A stretch of DNA of 64,000 nt from positions 12,485,052 through 12,549,051 of the forward strand of contig NC_049996.1 in the NCBI RefSeq assembly GCF_000003815.2. The letters run 5' to 3'. The notes beneath the pieces were generated by a model. That model ran no database searches and was not told the DNA's origin. It saw nothing but the letters and a program-made list of their open reading frames with translations. This stretch comes from Branchiostoma floridae. Lineage: Eukaryota; Chordata; Leptocardii; Amphioxiformes; Branchiostomatidae. A program made the translations under genes and the position numbers. Positions 1 through 64,000 of the stretch are shown here, one piece after another; positions within the stretch are counted from its first letter, which is position 1, and the number at the start of each line of letters is the position of its first letter.

Positions 1-413
1 AAGAAATGAGGATTCATACCTCTGAAAATATTGTCAGCTTTTGTGAATTTCCTATTTCATGCATTATTGTGAATCTTGCATAAAGAATAAAGTCTGTCTA
101 ATACTATTATGTTTTTTCCACTGGCCCGGATCAGGGAACAGACACGAATATCACAGTCAGGGCATGAGATAACCTTTTCTGGAACCTTTGACCTAATTAT
201 ATACCTTCCTGTCAGTGTCTCTAACAGGCCTACCATATTGAAACTAACTACCATATTTGACCCCTAAATTTCCCGTGACACCATTTTCCTGTCACTTAAC
301 TGCAGTCAATAAAACTATGGACACAAGCAAACACAAAAAGACACACCAAAAACAAAACATCCCTGCTCAAGAGGTAACAAATAAGATGGATACAACTTTG
401 CATGGGTCCATAC

Positions 414-589
414 CTCCATGACCAACCACAGCTGTCCAGAGTTGTTCCTCTCCCCTTTGGCGTAGTACATGCCGTAGAACCTGGTGATGTTGGGATGGTT
501 GGAGTGCTTACACAGGATCTGGTACTCTGCATCGATCTCCTCATCAATGTCTGTCACCTCCTCCATTATCTTAGCTGCTGCAATCTCAC
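414..589 (-). CDS. MYO3: Myosin-III-like kinase gene, second coding exon (partial gene)
   Basis: This internal exon encodes 59 residues that continue the kinase N-lobe begun by the exon at 978-1104. Seen: an acceptor TTTACAG just above 589, a donor G|GTATGG at 414/413, and phase 1 entry that fits the previous exon exactly. The peptide starts GEIAAAKIM, with the catalytic lysine of subdomain II at about residue 49 of the protein, then IDEEIDAEYQIL with the helix-C glutamate at about residue 64, then HPNITRFYGMYY and QLWLVME. The IDEEI-AEY-IL string with FYG and QLWLV is what class III myosins show, rather than the related MAP4K/TNIK kinases. Myosin III joins an N-terminal Ste20-type kinase to a motor head and works in actin protrusions such as stereocilia and photoreceptors. 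The C-lobe and motor lie beyond the left edge. In the first 413 bases I see no further exon. Confidence 0.85.
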
Positions 590-977
590 CTGTAAACAGT
601 AACAATTGGTACAAAAAATGGTTAGATGTGCTAACTTAAAGGTTAGGTGTGACAGGCCATCCAGCGCCTTATGCCTGTGAAGCTGGGCCGGTGTGTTACA
701 CTGATGGGCGTTTATACCAGCTAGTACAGATACATATGTCACTCAAACCCCATCTGCCCTTGATGATGTGTTGTTGTTTTTTCAAGTTTGAGAGATCTTT
801 ATAAGATCACAAGTCTGCATCAATAAACAATGCTGAAAACATACAATGTCATGTAATGCTAGTTCACCTTTACCATGATGGTTTGAATCAAAATGCAATA
901 ATTTGCAATTATCCATTTGAAAAAAAAACAACTAAGTAGTACAATACAATTCTATATCAACTAATATCACATCCTAC

Positions 978-1104
978 CTGTCTTCTTGTGCTGCACCTTG
1001 TACACCTCCCCATACGTGCCCACCCCGATGTTGTCCACCAGCTCCCATACTGGGGTGGGGTCGGGCAGGCTGCTGAAGTCTATCCTACTGGTCTTGAACA
1101 TCAT
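978..1104 (-). CDS. MYO3: Myosin-III-like kinase gene, first coding exon
   Basis: This exon encodes 42 residues plus one base: two adjacent methionines (1104-1102 and 1101-1099), then a short leader with the motif SLPDP-P-WEL that matches the segment before the kinase domain in MYO3A/MYO3B. The glycine-rich loop GVGTYGEV follows at residues 27-34. The donor is ACAG|GTAGG at 978/977. A pyrimidine-rich acceptor (TTTTTCAG, 1120-1113) sits just 8 bases upstream of the first ATG, so the message should have at least one 5' non-coding exon further right. The best candidate is at about 12553-12690. The intron to the next exon is 388 bases. The assignment to class III myosin is by recognition of motifs, not by database search. 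Confidence 0.85.
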
Positions 1105-2280
1105 TCAATGTTCTGAAAAATACAGCAATAAAAAATATCATTTCAAAGCACAATTCTAAAGGGAGACCTGCATCGGACTAGAACATCATTTTATTTTACG
1201 ATAAATTCTGCTACAGATTATATTAAAGTCGGCAGGATGACTTTCTCAATAGCACTAGACAAAGACTTACAACCGTAAGTTACAATGTTTCTCAATAAAA
1301 CAAATTGAATGAGCAACATTGTGCCAGCATTTGACTATGAACGCTCTGATATATGATTTAGATCTAAAGTATATACATGCGTGCCACTATTCAAGTGATG
1401 GTATAGTACAGTATGGAACCATTCTGAATTACAGGGTTAGTAATCCTATCAACAATAAGACCAAGCATTAGTCCATCCAAATTTCATTATTTATTCATAC
1501 ACATTTTTCCCTGTTCTTCCCAAACAGACAAAATTCTTATTATATAATAACAGTATACAAACAAACATATATAAGGTTTTCCTTTGTAGAAGACATTTTA
1601 TTTCCAATTAAGTAAAAAAAAATGATTACAAAATATAGAAATGACACTTTTCTATGCAAGACTTTTATGCAATAAAATTATATGGGTCAGCAGACAGTAT
1701 TTTGAAGCAAAAATTACAGTAACTGTAAATCCTGAAATGTTTGCCAGGTTTTTTTACTGTTTTTTTCCAATGTATGACTACTGTACTACAGAATTGTTTC
1801 AATCACTAATTTAAAACACCATGAAAAAGCTCATTTCACAAAATAGAACCACAGCATAAGTACATAAATTTACGGTACTACAAGCTGAATTCTGGGATAG
1901 TCTGTTGCAGCCCTATCTCCAACTTAACATTTTTTTCTATCCCACTCATGGGAGCCCATCTTGTTAATCTTTGTCACTAAATCTGTCATTGTACGCTTGC
2001 AATATCATGTTATGAAGTTTTTTCATAGATAGAGTAACATTTCGTCAGTCCCAACAAAGAAATTTTCATCATATGACGGAGGGATGGGTCTTGGAGACAG
2101 ACATAGTCAGTCTGTCTCTCGAGCGGTACACGTAAGGAAAAGCCGCTATGAAAGATTAATGAAGAAGCATTTTACTTTGCATGAGAAATGAAGTGATGGC
2201 ATTTAACTGATCTGTATCTGGAGTACTTTGGGTTATCTCCCCATCTTTTACATGGGTACATCACAATACATCACTACAAC
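1105..2280. other. AT-rich intronic DNA, no feature seen
   Basis: Apart from the 8-base untranslated part of the exon that begins at 1112, this stretch has no reading frame with protein-like composition, no paired splice sites and no clear repeat. It is probably the first intron of the myosin-III-like gene. Confidence 0.5.
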
Positions 2281-2284
2281 ATCC

Positions 2285-2363
2285 GCTGTACAATACTGTG
2301 GTTTTGTGGTTAACAATTCAATCCACTTCAGGATTGAAGGTTATGGGTTTGAATCCTTGGATA
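2285..2363 (+). repeat. tRNA-derived SINE head fragment
   Basis: The stretch has the layout of a pol III tRNA-type promoter: an A-box-like GTGGTTAACAATTC segment and, about 40 bases later, a B-box-like GGGTTTGAATCC. It is probably a decayed SINE head. No tRNA cloverleaf with intact stems was found. Confidence 0.4.
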
Positions 2364-2690
2364 GGTATACAGTCAAAACTGCATATTTTTATGACAGGTG
2401 GTCACTATATTAATGCTTGTGTCAATAAGGAAAAATGATCTAAGGGACCACCAAAAAAGTGGTCAAATTGGCCAGGTAGTTCTTATGCAGAGGTGGCCAC
2501 ACAGTATGACTGTACATGGCTGTATTGGAGTTTTACTTAAATAACTTGCTTTGACAGTCACTTTTTGCAATTGGTGGTTCCTTAAATAGATTTCCCATTC
2601 ACATTTATATTGAGAATCTTGGCTACAATAACCACCTGTCCACATAGACCAGATTTTACTGATTCCCTGAGTGGTCTTCTTGGGCAGTTT
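2364..2690. repeat. Dispersed repeat with ACAGTC / GACTGT ends, two inverted parts
   Basis: A segment running from TACAGTCAAAACT to ATGACTGTAC (2364-2516) has matching inverted ends and the recurring words GGTGGTCAC and GGCCAGGT. The following stretch to 2690 carries the same family in the opposite orientation (ACCACCTGTCCACATAGACC). Relatives occur at 11337-11456 and 16650-16800. It is probably a non-autonomous DNA transposon family. Confidence 0.5.
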
Positions 2691-4550
2691 TGTTTATAAC
2701 CCCATTATACCATCTCTATCTTACTTGCAAAGTCTTCAACTTCAAACTATCTATATTAAAGACTAAACAATTAGAGTTTTGTTTTCCAGAAAGAGAAAAA
2801 AGAACTCACTCAGAGTCTTTTCCTAAAAGTTCTAGCAACTTGTTATTTACACTGAAGGTGAGCATACTTTGACCTTAAGTGTGTCAAATATTAGCCCAGG
2901 TGACAAGCAAGCCGCAACTATCTGAACACCTCCTCCAACTAACCAGGCTAACCAACTATCACATGTATTGCATAATGTCATAATGTCATATTCTGGTTAT
3001 ACAAGTAGCCAAGTTACCAACCATCATCATAGCAGAGAAGAATATTTTTTCCCAGAAGAAAAAAGGACAGCCTGTCTTCGTAACCCCTTATGTAAATATA
3101 GCAGGATCTAAACTTACACAAACCGTGTCCAATCCTTTCAACCAACAGACCGCAAGTGGTGGGACACAAAACACAAGCGAAGCGTAGCCAAGCACATGTT
3201 GGTAAAATGGTAAAGTACGCGGGGCATGATAGTTTTGCACTGCGGCTGGTATACTCATGACGTATGGAGTGGCAACATTGTGACAATAGTTGTATTTGAA
3301 AAGCTTTTACGCATGTCACACCTTTACCCTTATATTCACCTGGGGTCTCTCGTATTGTCATGCAACATCGCCTCTTTAGAACTGGATTGGGCCATGAAAA
3401 ATACAATATGGTGTTTCGTACCACTGTTTCTCCAAGAAGGCAAATGTATAATTGTATCTGTTAACCTGTTGCAGTACTTTTACCTTTGCCAAGTCAAGAA
3501 GGTTACACTTTCAAGGCATAACTCGAGAGGTTGTGGATAGATCTTTATGATACTTTATTAGTTGGTAGATGTTGGCAAAATGAAGAATTTTTAATTTAGA
3601 ATGATTAGATCAGATTAGATGAGATTGGGCCTGTGGCAGCTTTTAATGGTACTGCAGCAGAACTTCCAATTTTGATATTGTCTGGATCACTTGGGACAAA
3701 GTATAAGAGGGTTTGGGCCACCTAGCAGCTTTTTCTTAGTACTGCAGGCCATTGGTTAATTTTGTTTGAGACTTTAAAACATATCTTTTTTTACACATTT
3801 TATCTAGTTCAAGCATACAATGCAAATATAATTTCAATATTCTGTCAGAAACCTGTTTCTCATGTACAAGATGGAAAGGGTTGAGCATAGTTGAGTTCAA
3901 GGATTACCGAGTGACTCTGTGTATGTAGACTGTAACTGTTTCCTTCTTTCCGGTTTCTTTTGTGTTTTTGTACCAGGCCTTAGCCATGACCTTTAATGTG
4001 TATATGTACAGCTGCTCGGTAATCTTTACCTTTTAGAGGCTAAACTGATTCTAAAGGCATGGACACAAAGCACTTTGGAGGGTGCAAAAGGACAAACAGC
4101 TTTTTAAGGCTATCCATTCAAAGGTTGAGGAGAAAACTAGGGGACTTTGTATGTCTTGCTTTTGTAATGTTTACCGATGCTGCAAATGTCCAAAAGAAAT
4201 AAGAAAATATTCTAGATTTTTTCATTCAGAATATTTACAGTTCTGTTGCCAAAATTCTACAATGTGTACCTTTAAAACACATCAATGACTGACATTTTGT
4301 TGCTTTCTCCTACTCTAGAGCTGGCCAGTAAAGTGAACACTCCTCCCCTATTACAATGTCAAGATTGGCCATGCTGTTGCCAATCAATTCTTTATGCACA
4401 TTGTACATGCCATATCTAGTTACACTCATGAACACTTTTGAGCTTGGCACCTTGAGTTACAATAGGCAACCTGGTACATTTTGTACAACTGGCTTTTAAC
4501 GTTAGCTGTATCCTTATTTGAACAGAGATCTGTACTGTTGCTAGTAGTAG
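2691..4550. other. Intronic/intergenic DNA; one dispersed-repeat fragment
   Basis: There is no credible exon. At about 3600-3780 there are two degraded copies of the family marked by GATTAGAT...GGGCC-CCTAGC-GC-T...ACTGCAGCAG, which recurs at 23.6, 33.1, 47.8 and 55.1 kb. The frame at 3014-3424 on the minus strand has no domain or splice logic and reads as chance. Confidence 0.5.
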
Positions 4551-4746
4551 TACTGTAAATGCAGAAATGTTCGCGGTAGATTAATGTTTGCGGTTTTCGC
4601 GGTGACCACTTCACCGCGAACTTAAAACCACCGCGAACATTTTTCTATCATGGTATTAGACTGCAGTGTATGGTGTTACCACGAACTTAGATCCACCGCG
4701 AAAAGTCCCTTTTCCAGCTACCGCGAACTTAAATGCATTTACAGTA
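4551..4746. mobile_element. TA-flanked MITE, CGCGAA-rich family, copy 1
   Basis: This is a 196-bp unit with terminal inverted repeats: left TACTGTAAATGCAGAAATGT, right end reading TACTGTAAATGCATTTAAGT on the other strand. The terminal TA is a plausible target duplication of a Tc1/mariner-type element. The interior is an imperfect palindrome made of repeated CCGCGAACTTAAA / TTCGCGGT words. It has no coding capacity. A second copy starts 306 bp further on. Confidence 0.75.
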
Positions 4747-5052
4747 TACTTGGGCTGATATCGTGACAACAACAATGGTGCAGGAACATTGAATGTGCAG
4801 TTGTGTACCTCGCCTGACAGCTACTTTGATTCCAACATGATTTGTATAGGATTAGCATTCAAAAGTCAACACTGTAAAATGTTGAACCTTGACTTGCTTT
4901 TGTTCTTTTGCACTGAGACTAGTAACAACAGGATTGAGTTACTGTGCATGGACACATCAGAAACAAGAAATGAAATATATCAAAAATTAGTCATACCTCA
5001 GCGAAATATCAAGAGTTTTTGTGCATTTCTTGTTTTGCTCTTAAATTCTTGC

Positions 5053-5264
5053 TACTCTAAATGCAGAAACTTTTGAGATGGTTTGATGTTCGCAGTTTTC
5101 GCAGTGGCCGCTTCACCGCGAACTTAAAACCGCCGTGAACATAAATTTTTCCATGGCAGTAAGAGACTACAGTGCATGGTGCTACCACAAACTTAAAACC
5201 ACTGCGAAAAGTCCTTTTTCCCGCTACCGCGAAATCAAATCCCTGCAAACATGCATTTCCAGTA
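5053..5264. mobile_element. TA-flanked MITE, CGCGAA-rich family, copy 2
   Basis: This copy has the same order of blocks as 4551-4746: a TACT-TAAATGCAGAAA start, TTCGCAGTTTTCGCAGTGG, CACCGCGAACTTAAAACC, GCTACCGCGAA, and an ATGCATTTCCAGTA end. It is more decayed, with several CG to CA/TG changes as expected from methylated-CpG decay. Confidence 0.7.
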
Positions 5265-8200
5265 CTTCTGTCTTTGCAGGACTAATTAATAATGTTGGAT
5301 CCAGGCCAAGCCAATCCTAGCTTCCCATCCTGCCAGTCTCCAGTTACAACATCTTCTACCTCACATCCTGTCACAAAATTCACATAGGTACAGACATACA
5401 CTAGGAGCAAAAAAACGCACAGACCAAAATACCTCCGATTTCGTAGAGGAAGTAGATACACACAGAGCCACTGTGTCAGTATGTTTCCATAGCTACCTGA
5501 CTTTTTGACATGGAATGTTGATCCATTCCTCTAGGAGAGAATAAACAAACTTTAATGCACATCCATTATACAGTGATCTATCTGTACTGGGCTGACAGTC
5601 CAATTTCAACATGGATTAACTTTGGAATCGTGGAATCACATGTCTTTTATGTGCTTCAGACAAGTGTTACTAAACCAAGACTCTGCACTGGTTTCCTGGT
5701 TGAGTTATGAAAAGAATGACTATGAATTGATTCTTCTATTGCTATCAAGCCTGCATACACACATTATAGTTTATACATACCAATTTGTGTGTTTATAGTT
5801 GAGCAAGTTGTCATGTACAAGAATTTGTAAAAAATTCTTGGTCCAGACCTTGATGACATATTGCAAAGATATTATCTAAGATTGAGATACATAGCAGGGT
5901 CTTCTTACAGGTTTGCTATTCGCAAACATCTTTTCTTGACAGTCACTAGTCTCATTTTTTTTAATTTTCTGTTTTACAAACATGTTAGCCAAATGGAAAT
6001 GTCTAACCATAATCTCAGATTATGATTACTACATGAACTTTGTATTATTATGCATAACTAGTAGATAACCTCAATGTGTAACACACCAATTTTGTACAGG
6101 AACTTGAGGAAGTACAAGCTGCATAACAACAGACTGACAAATTTGATCCATTATGATCAATTATTGAAAATCTTTTTAGCCTTCTAAATAACAGGAATAT
6201 TAGAAAAACTCAAACATCAAAAAACCTCCAATAATGTTTGAAATATCTGTAAATGAAAGTGAACTTTGCAATTTGTACCACAATCTCCCTAACTTTCATG
6301 ACCCAGTGCAGGTGTTTGACCACTCAGACGCCTTCACATAAGAACAAAACCTTTTCTATCAATTCTGACAGATTTCTACATACAAAGTATTGATAATTCT
6401 ATACTCACCAAGAGACTATAACCTTTGTACAGCAACATTAAGAACCTGTCAGACAAACTTGTATCCAACTTTTCACTCTTCAGGTAACTGTACCATACAG
6501 GACAAAGTTCAAGTTTTTCTAGGGCGTTCCTTCAGCACTATTTGACCCCTCCCAGAATTTATTGATTTTTCTTTCTTTTTTGTTTCCGCATTTAACAAAA
6601 TAACCTTTCCATTGCACCTGATTAGCAAAACAATGCCAATCGCATAGCCCTAAACATCATGAGGAATAAAAAATGAAACAGGAAAATGCAAATATTTGAC
6701 ATAATTGTGATGGACAGTCAGTAAGTACTGTATATTCATGAGATTTCCTACATAAAATATAGGTCAGTTTTGTAGTAATGTTACTGTACATCAAACAATC
6801 ATTCTCCAATATCAATCCTATTTGCATTAACCTACTTCATTCTACTGCATTTGTCCTAGTTTTCAGTGAGTTATGATACTCCATAACACAATTAACATTG
6901 AACCAGCCAAACTTTATAACGTTATACAAAAAATTTTCTTTAGTCAAAATGTGCAGCTGCCATATGCTAAAAATGAAGCAATTCATTACTGTATGTACCT
7001 ATATCAGGCAAGGATTTTTAGATGCATCAGGGGCCTTGCATGAGCTGGTAAGTATATGACTTATGTTTCAATTTTCTTACTTGTATTTCATTTTCAAAAC
7101 TTTGAAGATAATAACAAGTTTGAATGAGAACTTGATTATTTTGAAAAAAAATTCTGCAAGAAACTTCATCAGGTAAAAACGAGATGGTGTCTGGGGTCTT
7201 GTTTGAGCCAACCCTCCCTTTCTGTTGTCTGAAACTCCTTGAAACTGTTGTAAACAAACATGTACAGCTGTAAATATCTAACTTGAAGTTGAACATTTAA
7301 TAACTCCCTCCAACTCTTATTCCTCTGAAGAAGGTTTTGGGTGAGTATTTTTGTGTCCTGAAAATGAAAATTTTCTGCAAAGTCTGACAACCACCTGCTT
7401 GCATGTCTAATTTGTAGAGGTGCAGTTTCAAAACAAGGCTTTGTTTAGTAAAAGCTTCTCCCATGTTTGTTGTTTGAGGGCTTTTAAGGAGGGAAACAAA
7501 CTGGAAAATATTTGTTTCAGTGTTTCAGTAGGAGGACCATGTGAAAATGAAACAGAGCTCATGTAAAATCGCATGTTCAGGTAAAATTGGAGTTGTGCAG
7601 GTGTTTATGGTGTCTACCTGTATTATATGAAGTCAATGTACTGGAGTATGTGAATTTTTTCTTGTAATAAGTTGTATTGACTGTTACCATCTGTGAAATA
7701 AGAACAGATAACTGAGTGACCAAACATTTCACAGTTCACTCAATGAATTTCATGGACAAATTTTTACAACCTGTATGTTTCTTTGTCTTTTAAATCATAC
7801 TTTGCCATAGAACATCACACTGAGTTATGAATTCTAGGTCAAACAAAAACAAATTTTGGTTGCTGTACGGTCGCTATCTACGGAACATCTTTGTACTTAT
7901 TTTAGCATGATTCATGATGATAATTTCTTAGAATCTGAGTTATGCAATAAGAACTTATCTAGTGTAGGTGTTTTCAATGTTAACATTAGTGCTGAAGAGG
8001 AATTTTGAGCCCTGTGGAAAAATGGGAAGCAAAGCATGTACTATTTTTCAAATAAAAACAAGAAACATCTTGACATTTGTTGGTATGGAAAGCAGAATGA
8101 CATTGTGTGATCATTCCTTTCAGGTTTTGCATCAGCATGGAAAGCTTGTCACAAAAGGCAATTAAAAAGAAGCCATCTGTTTCCATTGTACACAAGAAAT

Positions 8201-9380
8201 GAAGAGAAGCCTTATAATCATGTTTGCTTAGTACTCTTTACCATGCAAAGCACCAATTAAGTGGTGACAGCCCTCTTATCCAAGGCACTTTCTATTTGTT
8301 TCCTTCGTAAGTCTTTAAGACAACAGACAAAGAAAGAGCAAAGACAGCTGGTAAAATGTTTCTACAAAAGCATACACATTTCATGAAAATAACAGTACTG
8401 GTAACACTACAGAGGCTTTTAAACAATTACTGAAGCTTTTCAACCACAACCGACCTAAGCTTGTTTTTAGACAAGTCACAATTGTCACTTTTCAAAGCCT
8501 TATTTCCTCCTAAAACACTTTATCAATTTGAGAATTTACCAGCTTCTATACGATAATTTCGAAAAGAATGTCAACACAAAATTGGTTTATTGCATGACCA
8601 AGAAATCTCAAAATACGAAAAGTAAACCCCAACAGAGCCACTTAAGATGACTGACAAAACAATTAAGTTTCTTTCTCCTTTTGCCCCACTTAATGATGCC
8701 GTGGACACGTGCCTAAGAACTACACCGGCACAGTTGTGACCTATATTTCTCACTCCTCGAGTACCTGTCCATTCAAACAGGTAAAGCTAAGAAAAAAAAT
8801 TACAGAACAATTTTCCAACATGTTCCCTTCATGTCTGTTGCAGCAGAATTGTGTTTGTTCAATATATTATGCATTTCAGTCTTACATTTAACTGTATTTG
8901 TTGGACCAACTGTTTGTATCTTATTCAGTCAGTTAATTTTGCATTCTCTAGTTGGTACTTTTAACAGTAACTTTAACATCCTTATTTGTATGTCTTGCTT
9001 TCTATTTTGCCACTAGAACATTAAGGTTAACAAAATTTAAACAAAAAATATCTGACTAGAAAGGCTTTTGAATCTTTATCCAAGTAATCTTATGCTCAAC
9101 AAAACTGTACGATAAAATCTGTAACAAACAGGCTAAAGCTTAATGCAAGTATCTTTTTACCCTATGCCTGGAACTGAAAGGAACTGTTAAGATTTCAATT
9201 ATGCTTGAAAAATGCTGGTGTCATGACATCCTTTTATCCCAGGTACAAGCCTTATTGAATCACTCTTGTCCCCAGGGTACTATCTGTCAGTCCTGACTGA
9301 TGGCGAAGGTTTAACGTCTGAGCGTGCAGTCTTCGGTTTTTCCCCCGGAGATCGCTACCACGCAACATCATGGCTACCTG
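5265..9380. other. AT-rich DNA without recognised features
   Basis: I see no exon, RNA gene or clear repeat. The open frames here are short, have no conserved motifs and lack paired splice sites. It is probably intron of the myosin-III-like gene if the first exon at 12.55 kb is right. Confidence 0.45.
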
Positions 9381-9394
9381 TCCATGCGTATGTA

Positions 9395-9792
9395 CGTTTT
9401 CATCAATAACTTTTGTTTGACCTTTTATATATAGGAACAATACAAGGTAGACTTCAAGCCCACATCTTGCTTATGGTGGCCAGACAAAATTTTTCCTTGG
9501 TCTCTGTCACTTTTTAATTTTACATGTAGAAATAACTATCTGCTCACGTGTACCTATGTTTTTATTGATAACTATTCTTTTATTTTTTAACACTACACAA
9601 GAACAATACAACCAAACAGAAAACCCACATATACCGGTAATACACTTTCCTTGGTCTCTGACACTTTTTATCGCATGTCAGTGTGATACACCTATCGTCA
9701 GGTATGTATGCTTCAATCAATAACTTTTCTTTGACCTTTTTCACAGATGAACAATAAAAGTAAGACAGCAAACCCACATCCATACACTTACT
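9395..9792. repeat. Tandem array of about 160-bp units running into a gap
   Basis: Three degenerate units share the words CAATAACTTTT-TTTGACC, AACAATA-AA, AAACCCACAT and ACTTTCCTTGGTCTCTG-CAC. Unit starts are near 9400, 9562 and 9713. The array stops at an assembly gap, so its true length is unknown; the gap was probably caused by the repeat. Confidence 0.6.
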
Positions 9793-10031
9793 NNNNNNNN
9801 NNNNNNNNNNNNNNNNNNNNNNNNNNNNNNNNNNNNNNNNNNNNNNNNNNNNNNNNNNNNNNNNNNNNNNNNNNNNNNNNNNNNNNNNNNNNNNNNNNNN
9901 NNNNNNNNNNNNNNNNNNNNNNNNNNNNNNNNNNNNNNNNNNNNNNNNNNNNNNNNNNNNNNNNNNNNNNNNNNNNNNNNNNNNNNNNNNNNNNNNNNNN
10001 NNNNNNNNNNNNNNNNNNNNNNNNNNNNNNN
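9793..10031. other. Assembly gap (239 N)
   Basis: A run of N directly after a tandem array. The translated frames that span it are artefacts. Confidence 0.99.
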
Positions 10032-10815
10032 TAGATAATATATGTTAGCAAGGTCATTCAGTAACAGAAGACATATGGTGAAGTATTTTCAGTTTTTCTT
10101 AAGGGGGAGGCAATCCTTTGACAAGTTTTACCCCAATCTTTGAGTAGATACTATAAATCTTGAGATATTTCTCTTGGTCTTATTTTTGTGTTATAATGAC
10201 ACAACTATATAATGTTATGTGTTTTAAAAACAAGTTGCAAAACCTTCATTCCACTCCTATGATAAAATAAAATCCTTTAGAAAATAACTGAATTTTTACT
10301 ATCAACTAGTATCCCAGATGCCCTTAATGCCCTTTCTGTCTGTAGAAGGAATGTATTACAGATTACTGATTAGCAAAGGCTGATGGCATCATTACATTGG
10401 AATGGGATTGCCAATACCTTACAGGCAAAGAGAGCAATTAGTGTCTCGAATGTTGTGTTTTATGCAATGAGCTGCAAAGTTCAATTCCAGGTCAGGTTTA
10501 TGTGTCATTGTCAACACATATAAAACCAATCCATCCAGCCTTTCTTGGTGACGAACAGATAGAATGTGAGCAAAGACCATCCAAAGCAAATTAGTCCTCA
10601 CTAGCAAAGTACAAAGTATTCCCTTATGCTCATATCATGTTCATAAGATGGAAGCCTGAAATGATTCATGGAAGCCATGCTCTTTATTCATAGATATATG
10701 ATTTGTTCCAGTAACTGCTTCGACTCAGAAACCTGACTCATTCTACACTCATAAGGTTATAGGGGCACTTTGTTAGGTAATGACTGACGGCAGCTGTTGT
10801 TACCGGTAGCAACCA
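10032..10815. other. No feature seen
   Basis: Low-complexity AT-rich DNA between two gaps. No exon or repeat could be supported. Confidence 0.45.
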
Positions 10816-10915
10816 NNNNNNNNNNNNNNNNNNNNNNNNNNNNNNNNNNNNNNNNNNNNNNNNNNNNNNNNNNNNNNNNNNNNNNNNNNNNNNNNNNNNN
10901 NNNNNNNNNNNNNNN
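10816..10915. other. Assembly gap (100 N)
   Basis: The gap is exactly 100 N, the usual placeholder for a gap of unknown size. Confidence 0.99.
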
Positions 10916-11336
10916 TTTGCTAGAATAGAAAAAAAGATAAAGGATATGAGGGCTATAACATTTTTCTAAATAAAAAGACAGTAAATTGAATGATCATTTT
11001 TAAAAATGAAGACTTATTCAATAATTCTAATTTTCAACTCAGAACTACTTCTATATTTCTCATTTTTATACACTGGACCAGACATAAGTAAATTATTCTA
11101 TTGATTTCAAACATAATATGTTGTTTAAAAAAATGTACTGCATTTTTCAGTATCAAGATCTAGACTTTGAACTGTGATGTACTTACTGAAACCTGGCATA
11201 TAGGTTACTTACAATGTACAAGAGCAAAACTTGAGGACTGGTTTAAATAGACCATGATAGGCATAGAAATTCCATGCTAAGAATTGGCTATACAATTTCA
11301 AGATCCAACATAAACCTTACAATGTAGGTTCCGTAA

Positions 11337-11456
11337 AAAACAGCCCAAGAACATCACTCAGGGCGCTGATGAAACCTGGTCTATGTGGACAGGTGGTCAC
11401 ATTGGCAAAGTGGTCTTTTTGGAGAGGTGGTTTTATGTACAAATTTGACTGTACCT
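11337..11456. repeat. Dispersed repeat, GGACAGGTGGTCACATTGG family
   Basis: It shares the block CCCAAGA--ATCACTCAGGG--CTGATGAAACCTGGTCTATG plus GTGGACAGGTGGTCACATTGG and the end TTTGACTGTACC with 2364-2690 (there inverted) and with 16650-16800. Confidence 0.5.
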
Positions 11457-12552
11457 TTTGTTTTCTTGAATTTGTTTGGGAACGATTATTACTGGGTATT
11501 AAAATGTAATTACACTAGAAAAAACTTAACACTTGACACTTAGAATTAGCTAGATCCTCACATCATCTGCTTGGAGATTAGGGTGTGTTGTCCTAGTTCT
11601 AATAATATCCAATAAACAAATAAAGTGTAGGTGTGTGACCACCCTAATCACCCTTATCACATGACTCACTCCAGATGTTACTAACAAGGGTTAATAATAT
11701 CCAGATGCAGCACTCAGTACTATTATGGGAGCTATCAATAATTCATAACAATAATTCATGCGTGAAAGTAAATCAAGCGTGGAAAACAAAAATTGACATA
11801 ATACATTTAGAAGCACTTTGGGGGCTTGAGACTTTGTTTTTATGTTAACCATTCAAGTAAATGTTACCTTATAGTTAAACTTTCTACCTTAATTTAAAGC
11901 TTCTGGCACTTTTGTTAGCTCTATTTTCATTGTAACAATAAACAGTAATAAGATTATAGGTGAAGTCGATACACGTCAAAAGCAGAAATAGCTGAGTGGC
12001 TACATTAACATGTTATGGTATATCATATTACATGTAAACACCCCCAAGGGGTTAGCTGCTGAAAAATAGCGGGGGAGAAACGACCAAAATCCTCACCAAA
12101 AACTAAATTTTGTCACCCGAGTTTAGCATATTGTCAAACATTTTTGTTATACTTTTGAAAATCACCATCGCCCTAAGAAAACAAAGGCGTTAAAGTTTAG
12201 GTAATTGATTGCGAAACTGAACATGTGACAACAAAGCTACGTGTGGACAAAACTTCTAGACCAACGTTACATCCTTCAACAGACTGGTATCATGAATCAC
12301 TTTATCATCTTTATCTAATCATTTCCATACTCTCTTGATGAAAAGTCAATGCTATGTTGTAAGAAGAAAACAATTTTACGCGAGTTCGTTTCCCATATAA
12401 CGGTGCTCACTCAACCATATCTGGACTAGAAATTTACCGCTATCCCGCTAGCGCAGATGAGCCCGTTAGAAAAGCCGTATTTACAGTCGTTCTTCTGCTT
12501 TGATATTCACAATTATGGACGAAAATTATACGGAACAGTTAGGCTTCCTTAC
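11457..12552. other. No coding feature seen
   Basis: AT-rich DNA; no supported exon, repeat or RNA gene. Confidence 0.4.
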
Positions 12553-12690
12553 CTGTGAGTCTAGATAGTTCAAAAGTGATGAAAATCCGGGTGAACGCGG
12601 CAGAAAAGGCAGGTGCTTGAAGTCACACCCACTGGACCTGGTTGCTCGGTCGCCATCTTTTGGCGTCCCGGGTACTTCCGGGAGGGCAGG
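12553..12690 (-). promoter_or_regulatory. Candidate TATA-less promoter and first non-coding exon (minus strand)
   Basis: On the minus strand a YY1-type AAGATGGCG (12659-12651) is followed about 100 bases later by a strong donor CACAG|GTAAGG (12553/12552). An ETS-type ACTTCCGG lies just upstream at 12674-12681, and the block is CpG-rich against an AT-rich background. This is the usual layout of a TATA-less metazoan promoter with a short first exon. An ATG inside the YY1 motif opens a frame of 28 codons closed by TGA before the donor, so it would be a short upstream frame. The nearest downstream minus-strand acceptor I trust is at 1113, before the myosin-III-like start codon. Linking the two is inference. 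Confidence 0.45.
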
Positions 12691-12700
12691 GCCCCGTAAC

Positions 12701-13534
12701 TGCCGGCCTGAAGTGCCTGATTACTGTCCCGTTTGTGAATGGGACCCCTTACGTGTACAGCCGATTTTGCGTGTTGCTCAAAATATCTATCGGCGTATTC
12801 AAGTTTGTCAAAATAAAACACTAAATGCATTTTCTGCTCAGAAAGCTGCAATACCATAAAACAAACAATGCATCAAAGTGGTAAATATTGTGCAATACGA
12901 CATGGTGACTGCTATTTCATACGGACAGAGTCATACTGAAGTCTTCAAAGTCTATTAAGGTTGCGACACAGAGCTTTTAATCATCGTTCTATAGCAGCTA
13001 TAGCTAGAAGTATGTCTACTATGAAGTGCAACATCCGAGTGGATACTACAGCTAGATATTTTTTGTCCCATGAATACTGTTCTGAACCGGTGTAAAGATC
13101 TGCTTGAAGATTATATGATATGAATAGTCAATTGCATTTATGGCCAAAGGTTATTCGACAACGATGTAACGTTAATGTCTGTCATTGTGCCATCTGGCAA
13201 ACATTTCATAGAAATTGTAACATTGAGTTATGTGTTACATGCTTTATGTAGCGCAGACAAAGGCCCTGGCTCATAATCTTAACAGAACAAAATTCTGATT
13301 GAAATTCGCATCATCAATGTTGTGCAGTTCCTACAATATTCGTAGGAGGACGCTGCTGAACTGCTCTTATTGATTGGCTTTCTCTACTATGAGCGGGCCT
13401 GCCCGCAATTGATAAGAAACTTGAGTACACATTTAGTATCCTTCTCGCACAGCTGAAGTAATGTGTTAGTATACATTAAGGATTCTATCATATACATAAC
13501 AGCTTTACGATAACTAGATTGTTATGCATCTAGG
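12701..13534. other. Intergenic; one MITE end fragment
   Basis: At 13075-13116 the words CTGAACCGGTGTAAAGATCTGCTTGAAGATTAT match the right end of the MITE at 55899-55999. No gene was found. Confidence 0.45.
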
Positions 13535-15194
13535 CTAGTGTCCTTTGCAGTGAAGATTGTACGATTTCGGGTAATATTGCGTCCTCAGTTCTTTCAACAT
13601 GTCCTTTGAAATAAGTCCATCCGTTGCCAGATAATTCAAATAGTCTATCGACTTACACATGCCGTTTTGCGTTCTCTCACAGTAAATACAGTGCCTCTGT
13701 ATCGTCGCTTTGTGTTCTTTGTCGGACACGACTGTCAGGGGTTTCTTGATCGCCAAATCGTGAGCCCTTGCTCGTCGCTCCGCTGCAATGACGTAGTCAC
13801 ATTTTAACTCTCTCTGAAACACCATGCAAAAATCCCTATCAACAGTGAACCCCTCATCCCAACTGTTCTTTGGGATCTCTAGTGTTTCTCCCACATCGCA
13901 AGACCACCTGTCCAAAGCTTCACAGAAATCTGCAACGTTTCGATTGATCTTTTTGAAGTGTTCAACTTCGTCTGTTAAGTCTTGACCACCTTCGTCAAGT
14001 TTTATTTGCAGGACGCCGTAAAAATGTTCATATAGAGCATAATCTACATAGCTCCATTGTTTGTGGACTTGCTTTAGGTCATTTGGAATGTCATTCTCGC
14101 TGTCATTACTTTTCCCAATGTTTTTTGATATGTAAAGAATATCCTTATGACTCCAACACATCATTCGTTTAAATAGGACCAGAGATTCGTCGAAACGTTC
14201 CATGATCATCACGATCGGAAACTCCGATTCAATCTTCTCGATGAACATGTCCGTCACTGTCTTCTTGTACGAATCATCTTCTCTGAAATGTGTCGCTAGC
14301 TCCAGCGGAAGACCCAGGTCTACCGAAAGCGGACTTCGGGTGAGAGACACTGGTGGGATCTTACCTCTGCAAATCTTATTTTCGACGTAAAAATGTGTAT
14401 CATATTGCTCAGGGCTTCGAAGAAACGTCACAATAGCGTCTGTACCGTTTGCTGCGATACCAAAACGTTTTTTCAAATCATAAAAATCCCAAACGGATCT
14501 TAAATGGCTTAAAGGTTCTCTTAGTATCGCCAAATACACTGTGTCCTTTGGCATGATCTGGCTAAACTTCTGACTATCATATACCGTGTGGTAGGTCAGG
14601 ATGTCGAAGTTTTCCCTTGGCGAAAATGCGTAGTTCGTACGGGGATACAAGTTCCATGGATAAGTACAAGTCAATAGAAAAGGTTTAGGCAACAGAAAAG
14701 TCAGGTTCCGGTCGTAACCAAAGCGGTGGAGGATGCTCATTATTGTGTCTCCTGCAACTTTGTGAAGTTTTGGAAACGCAACTCTTTTCCTCTCTGTTGT
14801 GCACGGTTTCATACGACCCACTCTGAAATCAGGTTCCATCGCCTCTTTGGCTGTTCTACCATATAGCGGAGGATGAGGCAACCTCTGCCAAGCGTTCTTG
14901 TGTAACGATACCGCAACTCTAGGCTCTTTCAGCATCTTAAAAGGAAGTTCAAACCGCGACGCAAAGTATTCGACCAATCGTCCGGGCTCTCCCTTGTGAC
15001 TCTGACATACGTCGATGACATCTCGAAGCTGATTGGCGTCCAGCCTGATTAGTTTGCGGAGAAGCTGATTTGGTTGGTCCACGTATTTTCGAACCAACTT
15101 GAAGATCATTTGCAATTGAGGACGATGGTCGTATGCCTTTTGTGTTATTTCTGTTATATCCTGGTTTCTTTCGGTCTCATAGTCAATGCTAGTT
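13535..15194 (-). CDS. Galactose-3-O-sulfotransferase-like enzyme A, main exon
   Basis: This is the main exon of a predicted type II Golgi sulfotransferase that would move sulfate from PAPS to a galactose-ended glycan or glycolipid. With the exon at 15989-16086 the protein has 585 residues. The frame stays open upstream of the TTG at 15115 to an acceptor after a pyrimidine tract (CCAACAG, exon from 15194), and phase 2 fits the first exon. Seen: LPHPPLYGRT, then FPKLHKVAGDT with the PAPS-binding lysine at about residue 178, HRFGYDRNLTF, DILTYHTVYD, and the 3'-phosphate motif region AILREPLSHLRSVWDFY (255-271). These match the Gal3ST/galactosylceramide sulfotransferase family. Vertebrate members are about 400-490 residues; here there is a longer stem and a C-terminal cysteine-rich tail (CIYCERTQNGMC, ending LHCKGH). 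Acceptor substrate is unknown. A paralogue lies 2.6 kb upstream on the same strand. Confidence 0.88.
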
Positions 15195-15988
15195 CTGTTG
15201 GATCAAAAATGGAGAGAAAGAAAATGACTGTTATTTTTGTAAGTTGCATACATCTCTACAAATATACCTGATTCGTATCGGCAGGGGAACCTAAAGAAAA
15301 AAAACATATCATATATATAGCTAGCGTACTAGTCGAATAAAACAATAGTCAGATATTAAAAATGATGGCTGCAGATAAGTCTTTTTATAAATTCCTTGTC
15401 ACTCCCATGTTCGGAAGTATCGTTTTTATGTGTATGTTTGTTTGTTGACTTGCGTGTCCGTGTTTGTGCACCTACACTTTATTTGTTTATTGCATGCAAT
15501 AGAGATATGCATAGACACGTCTCGCCACAAAGTTACAGCAAACACTTTATGAAGGTCGGACTTACGAAAGTGACAGGAAATAGAGTTCAAAGGTAGTAGA
15601 ATCCTTAGCTCAGATAACCCACTGGCATTCTAGGTCATGGGGTCAACAGAAGAGTCTACTAACTCACGGGAGGTATTATTTTAGACCTGTATATTTGTCT
15701 GTGTCCTCGCAGTTATTATCCACAGTTACATATTTCTCATATGCTTGTCACGTTCACCGCAAAGTACATGTATACAATGTTCATCAAAACTTTATTTTGC
15801 GGAGGTCTGAGTTCTTCAAACTCTTGTTAAGTAAGATTCCATTCCACTACATATACTCACAAAACCAGAAACAGACAATGTACAGCTTTTCTCAGAATCT
15901 AAGTGTAGATACCTATTTACCACACACGGCAAGCCATATTGCCAGACTTGTTTCTAACGTCTTTCAGAAGTAAAATGTTTACATTCAC

Positions 15989-16086
15989 CTGTCGTTTGTT
16001 GCAGAGTTGAAGACGTATCCTACATACAGGGCCAAGACAAACACCTGGAGTGTGAGGAACAGTTTTCTCCTTCTAGAGATCAACAT
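15989..16086 (-). CDS. Galactose-3-O-sulfotransferase-like enzyme A, first coding exon (signal anchor)
   Basis: This exon is too short for a simple ORF search. On the minus strand, ATG at 16086 opens MLISRRRKLFLTLQVFVLAL followed by YVGYVF: a short basic cytoplasmic tip and one hydrophobic segment, the signal anchor of a type II Golgi enzyme. It ends in AG|GTGAATG (15989/15988). Phase 2 completes an arginine codon with the first base of the exon ending at 15194, and the frame then runs without stop into the catalytic exon. The intron is 794 bases. The matching exon of the paralogue (19799 upward) has the same phase and a similar hydrophobic stretch, which supports the call. Confidence 0.75.
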
Positions 16087-17812
16087 CACTGTAGCAGGTA
16101 CTAGGCCTGGTCACCGAGTAATCTGGGACAAAAAGTTAGTGTATCAGACTAGGATATGGACGTAGAATCGGTAGAAAATCCCACATAAATCGCAGCATTC
16201 AGCAACAACTGACGTTCAGTCATTTGTGACCGCAAGTGGAGCGGAAGCAGAAGTTGTCAGTAGTTCCACCTTTTATCTGTCTGTAGATCAAAAAGAAGTG
16301 ACCTTCAAAACCCATGTTAATATCTAATGAGGACAATTACCTGTTACAGCTGGGTGTTGTTTGATGTTCATTGGTACATGTGCTAAAGAACAATTACGTA
16401 CAACAATTATTGGGAAATTACAGGTAATGGCCCGAATGAAATGTGAAGGTAATGACCCCCCTCCCCATACCCTGTTCTCAGTAAGTCGTCTACGACCAAT
16501 TATATATTACAGCTCCTAGTCAAAGTCTTCAGTTTTGAGTACCAAATTGTGGAACCACCCTTACCTGGAAAAGGCCATTCGTGCCCTCCAAAGCTTACGA
16601 CTTCTAACGTCTAATGATTGAATTGAAACTCCATTCATAATTTTGAAAAACCTGCCACAGAAGATCACTCAGTGGATTTAATCCGGCCTATGTATTCATC
16701 ATGCCTGCGTCAATAGGAAACAATGCAAGACCATGCAAAAGAGACTACATTAGCCAGGTTGTCCTTATTTAGAGGCGGTCACCTGAAGACGTTTTAATTG
16801 AGAGACCATACAGCGCCCCTGACATGACCGGGGCCTTATGAGGACACAGTATTATGAGGACACAGGCAGATTCTCAGATTTTAGAAGGCCGGCCACTGTG
16901 GGGGAATTGTGCGATCAGATCATTGTGGCCAGAAAGAAACCGTAACTCCCCCCATCTGCTTGAAGGTTATCATATTTGAAGGCCTTTTCTGCCAAAACAA
17001 GGCGTGACGTCGTTTCCAACGTAGTTGAACACATAAATTAGACATTGACGTCACTACTCATGACATAAAAACTATCACAAAATGGCAAGCTATGGCATAT
17101 ACTAGTATATGGTTACTTACCTTGCAGTTTCATGCGTCTAATCTTCAAAATCGTTACAAAGAAACCTTCTGGTTAGCAAAAAGGATAAGATTTGTACAAA
17201 ATACATGAAGTGGGACCTACCCAAAATAGATCCACATGCTGTGGTGGCACCGAGGAAACCGGTTGAACAAGCTACCCGTGGCTTGGGGCATGTCGGGGTC
17301 CACTTTAATAGGTCCACTTAACATGCTAATACCTTAATCTGGTACAAAATAACAACAATACAAAAACACACACATGCAAATTTCTCCGTTATGCCCTGTT
17401 TTCTTTATTTATGTGCTTAGATTGCCAGCATCAAGAGTCATGTTGATATTTCATCTTTCATTTTTTACATTGTCTTGTTTTTTCAAGTAGCTATAGTAGT
17501 ACAGTCATTAATACAAGTCACACTCAAAGGTCAAAGTTCAAAATTAGAACAAACGTGACGTCAATGAATGTAGATATTGACTGACGAACGTACGAATGGA
17601 CGAATGAACAAATGATTGAATAGTTCAATCAAATATAGATAAACTTATTAATAAATATTTGAATGAATAGGTATTTGAATGAATGAATGAATTTTAATGA
17701 ATGAATGCATGCATAAACGAATGAAAGAACGAACAAACGAATAAATGAAAGAAATGTAAACGTCAACAAACCTAATGTCAAATTAGATATCAGAAACTGC
17801 AGAAACATTTTG
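16087..17812. other. Intergenic spacer between the two sulfotransferase genes; repeats
   Basis: At 16650-16800 there is a decayed member of the GGTGGTCAC dispersed family. At about 17570-17745 a degenerate tetranucleotide tract of GAAT/GAAC type occurs. The promoter of enzyme A should lie just above 16086, but no core motif stands out. Confidence 0.5.
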
Positions 17813-19640
17813 CTATTTCCCTTTACAGTGAAGATTATAGGATTTAGGATAATATTTTACTCTTAACTCTTTCAGTCTCTCCTTTGAAATGATTTCATCC
17901 GTTGCCAGATAGTTCAGATAGTCTACGGAAAGACACATGCCGTATTGCGTTCTTTCGCAGAACAAGCAGTTTTTCTGTATGATCGCTCTAGCCTCGTTCT
18001 CTATCCTGATCTCCTTGATTTTTTTCGTGACGGGCCATTCTTCTACCCTTGCTTGTCTTTCCGCTGCTAAGACATATTCACATTTCAACTCTCTATCAAA
18101 ACGCAAACAGAAGTCCTTATCCACGTAAAAACCCTTATCCCACTTGCTTTCTTGAATGGTAAGTTTTGGCCCGACATTACAAGACCCATGGCTCAACTGA
18201 TCACAGAAATATGACACTCGTAACTGTATCTTTTTAAAGTGTTCAATCTCATCCGCTAGGTCTTGTCCTCCCTCCTCGAGTTTCTCTTGAAACACTTGGT
18301 AGAAATGATCGTACAGCGCGTAATCCACGTGACTCCATTGTTTGTGGACCTGTTTAAGATTGTCAGGCACGTCTTCTTCCTTGTATAGATATTTCCCAGA
18401 ATTTCTACGCTTGTAGAGGATGTCTTTTAAGCTCCAACACATCATACGTTTGAAGAGGACCAACGATTCGTCGAAATGCTCCATGATCATTACAAGAGGA
18501 AACTCCGATTCAATCTTTTCGATGAACATTTCTGCGACTTCGTTTTTCTCTGTATCGTTCTTTTTATAAAGAGTTGCTAGCTCTAGTGGAAGACCTAGAT
18601 CTACTGATAGGGGGTTACGGGTGAGAGAAACGGGTTGTATCTTGCCTCTGCATGACTTATTCTCAACGTAAAACCTAGTGTCATATCTCTCAGGGTCTTG
18701 TAAGAACATTGTGATACCTTCTGTGCCCTTAGACACAAGGCCAAATTCACTGGACAAATCGTAAAAATGCCAGACAGATTTGAAATGACTAAAGGGTTCC
18801 CTCAGTATCGCTAGATATACCGTATCCTCTGGCATAATTTGGCTAAACTTTTTACTGTCATAAATCGTATGGTAGGTTAGGATGTCAAAGCTTTTCTTAT
18901 CAGAAGGCGGGTAATTCGTGCCAGGGTACAAGTTCCACGGATACGTACAACTTGACAGAAAGGGTTTGGGTAGCAAAAACGTTAAGTTTCTTTCGTAGCC
19001 AAAACGGTGAAGCATGCCTTTGATAGTGTCCCCTGCAACTTTGTGAAGTTTAGGAAACGCAACTCGTGTCCTTTCTGTAGTGCACTCTTTCATGCTACCC
19101 ACTCTATACTCTGGTACCATTGCATCATCAACTGTTCTACCGTATAACGGTGGATGAGGCAACTTCTGCAAAGCACTGACATCAACACTTTCTTGTTTTG
19201 GTACCATCTTTAACTCCAGGCCAAATCTAGTCCCTAAGTACTTGACCCAACTCTCGGGTTGACTCCTATAGGCCTTTATAACGTCTATAATTTGTTTCAT
19301 TTGACTGTCGTCTATTCTTACCAGCCTTCTTATTAACGCATGCGGACTGGAAACGTATTTCTGGACTAGTTTAAAAACCGTCTGCATTTCTGCACGGTTA
19401 TTCTCGTCGGTGGTGTTTATCCTGGGTTTCCTACCCGAACGTGTTTCGTCAAACCTGTAGCGTCTCATTTTTTCGAGCAGGGCTTCGGGGATTAACGGTT
19501 GGTGGTTTTTCACGGCCATGATCAGGGGTTCGAATTGTTCCATGTCGTCACCGAGTCCGATCACTAGGGGTTCCCTTCTTCCGGGCCACGATGGGGCTTT
19601 CTTTGGTTGTTCAGGATACTCCTGGATACTGCTGTTTAGG
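17813..19640 (-). CDS. Galactose-3-O-sulfotransferase-like enzyme B, main exon
   Basis: This is a tandem paralogue of the enzyme at 13535-16086, with long identical blocks: YGRT, CTTER-RVAFPKLHKVAGDTI, LTFLLPKPFL, YPWNLYP-TNY, DTVYLAILREP-SH, RNPLSVDLGLPLELAT, FDESLVLFKRMMCWS, and the C-terminal KSYNLHCKGK. The PAPS-binding lysine and the arginine/serine motif are intact. The exon is longer than a start at the GTG of 19564 would give: the frame is open to an acceptor TTCTTAAG (exon from 19640), and phase 2 matches the donor at 19799/19798. The stem is about 50 residues longer than in enzyme A. Cysteines of the tail (CLFCERTQYGMC) are conserved. It probably has the same Golgi sulfotransferase activity with a different or overlapping acceptor. 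No frameshift or stop was seen in the body. Confidence 0.87.
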
Positions 19641-19798
19641 CTTAAGAAGTATAGAATAAAATGGAATCAGAATTATATGTTATATGTGGAAATGCCCAAT
19701 TTTTATCTAGAATCAGGTGACAATGAATATTAGCAAAGTATCACGAAAGTAAGATTTTTAGCGAATATTAACATTTTCTTATAAGATGATGTTTTCAC

Positions 19799-19941
19799 CT
19801 GCTGTGTGTACTTGAGACTTGGAACAGGTAGGCACAGAAGAGGACAAATCCGATCACTTGTAGAACCAGGAACGCCGTTCTCTTTCTGATAGACACCGTT
19901 AGTGTGAGGTTCTGTCCAGCGTAGCTGCCTTTGATCCTATA
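19799..19941 (-). CDS. Galactose-3-O-sulfotransferase-like enzyme B, signal-anchor exon (5' end uncertain)
   Basis: The minus-strand frame reads TVSIRKRTAFLVLQVIGFVL then FCAYLFQVSSTHS and ends in AG|GTGAAA (19799/19798): a basic tip followed by a single hydrophobic anchor, in phase 2 like the matching exon of enzyme A. The frame has no ATG back to an in-frame TAG next to 20034. At the place where enzyme A has ATG, this copy reads ACG. The start must therefore lie in an upstream exon, or translation is non-AUG, or the gene is broken. I placed the upper limit at a plausible acceptor, CTATATAG (19949-19942). A phase-compatible mini-exon ATGGG|GTAGGT exists at 20505-20501. Confidence 0.55.
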
Positions 19942-20118
19942 TAGGAACGAGATTGGCCAAAACTCTTGGATATGTACATGGACTGCAATGGGTGGGCATT
20001 GCAACTGTTTTTGTTTGTTTCTGCATGTTTGCACCTATAACTCAAGATCCTGCTGATGGATTTGTATTAAGTTTTGGCATGTGGGTAGTTAGTTAATGAG
20101 CACTCGAAGAAACGTTGT

Positions 20119-20290
<172 letters not shown>

Positions 20291-20387
20291 TTATTCGACA
20301 AACAAATAAACAAAAGATATTCTGTAGTGGGAATAATTTCGACTTTTGCCAAGCAATCCAAACAGAACATATCATGCGACATTCTTT

Positions 20388-20455
20388 AAAACAAGATGGC
20401 GGGTGTGCACAACATAATGACTCGCTGACGTCACCTTTTATGACGTAACACGGAT
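20388..20455. promoter_or_regulatory. CRE-like and YY1-like motif cluster
   Basis: Within 70 bases there is AAGATGGCGG (20394-20403), a full CRE palindrome TGACGTCA (20427-20434) and a half site TTATGACGTAAC (20439-20450). This combination is common at animal promoters. It is close to the expected 5' end of enzyme B, but no start site can be fixed. Confidence 0.35.
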
Positions 20456-20505
20456 CTTTGCCATTTGCTATTTAAATAAACGTATAAAACAAGTACCTAC
20501 CCCAT

Positions 20506-22475
20506 TTCCTCAGGCGTATTGCTTCTTAAGATTTGTCAAAAAGCCTTCGAAATATTCAATGCAATAACTTCACGAGGAACTTTGGAAAAGGTAGCGAAGA
20601 CAATCTAAGGTCATTATGTGTTGGGTTGTCGGTCTTGTCAGAACCGGTTGTGCAAGAATCAGATTTGTTTCAGGTCATCGCATTGCAACACTGCAGACTT
20701 CTGCTCCAAATTTCTCAACTTTGCAGGCATTTAGAAAAGGACCATTGCTTCGCTTTGGCATGAAGATAAATGTGTTTGATTTCTAACCTTTTATTTCGCC
20801 AAGGTTTGATGATGTATTTCATGGATTCTATCTTGATGTTTTGGTTATCTTTGTACCCTTATATTGTTGAAGGTCAAACGTCGTATTTAGGACCGACCCA
20901 AAAAACTTGTAGGGTTTATACTATAAAATTAACATCATATCCAATCAAAACCATATGTTATGATAGCCTAGTTATACTGAATAGCTTTCCTTGCATGTTC
21001 TATATTTTTTTTCTGCACAGGGTCAAGTTATTTGCCAACCTTTGTTTGCATTCTCGAAGCAAAAATTTTCAGTATTTTCAGTTTTATAGAGTTACGCTCC
21101 CACTACCACAATCAATGGTATATTCCTTGGGCTTGTTATGGAAACGCCCTTGAGTTGAGGTATACATTGTTGCTAGAGGTCAAAATAGGGAGGGGGGCAC
21201 CCACAAGGCTTAGGTTGTACGCGATCGGTCCCTTCTACAACTTATACTAGTGATTCACTAGTATCACGGATAGCTTGAGGTTGACAGATATCATGATCCA
21301 ATAGCGCCCCTAGCGGAATGAAAACGCATACCCCTGACACTAGCGCGTCTTCAATGATTGTCATACTCATAGCCCCATCTTGTCAAAATCAAACAATCTA
21401 ATACTGATACATGTACAGCGATGTCCGTTAGACATCAAGGTAATGAGATGCACGAAGTAACAGTCACTCAAGTAACTGCAGCTGGATAGAATTTAGAAAC
21501 GGTCAGACGTTTTAGACAGCAGTCACTGTCTACAATTTCTGACTGTTTCCAAATATTGTTCATCTGCTTGTGAAACTGTTACCTTAAATTTTCTCTTTGT
21601 CGTCCGATCCCTTAATTGAGTGGTAGAATAGTTCCCTCCGGTGTAACCTTTGTCTTTCCAACACCTACCTGCACACAAATATCATTAGATTACAATCCAT
21701 CCAGAGGTTCTTAAGTTATGTTGACCACGAATACGTGGAAACACAGACAGACTTGGACACACGGACATACCAAAAGCAAAACCTCCAGTATTCACGGAGG
21801 TAACGAGGCCTGCTTATTCACGTGGCCACGTTCTTACTTAATCAATTACACAATACAGACAATCAAGTCCAACACTCAATTACATAACGGATATGAAATC
21901 AGAAAAAAAATCACTCTGAAAAGGAAGTGTGGGGGTACATGGATAAGTTTCGGTGGAAGTAATTTATTTCTTCAATTTGGTATAATAGTATGTGTACGTG
22001 AGGTAATCAAACTGCGTTGATTACATCAACGGTTGTTGCGCATTGCGGCAAATCAGGGTGGAGGGGTTGGATATAGGTGAAAAGTAACAACACTAAAATA
22101 AAGTCTGAATTGTAAGGGCTGCTGCATGGAAAGAAAATGACCGCGAAGGATGTCATTTCTTTCATTCTAACGGAAATAAGAGACTTGTAAATGGAACAGT
22201 GGCAGAATCAGAAGTATCAAAAGTAAGCACAGTAAGTATATCCTGGCTGTGTACAAACATTCTTAACAAACGTTATCCATCCCTCACTACTGTTTTACCC
22301 TCATATTCTTTCCATCCCATCGGGTTCTGCTATGAATTAGCACAATATATCTACGTATAGAACTGTCTAAGTTGACAAACTACTAGCTGAAATTATGGCA
22401 AAAAAATCAAACAAGGGTTTCAACTTCCACCGCCAAATTAGTGACATAAAACAAAGTTGGACTGACGTCTGTAGC
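20506..22475. other. Intergenic, no feature seen
   Basis: Several frames of 70-127 codons occur on the plus strand (for example 20770-21153), but none shows a domain, signal peptide or splice context. No repeat was recognised. It separates the divergent sulfotransferase B and LRR genes. Confidence 0.45.
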
Positions 22476-22636
22476 GTTGCCATGGCTACAGACCGAGAGT
22501 GTTGAGAGGAGTGCGGCACGTCGGGAAGAACAGACCAGAAACAGGAAAGTGCAGAGACGACAACTTTCGTTTTCATGTCCCGAGGAAAGTAAGATGCAGC
22601 CATGAGAACAAACAACCGCCGCCGCCTGATCCACCG
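22476..22636 (+). other. Candidate first leader exon of the LRR receptor gene
   Basis: The exon ends in a strong donor CCACCG|GTAAGT (22636/22637) and continues to the exon at 22862-22955. The start is not defined; a near-consensus RFX X-box, GTTGCCATGGCTAC, lies at 22476-22489. An ATG at 22599 opens a short arginine-rich frame that would stop in the next exon, so it would be an upstream frame rather than the receptor. Linking to the LRR gene rests on strand, order and splice sites only. Confidence 0.4.
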
Positions 22637-22861
22637 GTAAGTCTTTCCATGACATGACGAGAATTTTAGTTTTACCTTACAAAAATATACCAATAAAGTA
22701 GAACGAACACTTTCTTCCGTACCGTTGTTCTATAACCGTTAGTGTGGAATTGAACTTTATCATTGCGAATTTAACGTGCATAAAGATTCAATCTAAGATC
22801 AAGACGGCCTTTTTCCCACATCAAGGGTACAAACTAACTTTTGTATCCATGTTATTTCCAG

Positions 22862-22955
22862 AGACTGCTGGCCGTTTTCCGGGCTGTTCCTGTTGAGACG
22901 CAGCACCCCTGCCGCACAAGGCCGTGGTGGACGGGAGGGGCGACCTCCGTAGCCG
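22862..22955 (+). other. Candidate second leader exon of the LRR receptor gene
   Basis: A GC-rich 94-base block is bounded by an acceptor (TTATTTCCAG, ending at 22861) and a donor (AGCCG|GTAAGA, 22955/22956). It stands out from the AT-rich surroundings. In the spliced order the upstream frame from 22599 ends at a TAG within it. Confidence 0.45.
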
Positions 22956-24718
22956 GTAAGAACCCTGCTATACCTTTCCAGACGTTGCTTACTAGATTTA
23001 CTAGGCCTACACACTTGTCTCCTCTGCACTGCTCTTTAAGCAGAGGTTAAGTCGCGAGACATCAACAAAACGGTACAAAATAGAAAGTCTAATAAAACGC
23101 CTAAAAAAAACAGGCGAAGCCTAACTTCTGCTTGGGGAGTACTCTGTGCATGTACCCGCCAGTATACAACTCGGGTATACATGTACTCCACAAATTCAGA
23201 CCGTGCGGTACAGAGTTGGTAGGCGGAAAGGCAACATTTTACCTCTACATTTTACCGTATGTCATTGCTGTGCACGTGAATACATGGACTTGCTTGTCTG
23301 ATCTTCTAACATAAAGCAGTTTGAAAACATGACTCCATTTATCGTATTTCCGTTGTTAATCTATGATTTGTGTTGCATTATGTATCATTTCAAAGCGTAT
23401 TCACCATACGTTACAATGATTCCCCTTGCCTAAGATGAAACACGTTTGTGTATGAGTCAAGCACCAGGGTTGCCAATGTTAGTAGTTTCAAAAATACCAC
23501 GTACTAGTGTCAATTATTGTCTCAACGATATCCTAGCTGTTATTTACTACCATTGTTTTATCGTTAATAAGCATGTTCAATGCTCTTAAAATGAATGCCT
23601 CATTTTTACCTCCACGAAATGTCATGGAGGTTATATTTTCATTACCATCTGTTTGTCTGCCTGTCTGTCTGTCTGTCTGTCAACAATATAAATCCTGAAC
23701 GGCTGGATGGATTGGTGCCATACTTGCTGTGTTGGTAGGGTGTGACAAAAACTAAAAATGATTAGATTTTGGGCCCTTCGGCGGCTTTCATAGCCGCCAG
23801 AGGGCCCTACAAGCTATGGTCACAATTTTTAAGTTTTACATAGCTCTTGTGCTCGGAAAGAAGTGACACAAGCTCTAGCAAATAGGGTTGGAATTGTAGA
23901 GGCATTTTGTAAACAAAATTCGGAAGCGAATAATCTAAGAAAGGAATAACGGACTTCCATTATTTTTTGGTATGTGGGTAGCTTTTAACCAAAATGTACA
24001 AAAAGAAGTCATAATTAAGCAAAATTGGTTGACATTTGCATAGTTAATGAGAATATTCCATAATACAACATGTAGCTGTTTTTTAATTTTTCAATATATC
24101 TCTTGTTCCGGACATAATACGGTCTTCACATTTGGGTGACAGATAGCTTTCGACATCAGAACAAGGTGATTTAATTTTGCAATTGCAGGGGAGTTTTTGT
24201 TAAGACATTTAAAAGAGGATAGCTCTAACTGAAGAAAGAAACGACCCGCATTTCCATGATTTTAGGCATGCAGGTAGTTTAGGTAAAGATGTTCATAATG
24301 ACATTCATGTTATGCAAATGATGACTTAATTTCCATGATTAGTTAGAATGTTGTATAATTCCATTGTTTTCCATAACTGGACTTCAATGAATGTAGCACA
24401 TGTAATTTAGAATAGGTGGGACATAAACAGACACCAAATGTGTAAATGAGGAACTAGTAATGAATCCAAAAAAGGCAAAAATCGCTTGATTGTGAATGAA
24501 GGGATTGGAATTTGCATACTTAATTAGGAAAATCTATATTTACATCGTTTTTCATTATGCGACTCAAATACATGTAACATGTTAGAAGGCTTTTCACAGT
24601 TCACTGCCCATAAGCTCGGTCATTCTGTTATCATGTTGACAAAACCAAAAGTATAGATATGTTTCTGACATTCGTTAATAGAAATAAGTAAGATAATGAG
24701 CCTTATTTTATTTTTCAG
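22956..24718. repeat. Putative leader intron with dispersed repeats (23610-24560)
   Basis: The stretch from CCTCCACGAAATGTCATGGAGG through a (TCTG)n tract (23650-23681) to GGGCCCTTCGGCGGCTTTC (about 23810) is a copy of the family also seen at 33.1, 34.8 and 47.7 kb. It is followed to about 24560 by decayed units with ATGCAAAT...TAATTAGGAAAA words resembling the array at 33.44-34.33 kb. Confidence 0.5.
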
Positions 24719-24826
24719 GAGAGCCAGCCGGCTGGTTGTCCGCCCTCCCCGACTATAGGGGATAACAACCCTGCAGCAGACAGCGGCACAGACCGTTTAG
24801 ACAGAACTTAGCTGTTATATAGTTTC
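24719..24826 (+). other. 5' untranslated part of the LRR receptor main exon
   Basis: A strong acceptor (TTTTATTTTTCAG) ends at 24718. The sequence that follows is GC-rich and has in-frame stops before the ATG at 24827, so it is leader. Confidence 0.55.
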
Positions 24827-26233
24827 ATGTCTAGCATGTTAAATGTAGTACAGCAGGTGGTAGTTGTTGTTTTCACTATCGTTGTGAGTTGTGTAAGTTT
24901 AGAACCGACATGTTTTCCTGGGTGCAAGAACACAGAATCCTGGTCATTCTGTTTTCCCATTAGTAAACAAGATTATGGGCCCAACTTTCAGAGAGGCACC
25001 TGTATATTATGCCCCACGCAGCTACAGAAACAGCCAGTACTACAGAATTCATCCCAGCCAACCTCAACATGCCTCCCTAACAAGGGCCGTGTAGCAATTC
25101 GGGGGTTCTCTTTTGGGATACTGTCAGTTCAGAAACTACGACCACCACAGCAGTCGGAAGTAAATGATCTTGCTCTCGTTCAATGTGGAATCACAGATTT
25201 GGAACAGGGTATTTTAGCTAAGTTTCCTCAATTGCAGTACCTATACATTGACTTCAACAACCTGACCCACGTCAAGAAAGATTGGTTTGATGATGTTGGT
25301 CGAAAGAGCCAATTCTATACCTTGTCATTGTCACACAACCACATACGCGGTATTGATTCAAAATGCTTCCAAAATCTTACTTCCCTGCAAACATTACTAC
25401 TGGACGGTAACTCTTTGCAAAGTATCCACCCATCTTGGTTTCATAATCCCGCCAAACAACATCTTTCTTTGAAATCAAATTCTATCGAAATTATCCCTCC
25501 ACAGGCATTTAAGTCACTGTCACGGCTGGTACATCTGGACTTGAGCAGGAATGTGTTGACATGTTTGTCAAGAGAAACTGTAGAGGGGCTTCCCAAACTA
25601 CACACACTGTCACTGGGTGGGAATAGGTTGTTTGCCCTTGATGATTCTGTCCATTTGGTAATGAACTGGCGACTGGACTACCGTTATTTCGATTATACCG
25701 GCCATCGCGTTGCAGTAAGGTTTAACAAAGTGCTTTTCTGTATCACTGAAATTCCCCAACTGAGGCAATCTTATCATGTCGAGATGCCACATGACAACCG
25801 CACACAGGCAGCTCGGCCAAATGCAGAGCCACTCAAACAGTGCAATTGTCTAGCTTCTGGGCTTAGAGGAGCAAGCCTAAGAAAGTTTAGCCTGCCACTG
25901 ATTATCATATCAGTCGGCACAGAATCAGACAAACATGCTAAAAACATCGCCCACTTGTGCAAACATGCTTGGGACAATGTCTCCCTTGTAAAGGTAGCGT
26001 TGTGGGGAGACATTACTCTGCAGATTGTTCCCATTGGTAAAGACAGGTCCTGCAATCCCCCAATTGTTGCTATAGTTCTATCAGATGTCGTCTCCAGTGA
26101 AAACAGGACCAAGCTGCATGCTGATAGACACAGTGATAATGTCTTTGGCCACGAAGAAATGATGAATGTAACATGTTTTGTCAACACTTGGGAGGAGACC
26201 TACCAACACGTCTTCACGGGAGGGTCTTTTTAG
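24827..26233 (+). pseudogene. LRR receptor ectodomain, cut by a transposon after residue 464
   Basis: A secreted or cell-surface leucine-rich-repeat protein. Seen: a hydrophobic signal peptide at about residues 6-24, a cysteine-rich N-terminal part (residues 28-95), six to seven LRRs at about 115-275 with motifs such as LQYLYIDFNNLT, FYTLSLSHNHI, LQTLLLDGNSL and LVHLDLSRNVL, and a C-terminal region with paired cysteines (QCNC). The last four residues before the stop are encoded by the inserted element. The gene continues in the same frame after the element (30090-31152) with the transmembrane segment and tail. As it stands the product would be a 468-residue soluble ectodomain. I recognise the fold but not a named vertebrate orthologue; large LRR receptor expansions are known in amphioxus. 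The body is otherwise intact, so the insertion looks recent or is one allele. Confidence 0.8.
26209..26217. repeat. Left target-site duplication (9 bp, CGTCTTCAC)
   Basis: The same nine bases occur at 30090-30098 immediately after the element. Nine bases is the duplication size of Mutator-class and Foldback elements. Confidence 0.85.
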
Positions 26234-27341
26234 CGAATGCCCACAAACGCCCACTCTAGAGAAGTCCGCGCTGCACGGATCTCATTTTTTTTGCTTGGAA
26301 TATGTCCACGTTGTGCTCCCATGTATTAATCCTGAGTTTCAAGTCAATCAATTGACCCGAAGTGACATAAATCAAAGTTTTCGATTCTCGATGGTCTTTT
26401 TAGCGAACGCCCAGCAAAATGTCTTTTTAGCGAATGCCCACTATATCCACAAAAATATCGGCCGTCGCGCAACGACACCTAAACCTACCACCACAAACAT
26501 GTTCAAGATGGTGTCCCATTGATGTGTACGGAGTTTCCGTGCTTTACAAGCATTTTAAGTCCCTGTTTTTGGTCAAAATGTACGGCGACGATACTACCAT
26601 ACTTTAACTATAGCAATTCAAAATGGCGGGCACTAGTCATGTGACCTCCTTGCGGGACTGTTCTATAAGTATCGCGGGAGGGACTGTTGTAGCATAGCTT
26701 CTCATACAACCATTTTAGAGTGAATTCTGAACAAGATTTTCATTTCATAGTGCTATCATCTGACTAATATTTACAATGTGGTCATTTTTTCTGTGCTATT
26801 ATTACCCAGGTTTGAGGAACTTAGTGCAAATTTGGATATTGATTCACCTCAGTGCCCAATTAATGTACAAAAGGCTTAGACACATTAGTGTTATAAACCT
26901 GAATAGGGGCAGGTAACCAATACTAGAAAAACATAGCTATTTATTATTAACAATACTATTTACATTATAATAATAACTCTTCACCAAACTGGACTTTTCT
27001 TATCTTTATTTATCACAGAAACATTGTTACAATGAGGATTTGATTAGATGAGTATCTGTTACAGTGTGTACAAACTTATTTCAAATACAAAAATGTATTA
27101 CGTTTCACTTCCCAAATATTTTTAAAGTATTGGAAGAAGTTGACACATAAACAATATTAATTGCATTATTTATGTGAAGCAAAATGTGACCACATGCTAT
27201 CAATAGCCTAATAAAATGTTGGAACATGGCACAAGCGGGCTCCTCTTCTGAGTACAGAAAGGAAATGTTTTATAACATTAAGTTATGACGTAGAAAATTT
27301 CAATTGTAAAATGTACCTTTATTAACATTTACAAACAAATT
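26218..27341 (+). repeat. Left inverted arm of the Foldback-like element
   Basis: It pairs base for base, with scattered differences, with the reverse complement of 28959-30089. The sub-terminal part carries two extra copies of the terminal word at about 26394 and 26420. It ends at the assembly gap. The small frames shared by both arms are by-products of the inverted repeat. Confidence 0.85.
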
Positions 27342-27614
27342 NNNNNNNNNNNNNNNNNNNNNNNNNNNNNNNNNNNNNNNNNNNNNNNNNNNNNNNNNNN
27401 NNNNNNNNNNNNNNNNNNNNNNNNNNNNNNNNNNNNNNNNNNNNNNNNNNNNNNNNNNNNNNNNNNNNNNNNNNNNNNNNNNNNNNNNNNNNNNNNNNNN
27501 NNNNNNNNNNNNNNNNNNNNNNNNNNNNNNNNNNNNNNNNNNNNNNNNNNNNNNNNNNNNNNNNNNNNNNNNNNNNNNNNNNNNNNNNNNNNNNNNNNNN
27601 NNNNNNNNNNNNNN
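27342..27614. other. Assembly gap (273 N)
   Basis: The gap lies where the arm meets the inner minisatellite; a hairpin of this size is hard to assemble. Confidence 0.99.
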
Positions 27615-28107
27615 ATATAGGCCATTAACAGGTGAGTAAGGCGTCTTTCCTTTGCCTATAGACCAGATAGGGTATTGTGCAGGTGAGTAAAGCAACTTTC
27701 CTTTGCCTGTAGACCAGATAGGGTATTATACAGGTAAGTTAGGTGTCTTTCCTTCGCCTATATACCAGATGGGGCATTATACAGGTAAGCAATGTGTCTT
27801 TCCCTTGCCTATATACCAGATAGGCCATTATACAGGTGAATAAGGTGTCTTTCCTTTGCCTATAGACCAGATAGGTCATTAAACAGGTGAGTAAGGTGTC
27901 TTTCCTTTGCCCATAGACCAGATAGGCCATTATACAGGTAAGTAAGATGTCTTTACTTTGCCTATAGACCAGACGGGGTCTTATACAGGTGAGTAAAGCA
28001 ACTTTCCTTTGCCTATATACTACCATATAGGCCATTATACAGGTGAGGAAAGCGTCTTTCCTTTGCCTATAGACCAGATAGGTATTAAACAGGTGAGTAA
28101 AGCAACT
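27615..28107 (+). repeat. Inner minisatellite, left half (about 51-bp units)
   Basis: About ten units of the type ACAGGTGAGTAAGG--TCTTTCC + TTTGCCTATAGACCAGATAGG + -CATTAT. Nearly every unit contains CAG|GTGAGT or CAG|GTAAGT, the consensus 5' splice site, in the sense of the disrupted receptor gene. Confidence 0.85.
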
Positions 28108-28935
28108 TACTTACTTGTATAATGCCTTATCTGGTCTATAGGCAAAGGAAAGTCGCCTTACTCATCTGTGCGGTGTCTTACCTGGTCTTTAATCAAAGGA
28201 AATACACGTTACTCACCTGTAAGGTGTCTTACCTAGTCTGTAGTCAAGGAAACACACCTTATTCACCTGTACGGTGTCTTACCTGGTCTGTAATCAAAGG
28301 AAATACACTTTACTCACCTGTATGGTGTCTTACCTGGCCTGTAGTCAAGGAAACACACCTTACTCACCTGCACGGCGTCTTACCTGGTCTGTTATAAAAG
28401 GAAACACACCTTACTTACCTGTATGGTGTCTTACCTGGCCTGTAGTCAAGGAAACACACCTTACTCACCTGTACGGTGTCTTACCTGGTCTGTAATCAAA
28501 GGAAATACACGTTACTCACCTGTACGGTGTCTTACCTTGTCTGTAGTCAAGGAAACACACCTTACTCACCTGTACGGTGTCTTACCTGGTCTGTAATCAA
28601 AGGAAATACACGTTACTCACCTGTACGGTGTCTTACCTAGTCTGTAGTCAAGGAAACACACCTTACTCACCTGTACGGTGTCTTACCTGGTCTGTAATCA
28701 AAGGAAATACACGTTACTCACCTGTACGGTGTCTTACCTGGTCTGTAATGAAAGGAAATACACGTTGCTCACCTGTAAGGTGTCTTACCTAGTCTGTAGT
28801 CAAGGAAACACACCTTACTCACCTGTACGGTGTCTTACCTGGTCTGCTATAAAAGGAACCACACCTTACCTACCTGTACGGCGTCTTACCTGGCCTGTTA
28901 TAAAAGGAAACACACCTTACTTACCTGTATTGTTG
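28108..28935 (-). repeat. Inner minisatellite, right half (about 50-51-bp units)
   Basis: About sixteen units, in reverse orientation to the left half: ACTCACCTGTACGGTGTCTT + ACCTGGTCTGTAATCAAAGG + AAATACACGTT, alternating with a variant AGTCAAGGAAACACACCTT. The alternation suggests that pairs of units were amplified together. On the minus strand each unit shows two splice-donor-like words (CAGGTGAGT and CAGGTAAGA). Confidence 0.85.
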
Positions 28936-28958
28936 TCATTTATTAAGAAGAGAAAAAA

Positions 28959-30089
28959 AAATTGTTTGTAAATGTTAATAAAGGTACATTTTACAATTGA
29001 AATTTTCTACGTCATAACTAAATGTTATAAAACATTTCCTTTCTGTACTCAGAAGGGGAGCCCGCTTGTGCCATGTTCCAACATTTTATTAGGCTATTGA
29101 TAGCATGTGGTCACATTTTACTGCACATAAATAATGCAATAAATGTTGTTTATGTGTCAACTTCTTCCAATACTTAAAAATATAAAAATATTTAGGAAGT
29201 GAAACGTAATACATTTTTGTATTTGAAATAAGTTTGTACACACTGTAACAAATACTCATCTAATCAAATCCTCATTGCAACAATGTTTCTGTGATAAATA
29301 AAGATAAGAAAAGTCCAGTTTGGTGAAGAGTTATTATTATAATGTAAATAGTATTGTTAATAATAAATAGCTATGTTTTTCTAGTATTGGTTACCTGCCC
29401 CTATTCAGGTTTATAACACTAATGTGTCTGAGCCTTTTGTACATTAATTGGGCACTGAGGTGAATCAATATCCAAATTTGCACTAAGTTCCTCAAACCTG
29501 GGTAATAATAGCACAGAAAAAATGACCACATTGTAAGTATTAGTCAGATGATAGCACTATGAAATGAAAATCTTGTTCAGAATTCACTCTAAAATGGTTG
29601 TATGAGAAGCTATGCTACAACAGTCCCTCCCGCGATACTTATAGAACAGTCCCGCAAGGAGGTCACATGACTAGTGCCCGCCATTTTGAATTGCTATAGT
29701 TAAAGTATGGTAGTATCGTCGCCGTACATTTTGACCAAAAACAGGGACTTAAAATGCTTGTAAAGCACGGAAACTCCGTACACATCAATGGGACACCATC
29801 TTGAACATGTTTGTGGCGGTAGGTTTAGGTGTCATTGCGCGACGGTCGATATTTTTGTGGATATAGTGGGCATTCGCTAAAAAGACATTTTGCTGGGCGT
29901 TCGCTAAAAAGACCATCGAGAATCGAAAACTTTGATTTATGTCACTTCGGGTCAATGGATTGACTTGAGACTCAGGATTAATACATGGGAGCACAACGTG
30001 GACATATTCCAAGCAAAAAAAATGAGATCCGTGCAGCGCGGACTTCTCTAGAGTGGGCGTTTGTGGGCATTCGCTAAAAAGACCATGCG
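28959..30089 (-). repeat. Right inverted arm of the Foldback-like element
   Basis: It is the inverted partner of 26218-27341. The outermost bases ATGCG at 30085-30089 create an ATG that is in frame with the receptor remainder. Confidence 0.85.
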
Positions 30090-31152
30090 CGTCTTCACCA
30101 CGCCCTTGTCCAGCACTCCTGATGACACCGTGTGTCCGAGAGAGGGGGTGACTGTGAGCACAAGAGAGCCTAAGATCAAGACAACAAAGTTAATCCTGAA
30201 TCAGACAAATGCCAGTACAAATGGAACTGTGAAGGAGAAATCCCCACGTGTAGCGTTCATCACAATGGTAGTTGTAGTAGGGGTAGTACTGGTAGCGCTG
30301 TTTGTGATGTATGTTGTCAGAAGGTGTTCACGGGGCGACCAAGCCGCACAGGCTGCCGGCCACCTGGCAGGAGTTCATGGCACTGCACCCAGTAGGACTA
30401 CACAGCAGTCTTCATCTTCAGGTGATGATCCTCAGTACAGTGTAATTCCCGACGAGTACTATAACCAACAAAACAGTGGGACTTCAAGTTCAACAACGCA
30501 ACAGACTACTGATGATTATAGTCAGATTCCCGATGAGCACTTCAACTACTACAACACAAGACCAGACGCACAGCATCCTTACTGGGAGATTCCAGATGAG
30601 TATTACAATCGCTACAACACGTACCCTTCGACACGTCGGGTAACTCAAGATGGAGAGGACTACTCTGTAAGGTTTAACACCGCTACATCTGAGATTGTCC
30701 TTCCGTCATCAACCAGGCTCGGTGGTAAACACCCATCCTACGATACAGCCCCTCAAGTCTGGAGAGACCCACAGAATTACCAGATACCCGCACGTGGACG
30801 AAATAGAAACATTATATCACGCAGAATGACTCAAAATGGCAACAGTCTTCACCGATATATGGGTTTGACTGGTAACTACAGATATAACAGGAGACGCCTA
30901 TCATACCCTCTGACACTTCGTGTGCCTCAAGATAATGAAAACTATTCTGCAAGCTTAAGATGTAACACTACAGCTGAGGTCACAGGTCCTTCCGTCATCA
31001 ACCAGGCTGGGTGGCAAACATCCATCCTACGATACAGCCCCTCAAGTCTCGAGAGACCCACAGAATTAACAGAAACCTGCATGTACGTAGACAAGTACAA
31101 GGCTTCACTGAAAGCCAAACCCACAGAAAACAAAAATCATCCAAACACGTGA
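30085..31152 (+). pseudogene. LRR receptor remainder: transmembrane segment and tyrosine-rich tail
   Basis: This is the 3' part of the receptor split by the element; true gene sequence resumes at 30090. The frame matches that of 26217. From the ATG at 30085, given by the element end, it would encode 355 residues: a Thr/Ser-rich stalk with N-glycosylation sites (NQT, NAS, NGT), a transmembrane helix at about residues 56-78 (VAFITMVVVVGVVLVALFVM), a basic stop-transfer RRCSR, and a cytoplasmic tail with three copies of a YxxIPDE(Y/H)(Y/F)N repeat (YSVIPDEYYN, YSQIPDEHFN, YWEIPDEYYN) plus further YxxL/I-type sites (YMGL, YQIP). Such tyrosine motifs suit binding by SH2 proteins or adaptor-mediated endocytosis; this is inference. 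There is no stop inside the frame. Without a promoter in the element this part would be silent. Confidence 0.75.
30090..30098. repeat. Right target-site duplication (9 bp, CGTCTTCAC)
   Basis: Identical to 26209-26217; the codon phase is the same on both sides. Confidence 0.85.
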
Positions 31153-32424
31153 TGTCCGGGACGCCATATTACCATTTCTCAGAGTCACAATGTGATATTC
31201 AAAACCTACCTGTCCAAAACCTACCTGTAAGCAAGTAAGGCAAGTCATCATGGCCAGAGCGTTTAAGTATGATCACAGGTCATCTCAGGTCATACCTTCC
31301 TGACACATTCCTCGTTTAACCTTCTCCCTACTACCTAACCCCATAAACAGTACAAATTTGTGACAAACGGCTACCTTAGCAAGCTAGAGGTTACTTTCCC
31401 ATATATTACTGCATGTTGAGGATACAAAATTGAAGTTGTAAATTTTTACCCTTTTACCATATGACGCGAATGTATGACAATCACAGATAACAAGCTTCAT
31501 ACACTGAGATTCAAGTAATTCTCATTGATGCTTACCCCTCGCCTTCATTACTGAAGACACAGGCTGCATTTCCACCAACTGTCTTATCTGTATAACTGAA
31601 TCAACAATGCCTCTAGCTCTGAGGCGTGCATGGCAGTTGTCTTAAAACAACTGCGTTTTAAAAGATCATAAGATGAAGAAAGTATTGCTCTCATTGGCTG
31701 TTAAGGCATTGTTAATCTTGCACCCAGGAAATATAGATGGATATAGAATTGGATGTTTTGTTGTCTAATGACGTTAAGCGTAAGAGAAAAAGCAATATTA
31801 TTGTAGGGATGAGATCAAATAATTGTATTCTTGTCAAGTAAGGATTCGTGGATAAAATGCTGTGTACTGTGTAGACGTTTGCTCAATTCTACATTGCATT
31901 TCAGATATGGTCTGTGGCATATAGAAATATATACAAATAATATTTATTTCATCATTTGATAGCACAATTATTCCAAAATACAAATCACAAAATGCCCCAC
32001 CCTTAATGCGTTGCTTAAACAGAATATAAGAAAAATGTTTCAATTTCATTTTTTAATGTCCTTGGCGCCAACTGTATCGTTTGCGGAAAATTCTTGTTTT
32101 CAAGAATAACAGTGTTGGAAACGTTTTGGGTTGGCCGTAGTCCACCACAAACTACAAACGACAAAATGTCTCCACCCCTGAAGCATAGCCAAAAGATCTG
32201 ATAAAATCAGTGAACACTATACAAGGATTTAATTTATTTACAATTAGATGTATTATGTCACCGGCTTTTCTAACTCAAAAGAGTGTAAACCTTCGCTCGT
32301 CTATTATCATTGATGGTGTTCCTTCTGTCAGATTTAGAAAAGTGAGTGCACAGAGTGTTCAAGACGCCGAGGCTTCGATCCTCCACGCATTTCCACGGAA
32401 CCACTGTGATTGTTTGGTGACGTG
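31153..32424. other. 3' flank of the receptor gene; no feature seen
   Basis: It probably holds the 3' untranslated region, but no clear polyadenylation signal could be fixed. A short duplicated phrase AAAACCTACCTGT occurs at about 31200-31230. No gene was found. Confidence 0.4.
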
Positions 32425-32710
32425 NNNNNNNNNNNNNNNNNNNNNNNNNNNNNNNNNNNNNNNNNNNNNNNNNNNNNNNNNNNNNNNNNNNNNNNNNNNN
32501 NNNNNNNNNNNNNNNNNNNNNNNNNNNNNNNNNNNNNNNNNNNNNNNNNNNNNNNNNNNNNNNNNNNNNNNNNNNNNNNNNNNNNNNNNNNNNNNNNNNN
32601 NNNNNNNNNNNNNNNNNNNNNNNNNNNNNNNNNNNNNNNNNNNNNNNNNNNNNNNNNNNNNNNNNNNNNNNNNNNNNNNNNNNNNNNNNNNNNNNNNNNN
32701 NNNNNNNNNN
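32425..32710. other. Assembly gap (286 N)
   Basis: Run of N. The open frames spanning it are artefacts. Confidence 0.99.
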
Positions 32711-33114
32711 CCGCCCATACCTCAGCTTAAAGTCCTTAAAAATGATACTGCGATAAAAGCATATTTTCTCGTTTCTCCTTTTTGACGTGTACTTAATATC
32801 CTGTGTCTATGCACAATGGTGTAATCTGAACTATTCCACCAGATGGCGCGATGCACTCAAGTTTGAAGACGCAAAGAAGTTAATAATAAGTTAATAAGTG
32901 TTTTCAAAAGGAGTAAGTAATAATAACATTACATGCGAATTTTTATTGTAATTGGGTTTTCTAATTACTAAATGCCGTTAGTATATATTTTTATATTTTC
33001 TTTCATGATATGACTGACTTGTTTGCGTACCTCCTGTAGCAAAGATTTCTGTTGCTGGTACAGAAAATCATTTAGCGATATCCACTACGAATATATTTAC
33101 CTTTGCCAGAATGG

Positions 33115-33440
33115 CTAAGGTTATGTTTTGGGCTTGTGAGTCTGTCTGTCTGTGTGTGTGTGTGTTAACAGCATAACTCAAGAAGCCTTGGATGTATCCC
33201 GATAATATTTGGTAGGTGGGTAGGGGTCGGGAAAACGAAGGTCAAGTTCGATAATGGGCCCCCTAGCGGCTTGCTAAGGTACTGCAGCAGAACCTCAATT
33301 TTTGATATCTCGTGTTCTGGACATGTTGTGGTTATGATTTTTGAGCGGTATATAGCCCTTAGGGCAGAGAGTAAGTGCTGTAAGTTTGGACCCCCTAGCG
33401 GCTTGTTTGGAACTGCAGTCATCGATTTCCTTTCAAACTT
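33115..33440 (+). repeat. Dispersed repeat, AACTCAAGAAGCC...CCCCCTAGCGGCTTG family
   Basis: The order is (TGTC)n/(TG)n tract, AGCATAACTCAAGAAGCCTT, TTTGGTAGGTGGGTAG, GGGCCCCCTAGCGGCTTGC, TACTGCAGCAGAAC, ATCTCGTGTTCTGGACATG, and a second GACCCCCTAGCGGCTTG. The same order recurs at 23.63-23.83, 34.74-34.99 (inverted), 47.74-47.95 and in part at 3.60-3.78 and 55.07-55.12 kb. Confidence 0.65.
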
Positions 33441-34330
33441 TGGACGAGAATAACTAGAGAACGTGTTGATGGATCGTCATGATTTTTGGAAAGTAGATAG
33501 CCCAAGCAACTATGTACATAGTGAAATACTAATTATGCAAATCAGCAACTAATTTGCATAATTAATGAGGAAAGTTTATAAATCCACTGCATTTCACGAT
33601 AGGACTTTCAAACTTGTCACATATATAGATGAGAAACAGAGAAATATCAATGCATATTAATTATGCAAATGACGGCCTCATTTGCATAATTAATGAGAAA
33701 ATATAAACGTATTGACTGATCGTCATGATTTTTGGTATGTAGATAGCCAAAGGGAAGACTTACATGATGGAATTCTAATTATGCAAATCGACAGCTAATT
33801 TACATAATTAATGAGGAAAGTTTGTAAATCCACTGCATTCCTTCATAGGACTTTCAAACTTGTCACATTTGTAGCTGAGAAAGAAAGAAATATCAATACA
33901 TTATTAATTATGGAGATGATGATCTCATTTGCATAATTAATGGAAAATATAACGTGTTGACGGATCGTCGTGATTTTTGGTATAGATAGCCTAAGTAAAA
34001 ACTTACATAATGAGATACTAGTTATGCAAATTAACAGCTAATTTGCATAATTAATGAGGGAAGTTGATAAATCCACCGCATTCAGTGATAGGACTTTCAA
34101 ACTTGTCACATATGTAACTGAGAAAGATGGCAGAGAGTAAGAGGTGTATGTTTGGGTCCGCTAACGTCTTTCCTTGAACTGCAGGAGCCGGTTTAGTTTC
34201 CTACTTTGAAAGAGAATAAGTCAAGAAGGATGAAAGGATCATCATGATTTTTGGTATGCTGATAACTTAAGTGATGCTTGATACAATTTGATATTATTAT
34301 GTAAATAGGGATCTAATTTATATAAGCAAT
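33441..34330. repeat. Tandem repeat, about 245-bp units, octamer-rich
   Basis: Units are anchored by GATCGTCATGATTTTTGG at 33472, 33718, 33963 and (variant) 34237. Each complete unit holds two small palindromes of the form ATTATGCAAAT-N10-12-ATTTGCATAATTAATGAG and the block CACTGCATT--GATAGGACTTTCAAACTTGTCACAT. The palindromes contain the POU/octamer word ATGCAAAT on both strands. Confidence 0.75.
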
Positions 34331-34739
34331 GGCAAAATGTTATGAAGCAATGGCAAAATGTTATGAACCAACTCCAGGCATATAAAATAAAATGTAATGA
34401 GTAACAAATTTATGTCTACAGACATCATTCTTCATAACAAACCTGGTTTATTTGGCAAAGGTATGTGTTCGTGGAACTCTAGTTTCAACTATTATATGCT
34501 GGCATACTGGTACAGTACTAGATACCGGACAATTCTGGACAATATTTACATATGTAATTATAAGATGCGTCATTACTTACAAACGAAGGCTTCCCTACTG
34601 TCTTAACACTTAAAATCACAATTTAAATCACAATTGTTAACGGTTTGCCCACTAGAGCACTGCTACTATGGTGCATTCAAAACGACAAAATGATAGTGGT
34701 AGTCAACAAAAGAGTGTTTCATACTGGAACAAGAGCTGT

Positions 34740-34904
34740 CTACTATTTTTTTAAAATCACGGTCACAGCATGTACATGACACGATATCGTGAAGTTGCTG
34801 CCATGCCGTAGAAACCCATCGTCAAACGTGACCTTTGTTTTCCTGACCCTACTCACATACCAAATATCATCAGGACCCATCCACAACTTCTCAGGTATGC
34901 TGTC

Positions 34905-34936
<32 letters not shown>

Positions 34937-34990
34937 AACAAACAGCACCCGAAACATAACCTTCTTCTTGGCGAAGGTAACTACACTCAG
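34740..34990 (-). repeat. Dispersed repeat, inverted copy with (GACA)n tract
   Basis: It contains CAGACAGACAGACAGACAGA at about 34916-34935, ends in TTCTTCTTGGCGAAGGTAA, and has words such as CCAAATATCATCAGGACCCATCC that match the family at 33.1 kb on the other strand. Confidence 0.5.
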
Positions 34991-35551
34991 AAATACTCCT
35001 CAACCAGTGAATGGGTGATTTCACTTTTAACACAGGTGTCAGATAGTACTCAAGTACAGCCTTTTAAACTTGATTGCTCAGAGCTACTCGACTGAAAACG
35101 TAACATCATGCCCCAAATACAGCCCTCTTGAACTTTGCCGGCCCCACTTACACCCCGTATCTACCAAAGTCAAAGGTTTGGCCGCTGTAGTGGAAATTGA
35201 ATATGTTTTCTCGATATTTAATATTTTCTACGAGGGAGGGCGCGTATCCAGGTCGCGACCTCCCCTCCCAGTCTATTACACATAGTGGTGAGATTGCCTA
35301 GGACGGGTCCACTCCACATGTTTAGGGGTGTGCTTTTGTGAGTTTGTAGGGTGGATTGAAAATCTTTAAACATAGAAAGGTAGGGTATTACTATTGTAAG
35401 TTTCGAATATTTGACAGAACAAAAACGAAGTTCAAAGAACGAAGCTCTTTTTGGTTACTTTGTGCATATTCTTTTCTTTAAAATCATACTTTTACATATT
35501 GCATCATTTTTAATTATCAAATCAAGGGTACGTAAATCCAATTTAGTCGCT
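34991..35551. other. No feature seen
   Basis: No exon, RNA gene or recognisable repeat was found. Confidence 0.4.
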
Positions 35552-35768
35552 TAGGGTGCCGTCACGTAGGTCGTGCGATCGTCGCACGGCCGCTAACTTC
35601 GGGAATTTTGGAGTACAAAAATGTACGTCTCCTGCAAAGTTCAACGGTCTTGGCACATGTAATGCTGTTTTGTATCCATGTCGTTGGATGTTTCTGTCAC
35701 GGCCTGCTTGAAACTCCTATGGCATCAAAATCGTACGACCATCGCACGATCTATGTGACCGTGCCCTA
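35552..35768. mobile_element. TA-flanked MITE, CGTACGA family, complete copy
   Basis: The terminal inverted repeats are about 35 bases: left TAGGGTGCCGTCACGTAGGT..., right end on the other strand TAGGGCACGGTCACATAGAT.... Both continue into CGTGCGAT-GTCG-ACG. The bases TA on both sides fit the target duplication of mariner-type elements. The interior has no coding capacity. Words of this unit (TCGTACGA, GTCACAGCCTGCTT, GTTGGTT) recur at several sites from 45.8 to 58.6 kb. Confidence 0.75.
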
Positions 35769-37026
35769 GTTTGGCGATCACCTTCTTGTGCAAAAGGAGC
35801 CAGGCTGTGTGTACACTTAAGAAGTGCAGGAGTTGGCAACATGTTCGACCTTCGGAAACGTTTTACAAAATGGAAGAGTTGCGATAGATATAGTATGGTA
35901 TGGCCTTCTTAAGAAATATGTTCGAAACTAGAATGTGATTTTTTTTTCTAAAATATTCCATGTACACAATTAACACTACGACACCTTTGTCAAAAGAAAT
36001 CAAACATTCAAAACACAACAAACTGTCCAGAGAGAAAGTTGATATTTCAAAAGGATTATATTGCTACTTTTAATCGTATCATTACCCGTTGGTATTCTGT
36101 AGTGCTGAATAAAAGCGTGCCTTTTCCCAAAGACATCCTTATATTATACCAATTAGTTCTCCCATCAGGGGGTGGGGAGACACGTAAGCTTATGGCATAG
36201 CTACTCGCAGTGATTTCCATTACTTAGAGCGTGGGTGACAACTTTATTAACAGATAGGAGGGCTGGCACTTAATACACCAACATGACACTATCTTAAGCG
36301 TTATCTAACTTTTCTCCTCCAAATATACCCACTTGCTAACGTATGTTTGATTAGAACTTGTCTTTCACACCTTTTATTTAGCCTCGGAGCTATACGAAAT
36401 GACAGGGAGAAATCCCTCAAAATTAATGTCCATCCGTCTTGCGTTGTTCAATGTCATAATTTTTCATCACTAACGCTTATTACGCATGCTTAACGCTTTC
36501 TAAAGGCCGCTGGTCTTAATTTGTTTTCCGTCCTATCGTCCCACGGCAGCGTCGGCGTTTCATAGATATTGTCTTTCTACTAAAGCCTCAACCCTAAAGG
36601 CGGAAAATCTGTTACGAGTTAAGGTGTCTACTGGGACTGTGGTCCCGTCTCGAGCGCTAGAAGGTGTGAAAACAACGTAGTGGAGGTAGGAAACGGCCAG
36701 GCTTTGTAAACTCAGCCGCCATTAATCATACAACACACCCCCTCTTTTGCTGCTATTACTCTTCGTTTAAAGTTGTCAATATCTTTCCGATCGCAGAGTC
36801 ATTCCAAGTAAGTCGGCCGAATCTGTGTAGAGTATGTTTTTTTTCGTAAGATGCAGTCGAGAAGTCGAGAGTCTTTCTCATCATAGTCTGACGAAAAAGG
36901 CTTAAGATTAAGAACAAAGTAAAAAGACTAAGCCGCAATGGAATGTGGGCATTTCAGCTCCAAATGTATCCCCGGAAGAACGAATGGCCAGGCGCCAAAC
37001 TGAGTATAACAGAGTAAAGATCTGTG
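35769..37026. other. Intergenic, no feature seen
   Basis: No supported exon or repeat. GC content rises after 36.5 kb. Confidence 0.4.
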
Positions 37027-37360
37027 TGTGGATGGTGTTCAGTACCAGGGACAGGTCTGTTAACATGTATGTAGATGGTGTTCAGTACCAAGGACAGGTC
37101 TTTTTACTAGTGCATGTATGGTAATCAGTGCCATGGACAGACGGGTTAACCTGTGTATTGATGATGTTCAGCACCAAGGACAGCTCTGTTAACTAATGTC
37201 ATGATGGTGTTCAGCACCAAGGACAGGTCTGTTAACCTGCGTGTAGATGATGTTTAGTACCATGATCTGTCTGTTAAGCTATATGTAAGCAATGTTCAGC
37301 ACCAAAGACAGGTCTGTTAACCTGTAGTTCGATGGTGTTTAGCACCAGGGTAAGAACAAC
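37027..37360 (+). promoter_or_regulatory. Tandem array of eight RE1/NRSE-like sites, 43-bp period
   Basis: RE1-like cores begin at 37038, 37081, 37124, 37167, 37210, 37253, 37295 and 37338, a spacing of 43, 43, 43, 43, 43, 42 and 43 bases. Against the core TTCAGCACCNNGGACAG (15 fixed bases) the units score by eye 14, 14, 12, 15, 15, 10, 14 and 12. The spacer also repeats (TCTGTTAACCTG...GATGGTG). RE1 is the binding site of the zinc-finger repressor REST/NRSF in vertebrates, which silences neuronal genes. Whether the host has such a factor, and which gene would respond, cannot be told from the window. Confidence 0.6.
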
Positions 37361-39164
37361 TAAAAGAAATAATTTAATAAATGTTTTCTATAACATAGAA
37401 CACAATAAGCATGGGAAAATTTGACGCCTAGACATTCGGCATAAAAATTTGAAGATCGGACGACGTGTCCTAGTCCCAATGTCATCGACGAATGACGTGC
37501 TTGTTTCTACCTACCCCCCCCCCCCCACTCCCTATAACACTCCAATGAAATCTACGAAGTTTTGTGGACCGACGTAACAATAACTCAAATTCAGCGTTAT
37601 GAATTAACCATGACCTTGATATGCCACAACAAGCAGCCGTTCCACCCTGGCGCTCTGAGTCCACGGTGGGGGCGGGGGTCCCAGAATCACTAAATTCAGA
37701 AGTAATTTCATAACGTAATATTTTTTCTGACATGGCTAAGACCCGGGCATAACCTCCTGATCTCTGTCCCAGCCCCGGAACAGCCGCTACAATATTAGAA
37801 AACGTTGGGCAGTTTTTAATTTACTTTTGTTGGAGCCGCGCCAGTGACGGAAGACAAGGGATGATGTATATATAATACGCGTACCGTAGACACCCATCAA
37901 GGAGGGGGGGGGGCTTTGCTGATCTTGTTTTACTCACATTGGCTTGACACAAATAGCACCATTTTTGTCTTGTACATTGTGAACTCAATGCTAGATTTTA
38001 AGTATATGTCTTTTTACATTTGATAAATCATTATTTTGACTCAATGCGTTAGTTTTAATGCAAACGAAGACGTGGGATGGAACGACACATGATGGTAGTA
38101 ACATCAAGACCATTGTTTATAGATTTCATTTTAAGGGTAAGGAGATATGTCAAATACAAATTGTAACGTTTGTTTTCGGAACTTTTCTTTCAGCTATATT
38201 TCTCTATATTGCAATCTTAATTGTTTTGCACTTTGAATATTGTCTACCCTTAAAATGCTGCATTGAAACCTGGTCATATTCAAATGTGGGTCAAATTAGA
38301 TCAAGTTTACAATTATTTACTTTCAAACATTTAAGATAACTTACAAGCCATTTATCGTATCAGAAACCGTTCTAAAGTTCATTTCTATCGGACTATCCTA
38401 TCCAATGGACACGTATACAGGGCAGCCGGTGTGAAAGATGGGTGGGCCTGTGCGCAATACACTGGGTAGGAACCAGGCGAGGACGTCGATAAACGGGGAG
38501 GGCACCAAGGGTGGGAGGGGGAGGGCTGTTATTCCACCTCAAGGTCATTTAATTGGGGCAACGGGCGGTCTATATTAACTGGAGGTTGCCGCCGACAATG
38601 TGCGGCAATTATTTCCCCACGCTAGGGTGTTATCACTCTTGTTCCCCGGCGCTGTGTGTGATGGCAGAGGTCAAAAACGCGACACCAACCGCCGGAGGGT
38701 TGTCCCAGCACGGGCGGGGGGAGGGCGCCTGGGGGAGGGTTAGGTGGGCGGGAAAGTAGGGGCAGACGGGGTTCTTCTCAAGCGGTAGTGGAGCTAACGA
38801 TTGGGTCACTTTATATACCGCAAATAGAGGCTATAATTGACTCTTTTGTAGGGAACGTGTTTCCATTGGTGTTTAGGGGAAGATCATTCGAGTGTCAGGA
38901 GACAAGCGTTAACATTTCTTTCTGAGCTCGGCTAATTTATTACCGACACTTTCGATTTATGTTACACAACTCGACCAGGGTTTACCATCCCAGTTTATTT
39001 GTCATTGGCTACGTCAAGTGACCGTTAGGAAAAGGTAGGGCATTAGGAAGATGTATATGAAATACTAAAAATATTTCACGGAGCTTTTCAGATAAATGTA
39101 CAAAGTATATATATCAAGGAGAAATATGTAATCTTACTTTGGCAGTTCTTAAGTCACCAGCCTT
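37361..39164. other. GC-rich intergenic DNA
   Basis: A C-homopolymer lies near 37514-37526, and a G/C-rich block at 38400-38770 (GGGGGAGGG words). The frames over it lack protein character. No gene was found. Confidence 0.45.
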
Positions 39165-39615
39165 CTTTTCTTTCACTTTAGTCTTCTGTCACATTCACTC
39201 ATTTCCGTAATGATTCCGGCTCTCTCTCCAAACGTTCACAAAGCTAAAGCTATAATGATGCGTCCATTTGATTCTTGTGAAACATATCGTTTCTCATTAT
39301 GTCTTCTTCACATTCACTCCTCTTCTGTCTATCCTTGGTACCGTCTCTCTCTCTCCACATGTTCAATCAGCTATAATACTGTGTCCATTTGATCTTTATC
39401 ACATCTATCTTTTCTCCTTTTATCTTTTTCACATTCATTCATTTTATTCCTATCTTTCAATCCGTTTATCTCTCCATACGTTCACTAAGTTATAATGATG
39501 TGTCCATTTGATTTTTGGGACATCTACCTTTAATCATTTTGTCTTTTATTCACATTCACTCATTTCCTGCCTATCTTTGGATCCATCCATCTACTTCTCT
39601 TTTCATATGTTCCCA
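39165..39615. repeat. Tandem repeat, about 120-bp units, almost four copies
   Basis: The anchor GTCCATTTGAT recurs at about 39262, 39383 and 39502. Each unit has TCACATTCACTC-TTTC-T, a CT-rich stretch, C-AC-TGTTCA, AAGCTATAATGATG and the anchor. The last unit is truncated near 39615. The strand asymmetry (pyrimidine-rich plus strand) is marked. Confidence 0.7.
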
Positions 39616-40394
39616 GCTGTTCCACAGCGCTGTCAGCCATTGCCGCTATGATAGATGACTGGGGAGATGCAGTTCTCGGATGATCCTATCCCTGGAGGTA
39701 ACGGATAAGAACAGGGTCGCACAGAGAGTTCCGGGGTCGCTTAATAGTTGGAAACCCGCGAATTAACTTACCCCCATAGGCCCTGGCTCTATACGTCATT
39801 ATGCATCACCCCTCTAGGCCTGCCAGAGGGGTAATACTCTTATATAGTATCGGCAATAATGGGAGATTTTTATACTTCCTTTGTACCATCGATTTTGGTC
39901 CTATTCTACATTTCTATGACGTATCAAACCATTGATGTAGATAGAATACATATGACAGAGAGTATTCAACATTCGTTATGTTCTCTGAATAGGAGTACCT
40001 ACTGACTAATTAGAATCCCTTTTATGGTTGTGTTGCATACCAATATACTTTCAAGTAGGAAAAGTGCCATCTGATCTATCGTATCTAAAATATACATGTA
40101 TCTGTAAATCAGTCTGCTCATTGTCAGTGCAGAACGGTATATAATCAAACTAACTCCCCATTTAAACTTACTTTGGAAGTGAAAACTTTGTCACAGTGGC
40201 AAATTGAAAGATATACAGTGCTTTTAGTGATTTGCTTTATTTTTACACAGCTTTATTCATCGATGGCTTCAGTCGGTCGTTCATACATACGTACATTCAT
40301 TCACTCAAAGAAATCAAGAAATACAAGTTGCTAAGTAACGTTTTATGTTTTGTTCTTCATATGCCTTTCTCCGCATTATATAGTGCTTCGCATA
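39616..40394. other. No feature seen
   Basis: No exon or repeat was supported. Confidence 0.4.
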
Positions 40395-40680
40395 GTCCCA
40401 TCTTAGGGACTGATTGCCTTATGCAAAAGAATATGGCGGTTGCTCTGTCCTTGGTGCTGATTCGCTGGTTCATGACTTTTGTTCTGTACTAGGAGCTGAT
40501 TGGTCGGTACAAAGGAACATGACATTTGCTCTGTCCTTGGTGCTGATTCGCTGGTTCCTCCCGAATTTGCTCTGTCCTTGGTGCTGATTCGTTGGTTCCT
40601 GACATTCACATTGTCCTTGCCGCTGATTTGCCATTGAAAGAGAGTACCGGCACCGTCCTTGGTACTGATTGGTTGTCACA
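40395..40680 (-). promoter_or_regulatory. Second tandem array of RE1/NRSE-like sites, about 42-bp period, opposite strand
   Basis: On the minus strand, cores of the form ATCAGCACCAAGGACAG end units whose anchor TGATT (plus strand) lies at 40458, 40497, 40544, 40585, 40624 and 40666; a decayed unit may start at 40395. Scores against the 15 fixed bases of TTCAGCACCNNGGACAG by eye are 14, 12, 14, 14, 11 and 12. The spacer (GCTGGTTC-TGACATT) is unlike the spacer of the array at 37.0 kb; only the core is shared. Confidence 0.55.
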
Positions 40681-42950
40681 TCATGACTCATTCCACCCGA
40701 TTTCAAAGCACTGCCATAGATGCAATATTCTTAGATAAGTTTTTTTGGCATTAGACCTTGTAAAAACATAGTGAACGAAAAATCAGAATAGAGCTCCTTA
40801 CAGTCTTACAGACTATACTTCCCACACACTAATGCAGAAATGACTTGAGATTAAAGTTCCAGGTTATCCCTCTAGCGTTTGACTTTCGGTGCCTTTGCCA
40901 CACGTCTGATACGAACGTTCTTCCCCTAAGCTTGACAGGTGTTCTACGATACACAAATGACTCCGAAATGAAAGAATAGGAAGGGGAGGAACACATAAGA
41001 TTAGATGATGAAGATCTAAAAACCACCTTACTGACAGTCTGTAAAAGAAAAGACTTTGACGGAACGAAATACTTTGTGTAGGTATACGCCAGGCAGACAG
41101 TTAACAAATCTATGAGAGGCGCAAGTTTGACAGCTCACGGCTCTGTTAGCGAGATAGGAACATAGAGACGTACAAACCACCTTATTGCGTCGTACCTAGA
41201 TCATAAATTGTCGCCTGTCATGGAGGGCGACAGCATACAAACTGCCACTTTTCAACCTCAACATCGTACATTACACGAGCTTAACCTTCGGGACTTTTTC
41301 ATGATGAAATAATTTCGTTTCACACGGAAATTGATATCTAGAAGACTAACTTTTCTGACCTTTCGTGGCGTTTTTAACGAACTTACTCTCGCTATCGCCG
41401 GCTTGGCCCTTCAAGGCACCGCGATCGGAAAGCGTCTCTAGAGAAATCAAGACCCTGTGTAAAGCAACCGCCAGTCATTGTTCCCTCCCTGTCCCCTACA
41501 ATGTCGCTGATATTAAATACAACCTCAGCACAAGGCGCTTATTAATTAATTTCCCCTTCCCGTTTCTTTGCCCGCCAGAAATTGCCGTATATCATCCCAA
41601 GGTGGTAGAGTCAAGCCGGGGAAAAAAGAAAGTTTTGAGCGAACTTTTGACGTGCGCGAAACTCCAGGGACTAATCCTGTGTGCGTGCTATACTCATAGT
41701 ATCATGGGGAAACATTCAACAATTCTATCTTATTTTTATTTTCTTTGCAGATATGATAATCTTCTTTGGGGGCACATTTTCTTTGTTTAAATCACATAAT
41801 TCATATAAGAAATAGGCTTCAATATGTTTCATAGGCTTCCATCCATTCTTTGACCATGTCACTTTGAAAAGTTACAACATGTACGGTGCTGTCTCTATCC
41901 ATACTGTATTATAAGAGGACATATCTTGTTCATACAACTGTAATTCCACCGTATTTCCTTCTCTGATAGCGTTTTTCTTGTTTCACATGTATTGACTCCG
42001 TTTTCTTCTCTTTTTTCGTCGATCCTTTGCCATTTATCAGAGATACCAATTCGCTCCCGTGGTTTTCTGCACGCCCTGATAAACAAGCCGCTCTCCGTTA
42101 GCAACCCTTCTAATTATCCTCGCAGTTGGTTATCAGCAACCCAGGTTATTTATCCGTCGCCATCTTCCCGATATGTCCCAGCATTGTGATTGGTGAATGT
42201 TTGCCGTAAACAAAGCTCCGCATTCGTAAACATCTCACGTTCGAATCATTCATTCCGTTTTTAACGAAACTGCAGTATCTTTTCATATCCCTTGAATTTA
42301 ATGTCGAAATTACCTCTCTCCCCTTGGCTCACAGAAGTATTACTTCAAGCTTCGCTCCAACAGCGCGACAAATTATTCACTTATCCGTCATTATAATTTA
42401 TCGCTCGGTCTTCTTTTTAATAATTTCGTCAGGAAATAATCAACCCGGGTTGATCACTTATTTTGCGGTGGGCGGGGCACTTCTTTCCCGCGGAAGGACA
42501 AATGTGACGAATTGCCCGCCAAGGAGGTAAACAGTGACGCGGGTTATTATTTTCCGCGCAGGAACATTTCATTAAGTCGCCTGCATTGTTCCTCCCACGT
42601 CTTTGCCTTATCTTAAGCCCTAAATCATCCTCACACTTTCACTCCAGCAACTTTCTCCACCCATCCTTCCCCTTTATTGACAAAACAATTGGTAGTATTG
42701 ATTATGTAAACAAAGGGAACCAAGGTGTTTCACTTTTACTTTCTCACTCGATCAACTGTCAATGTCATCACCACTATGTATTGACGATTGTATCTTTTTA
42801 TGATGATTTTTTCTTTTTCTTTAGGTTTGCTTGTTTTTTTGAAAGGTTTGTCGGTGAACTGAATTCCTGTGGATTGAGTTAGCATACCAGTTAATTAGGC
42901 TATAATGAATCATCATCAGAATTGTCACCAACTTTATTAGCCACACGGAT
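40681..42950. other. Intergenic, no feature seen
   Basis: No supported exon. GC and CpG rise from 42.4 kb (CCGCGGAAGG, GACGCGGG). Confidence 0.4.
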
Positions 42951-44110
42951 CTATATGGACTCGTAGTCAATCAGACAATAGATCAAGACATATATGTCTG
43001 TGTATATACGTTTACATATATATTCTCGTCTCGTCGATTGTAGTTGTAGATGCTGGTTGTCTCTGTGGGAGAGATTAGAACAGATTGCGAGAGATCCGTT
43101 ACAGCGATGCCGCTCGTCTGCCCGTGAAAATGCAGAGGGGACAATTTTCCCGTGGCGTATGCTGATTCCCGTCCCCAAGAGTCCTCCAACTAATTTCGCG
43201 TGCTGCGACCGCGCGCTCCCAGGGGAATGGAATTTATAGAGGTCCCCAATGAAAATAGGAGCTTAATATCTCCTCACAGCAGGTGCCGCATGGTGAAATA
43301 TGAATTCCGCGAGGTTTTTTTTCATCCCCCCTACGTTTCACCGTTCGCAGTGACCCGCTTCCGTCCCCCCATTTTGCCAAGCCTTGCGATAAAAATTGCC
43401 GGGCGATATTGAATTTTGTGGGCAGACGGAAAAGCGCATCTCACCGCCACGTTGGAAAATCACTCTCCTGACTTAGCGTACGGGGTTTCTCATTGGTCGA
43501 GAGGACATTACGCCAAAGCGGCAAAGCCAGGGAGCTCTGTGGCATCTTTGCCGGAGCGAAGAACTTTATCCGGTAGCGGCGTTTGCGCGCTTGTGCGAAT
43601 GATGTATAGCGTGTCAGGATATTAATATCATGATCCTCTTACCACAAAATAATACAGTGGTGGAAATCCCCGTGCGGCAGCCACGACGAGCGGGTCTGAT
43701 TGCTCGAGAGCGGTGATTGTGGTAACCGCGCGCCGCTCACAGGCATCGGGCCTACCCACTGTTAAATTGGGCGAAAATTAAGGTATAAAAGAACCTACGT
43801 TCCCTAATCAGTCATCATCCACATGTGGCTCGTGAATTTAATCCCGACAAAGTCGGCGCGTTACTCGGCAGTCTCCATCCAATTTTCCAGCTGCTGCCCC
43901 CCCGGGAGGGGAGGGTGTCCTAAGATATACGACAAGCCATCTGTATTGTGAGGGTGGCCTCCCCGGGGAAGCGTCGCGCGAGAGAGCGATGTGGTCCCAA
44001 TGTCACTCTGGTGTCCTATCCGCGCAGTCAATCGCATCGCGAATCTAGCACAATGCAGGCTGGATCTGGGCAGGCTATCTCCCAGCGCACTGGACTGAAA
44101 CTGGTATTAA
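42951..44110. other. CpG-rich non-coding block
   Basis: Against an AT-rich background this kilobase has many CpGs (GCGTGCTGCGACCGCGCGC, GCGTCGCGCGAGAGAGCGAT). Open frames on both strands reflect the composition and show no conserved motif or splice sites. It could be an unmethylated CpG island of a distant gene or an enhancer block. Confidence 0.4.
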
Positions 44111-44638
44111 TTGGCAGAGAACTTGAAACATATCTGTTGGGACGAAGTGTGATACGAAAACAGATTCTCAAAAACACAATAATCGGAAATGACACCATCT
44201 ATAGGTACAGGTATTCTTCACAAATCGTTTCATTTTGGGACAGGACTCTCTGTGCACATGTTAGAAGTCTATACTGGAAAAATAGCTTTTTGTCGTAAAG
44301 GGTCACCAAATGAAAGATGGCAATCTCATACAGGACGGAGGGCGATATTGGCTTCCAAAAGTAGCTTCTTCACAAGTACGAAAGAACCATCTACATTTGA
44401 AACAGATTGGACCGCAAAGAAGTGTCGAGTTACGGCCAATTTTACTTTTTTGTCATTCAGAAATGGGATTTTTCGATGGATTTTCACAGAGATGAAATAA
44501 CCATCCCCTTTATAAAACAGATTAAACCGCAAAAATTGCGAATTATTACGGTCGATTTTACTTTTTCTGCCATTCGAGAATGAGGAGTTTTAGTCCTGCA
44601 ACAATGTATGTAATGAAGGCAAAGAGGATTAGCAATCA

Positions 44639-44655
44639 TTCAGCACCAAGGACAG
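44639..44655 (+). promoter_or_regulatory. Solitary RE1-like core
   Basis: TTCAGCACCAAGGACAG matches all 15 fixed bases of the RE1 core. Confidence 0.5.
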
Positions 44656-44974
44656 GGATAATAACCCTAGTGCTTAAACGGGTTTAATGATCTCATGTAT
44701 CGTCTTAGAAAACTCACTACAACGATTTTGTCTTTTCTTTGGTGTCCTGCAGTGGTTCAAGGAGGTACGGTATACAGTTTATGTATCAACCAATTACTAT
44801 GGTTATCAATTCAGCCCATCTGGTTATGTGTTCACGTTCCGGACCAACGGTTACAACAATGACAATGCAACCGAAACTTTTTAATTCGCAATTAAAATGT
44901 AATCCGTGATTTCGAAGTCTATCAAAAGGTCATGAAACTATATCCATCCATTACATCTGTCGTACACATTAGGA

Positions 44975-45215
44975 ACAGTGGTGGCATCACTGCGGCCTAG
45001 TGGTTGGGGTTGTTGACACAAACCCTGGAATTCGAATCCCTGATAAGTCCCAATGTTGTGCCCTTGGGAATGGCACTTTACACTTACTTTTTCACTCGGA
45101 CGCTCAGGTAAAAATAAGTACCAAGCTTCGGTTAGGGACGTGCTCTTGGGTGAAACGGAAATTTGAGGCTCGTGTTTGAAGACATCAATAAATCGAACCC
45201 ACCACACTTATTGAA
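44975..45215 (+). mobile_element. tRNA-derived SINE
   Basis: The head reads CTGCGGCCTAGTGGTTGGGG (A-box region) and GGAATTCGAATCCC (B-box region), the pol III promoter of a tRNA-derived SINE. The body runs to AATCGAACCCACCACACTTA. The tail words recur inverted in the SINE at 53585-53850. The acceptor stem does not pair, so this is not a functional tRNA gene. Confidence 0.7.
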
Positions 45216-45720
45216 AACTTATTGTGAACGGATCAAACCTTATTATACAGTCAGATCTTACGCAGCTTGTACAAAAGTAGTGTATTTCAGCTGGTTAAAA
45301 AAGGTGGTTTAAAGGTTACACAAAGGTAACAAACAAATCATAATGTATAGAACTACAAATTCATACTGTAACAGTCACTGCTTTTCTTAGATGCTATAAT
45401 TAATCATTCGAATCTCTCTCAAACATTGTGAGTTCCCCACTTCCTCTTTTCCTGTCGGTACCCAGTGTTTGAAATATAGGAAAGCATTTGTCTTCGCCTG
45501 GGTATATTTTTAGCTTATTGATTGCGCAATCCTTCAATACTGTAAGCCTTTAGAGTACGCGGTGCACATTTCGATACACCTTGTTTGTACTAGTTTCATA
45601 CATTTTTGTATACTTTCTAATCATACTTTTTTTATCAAAATGGGATATTTTGCATTTATGTTCTGATTTTGAGAAATAGATGCACATAAATACGCTCAAT
45701 GTTGTACTTGATAGCAAGGT

Positions 45721-45737
45721 TTCAGCACTAAGGACAG
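45721..45737 (+). promoter_or_regulatory. Solitary RE1-like core
   Basis: TTCAGCACTAAGGACAG matches 14 of the 15 fixed bases of the RE1 core and is followed by GGGC. Confidence 0.45.
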
Positions 45738-45814
45738 GGCTCGTCCTACTTATAAAGCTTGGAAAAGTAGCATTTAAATGTGCGAAAATACATGGTTACG
45801 ACTATGGGCCAGGT

Positions 45815-45975
45815 AACAAATTTCGAACGAACGTCGTACGATCACAAACCGAGGAAATTCTTGGAATAGTTGCTGTTCTGAAAAACTTTGTCAGTGGTTG
45901 GTTCCGTCACAGCCTGCTTAAAAATTCTACGACATCAAAATCGCACCACGACCTACGACAAAAGTTCAAACAATC
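45815..45975. repeat. CGTACGA-family MITE fragment
   Basis: It carries ACGTCGTACGATCACAAACC, GTCAGTGGTTGGTTCCGTCA, CAGCCTGCTTAAAAATTCTA and ACATCAAAATCGCACCACGA, in the same order as the right part of 35552-35768 and of 58560-58640. Confidence 0.6.
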
Positions 45976-46003
45976 CTGCGCTATACGGCTGTGCGCCCCT
46001 GCC

Positions 46004-46091
46004 GGGCCGTGTAACTCCCCTCCCCGCGGTGGATGTTAGCTCTCCCCGGGCCGTGTACCTCCCCTCCCCGCGGTGGATGTTAGCTCTCCCC
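46004..46091. repeat. Perfect-order 44-bp tandem duplication, GC-rich
   Basis: Two units begin GGGCCGTGTA and end GTTAGCTCTCCCC, differing at one base (AACTCC/ACCTCC). A third start is lost at GCCCCACC. Confidence 0.9.
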
Positions 46092-47735
46092 GCCCCACCT
46101 TGAAAACCCGCCCGCGCGTAACTGTCGCAACACGACTCCATTTTATTACCACTAATTGTACAGGGACTGCCTTCGCCTAACGCTATTACGGGCATGCGTG
46201 AAAAATTAGATCTTACTGTACATTTATTGACTCCATAGTATATTATATGATACATTTTATTACATGCTTGAAGGAAAGGCGGTCGGGAGATGAAATTAAT
46301 ATAAATCACGGCCAGTATATTAAGGTTAACGTATTTATTAGACGGCGGCTTGATGTATTTTAGATTGCGGGCCATTCTGTCTGTTGGAAACGTAGCTCGT
46401 TTTTAAATTAAGAAACGCTGGGTTCCAATGAAGTGCACACACATAGAAACCTCGCTGTTGTTTCCTCGTGGGAGCCGAACGAGATGGGAGGGACGGTTTT
46501 TCCGAATCAGTTGTGTCCCCAACAACCTTTTCCCCACCTTGACTGATATATAATTATGCCAGGCAGGTTTTTTGATCAGTTGGCGAAAACATGTCAATTC
46601 ATTATGCGCTGATATCATTTTATCATAGGGAACACCCGCTATTAGCGAGATAGCGACGTGTTAATTCCTTTATACGGTCCGGCGGTCCGGACAAACGAGA
46701 TAGCACCCACAGAACGTTCTTATCTTGAAATACTGCCTCACACGGCGGTCTTAAACCGTGCAAATTAAATTTAGGCGCAAGAAAAGTCGCCCAGGTACGA
46801 TCTAAATGACAAACCGGGCAATAAAATGAGGTTGTCGGCAGTCTGGCGACCTCTGGGCCGCCGACAAGGGCAGTCTGACACGGAGAGCACCCGCTCCCCT
46901 AGGGAGTCCCGCAAAATGGCTTTTCGCAAACCCCAGAAAATTGGCCTTTATAGACCTGGAAAGAACGTTAAGAACCCGGTGATAAACGCACCCAGAGCCG
47001 GTCTCTATGCGATGGTCTCAGGGGACCAAAACTGTTCCATTTCTCCCCCAATTTTCATCAATTTTCTGGCCACGCGCACTTAGGGCCCCGCCGAGTTTTC
47101 GCCATCCCTCCCAAGATTCAGGTTTTGTCATCGAGACATCTAAATTACTTCCGTCCCTAGAAATAATACGCAAATTTGAAGAAAAGTGCTTTTAATGTGG
47201 ACCGCATTAAAGTAGTCGAGCTAAATGCAATAATAGCATTAGATTGCTCGTATTTAATTGGTTCGCTTCGGATCTGATTGCGGGTCTCTTTGAATTGTAA
47301 AGTGAGTCGGCTGCACGTATCACGTTGCTATAGTAACGCGGACGTTGGAAAGTTTCTGAGGAATACTCAAAGGCTGAAATTGAATTAGATTCGGGAATTC
47401 TAATTGGAGATCAGTGGGGCCGACTTAATTGATTGTGCACGGGGACACATCTACCGTAGCCTATAGGAACACGTCGTGCGGAATAGTAAGAATTAGAGCA
47501 TGGATAGGGAGGGGAGGGGAGGGATAGGGACGGAACGAGGGAGGGAAAGAGGCGGGGAGGGGAGGAAGATGACAGCAGGCGAGGACAGGTGGCATGTCGA
47601 TGGCTTCGTTTCTTAAGTTTAAGAGACCTTTAAGGTTAATCCACACAGCTGACGTGGCCTCTCTTAAAACAAGGAAAAGCTGCTCTCTACTTAAACCCGT
47701 TTTGAGATCTTCGTCAAGAAGGTTATATTGGGAAT
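46092..47735. other. Intergenic DNA, CpG-containing, no gene seen
   Basis: A G/A-rich stretch lies at 47500-47580. A palindromic X-box-like GTTGCTATAGTAAC lies at 47324-47337. No exon could be supported. Confidence 0.4.
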
Positions 47736-47955
47736 ATTGTTTGTTTGTATGTATGCATGTATACTATGTATGTATGTAAGTTTGTGATTGAACAGCATAA
47801 CTCAAGAAGCTATTGATGGATTGTAGTGAAATTTGTTATGCGTTTAGGTCTTACCCTAACAAAGTATTGATTAGATTTTGAGCCTCCTGGTATCTTGCCT
47901 TGGTGCTGAAAGAGAGGTTTTGCCATCCTCTGTTCTGGACAAGCTGTAGCCATCA
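47736..47955 (+). repeat. Dispersed repeat, AACTCAAGAAGC family
   Basis: GTATGTATG tract, then AACAGCATAACTCAAGAAGC, GATTAGATTTTGAGCCTCCTGG, TGCTGAAAGAGAGGTTTTGCC and TCTGTTCTGGACAAGCTGTA: the same order as 33115-33440. Confidence 0.6.
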
Positions 47956-49020
47956 GGTTTTTTTTTTTAATAAACGCATAAGCTAATGCATTATGTTTTC
48001 CTTTACATAGTCCAGCCTAACTTCTCTTATTACTGCTCTGGAGCACAAACAATATGTTTCCCTTCCGTGAAACGCTGCAACAGTTGGTTTTACATCCAGT
48101 TGTCTGTTCCAAGACGTCCGAAATAACCTTGCGCCATGTCATTCTGCCGAACGTCCCAACTTTAAAGGTTAACCTGTGTTGTCACGGTGAGGTAGATGTG
48201 TGGGGTGACATTTGACAGACAGGCAGGCACGGGTGTGTGTGTCAGGATTATGGATAGTGCCACGTGGATGGGGTTAGGCATGTCAGAGTACGGTGGTATT
48301 TATGGGTACTTGGACAATGGGGTTATACCTGGTCGTCGCCATAGTGATAGGCAACGATTAGGAGTTGGTGTGTGTAGTGGGAGTGAGAGTGGTGTGTCTT
48401 TGTTTTGGTCGTCGAGACTTATTGTACTTCGTAAAGCTATTCAAGCTGGGTGTTCAAAAACGCATTTAGATCTAAATCGCATTTAGTGGTGATAAATGGT
48501 TATACTGCTCTAATTAGTTTAGATTGATGATAAATGAAATAACGTTTATCCGGATTTCATTCAGTTGTTAACTACGATAAGCCTTTTCGCGTTTACTAAT
48601 GCGCCTGTGTGAAATGCCATAGCAACCACTAACAGACTTTGTTAACCGCCGAAGTCGGCTTACTAGAATTTAGAGTTTTCAAACAAAACAAAACAAAACT
48701 TAACTTCCAAAGTTCTCGCTCGAGAGGCTATCTTGTATGCAATGTTACACGAACCTCATACCAAACAAAATTTATACAAAACCTAGCAATGTCAAATTAT
48801 TGCAGGACTTTTTTGTGACAGCTTTCTTGGGGTGCATTTGTAAAGACTTCACTCGAGCTGTATTCCCTTCTCCATCGTCTTTGTTGGAAAGTTATACCAG
48901 TCTGCAGCAAGATGTTACAAAATGCTTTTCACCTGTAGTGTTACAACGGTTTTCAAATCGAACCTCATTGTCATTGTCTCGTTACAAGAAACTATTGCCA
49001 ACTATTGTCTGATTTCATTT
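47956..49020. other. No feature seen
   Basis: No supported exon or repeat. An imperfect X-box half, ATGCCATAGCAAC, occurs at about 48614-48626. Confidence 0.4.
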
Positions 49021-49027
49021 CTGCTGT

Positions 49028-49235
49028 AGATGTATCGTACTGAATAAACCTAACTAGAAATACCACGACAAAAAAACCGTGTGACAAATGTGATCGTGCC
49101 ATATCTGTCGTACGATAGGTGTACTGTACCGAATAATTGTCGAAGCGGTTGAGTAACATTGTTGAGACTGCCGTGGATGTGTTGTACGACACGCGACAAC
49201 AAATCGTGCGACGAATGTGATCGCACCTTCAAACT
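49028..49235. repeat. CGTACGA-family MITE, decayed
   Basis: The phrase CGTGTGACAAATGTGATCGTGCC (about 49077-49099) recurs as CGTGCGACGAATGTGATCGCACC (49205-49227). Between them are GTCGTACGATAGG and TTGTACGACACGCGACAAC. Confidence 0.5.
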
Positions 49236-49727
49236 TGTACATGTCCATGAAGTTGTTTGAGACTCACGATATACTTTCCACCTTTAAGAACATTTCTAAG
49301 ACTTCTTGGCGATTCTCCTTCACCTTCCAGTCCATGTATCTGTTAGCCCCGTTCCCAAACCAATTGTATAACGGATGTCTGCATTAGCAAGCCTTGACAC
49401 AAGTGTGAATGATTATCTTCATGTTCTCCAGGCAAGTTGAACTCCTCCAAGCCGCACCTCCGACCCGTTAATGCCGCCCGCCACAACCCCGGGCTCCCCT
49501 AAATCATCCCCTGACCAAAGGGCAAGGAGAACTAACACGTCAAGGTCGGGACTGTGTTATCGCCGGGCTCTACTTGACTCCCCTAAGATCAATACGGACC
49601 ACTTCTCAGCGTGAGTAGGTGAGTAATTATATATCAAGGGCCTGAGAGGCGCGGCCGTGCCGGGGTCGTGGGTAGAGCGGTGGTAAATCATTAGGAGCCG
49701 GCAGGGTTCCCGCTCACGACCCGCTAA
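49236..49727. other. No feature seen
   Basis: GC-rich from 49.46 kb; no exon supported. Confidence 0.4.
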
Positions 49728-50130
49728 CGTCTGCCGCATTTGGAAGGAGGCGTTTTTCTCCTTCTGTGAGCGGAAAATATGCTAGAAATTGGTCAAGTCT
49801 ATGGAATACTTTGGGCAGCGTTTACAAACTCCCATAGAAAGTAGTTAAACTTCCCGCTAGACTGGTTTCTTTTTCAGCCAATTTCAGACCTTAAATGCGT
49901 TAGCCTAGTATCCAGCCTATAGATTGGTATAGACGTCTGCTGCATTTCTAAGGAGGCATTTTACTACTTCTGTGAGATGGAAATATACTAGAAATTGGTC
50001 AAGTCTATAGAATGATTTGTCAGGGAGTTTCACCAACTTTTGGGCAGCGTCTACAAATACCCGTAGAAAGTTTAACTTCTTGGTAGACTGGTTTGTTTTT
50101 CGGCCAATTTCTTCTATTTTCCAAGGCCTC
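49728..50130. repeat. Tandem duplication of about 200 bp
   Basis: ACGTCTGC-GCATTT--AAGGAGGC begins copies at 49728 and 49930. Both continue with CTAGAAATTGGTCAAGTCTAT-GAAT, GGGCAGCGT-TACAAA-- and TAGACTGGTTT-TTTT-GCCAATTTC. The second copy has an extra 24 bases around TTTGTCAGGGAGTTTC. Confidence 0.8.
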
Positions 50131-50310
50131 AAAAGCGTCCTAAACTTTTCAAGCAGGCTGTGATAAAACCAACCGCCTACAAGGATCAAAGACAGCCTTT
50201 TCCGTAACAAGGCAGCTGTATTTTATACGACACGTGCACGACTATTCCCAGGACAGCTTGCGATCGTACGACGATAGTACGACAAATGTAACCAGGTCCT
50301 CACCGACAAT
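50131..50310. repeat. CGTACGA-family MITE fragment
   Basis: It carries AGCAGGCTGTGATAAAACCA, GACAGCTTGCGATCGTACGA and GTACGACAAATGTAACCAGG. Confidence 0.55.
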
Positions 50311-50601
50311 GTCCGAAATACAAAATTGACGAAACTTTTTTTTCTGACTTGTCATTGTTCATCATAGGAAGAGCATGATATGAAAGCATTTTACAGTATA
50401 CGCGATAGAATTCATGTGTTTTGTCGTGTTCGCCGTATTAGGTGTTGTGATTATACTGCTGTTGTTCGAAAGTGCATAGGTCAATATTACTTGATTGATT
50501 GCCTGATTGGTATAGCTGATTGGGCTTTTCTTCTGTCGTATGTTGTTGATTTCTTCCGTTACAAGAGAGTCTTTAGCTGAAAGTATCTTAAACTAGTTGC
50601 G

Positions 50602-51223
50602 CATACTTTATCATCTAGATGAACAACATCTGAAGTTTCTAAATCAAAACTGACAGAAACGTTGTCATGGTTATACATTATCTGTCTTAGAACTACGAGT
50701 TCTTTGGGATACAATCGAGTTTTAGTTGGACTTATATCTCTCTTTAAGTTTATCAATGAATACTGCTTAATAAAGTTGTCTGGTAAAAAAATAATCAGAA
50801 ACCACATTTTGAAGTGAAGTAGACTGCCAGCCGTATTTCCCATGAATGTATGGTAACCATGCGGCACAAATAAAAGTCCAATTGCTAGCTTTTAACTGAC
50901 AAGTAGGGCCCTTTTTTGATTTGAACTAAAGATGTACATACTTTATCATTTAGATGAACAATACCTGAATTTTTAAATCAAAACTGACATTCACGTTTTC
51001 TTTATCATGCATTATCTTGTTACGCGTTCTATGGTGTATCACCCTTTTCTCTTTGAGTTTGAGTTGGGGACTTTAGATTATACCTTCCTACTACTTTAAG
51101 TTGACGAATTAAATCAGAAACCACATTTTAAAGTCTAGGAGGCTGCCGTGAATGGATGTAAACCATGTGGCACAAATGAAAGTCCAATTGCTAACTTTTA
51201 ACCGACAATGAGAGCCCTTTTTT
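50602..51223. repeat. Tandem duplication of about 300 bp
   Basis: Copy 1 is 50602-50918 and copy 2 is 50937-51223. Shared blocks in order: CATACTTTATCAT-TAGATGA, AAATCAAAACTGACA, TCAGAAACCACATTTT-AAGT, GGCACAAAT-AAAGTCCAATT and GAC-A--AG-GCCCTTTTTT. Divergence is uneven, with the centre least alike. Confidence 0.8.
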
Positions 51224-51669
51224 CGTCACGCCGGAATTTAGATCGTCTCTCAATGACATTAACGCTATTCACCCAGCGGGGAGATCGGCTGATGCTTTTA
51301 GCCGGCATAAGTGTTCATTAATCCGCGCGGTGGCCTTTACAACTCCCGCTACAGGCCGGAAATTGAACTCTGAATTGCAAACGAGGGTATACGGAAAACC
51401 ACTTGTATGAAAAATACATTCGACTATTAAGTGTACATTAATAACGTCCCTGTGTATAGCAGACAGTGGCAAAAGTTTGTTCCTGAATCACTGACGGATT
51501 TTGATACAATTATCGGATGCAATGGAGTGTCGCATAGCAGCGATGTGCTGAATTTGTGATGAAATCCTAAGTTTTAGTTCTAGTTTTTGGTATGTTGTGA
51601 AACGGCAGTTTTGAGTCATTTATGTTATTTCATTGCGTCATATTCATTATTTTACGCTCTCTGTCTCTC

Positions 51670-51672
<3 letters not shown>

Positions 51673-51706
<34 letters not shown>
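51673..51706. repeat. (CA)n microsatellite
   Basis: About 15 CA repeats, followed by imperfect CACACGTACACAGAC words to 51770. Confidence 0.95.
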
Positions 51707-51709
<3 letters not shown>

Positions 51710-51770
51710 GTATATACACAGAAATGCACACACGTACACAGACAAAACTCACACACATACATATACACTA

Positions 51771-52690
51771 ATAACAGGTGCATATTGCTCACTCGGACAG
51801 TGTCTTTGTTCATTTGCAGTTTATGTCAAAAGCAGCATATTTTCACAGCCATTGCTGGCGGTATGTTTTATTTGTATCTATATTCTTAAACAAGTCTTCT
51901 TTTCAGCATTTTTGTTTTTATTCATCCTGAAGAAATAAATGTGAACGAAAAAAGGAAAATTCCTGCTTAATCAACATGTACACGTATATAGAATTTTAAG
52001 TATAGATATTACTATATACTAGTAGACTTTACATTATACAGTCCCTTACTTCTCAGAATGCGTGTAGCGGTATCAATTACAACACATACCTGTCTCCGTC
52101 TTACGTAGGATATAAGGTATTCCCTTTGAACATTACAATTCCCCGCTCTCTACACTACAGGATATCACCGCGCACATTCAACCCACCTATCCCAACATAC
52201 CTGCCATATTTTAATTGCCAAGAATCCGGAAAGCAGGCTTACAGCTGTATTGGACCAGACATAGTTTGGATCACCGAAAGCCGCTCAGTTTTCCCCTATC
52301 CTCTTTGATCCCGAGTATTACACGGTTAATATACCTCTTACCCCGCGGTCATGCATTCTTCTGTCCCCTGTCCCAGCACAGATTACACGCTATCTTTGTA
52401 GCCTGATCCCCCTTGACATGTAAGATAGCAGATAGCAATGTTAATTGGGGGAGTGTTGTTAGGTCGCGCCAGGTGCAAACGTTCACTAATAACTCTTGGG
52501 CTGAGACGGATCAAATACTCGACTTTCTACCGTCTTTATCCTGAGCCAAGAACGTGGAAGTCTTTTCAACATCAAAGACTGGAAAGCTGCTGAAGCAAAA
52601 GGGAGAGGATTCTGACATTAGACATTGTGTTGTATTGTAGATGTGGGTTGAAACTGTACATCGATTGTTTTGATACAGACATAGACAATG
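51771..52690. other. No feature seen
   Basis: No exon or repeat supported. Confidence 0.4.
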
Positions 52691-52865
52691 CATGGCCGTT
52701 TCTTTTGTGGTACGTCGTACGATCGTTGTACGATCGCAAGCTGTCTTACCCTTGTCGGTGGTTGGTTCTGTCACATTCTGCATGCAGAATCCACGTACTA
52801 TAGCTAGTCGTAAAATTGTAGACTTTTAAAATTCTTGGGGTAGTCGTACGTGTGTCGTACACACT
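52691..52865. repeat. CGTACGA-family MITE, decayed
   Basis: TACGTCGTACGATCGTTGTACGATCG, then GTCGGTGGTTGGTTCTGTCAC, then GTAGTCGTACGTGTGTCGTA: same order as other members. Confidence 0.55.
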
Positions 52866-53584
52866 TTAGTTTAGCTGTCTTCTAATCGAAAAAAAGTTGT
52901 GTTTTCCTGGTTCTTGTGGTTTTTCTTTTATATGTAGAATTATTGAGGGATACCGTATTTCTCAATGTATGGTGGGCCGTATATTGTACCATACCTAGAA
53001 GTAATTGATATGTACACTCTTAAAGCGAGGGATGGTAGACTGAATTCAACTGCAATTAACAGCAAACTTTAAACTTTTTCGTCAATGTTTGGTCATGCAG
53101 CCTCATGATATCCATGTTCTACTGATTCGCAATTCTGAATTCGTTGAAGAAAAATACATTTGAAATATTTCTCCTTTCTATATACACATACCTATAATGT
53201 ATATCCTTCTCACAATAGTTTCTAGGTAGGGGGTCCGGATTAAAAAAGAAAGTGGAAACACACAGTATGTAACCGTACCCAGATATAACAGTAGCGTACG
53301 GATCCTCTATAGCCCGGAGCAACATAACATAGCCATAGACGCGCCAAACCGCGAGACAGTGCACTGGACAAGCGTCACTAATGATGATGGAGTAGAAAAC
53401 GTAATGTGAACCTTTTGGTGAGATTTTTATCCTCCAATCACTGGTTCCTGTCTTTTAAACAGGACAAACAGCTGATTTACTGTAGCAATGACATATCATT
53501 TATTGCTAAGGAGATTTCCGATATCCGTGGAAGGGTTGTCTGAACAGGTGACTTTTCAAGATGTCAACCAGGAGACCAAACTGT
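52866..53584. other. No feature seen
   Basis: No exon or repeat supported. Confidence 0.4.
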
Positions 53585-53860
53585 AAGGTTTGGTCTACTC
53601 CCACCCGAATGGAACCCTACTCATTTCGATAAGTGTGGTGGGTTCTTTAACGTACTCGAGGTGCGGCTTTCGTCAAACACGGTACCTTCAGCTTTACGTC
53701 CTATCTGAGAAGACTCATTTTCACCTGATTCGGGTGAAGAAATAGATGTAAAGCGCCTTTCCCTTGGCCGCAACACTAAGGCCTGTTACTTTGTGTTAGG
53801 GATTCGAACCATAAACCTTTAAATTCTAAGTCAGCAACTCTAACCAAAAAAAAAAAACAT
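53585..53860 (-). mobile_element. tRNA-derived SINE, minus strand
   Basis: On the minus strand a head GGTTAGAGTTGCTGACTTAG is followed by GGTTCGAATCCC (B box), a body with CGCTTTACATC--TTTCTTCACC and the tail AAAGAACCCACCACACTTAT also found in the SINE at 44975-45215. A poly-T run (plus-strand A run at 53848-53858) adjoins the head. Confidence 0.7.
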
Positions 53861-53888
53861 CTTACCACCACTCAGTGATGAGGGAGAA

Positions 53889-54020
53889 TTATCTCCAAGC
53901 AGATCCTTCGGGAGCATAAGATACATGTAGTATCAAAAGCTGACAAAATAGTTTAGCCGGCCTAGGAGTGTGCATTGGTAACTACTATCTTATACTATCG
54001 TAGGATCTGCTTGGAGATAA
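53889..54020. mobile_element. 132-bp MITE with perfect 19-bp inverted ends
   Basis: The ends are TTATCTCCAAGCAGATCCT (53889-53907) and its exact reverse complement (54002-54020). The interior contains CAAAAGCTGACA and GTTTAGCCGGCCTA. It is homologous to 55899-55999. There is no coding capacity. Confidence 0.85.
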
Positions 54021-54224
54021 GGAATAGAAGACATAATAAGCATGTTACTTTCCAAGAATTTGGTCATTGTGAACCTCTCCTCCACAAGTGTAGGGGGAAC
54101 CTTGACGTGTTCGAAGAATTGTCTTCGTTCCAAAGACCTCTTGAGGGGTGTACAGAAATTGCCGTTTGCTATATGATAATAAAGTTCCTCATCAGCCTTT
54201 CAGTCATTGAGAAAAGTTATGATC

Positions 54225-54375
54225 ACTTTCGTCTTACGATCGCAAACTGGTGATCGTGCGTACTTCGTACAAAGTTCAACTGTCTTGCGAAAAAGGACTG
54301 TCTAGCCTTCTTCAAAAGTCTAGGATACCAAAATAGTACGACTACCTACGACTTGTATGACTGCGCCTTAAGTAA
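54225..54375. repeat. CGTACGA-family MITE, decayed
   Basis: TTACGATCGCAAACTGGTGA, GTACAAAGTTCAACTGTCTTG, and ATAGTACGACTACCTACGAC match blocks of 35552-35768. Confidence 0.5.
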
Positions 54376-55060
54376 CAGACGTTTAACAAAATTATTCTTT
54401 AGAAAACGAAATACATCCGGGCTACATTGTGCATTCCAACCTTAACGTAAATATTATCTTTTTCATTGATGAATTCATACATCTTTGAAATATATACTTA
54501 TATTTGCTTTCAGACTGACGATGACAATGTGGCACTGCACTCAAGTTTTTAGTAACTATAACAGTGACATATACATGTACTTACTAATGTAATATTCAAC
54601 TTAGATACGTAATACAGTCCTGATGTTAACATATACCAGACTACCGCCGGAAGCGTTTTTGTGTGAGATCTTTTTTAATGACACTAAAACACTTTGTTGT
54701 CAAAGGTGGTTACAGCTATATAATAACAGTTATAAAGATGTTGTGTCAGCAGATGAAAACCAGAACCTGACTCATCAACAGTTGTCATTTGGGATGGAGA
54801 GACAATTTGTTGGTCCCGCGCCTCTCTGATTAAGAGTTATGATAAGCTGAATCATTGTCTATTTCCGGATTTACATAACTCTACATGTCGCTGGTCTTAA
54901 CACATATATTCACTGTCTTTGTGGCTACTTGATAATAGATTCCATTTTTAACTCTGGCGAGGAGGTTTATTTCCGACGGAGGTATTGTTTTGGGCTGCAA
55001 CTGTATCGCAAGATTTTCTTTGTGGATTTCTATGAATTTTAGTATTCTACTAGTAATTGA
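54376..55060. other. No feature seen
   Basis: No exon or repeat supported. Confidence 0.4.
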
Positions 55061-55130
55061 GGTCTTTAAAAGGCATGGCAATTTTGGGCCCCCTAGCTGT
55101 GTTCCAGGTAATGCAGTGTTATTTAAAACA
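55061..55130 (+). repeat. Dispersed-repeat fragment, GGGCCCCCTAGC family
   Basis: GGCCCCCTAGCTGTGTTCCAGGTAATGCAG is a short remnant of the family at 33115-33440. Confidence 0.5.
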
Positions 55131-55898
55131 TATCGCAGTATTTGAAGCTCCACTTTGCATGATACATTCTTCCTGTAAATATTCGTCTACAAAACATTCA
55201 GCCTTTGGCGACATCGCTATTGCAATCTAAATATTTCTTTTGTTGATCTTTTTCTCTTTTGTGCGCTTTGTTTCATGTCTGACCGTTGTTAGCATGTTTG
55301 TATTTGTCCGTAGATACGCATTGTTTTCTATGGTGCAATTATAGATATCAGCGTTCATTCGTTTTTACTTTCACACAGAAAATCCATGGAGAAAATGACA
55401 AGAATGTTTGTATTTGTAGAACGCGGGATAGGATGTGTCTTGGTTACAAATAATCCCGATATCAGTGACAGAAATACACGTGGCATTCCTATTTTTTATT
55501 TGTGATGTCAAGTTCTTTGTCTGTTTAACTCAATATGGCAAAAAAATAGATTAGCTACACACCACCACGCACTTTAATTGTGTGAACGAAACGTCCTAAA
55601 TGTCTGAAAATGTTTGCATGCTTGTTTGTTTGTCTGTTTGTTTGTTTGTTTTGCATAACCAGTCGTAAACTACCTTACGTCAGAACACCCCAGTTCTGTA
55701 CGGTAGGTAAAGAATGTGTAAGACTGGACTATAAGTTTTTATCCACTCACACCGGGAAGGATCCTATAGTATTTTCTATAAGTGTAACAACGGACCTCCA
55801 GCTTTACCTGCCATTCGAGAGGACGACCCTAACCGAAGACAGGTTCTCATTTTTACATGAGTAGAGTGAATACATGTAAAAATGATTGGATTTACTAA
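55131..55898. other. No gene seen; short (TTTG)n tract at about 55622
   Basis: No exon could be supported. The frame at 55610-55864 begins in a simple repeat. Confidence 0.4.
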
Positions 55899-55999
55899 AG
55901 TTTCCAAGCAGATCCTACGGTAGCATACGGTACCAAAAGCTGACAGAGGAGTGAAACCGGTGTTTGGCTACCTCCACCGTAGGATCTGCTTGAAGATTA
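55899..55999. mobile_element. MITE, second member of the TCCAAGCAGATCCT family
   Basis: The inverted ends are TTTCCAAGCAGATCCTACGG and, on the other strand, CTTCAAGCAGATCCTACGG. Interior CAAAAGCTGACAGAGGAGTG. A one-ended remnant is at 13075-13116. Confidence 0.75.
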
Positions 56000-56034
56000 T
56001 AAATGGGCGTCAATTGCCTTTCTCGAGAGCACAT

Positions 56035-56115
56035 CAGTTTCAGCCTGCCAAGGGTTCGAACCCAGAACCTTTCGTCAACTAACCTAACCACAACAACACC
56101 AGACTGTTTGTACGT
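56035..56115 (-). repeat. tRNA-derived SINE head, minus strand
   Basis: On the minus strand GGTGTTGTTGTGGTTAGGTT (A-box region) is followed by CTGGGTTCGAACCC (perfect B box GGTTCGAAC). No cloverleaf closes, so it is a SINE head or tRNA relic. Confidence 0.55.
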
Positions 56116-57239
56116 GTTACTTTCCCGCGCCAACCGTCACCCCAGCCCCTGTGAAATTGTTGTTGGCACGCACGGAGTGGCTTACGAATCGAACCGACAG
56201 CAATTGAAAATGTTTTCGGGCCCAACTGTCTGCCCCAAACTGTGCAGAGTCTGGATTATTTTGCTGGATGGTTGAGTTTCCTTTCAACGCCGCACGAACA
56301 ACCGCTGGGTTCAGGACACGGAGCAAAGCTGTTCCTGAGTCCGCAGACATGTGTTTCTTTTGTAACTTTTCTTTCTTTTATAAAAACTAACAGACAAACA
56401 ATACGCATGGATCGTTATGAACAGGACTAATGACTAGCAAAATCTCAAAGAATATCATAATGAATGAAGACATTGCACATTTTTGCTACACTCGAAAAAG
56501 TACAGGTCATGTACAAAATCAATATGCAAAAGTACATTACTAACATCAATTTATACATTCAACTCATTGCCGTTTGGTCACAAATGTTGTAGAAAAACTA
56601 TGTATAGCACTCTGTGGATGAGACAAGGAACTTCGTTTGTACAAGTGTGTGTATATATATATGAAGTTGCAAACAAAGATGGCACCAAGTATCTTTTGAA
56701 ATGCTTTGTGGTGAAGTACAATGACTTGCAAAAAAAGTACACCGTTGCCTTATAGTATGGATCAAGTTGCAACAATTGGTATAGCAGATTTTGGGCAGAC
56801 TTTTAGGTTTTTATCCGTAATGTTTTAGTCCTAGTCAGAGGATATTTCGATAGTTTCAAGCAGAGTTAGGTAACGTCGTGAATGTATGTGCATTTTCGTA
56901 GCACAGCCTCCAAAAAAAACGCCTTTCAATAGAGCCATTTTAAATGACACAAAAGTGCTCCCCAACCTCTTTTGAACCGGCAATAGACAGCCAAATGGTC
57001 GTATTGAAAAGGATCCCTCGTCTCGCATTTAGATGAGGATAACGTTTATAACTGCTCCCTCTTGGCCTCGGCCGTCCCGACCTTGGGTCATGCTAAATGA
57101 CGAAACGATCTCGAACGAGACCCGAAATAGCATCGGAACCGTACATTTAACCAGGATTGTTTGTTACAACCTGCTTAAGATGGTATAAAGTGATAAGATG
57201 TCCCCTTAACACCTTATCTTAAGAGAGGTCTCCCTGTTG
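56116..57239. other. No feature seen
   Basis: No exon or repeat supported. Confidence 0.4.
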
Positions 57240-57800
57240 AGTCGCAATAATTGATTTGTACAAAGGTGCCGCCCGAGTCTGTCAGGCGGCCATGTAACGG
57301 CCGGAATTGTTTCTGCCCTAATTATGACTCATTTATCAATGTCAGCGCGCCGCGGCGGCTACAAACGGACTCTTTTCCTCTCCCACAAAGAAACAGAAAA
57401 GGAGGTTAAATTCCGAGGAATCGGCGACATTTATGGAGAACGCATCTGGCGGCGTGTTGAAGAGGAAACGGGTCGGGGTTGGTGGGAGGAGGGCCCGTGC
57501 GCGCTCGCGGCGGTGTCCGCGGTGTCACACGCGCGTCGCTCGGAGGAATTCTCGGCCGCGCGCGTGGGTGTTTCCCGACAACCTGCCCTGACACCGGGGT
57601 CTACCAGGGACTCTCTGCCTCAATACCCTCGCCCTGCCCCGGCCGCCTACCGATTCTTCCTCCGCTACCCCGCAGCGTCCGACAAGCAGCTCCAAAACAA
57701 CGCTTTCCATATGTACTAACTCGCCATAGCATCGCTCCCACAACCCTCCTTTCACACCCCTTCAAGTTGAAGGCCTGGAGGGCGCGTTTTGACAAATCGT
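57240..57800. other. CpG-rich non-coding block
   Basis: Dense CpG at 57340-57700 with overlapping open frames on both strands and in several frames, the mark of composition rather than coding. There is no domain motif, and no donor or acceptor bounds any frame convincingly. Confidence 0.4.
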
Positions 57801-58269
57801 GCATTGACACTGCTTTTCCTCAACCCTGTAGACACCATTGTAACCGCTGACTCCTTGCCATTAATTATACGTCCCGTGTATTGTCTTCCTTTGGCTAATC
57901 ATGCTTACGGAAAATTACACCAGGTTTTTAATAAGCTCTGCCCTCAGGCCGTATACTGTGGTCTGTACATTGTCTGTCTGACATACATGATGACATAAAA
58001 GGTGCCTCTCACATGTATTACGACCTTAAATTGCTCTTTTCATCTGTCTAGGACCCAGAGAACTACCTGTCAATGACATAGGTGGAAAGCTATGTCGCCC
58101 CGTGTGTGTTTTACTTTGATGTATCGAGTTGTATCGGGTAGCCCTCGTGATTTATGGTACTTACACGATGTTGTCCAGTGGATGTGAGTGGCTCAATTAT
58201 TCAGCAGTGGTCCGACAAGCTGTGATACAGGTGTCCCATATGATCGTACCGATCCATCAACTAGTACAA

Positions 58270-58640
58270 GGCCCAGTGGGACAGATTGGTCGTGCGGTTG
58301 TCGTACGATTGTCGTAGGATCACAGACAATGGTTTTCTTCGGATAACCAAGAAGGTTATATCTGAGATAACAATGCATGTATCATAGAGTCTGTAATATT
58401 CAGCTGTCTTGGCCCAGTGGGACAGATTAGTCGTACGGTTGTCGTACGATTGTCATAGGCATGATCACAGACAATGGCTTTCTTCGGATAAGCAAGAAGG
58501 CTCTCCTTGAGATAACAATGCATGTATCATAGAGTCTGTAGTATTCAGCTGTCTTGTTATACAAAAAGGCTTGTTTTAGATCCTTGTCAGTGGTTGGTTC
58601 TGTCACAGCCTGCTTGGCAAAATCGTACGACAGGCCGACG
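58270..58640. repeat. CGTACGA-family: 151-bp tandem duplication plus part copy
   Basis: The phrase GGCCCAGTGGGACAGATT starts copies at 58270 and 58421. Both carry GGTTGTCGTACGATTGTC, ATCACAGACAATGG, TTTCTTCGGATAA-CAAGAAGG and AACAATGCATGTATCATAGA. The copy then runs into GTCAGTGGTTGGTTCTGTCA, the family's internal block. Confidence 0.7.
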
Positions 58641-58709
58641 ACAAAAGTGTCCACGCCGTTACCTAGACACAGTCAAATCAAGAAGGTTGATTCAACCTCC
58701 ATGGCCAGG

Positions 58710-58859
58710 NNNNNNNNNNNNNNNNNNNNNNNNNNNNNNNNNNNNNNNNNNNNNNNNNNNNNNNNNNNNNNNNNNNNNNNNNNNNNNNNNNNNNNNNNNN
58801 NNNNNNNNNNNNNNNNNNNNNNNNNNNNNNNNNNNNNNNNNNNNNNNNNNNNNNNNNNN
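58710..58859. other. Assembly gap (150 N)
   Basis: Run of N next to the repeat cluster. Confidence 0.99.
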
Positions 58860-61800
58860 AACAAACAGTTTTGATTTTGTCTGTAGATCCATGTACTTTC
58901 ACGAGGAAGCACAGGTGACAATACCATAGGTATCTGATTGTATATATATGACACAGCGTGATCGGAAAGATAAGAATTGTTACTTTGAACATTGACCATA
59001 ACAATGGACTCTTTTGTAGTGTATGCGTAGGCAGACGTTCTTTGTTGAACGGAATTGTTTCAAACAGATAGATCTAGAAGTTTTCACATTTGTATAAGCT
59101 CACGTGAATTTTAAAGAGATAGTTTGTGGTGACCAAACTGTCTTTTTTAAACATCCACCTTAACATATTACCATGATATCATACAAGTTGCAAACCAGGA
59201 TTGTTGTAAATACAGGAATACAGTACAATGGAAAGTTGCCTTTCCTAAGAAAAGACAGAAAAGTTTTTGGAATAAAAAAGGGATCCTACGATAAAGCTAT
59301 ACGTTGCAACTACTTTTGCCATTGCGTCATCTGTGTTTGAACTTTTGCCTCAAACAATGGATACATCTGTTTCTTCCATAGATAACACATTCACAGTCTT
59401 ACCTGGCTATATCTACTGTAAATGTAATTGTAGCTAAAAGATTAAACAATATTCCGACGTTTCATAAAAACAAAATAGGTCAAGCTACGAGCATATCATG
59501 TAAACATGCAAACACTGTTAACGCTGTTTTCCGGAGGGGTTACCTGAGTTTAGTAGGTGTCCCCTGTCGGCGATATCAAAAGAACCCCTTAGGTTTTGAA
59601 CATCTAAAGCATCCCCTTAACTAGTGTATTACTGTCTCTTGATTTTATACAGAGATTGTCTGCATTACTTCTAGAGGCTGCGCTTCAACCACTGAGCGAC
59701 AAACGATTTTACAGACCACTCAACGAATTTCATAGATAAAGAACATTTCTTCTTCATTTTGTGTGTTTTTATATCTTTTCATCATACTTATACATTTTGT
59801 ATCCTTTGCAACTATGAAAGCAAGGACCACACAATACTGATTTTGGTCACAGTTTTGTCACTTAGCGAACGAGTCTCTTTGAAAGTTGCTGTGTGTGATA
59901 CTGTCAAACAAACTAGGTTATGATATATGTACCTACTAGCATGTCTATTGTATAGAGCTTTGCTTGCCGCAAAATGAGCAGCAAACGTGATGCATTTTAC
60001 GACCATCTTCTGTTGATATTTGTAGTAAAACATGATGTGTGGGACCCACGTGAATTCTTCTCAAGCCGAGTTTACGACCAGACGCATATTCCCTAGAAAC
60101 TTTTGGCGCCAAAATGTCGCCAACAATAAGATTGTTGCTTTTTAGATAACCTGACAGAAAAAAAGTTTTACTTAGTCTCATTCTTTACGAGTAATGTAGG
60201 CATAGTCACGCCAACGCTATCAAAAACTACCAGAAATGCTTAAATTATGCAGAAATTATTACGGGTTTATCATCACAAGCCTCGTACTTGTTTCATAGAT
60301 ATCACAATTAACGAGTGTACTTGATTACTAGTATTATACATACCGTACTATGTTTATTTCTATGTGACACTAGTGATTTCGGTAGGAAATAGGGCTGTGT
60401 ACCTAAACAATTTTCATGTACAGCAGTTTATGTAGAGCTTCGGACCTGATCCTGAATACATTTGGTCAACTATCTACAAGTTATACATTAGTCAGTTGTG
60501 TTTTTGATGATAAATTGTCATCTTTATGTGAGGATTTACACGATCCCAAGATATTGTTTACAAGTCAATCTTCAAGTGCAAGATTGTCAATATTGCCATC
60601 TATGACATTGGATCCACCTATCTAAAAAGTGGCGTCCAGTGTCCACTTCTTTTCGTTTACGAACAGGTATGTTCAGGTCCGGACTTGTAACAAATTGTTT
60701 TATAGGTACACTGTACCCTGCACAAGAGTATAATTCACTGTGCTGCATGCGTAAGACCAAGACATGTGTTGTTTATTTGGTGCGGAAAACACAATTTACA
60801 ACAGGCTATAACGCGAGTTTATGTTGTTAAATAACGCGTGACTGTTAATTGATTGATTCGTACGACTGGATCATTTTATGGACACACACTGATCCTTCTT
60901 ACTTCATAAATAATCTTTGTTTATAGAAAATAAATCATGGAAGGTGTAGCCAATAGCACGCCTGTTAACAAAGATGTCCCAATTAAGGCATTAAGGATAA
61001 AGCAGCTTAGACATTTATCTAGAAAATGCCATTTTTCAAATCTAAGTTATTTATAATATGGTTGAAACCTTTCTTGTGACTTAGTCATTATGATAAAAGG
61101 AACTCATACTACAAATAGATATAAAGGATTTAAACAACATCAAAAAAGGTGTGTAACTTGGCACGTGGTAACAACTATAGAATGATTCAATGTTTTATAT
61201 GTTATTGGTTTGTATAGTTTGTATTATGACATAGTTTACGTTAGTTCCAACCATATCAAACATGTAATATAAATTTTTAGTTTACTTAAGCGCAGCGGGA
61301 GTTTACGTTATCTTTACCGCACAAAGTTTACAGTAACGTCTTGTCATTAGATTATTATAGTGTCTTTAAAAAATTTGAATAGCTAGAAATACTATCAACT
61401 GAAGTCTATATAGTTCTTGACTATATATTTCTTTCGTATTCCAATGCGTTCGGTATAGATAGACTCTACCAACCCGTAGACTGTTGTCATTCATCTGTGA
61501 TTTCTATACGGTCTTTGTTGTATTATACATGTGGAGCTTTTATCCACAATGGCTTGTTTTGGTTCTTCCACCATCAATTCTTTTGCCGTTTTACTATGTA
61601 TCCAAGACAGTTATTCTTTTGCGACGTTTTAAGAATATAGTATACTAGTAGATGATCCAAATTATGATCAGTGCGTATAGTTTTATACTTTTGTTTCCAA
61701 AACGCGAATGTTAAGGTTACTGTGTGTTTTCAAAGTACTTACTTATCCTGTCTAATAGAATGAAAACCTAACAGCACTGTCGTCTATATGATTTCATTGC

Positions 61801-64000
61801 ATAACTCCCAAATGTTCGTATTTCTCTTATACGTAAAGGTAGATCTATGTCAGACCTGATCTATGTTGAAAACGAATGTATAGGCGAACCATTGTAACAG
61901 AAACACCATCAAACAGATACCGCTAAAGACGTATCCTTCATGCGTTTCTAAATCGATATATCGGACGTCAAATCATGTCGTCGTCATTCATAACTTCTGA
62001 AGCGCCATTTTTTGCTGCAGGAAATTTGGGGGTAGCGTTAAAGGGAAATATGCTGGTGTATGTTTAATAGATATAGTTGAGATACTGTTATTATGTCTTA
62101 ACTTCTTACAGTTACATGGGTCTCTATGGGTATTGTCATCTAAACAATGACTATATTAAGACATGCGTAAATGTTGCGTTTTTTAGTACAAGTATGCTTT
62201 ACTTGTGTTTAAAGACCAGATTTCGTATAGTGGTATAATACAACAGGGACATGAAAGCACGAATCACATAGAAGGTATACTCTTCAAAGTGTTTAATGTC
62301 GCAGTAAATTTGTACAGAATACAACGTACAGTGCTACCGAAGGCACCAAATATACACACATTTACATAATCAGGGGCACTCCCTCCGAAACAACTTTTTT
62401 TACTTATCATATCATAACGTTACAGATGGAAGAATTATGATTTTGTGCGGCATTGCATGTGACAAGAGAATACATGAATGTTAAAAATCAACCAAGGAAA
62501 ATAAATAACTTTCTATTGTTGTTGGTTGACATAATACAGAATGGCCACTTTTCTCCACTAACCAACAAATTTCTCTTCGTCAAAAATCACAGCTCTACTG
62601 TAGTTTTCGTTATCCAGAATTTACGCTATCACATTCAACATGAATTTCCAATGTTATATTTCATACATATTTTCCTATAGACATTGTTCTGTTGCAACAA
62701 CAACAAACCTGTCCTATCTCATAACTTCCTTTCCCGACTAAAGTTAGCATTGTATCCGACCACGTGCATTCAATTTTTGACAGCCGTTGTGCAATTTTTC
62801 GTATCTATCCGTCCCTTCACCGACTTTTTTCCTCTCTCTCGCTCCATGATAGCGAAACGTATTTAATTAGAACAGAGGACAGCAGAGGGAATACAGTCCC
62901 CTCTACATTGCTAACAAAATATCATCCCCTGGGACAGGGAGTCGTATTAATGTGTCATATTCATACCGACCCCGAGGTATCATATGCCGTGGCAGAAAAT
63001 AAAGTATGACTGAAAATTGGGCGAGCATAACAAGAAAGCGTCTCTCAATTCATATCTGTGCCGGCATCGCATGGTACGACAATTCATCAAGCGTGGGTCG
63101 TGATTACATCTGTGCCGGTCCCGAGTGAGTTTGGGGTGCCCGGTGTTGGAGGGAGTGTTGGGCCCGTGATAAAGTCATAACATTAACATCCAGGCGTTAT
63201 ACAGTCCACAGTACAGATGGTATCACACACACACGTCTGTTAGACGCGAAATGTGAGAAAGTCTGGGTTATAAATGACTGGATTTACAATAGACGACAAT
63301 CCGGTACGTTTTGCCTGGTTTTGTAGGCACACACTGAATGTTGCCAATATGATGAAATTATGAAGTTTTGGATCTAGAAAGAGAAATATTTCAATACGCC
63401 TTAGATACATACATTCAGTACTCCTCAGATACATTCTCTTTTCACATAAAGGATTTGCGTCAAAAGAGTAACGTGAATTGTGTATGCATCGTTTTATCAA
63501 TGAATTCTTTTTAAAAATGCGTTATTAGAAAACGGTACAATCAGCCAAGAAGCAAGATGTTTGAAAATGAGATGATGAAAATACAACTTGTTATTGTGTT
63601 TTCTGAACCTTATAGATTTCGAAAGAGTAGTTAGCATCCTTTTATACCAGTACCACGGCAATATTTTAAGGTTTTTTAACAATCTTTGTCTCTTCTGTCC
63701 CCCAATGGCAGTTTCAACTTCTTCCCATTGAGAAATACGAAGTCACAATTCTTTTAACATTTCATATGCGGCTACCTTCTATTCAGAACATCCACAGAAT
63801 TCATAAGTTGAAACAATGAATTTTAACGGGTGCTCCTTTGTTGAGCGAGCAACACTTTTTGCCGGAAAGAAATCGGACGCCTTGCAAAATACACTGGCAA
63901 TGTGTTCACTGTTCCATGCCACATGGGATATTGATTTTGAACTGATTTACAGTTCTAGTGCGTAAACTGAGAGAGACTTGATGTATATGCGTACCATAGC
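58860..64000. other. AT-rich intergenic DNA, no feature seen
   Basis: Over 5 kb without a supported exon, RNA gene or clear repeat. All open frames are short and without conserved motifs or paired splice sites. Confidence 0.45.

Follow-up and report, generated by a model that had tools for sequence, protein, structure and literature searches.

The 64-kb stretch of Branchiostoma floridae DNA analyzed here (the window; C18:12,485,052-12,549,051 of the 513-Mb assembly, in which contigs C1-C19 are 17-35 Mb long) carries a tandem array of sequences resembling RE1/NRSE, the site of REST/NRSF. This factor is generally regarded as regulating neuronal genes in vertebrates. The array raises the question of whether such sites are read by a protein in this invertebrate chordate or are simply part of a spreading repeat.

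RE1-like cores in the window

The core-bearing features of the window are as follows.

37022..37354, + strand: array A, eight RE1-like cores in a 43-bp minisatellite (motif scan and Tandem Repeats Finder)
37167..37183, + strand: exact core of array A, 0 mismatches (motif scan)
37210..37226, + strand: exact core of array A, 0 mismatches (motif scan)
37253..37269, + strand: decayed sixth core of array A, 5 mismatches; the next step is 42 bp (core alignment)
40442..40675, - strand: array B, in which six copies carry a core, spaced 39, 47, 41, 39 and 42 bp apart (motif scan)
44639..44655, + strand: solitary exact core (motif scan)
45721..45737, + strand: solitary core, one mismatch (motif scan)
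47894..47910, - strand: solitary core, two mismatches (motif scan)

The eight cores of array A, which extend from 37038 to 37354 on the forward strand, start at 37038, 37081, 37124, 37167, 37210, 37253, 37295 and 37338 (steps of 43, 43, 43, 43, 43, 42 and 43 bp) and deviate from the 15 fixed core positions by 1, 1, 3, 0, 0, 5, 1 and 3 mismatches, respectively. An earlier note on this DNA had described eight cores at 43-bp steps, one of them 42, with two full matches and three cores that miss one position; the motif scan bears out the positions and steps, and the mismatch counts agree. Tandem Repeats Finder places the repeat at 37022-37347, with a period of 43, 7.6 copies and 69% matches, and at this level of matches array A is an old, diverged minisatellite. 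Its consensus unit in that program fits the IUPAC RE1 consensus, NTYAGMRCCNNRGMSAG, with 0 mismatches. When shuffled 43-mers were scored against the same IUPAC consensus, only 1 of 20,000 equaled the unit and 8 more had one mismatch.

Within array A, the mean share of minor bases is 0.117 at the 15 fixed core positions versus 0.272 in the other columns, and a template rotated around the unit shows variation as low as the core does in 1 of 42 registers, in a test that is biased toward low core variation because the array copies were chosen by core likeness. Of the two positions in the spacer of RE1, position 11 is free to vary, whereas the eight copies all have A at position 10. The same comparison at locus L009 gave no shifted template as good as the core (0 of 39); at locus L015 the core is hardly better kept than the rest (12 of 42 shifted templates as good).

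Beyond the array described earlier, the window contains array B and the cores at 44639, 45721 and 47894. Altogether it has 16 cores with at most three mismatches, compared with a mean of 1.09 and a maximum of 4 in 100 dinucleotide shuffles; one of the 16, at 62921 with 3 mismatches, is no more than chance would give. The flanks of array B differ from those of array A, and three of its cores have one mismatch each (position 1, A for T).

The nearest recognized genes to array A are a leucine-rich-repeat gene, with an open frame at 24,812-26,233, and two galactose-3-O-sulfotransferase genes. The open frame at 30,052-31,152 may belong to the same leucine-rich-repeat gene. Long open frames at 13535-15202 and 17813-19666 (-) represent adjoining galactose-3-O-sulfotransferase-like genes. 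Two adjoining minisatellites with units of ~50 bp (27617-28100 and 28126-28929), by eye apparently reverse complements of each other, sit between two open frames of what is maybe one leucine-rich-repeat gene. They are flanked by a nearly duplicated open frame of ~95 residues (26172-26522, +, and 29785-30189, -), which is an inverted duplication. Other tandem repeats, at 33460-34127 (period 246 bp), 39247-39578 (121 bp), 46002-46092 (44 bp) and 58270-58556 (145 bp), are unrelated to the core as far as seen. A domain search of two open frames between 32 and 63 kb of the window recognized no domain or gene. Array A may differ here from the 'mirage' minisatellites, which likewise are unstable tandem units of amphioxus but span exon-intron borders, as described in the available part of PMC3087553.

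Abundance and shape of the core in the genome

Genome-wide there are 7,427 exact cores (3,462 and 3,965 on the two strands), as opposed to a single occurrence of the reversed pattern; permitting one mismatch raises these numbers to 16,728 and 22. Pairs of half-sites 3-30 bp apart number 500 (237 and 263 by strand; 15 for the reversed pattern), and many of the first 100 of these include a canonical core or bridge neighboring cores. With 7,427 pairs at 2 bp versus 500 over 28 other spacings, the half-sites belong together at exactly 2 bp. The earlier identification of the core with that of vertebrate RE1 is supported by its count against the reversed pattern and by its strict spacing. Cores of the RE1 type are spread widely through this genome, on a larger scale than the earlier note had stated. 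The eight copies of one unit in array A amount to a single event, and a repeat unit might merely resemble RE1 by chance; given the genome-wide excess of the core and its recurrence in unrelated sequence, the probability of this is negligible.

The first 100 exact cores, all on C1 within 8.73 Mb, form 44 same-strand clusters, 35 of them single. Extrapolation from this stretch, 1.7% of the genome, gives about 2,600 core loci genome-wide, a rough figure, as the same extrapolation predicts 5,879 exact sites versus the 7,427 counted. In a 200-kb sample made up of 20 regularly placed 10-kb stretches (1,964 bases masked), the expectation was about one cluster, but not a single exact core was present. 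The sample had 1, 2 and 54 sites with 2, 3 and 4 mismatches, compared with means of 0.15, 2.5 and 24.5 for 200 permuted cores. The excess at four mismatches is unspecific because the reversed core gave 38 such sites (after 0 and 1 with 2 and 3 mismatches) and other spacings gave 23-60. No excess of three-mismatch copies was found in this sample, and with no sea of decayed copies there the exact cores do not represent the best-kept members of some large family in decay.

We compared 23 exact-core clusters, one site each, from 20 C1 loci around known cores and from the window. From -20 to +39, no flanking position exceeds 0.44 bit; conservation stops at the edge of the 17-bp core and is relaxed at both bases of the spacer. 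Of the 23 clusters, 19 have A at position 10, and position 11 is A in 13, G in 6, C in 3 and T in 1. These clusters show no enrichment for the CGCC that forms the 3' end of vertebrate RE1: position 18 is G in 11, T in 6, C in 5 and A in 1, positions 19-20 are near background, and position 21 is T in 10 and C in 9. This comparison and the 200-kb sample both disfavor the view of solitary cores as relics of one decayed repeat. Among 26 loci or sources, one-mismatch variants concentrate at positions 1, 3 and 6 (18 of 32 locus counts), which are loose in the RE1 consensus. Locus L023 (C1:2999500-3002500) has seven cores with at most two mismatches at 207-1760, in irregular steps of 149-408 bp, several of them with a right half of GGAAAG in place of GGACAG.

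According to the available parts of PMC3529185 and PMC11025195, the canonical form of RE1 is TTCAGCACCACGGACAGCGCC, and its 2-bp spacer is not conserved. The lancelet core shares both half-sites, TTCAGCACC and GGACAG, letter for letter, and is likewise asymmetric with a loose spacer fixed at 2 bp. It differs from the 21-bp vertebrate site in lacking the CGCC end, in its frequent occurrence in tandem arrays and in its 7,427 exact copies. A matrix scan of the human genome yielded 1,333 canonical and 2,375 non-canonical RE1 motifs, by a criterion unlike that of the exact-core count (PMC2687797, available part).

Minisatellite families and a small RNA

The unit of array A has 23, 20, 18 and 15 of 26 spacer positions in common with the units at L051, L015, L053 and L049, respectively (11 of 26 with L050, which is not significant). 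Judging by these spacers, array A is a member of a dispersed 43-bp minisatellite family. When 200-bp flanks were compared by BLAST after masking of the core in the middle, only array A, L011, L015 and partly L026 matched one another over more than the length of the core. Other core arrays have other units and periods: 38/40 bp at L009, 51/56 bp at L052, 39-47 bp in array B and a 27-bp step at C2:4.937 Mb. By this comparison of repeat units, the 43-bp period is inherited within one dispersed family, and the core recurs across unrelated families. The earlier note had related the period to about four turns of the DNA helix, with bound factors aligned on one face. Because other core arrays have other periods, helical phasing was rejected as the general cause of 43 bp, and family descent takes its place.

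The earlier note had also held that scatter of the same minisatellite over the genome without relation to genes would refute its reading; of this, the scatter itself is seen in part, as members of the 43-bp family are found elsewhere in the genome. Selfish repeats that spread the core with no bound factor, its likeness to RE1 being without present function, would account for this dispersed family and for the finding that, at 10 of the 20 C1 loci, two or more cores on the same strand lie within 500 bp. Pairwise identity of core and spacer was compared in six 43-bp arrays. At L053 the core is no better kept than the spacer (0.81 and 0.81), as expected for such repeats; in array A (0.89 and 0.67), L051 (0.94 and 0.76), L050 (0.87 and 0.79), L015 (0.95 and 0.90) and L049 (1.00 and 0.85, two units only) the core has the higher value. 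An account by selfish repeats alone is disfavored by the recurrence of the core with unrelated flanks, by the single cores that make up most of the C1 clusters and by the 200-kb sample, in which three-mismatch copies are not in excess (two-mismatch copies, 1 vs 0.15). We consider it unlikely, though it is the strongest of the alternatives.

REST-type sites multiplied by repeats are known from transposons: RE1-like sites occur in human LINE2 and retroviral repeats and in a mariner silencer, according to the available parts of PMC2687797 and PMC4777549. Those sites sit inside transposons, whereas the lancelet cores lie in minisatellites of several unrelated units.

Another sequence that contains the core (TTCAGCACCAAGGACAG) is bbe-miR-2060c-3p of B. 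belcheri, gttcagcaccaaggacaggc, as listed in the available part of PMC5650284; it consists of the core plus flanks of the L015 unit. Neither 2060 nor the core appears in the available part of PMC2728532. We take this RNA as a sign of transcription of such core-bearing sequence, and it may be a repeat-derived small RNA. It also suggests that the core might be kept as a small RNA or as the target of one instead of being a site for protein binding. The RNA is annotated as a microRNA, but the lancelet core lacks a perfect hairpin of the form searched (0 cases in the genome of the reverse-complement core followed by the core within 30 bp, as perfect stems in that order), and the folding of three stretches from array A was not superior to that of shuffled sequence (z of -0.58, -0.47 and -0.11). 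A small RNA would also leave the loose spacer and the identity with RE1 unexplained, which makes this possibility quite improbable.

A candidate REST protein and the possible origin of the sites

REST-type factors outside vertebrates have already been claimed in print: in its available part, PMC4777549 presents Charlatan as the dipteran NRSF orthologue and names SPR-4 in nematodes. We found no paper in the open-licence literature that describes an amphioxus REST gene or RE1 sites, and the main text of PMC6292497 mentions neither REST nor NRSF.

A search of the genome with finger 9 of human REST (a query of 44 residues, with both first-look candidates scored) identified a single place, C4:20253612-20253704, where the match is short (48% over 31 residues, E 2.4e-4). 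The DNA of this locus (L055, C4:20253400-20253800) translates into ...KNEEPIVKNTDGDYVCIYCDRSFTDKNMWTQHISRHK followed by a stop; the finger itself reads GDYVCIYCDRSFTDKNMWTQHISRHK before that stop and has 16 of 34 identities with human REST in BLASTP. A lone finger at the extreme C-terminus is the REST arrangement, and in vertebrates this is the CoREST-binding finger. We regard the C4 finger as a candidate REST C-terminal finger. In searches for the DNA-binding fingers, none of the matches listed (the best 150 of 4,253, 5,736 and 6,144 candidates) lies near it, and the Pfam REST finger PF24540 has 21 matches, none on C4, among the best 150 of 4,001 candidates scored. Of the REST-like multi-zinc-finger gene that the earlier note suggested looking for, the candidate C-terminal finger has thus been found, and the DNA-binding fingers were not located among the matches listed. 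The best long finger match, at C15:4.002 Mb, was rejected as REST, as its fingers are generic and TGEKP-linked. No solved structure of REST fingers was among 12 sequences listed at a cut-off of 1e-30. Very large clusters of C2H2 zinc-finger frames are seen among the matches listed on C158, C10:22.3-23.1 Mb, C16:18.0-18.4 Mb, C200 and C323.

With hundreds of C2H2 matches and no recognized REST finger array among those listed, the RE1-like core might be read by another C2H2 zinc-finger protein from the expanded families; a conserved core of 17 bp without the vertebrate CGCC tail would agree with this. However, all 15 fixed positions and the place of the loose bases equal those of vertebrate RE1, an agreement hardly to be expected of an unrelated protein, and C4 has a C-terminal finger that resembles that of REST. 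We give this alternative a small chance, somewhat below that of selfish repeats.

The cores are probably genuine RE1-type sites that a sequence-specific DNA-binding protein encoded in this genome recognizes; in this explanation we infer the binding, the identity of the protein, the silencing and any target gene. The protein that reads the 17-bp core would most likely be a REST of cephalochordates in which the lone C-terminal finger is retained. A few thousand RE1-type loci would be kept in the genome, with tandem duplication multiplying some of them, and array A would be one member of the dispersed 43-bp minisatellite family, with the site as part of its unit. When bound, the copies would bring in a corepressor of the CoREST type, and in cells expressing the factor the DNA around them would stay silent. 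Several results weigh against this explanation: no REST DNA-binding fingers were identified among the matches listed, the CGCC end is not enriched, the core is no better kept than the spacer at L053 and hardly so at L015, and the 200-kb sample lacks exact cores.

More tentatively, the full REST/RE1 silencing system may be older than vertebrates, with the bound site repeatedly nucleating minisatellites in this cephalochordate lineage, a combination that we think possible but doubtful. For example, a tightly bound repressor could stall replication and so lead to the birth of a minisatellite at the site; silencer arrays would then arise independently in unrelated sequence and subsequently spread through the genome. 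Thousands of RE1 cores together with a REST-like C-terminal finger in an invertebrate chordate make the origin of REST directly testable. If this explanation is true, silencer-carrying minisatellites would be a further route, beside transposons, by which regulatory sites spread. The findings hint at a nerve-gene silencing system that is older than vertebrates and has been multiplied by repeats.
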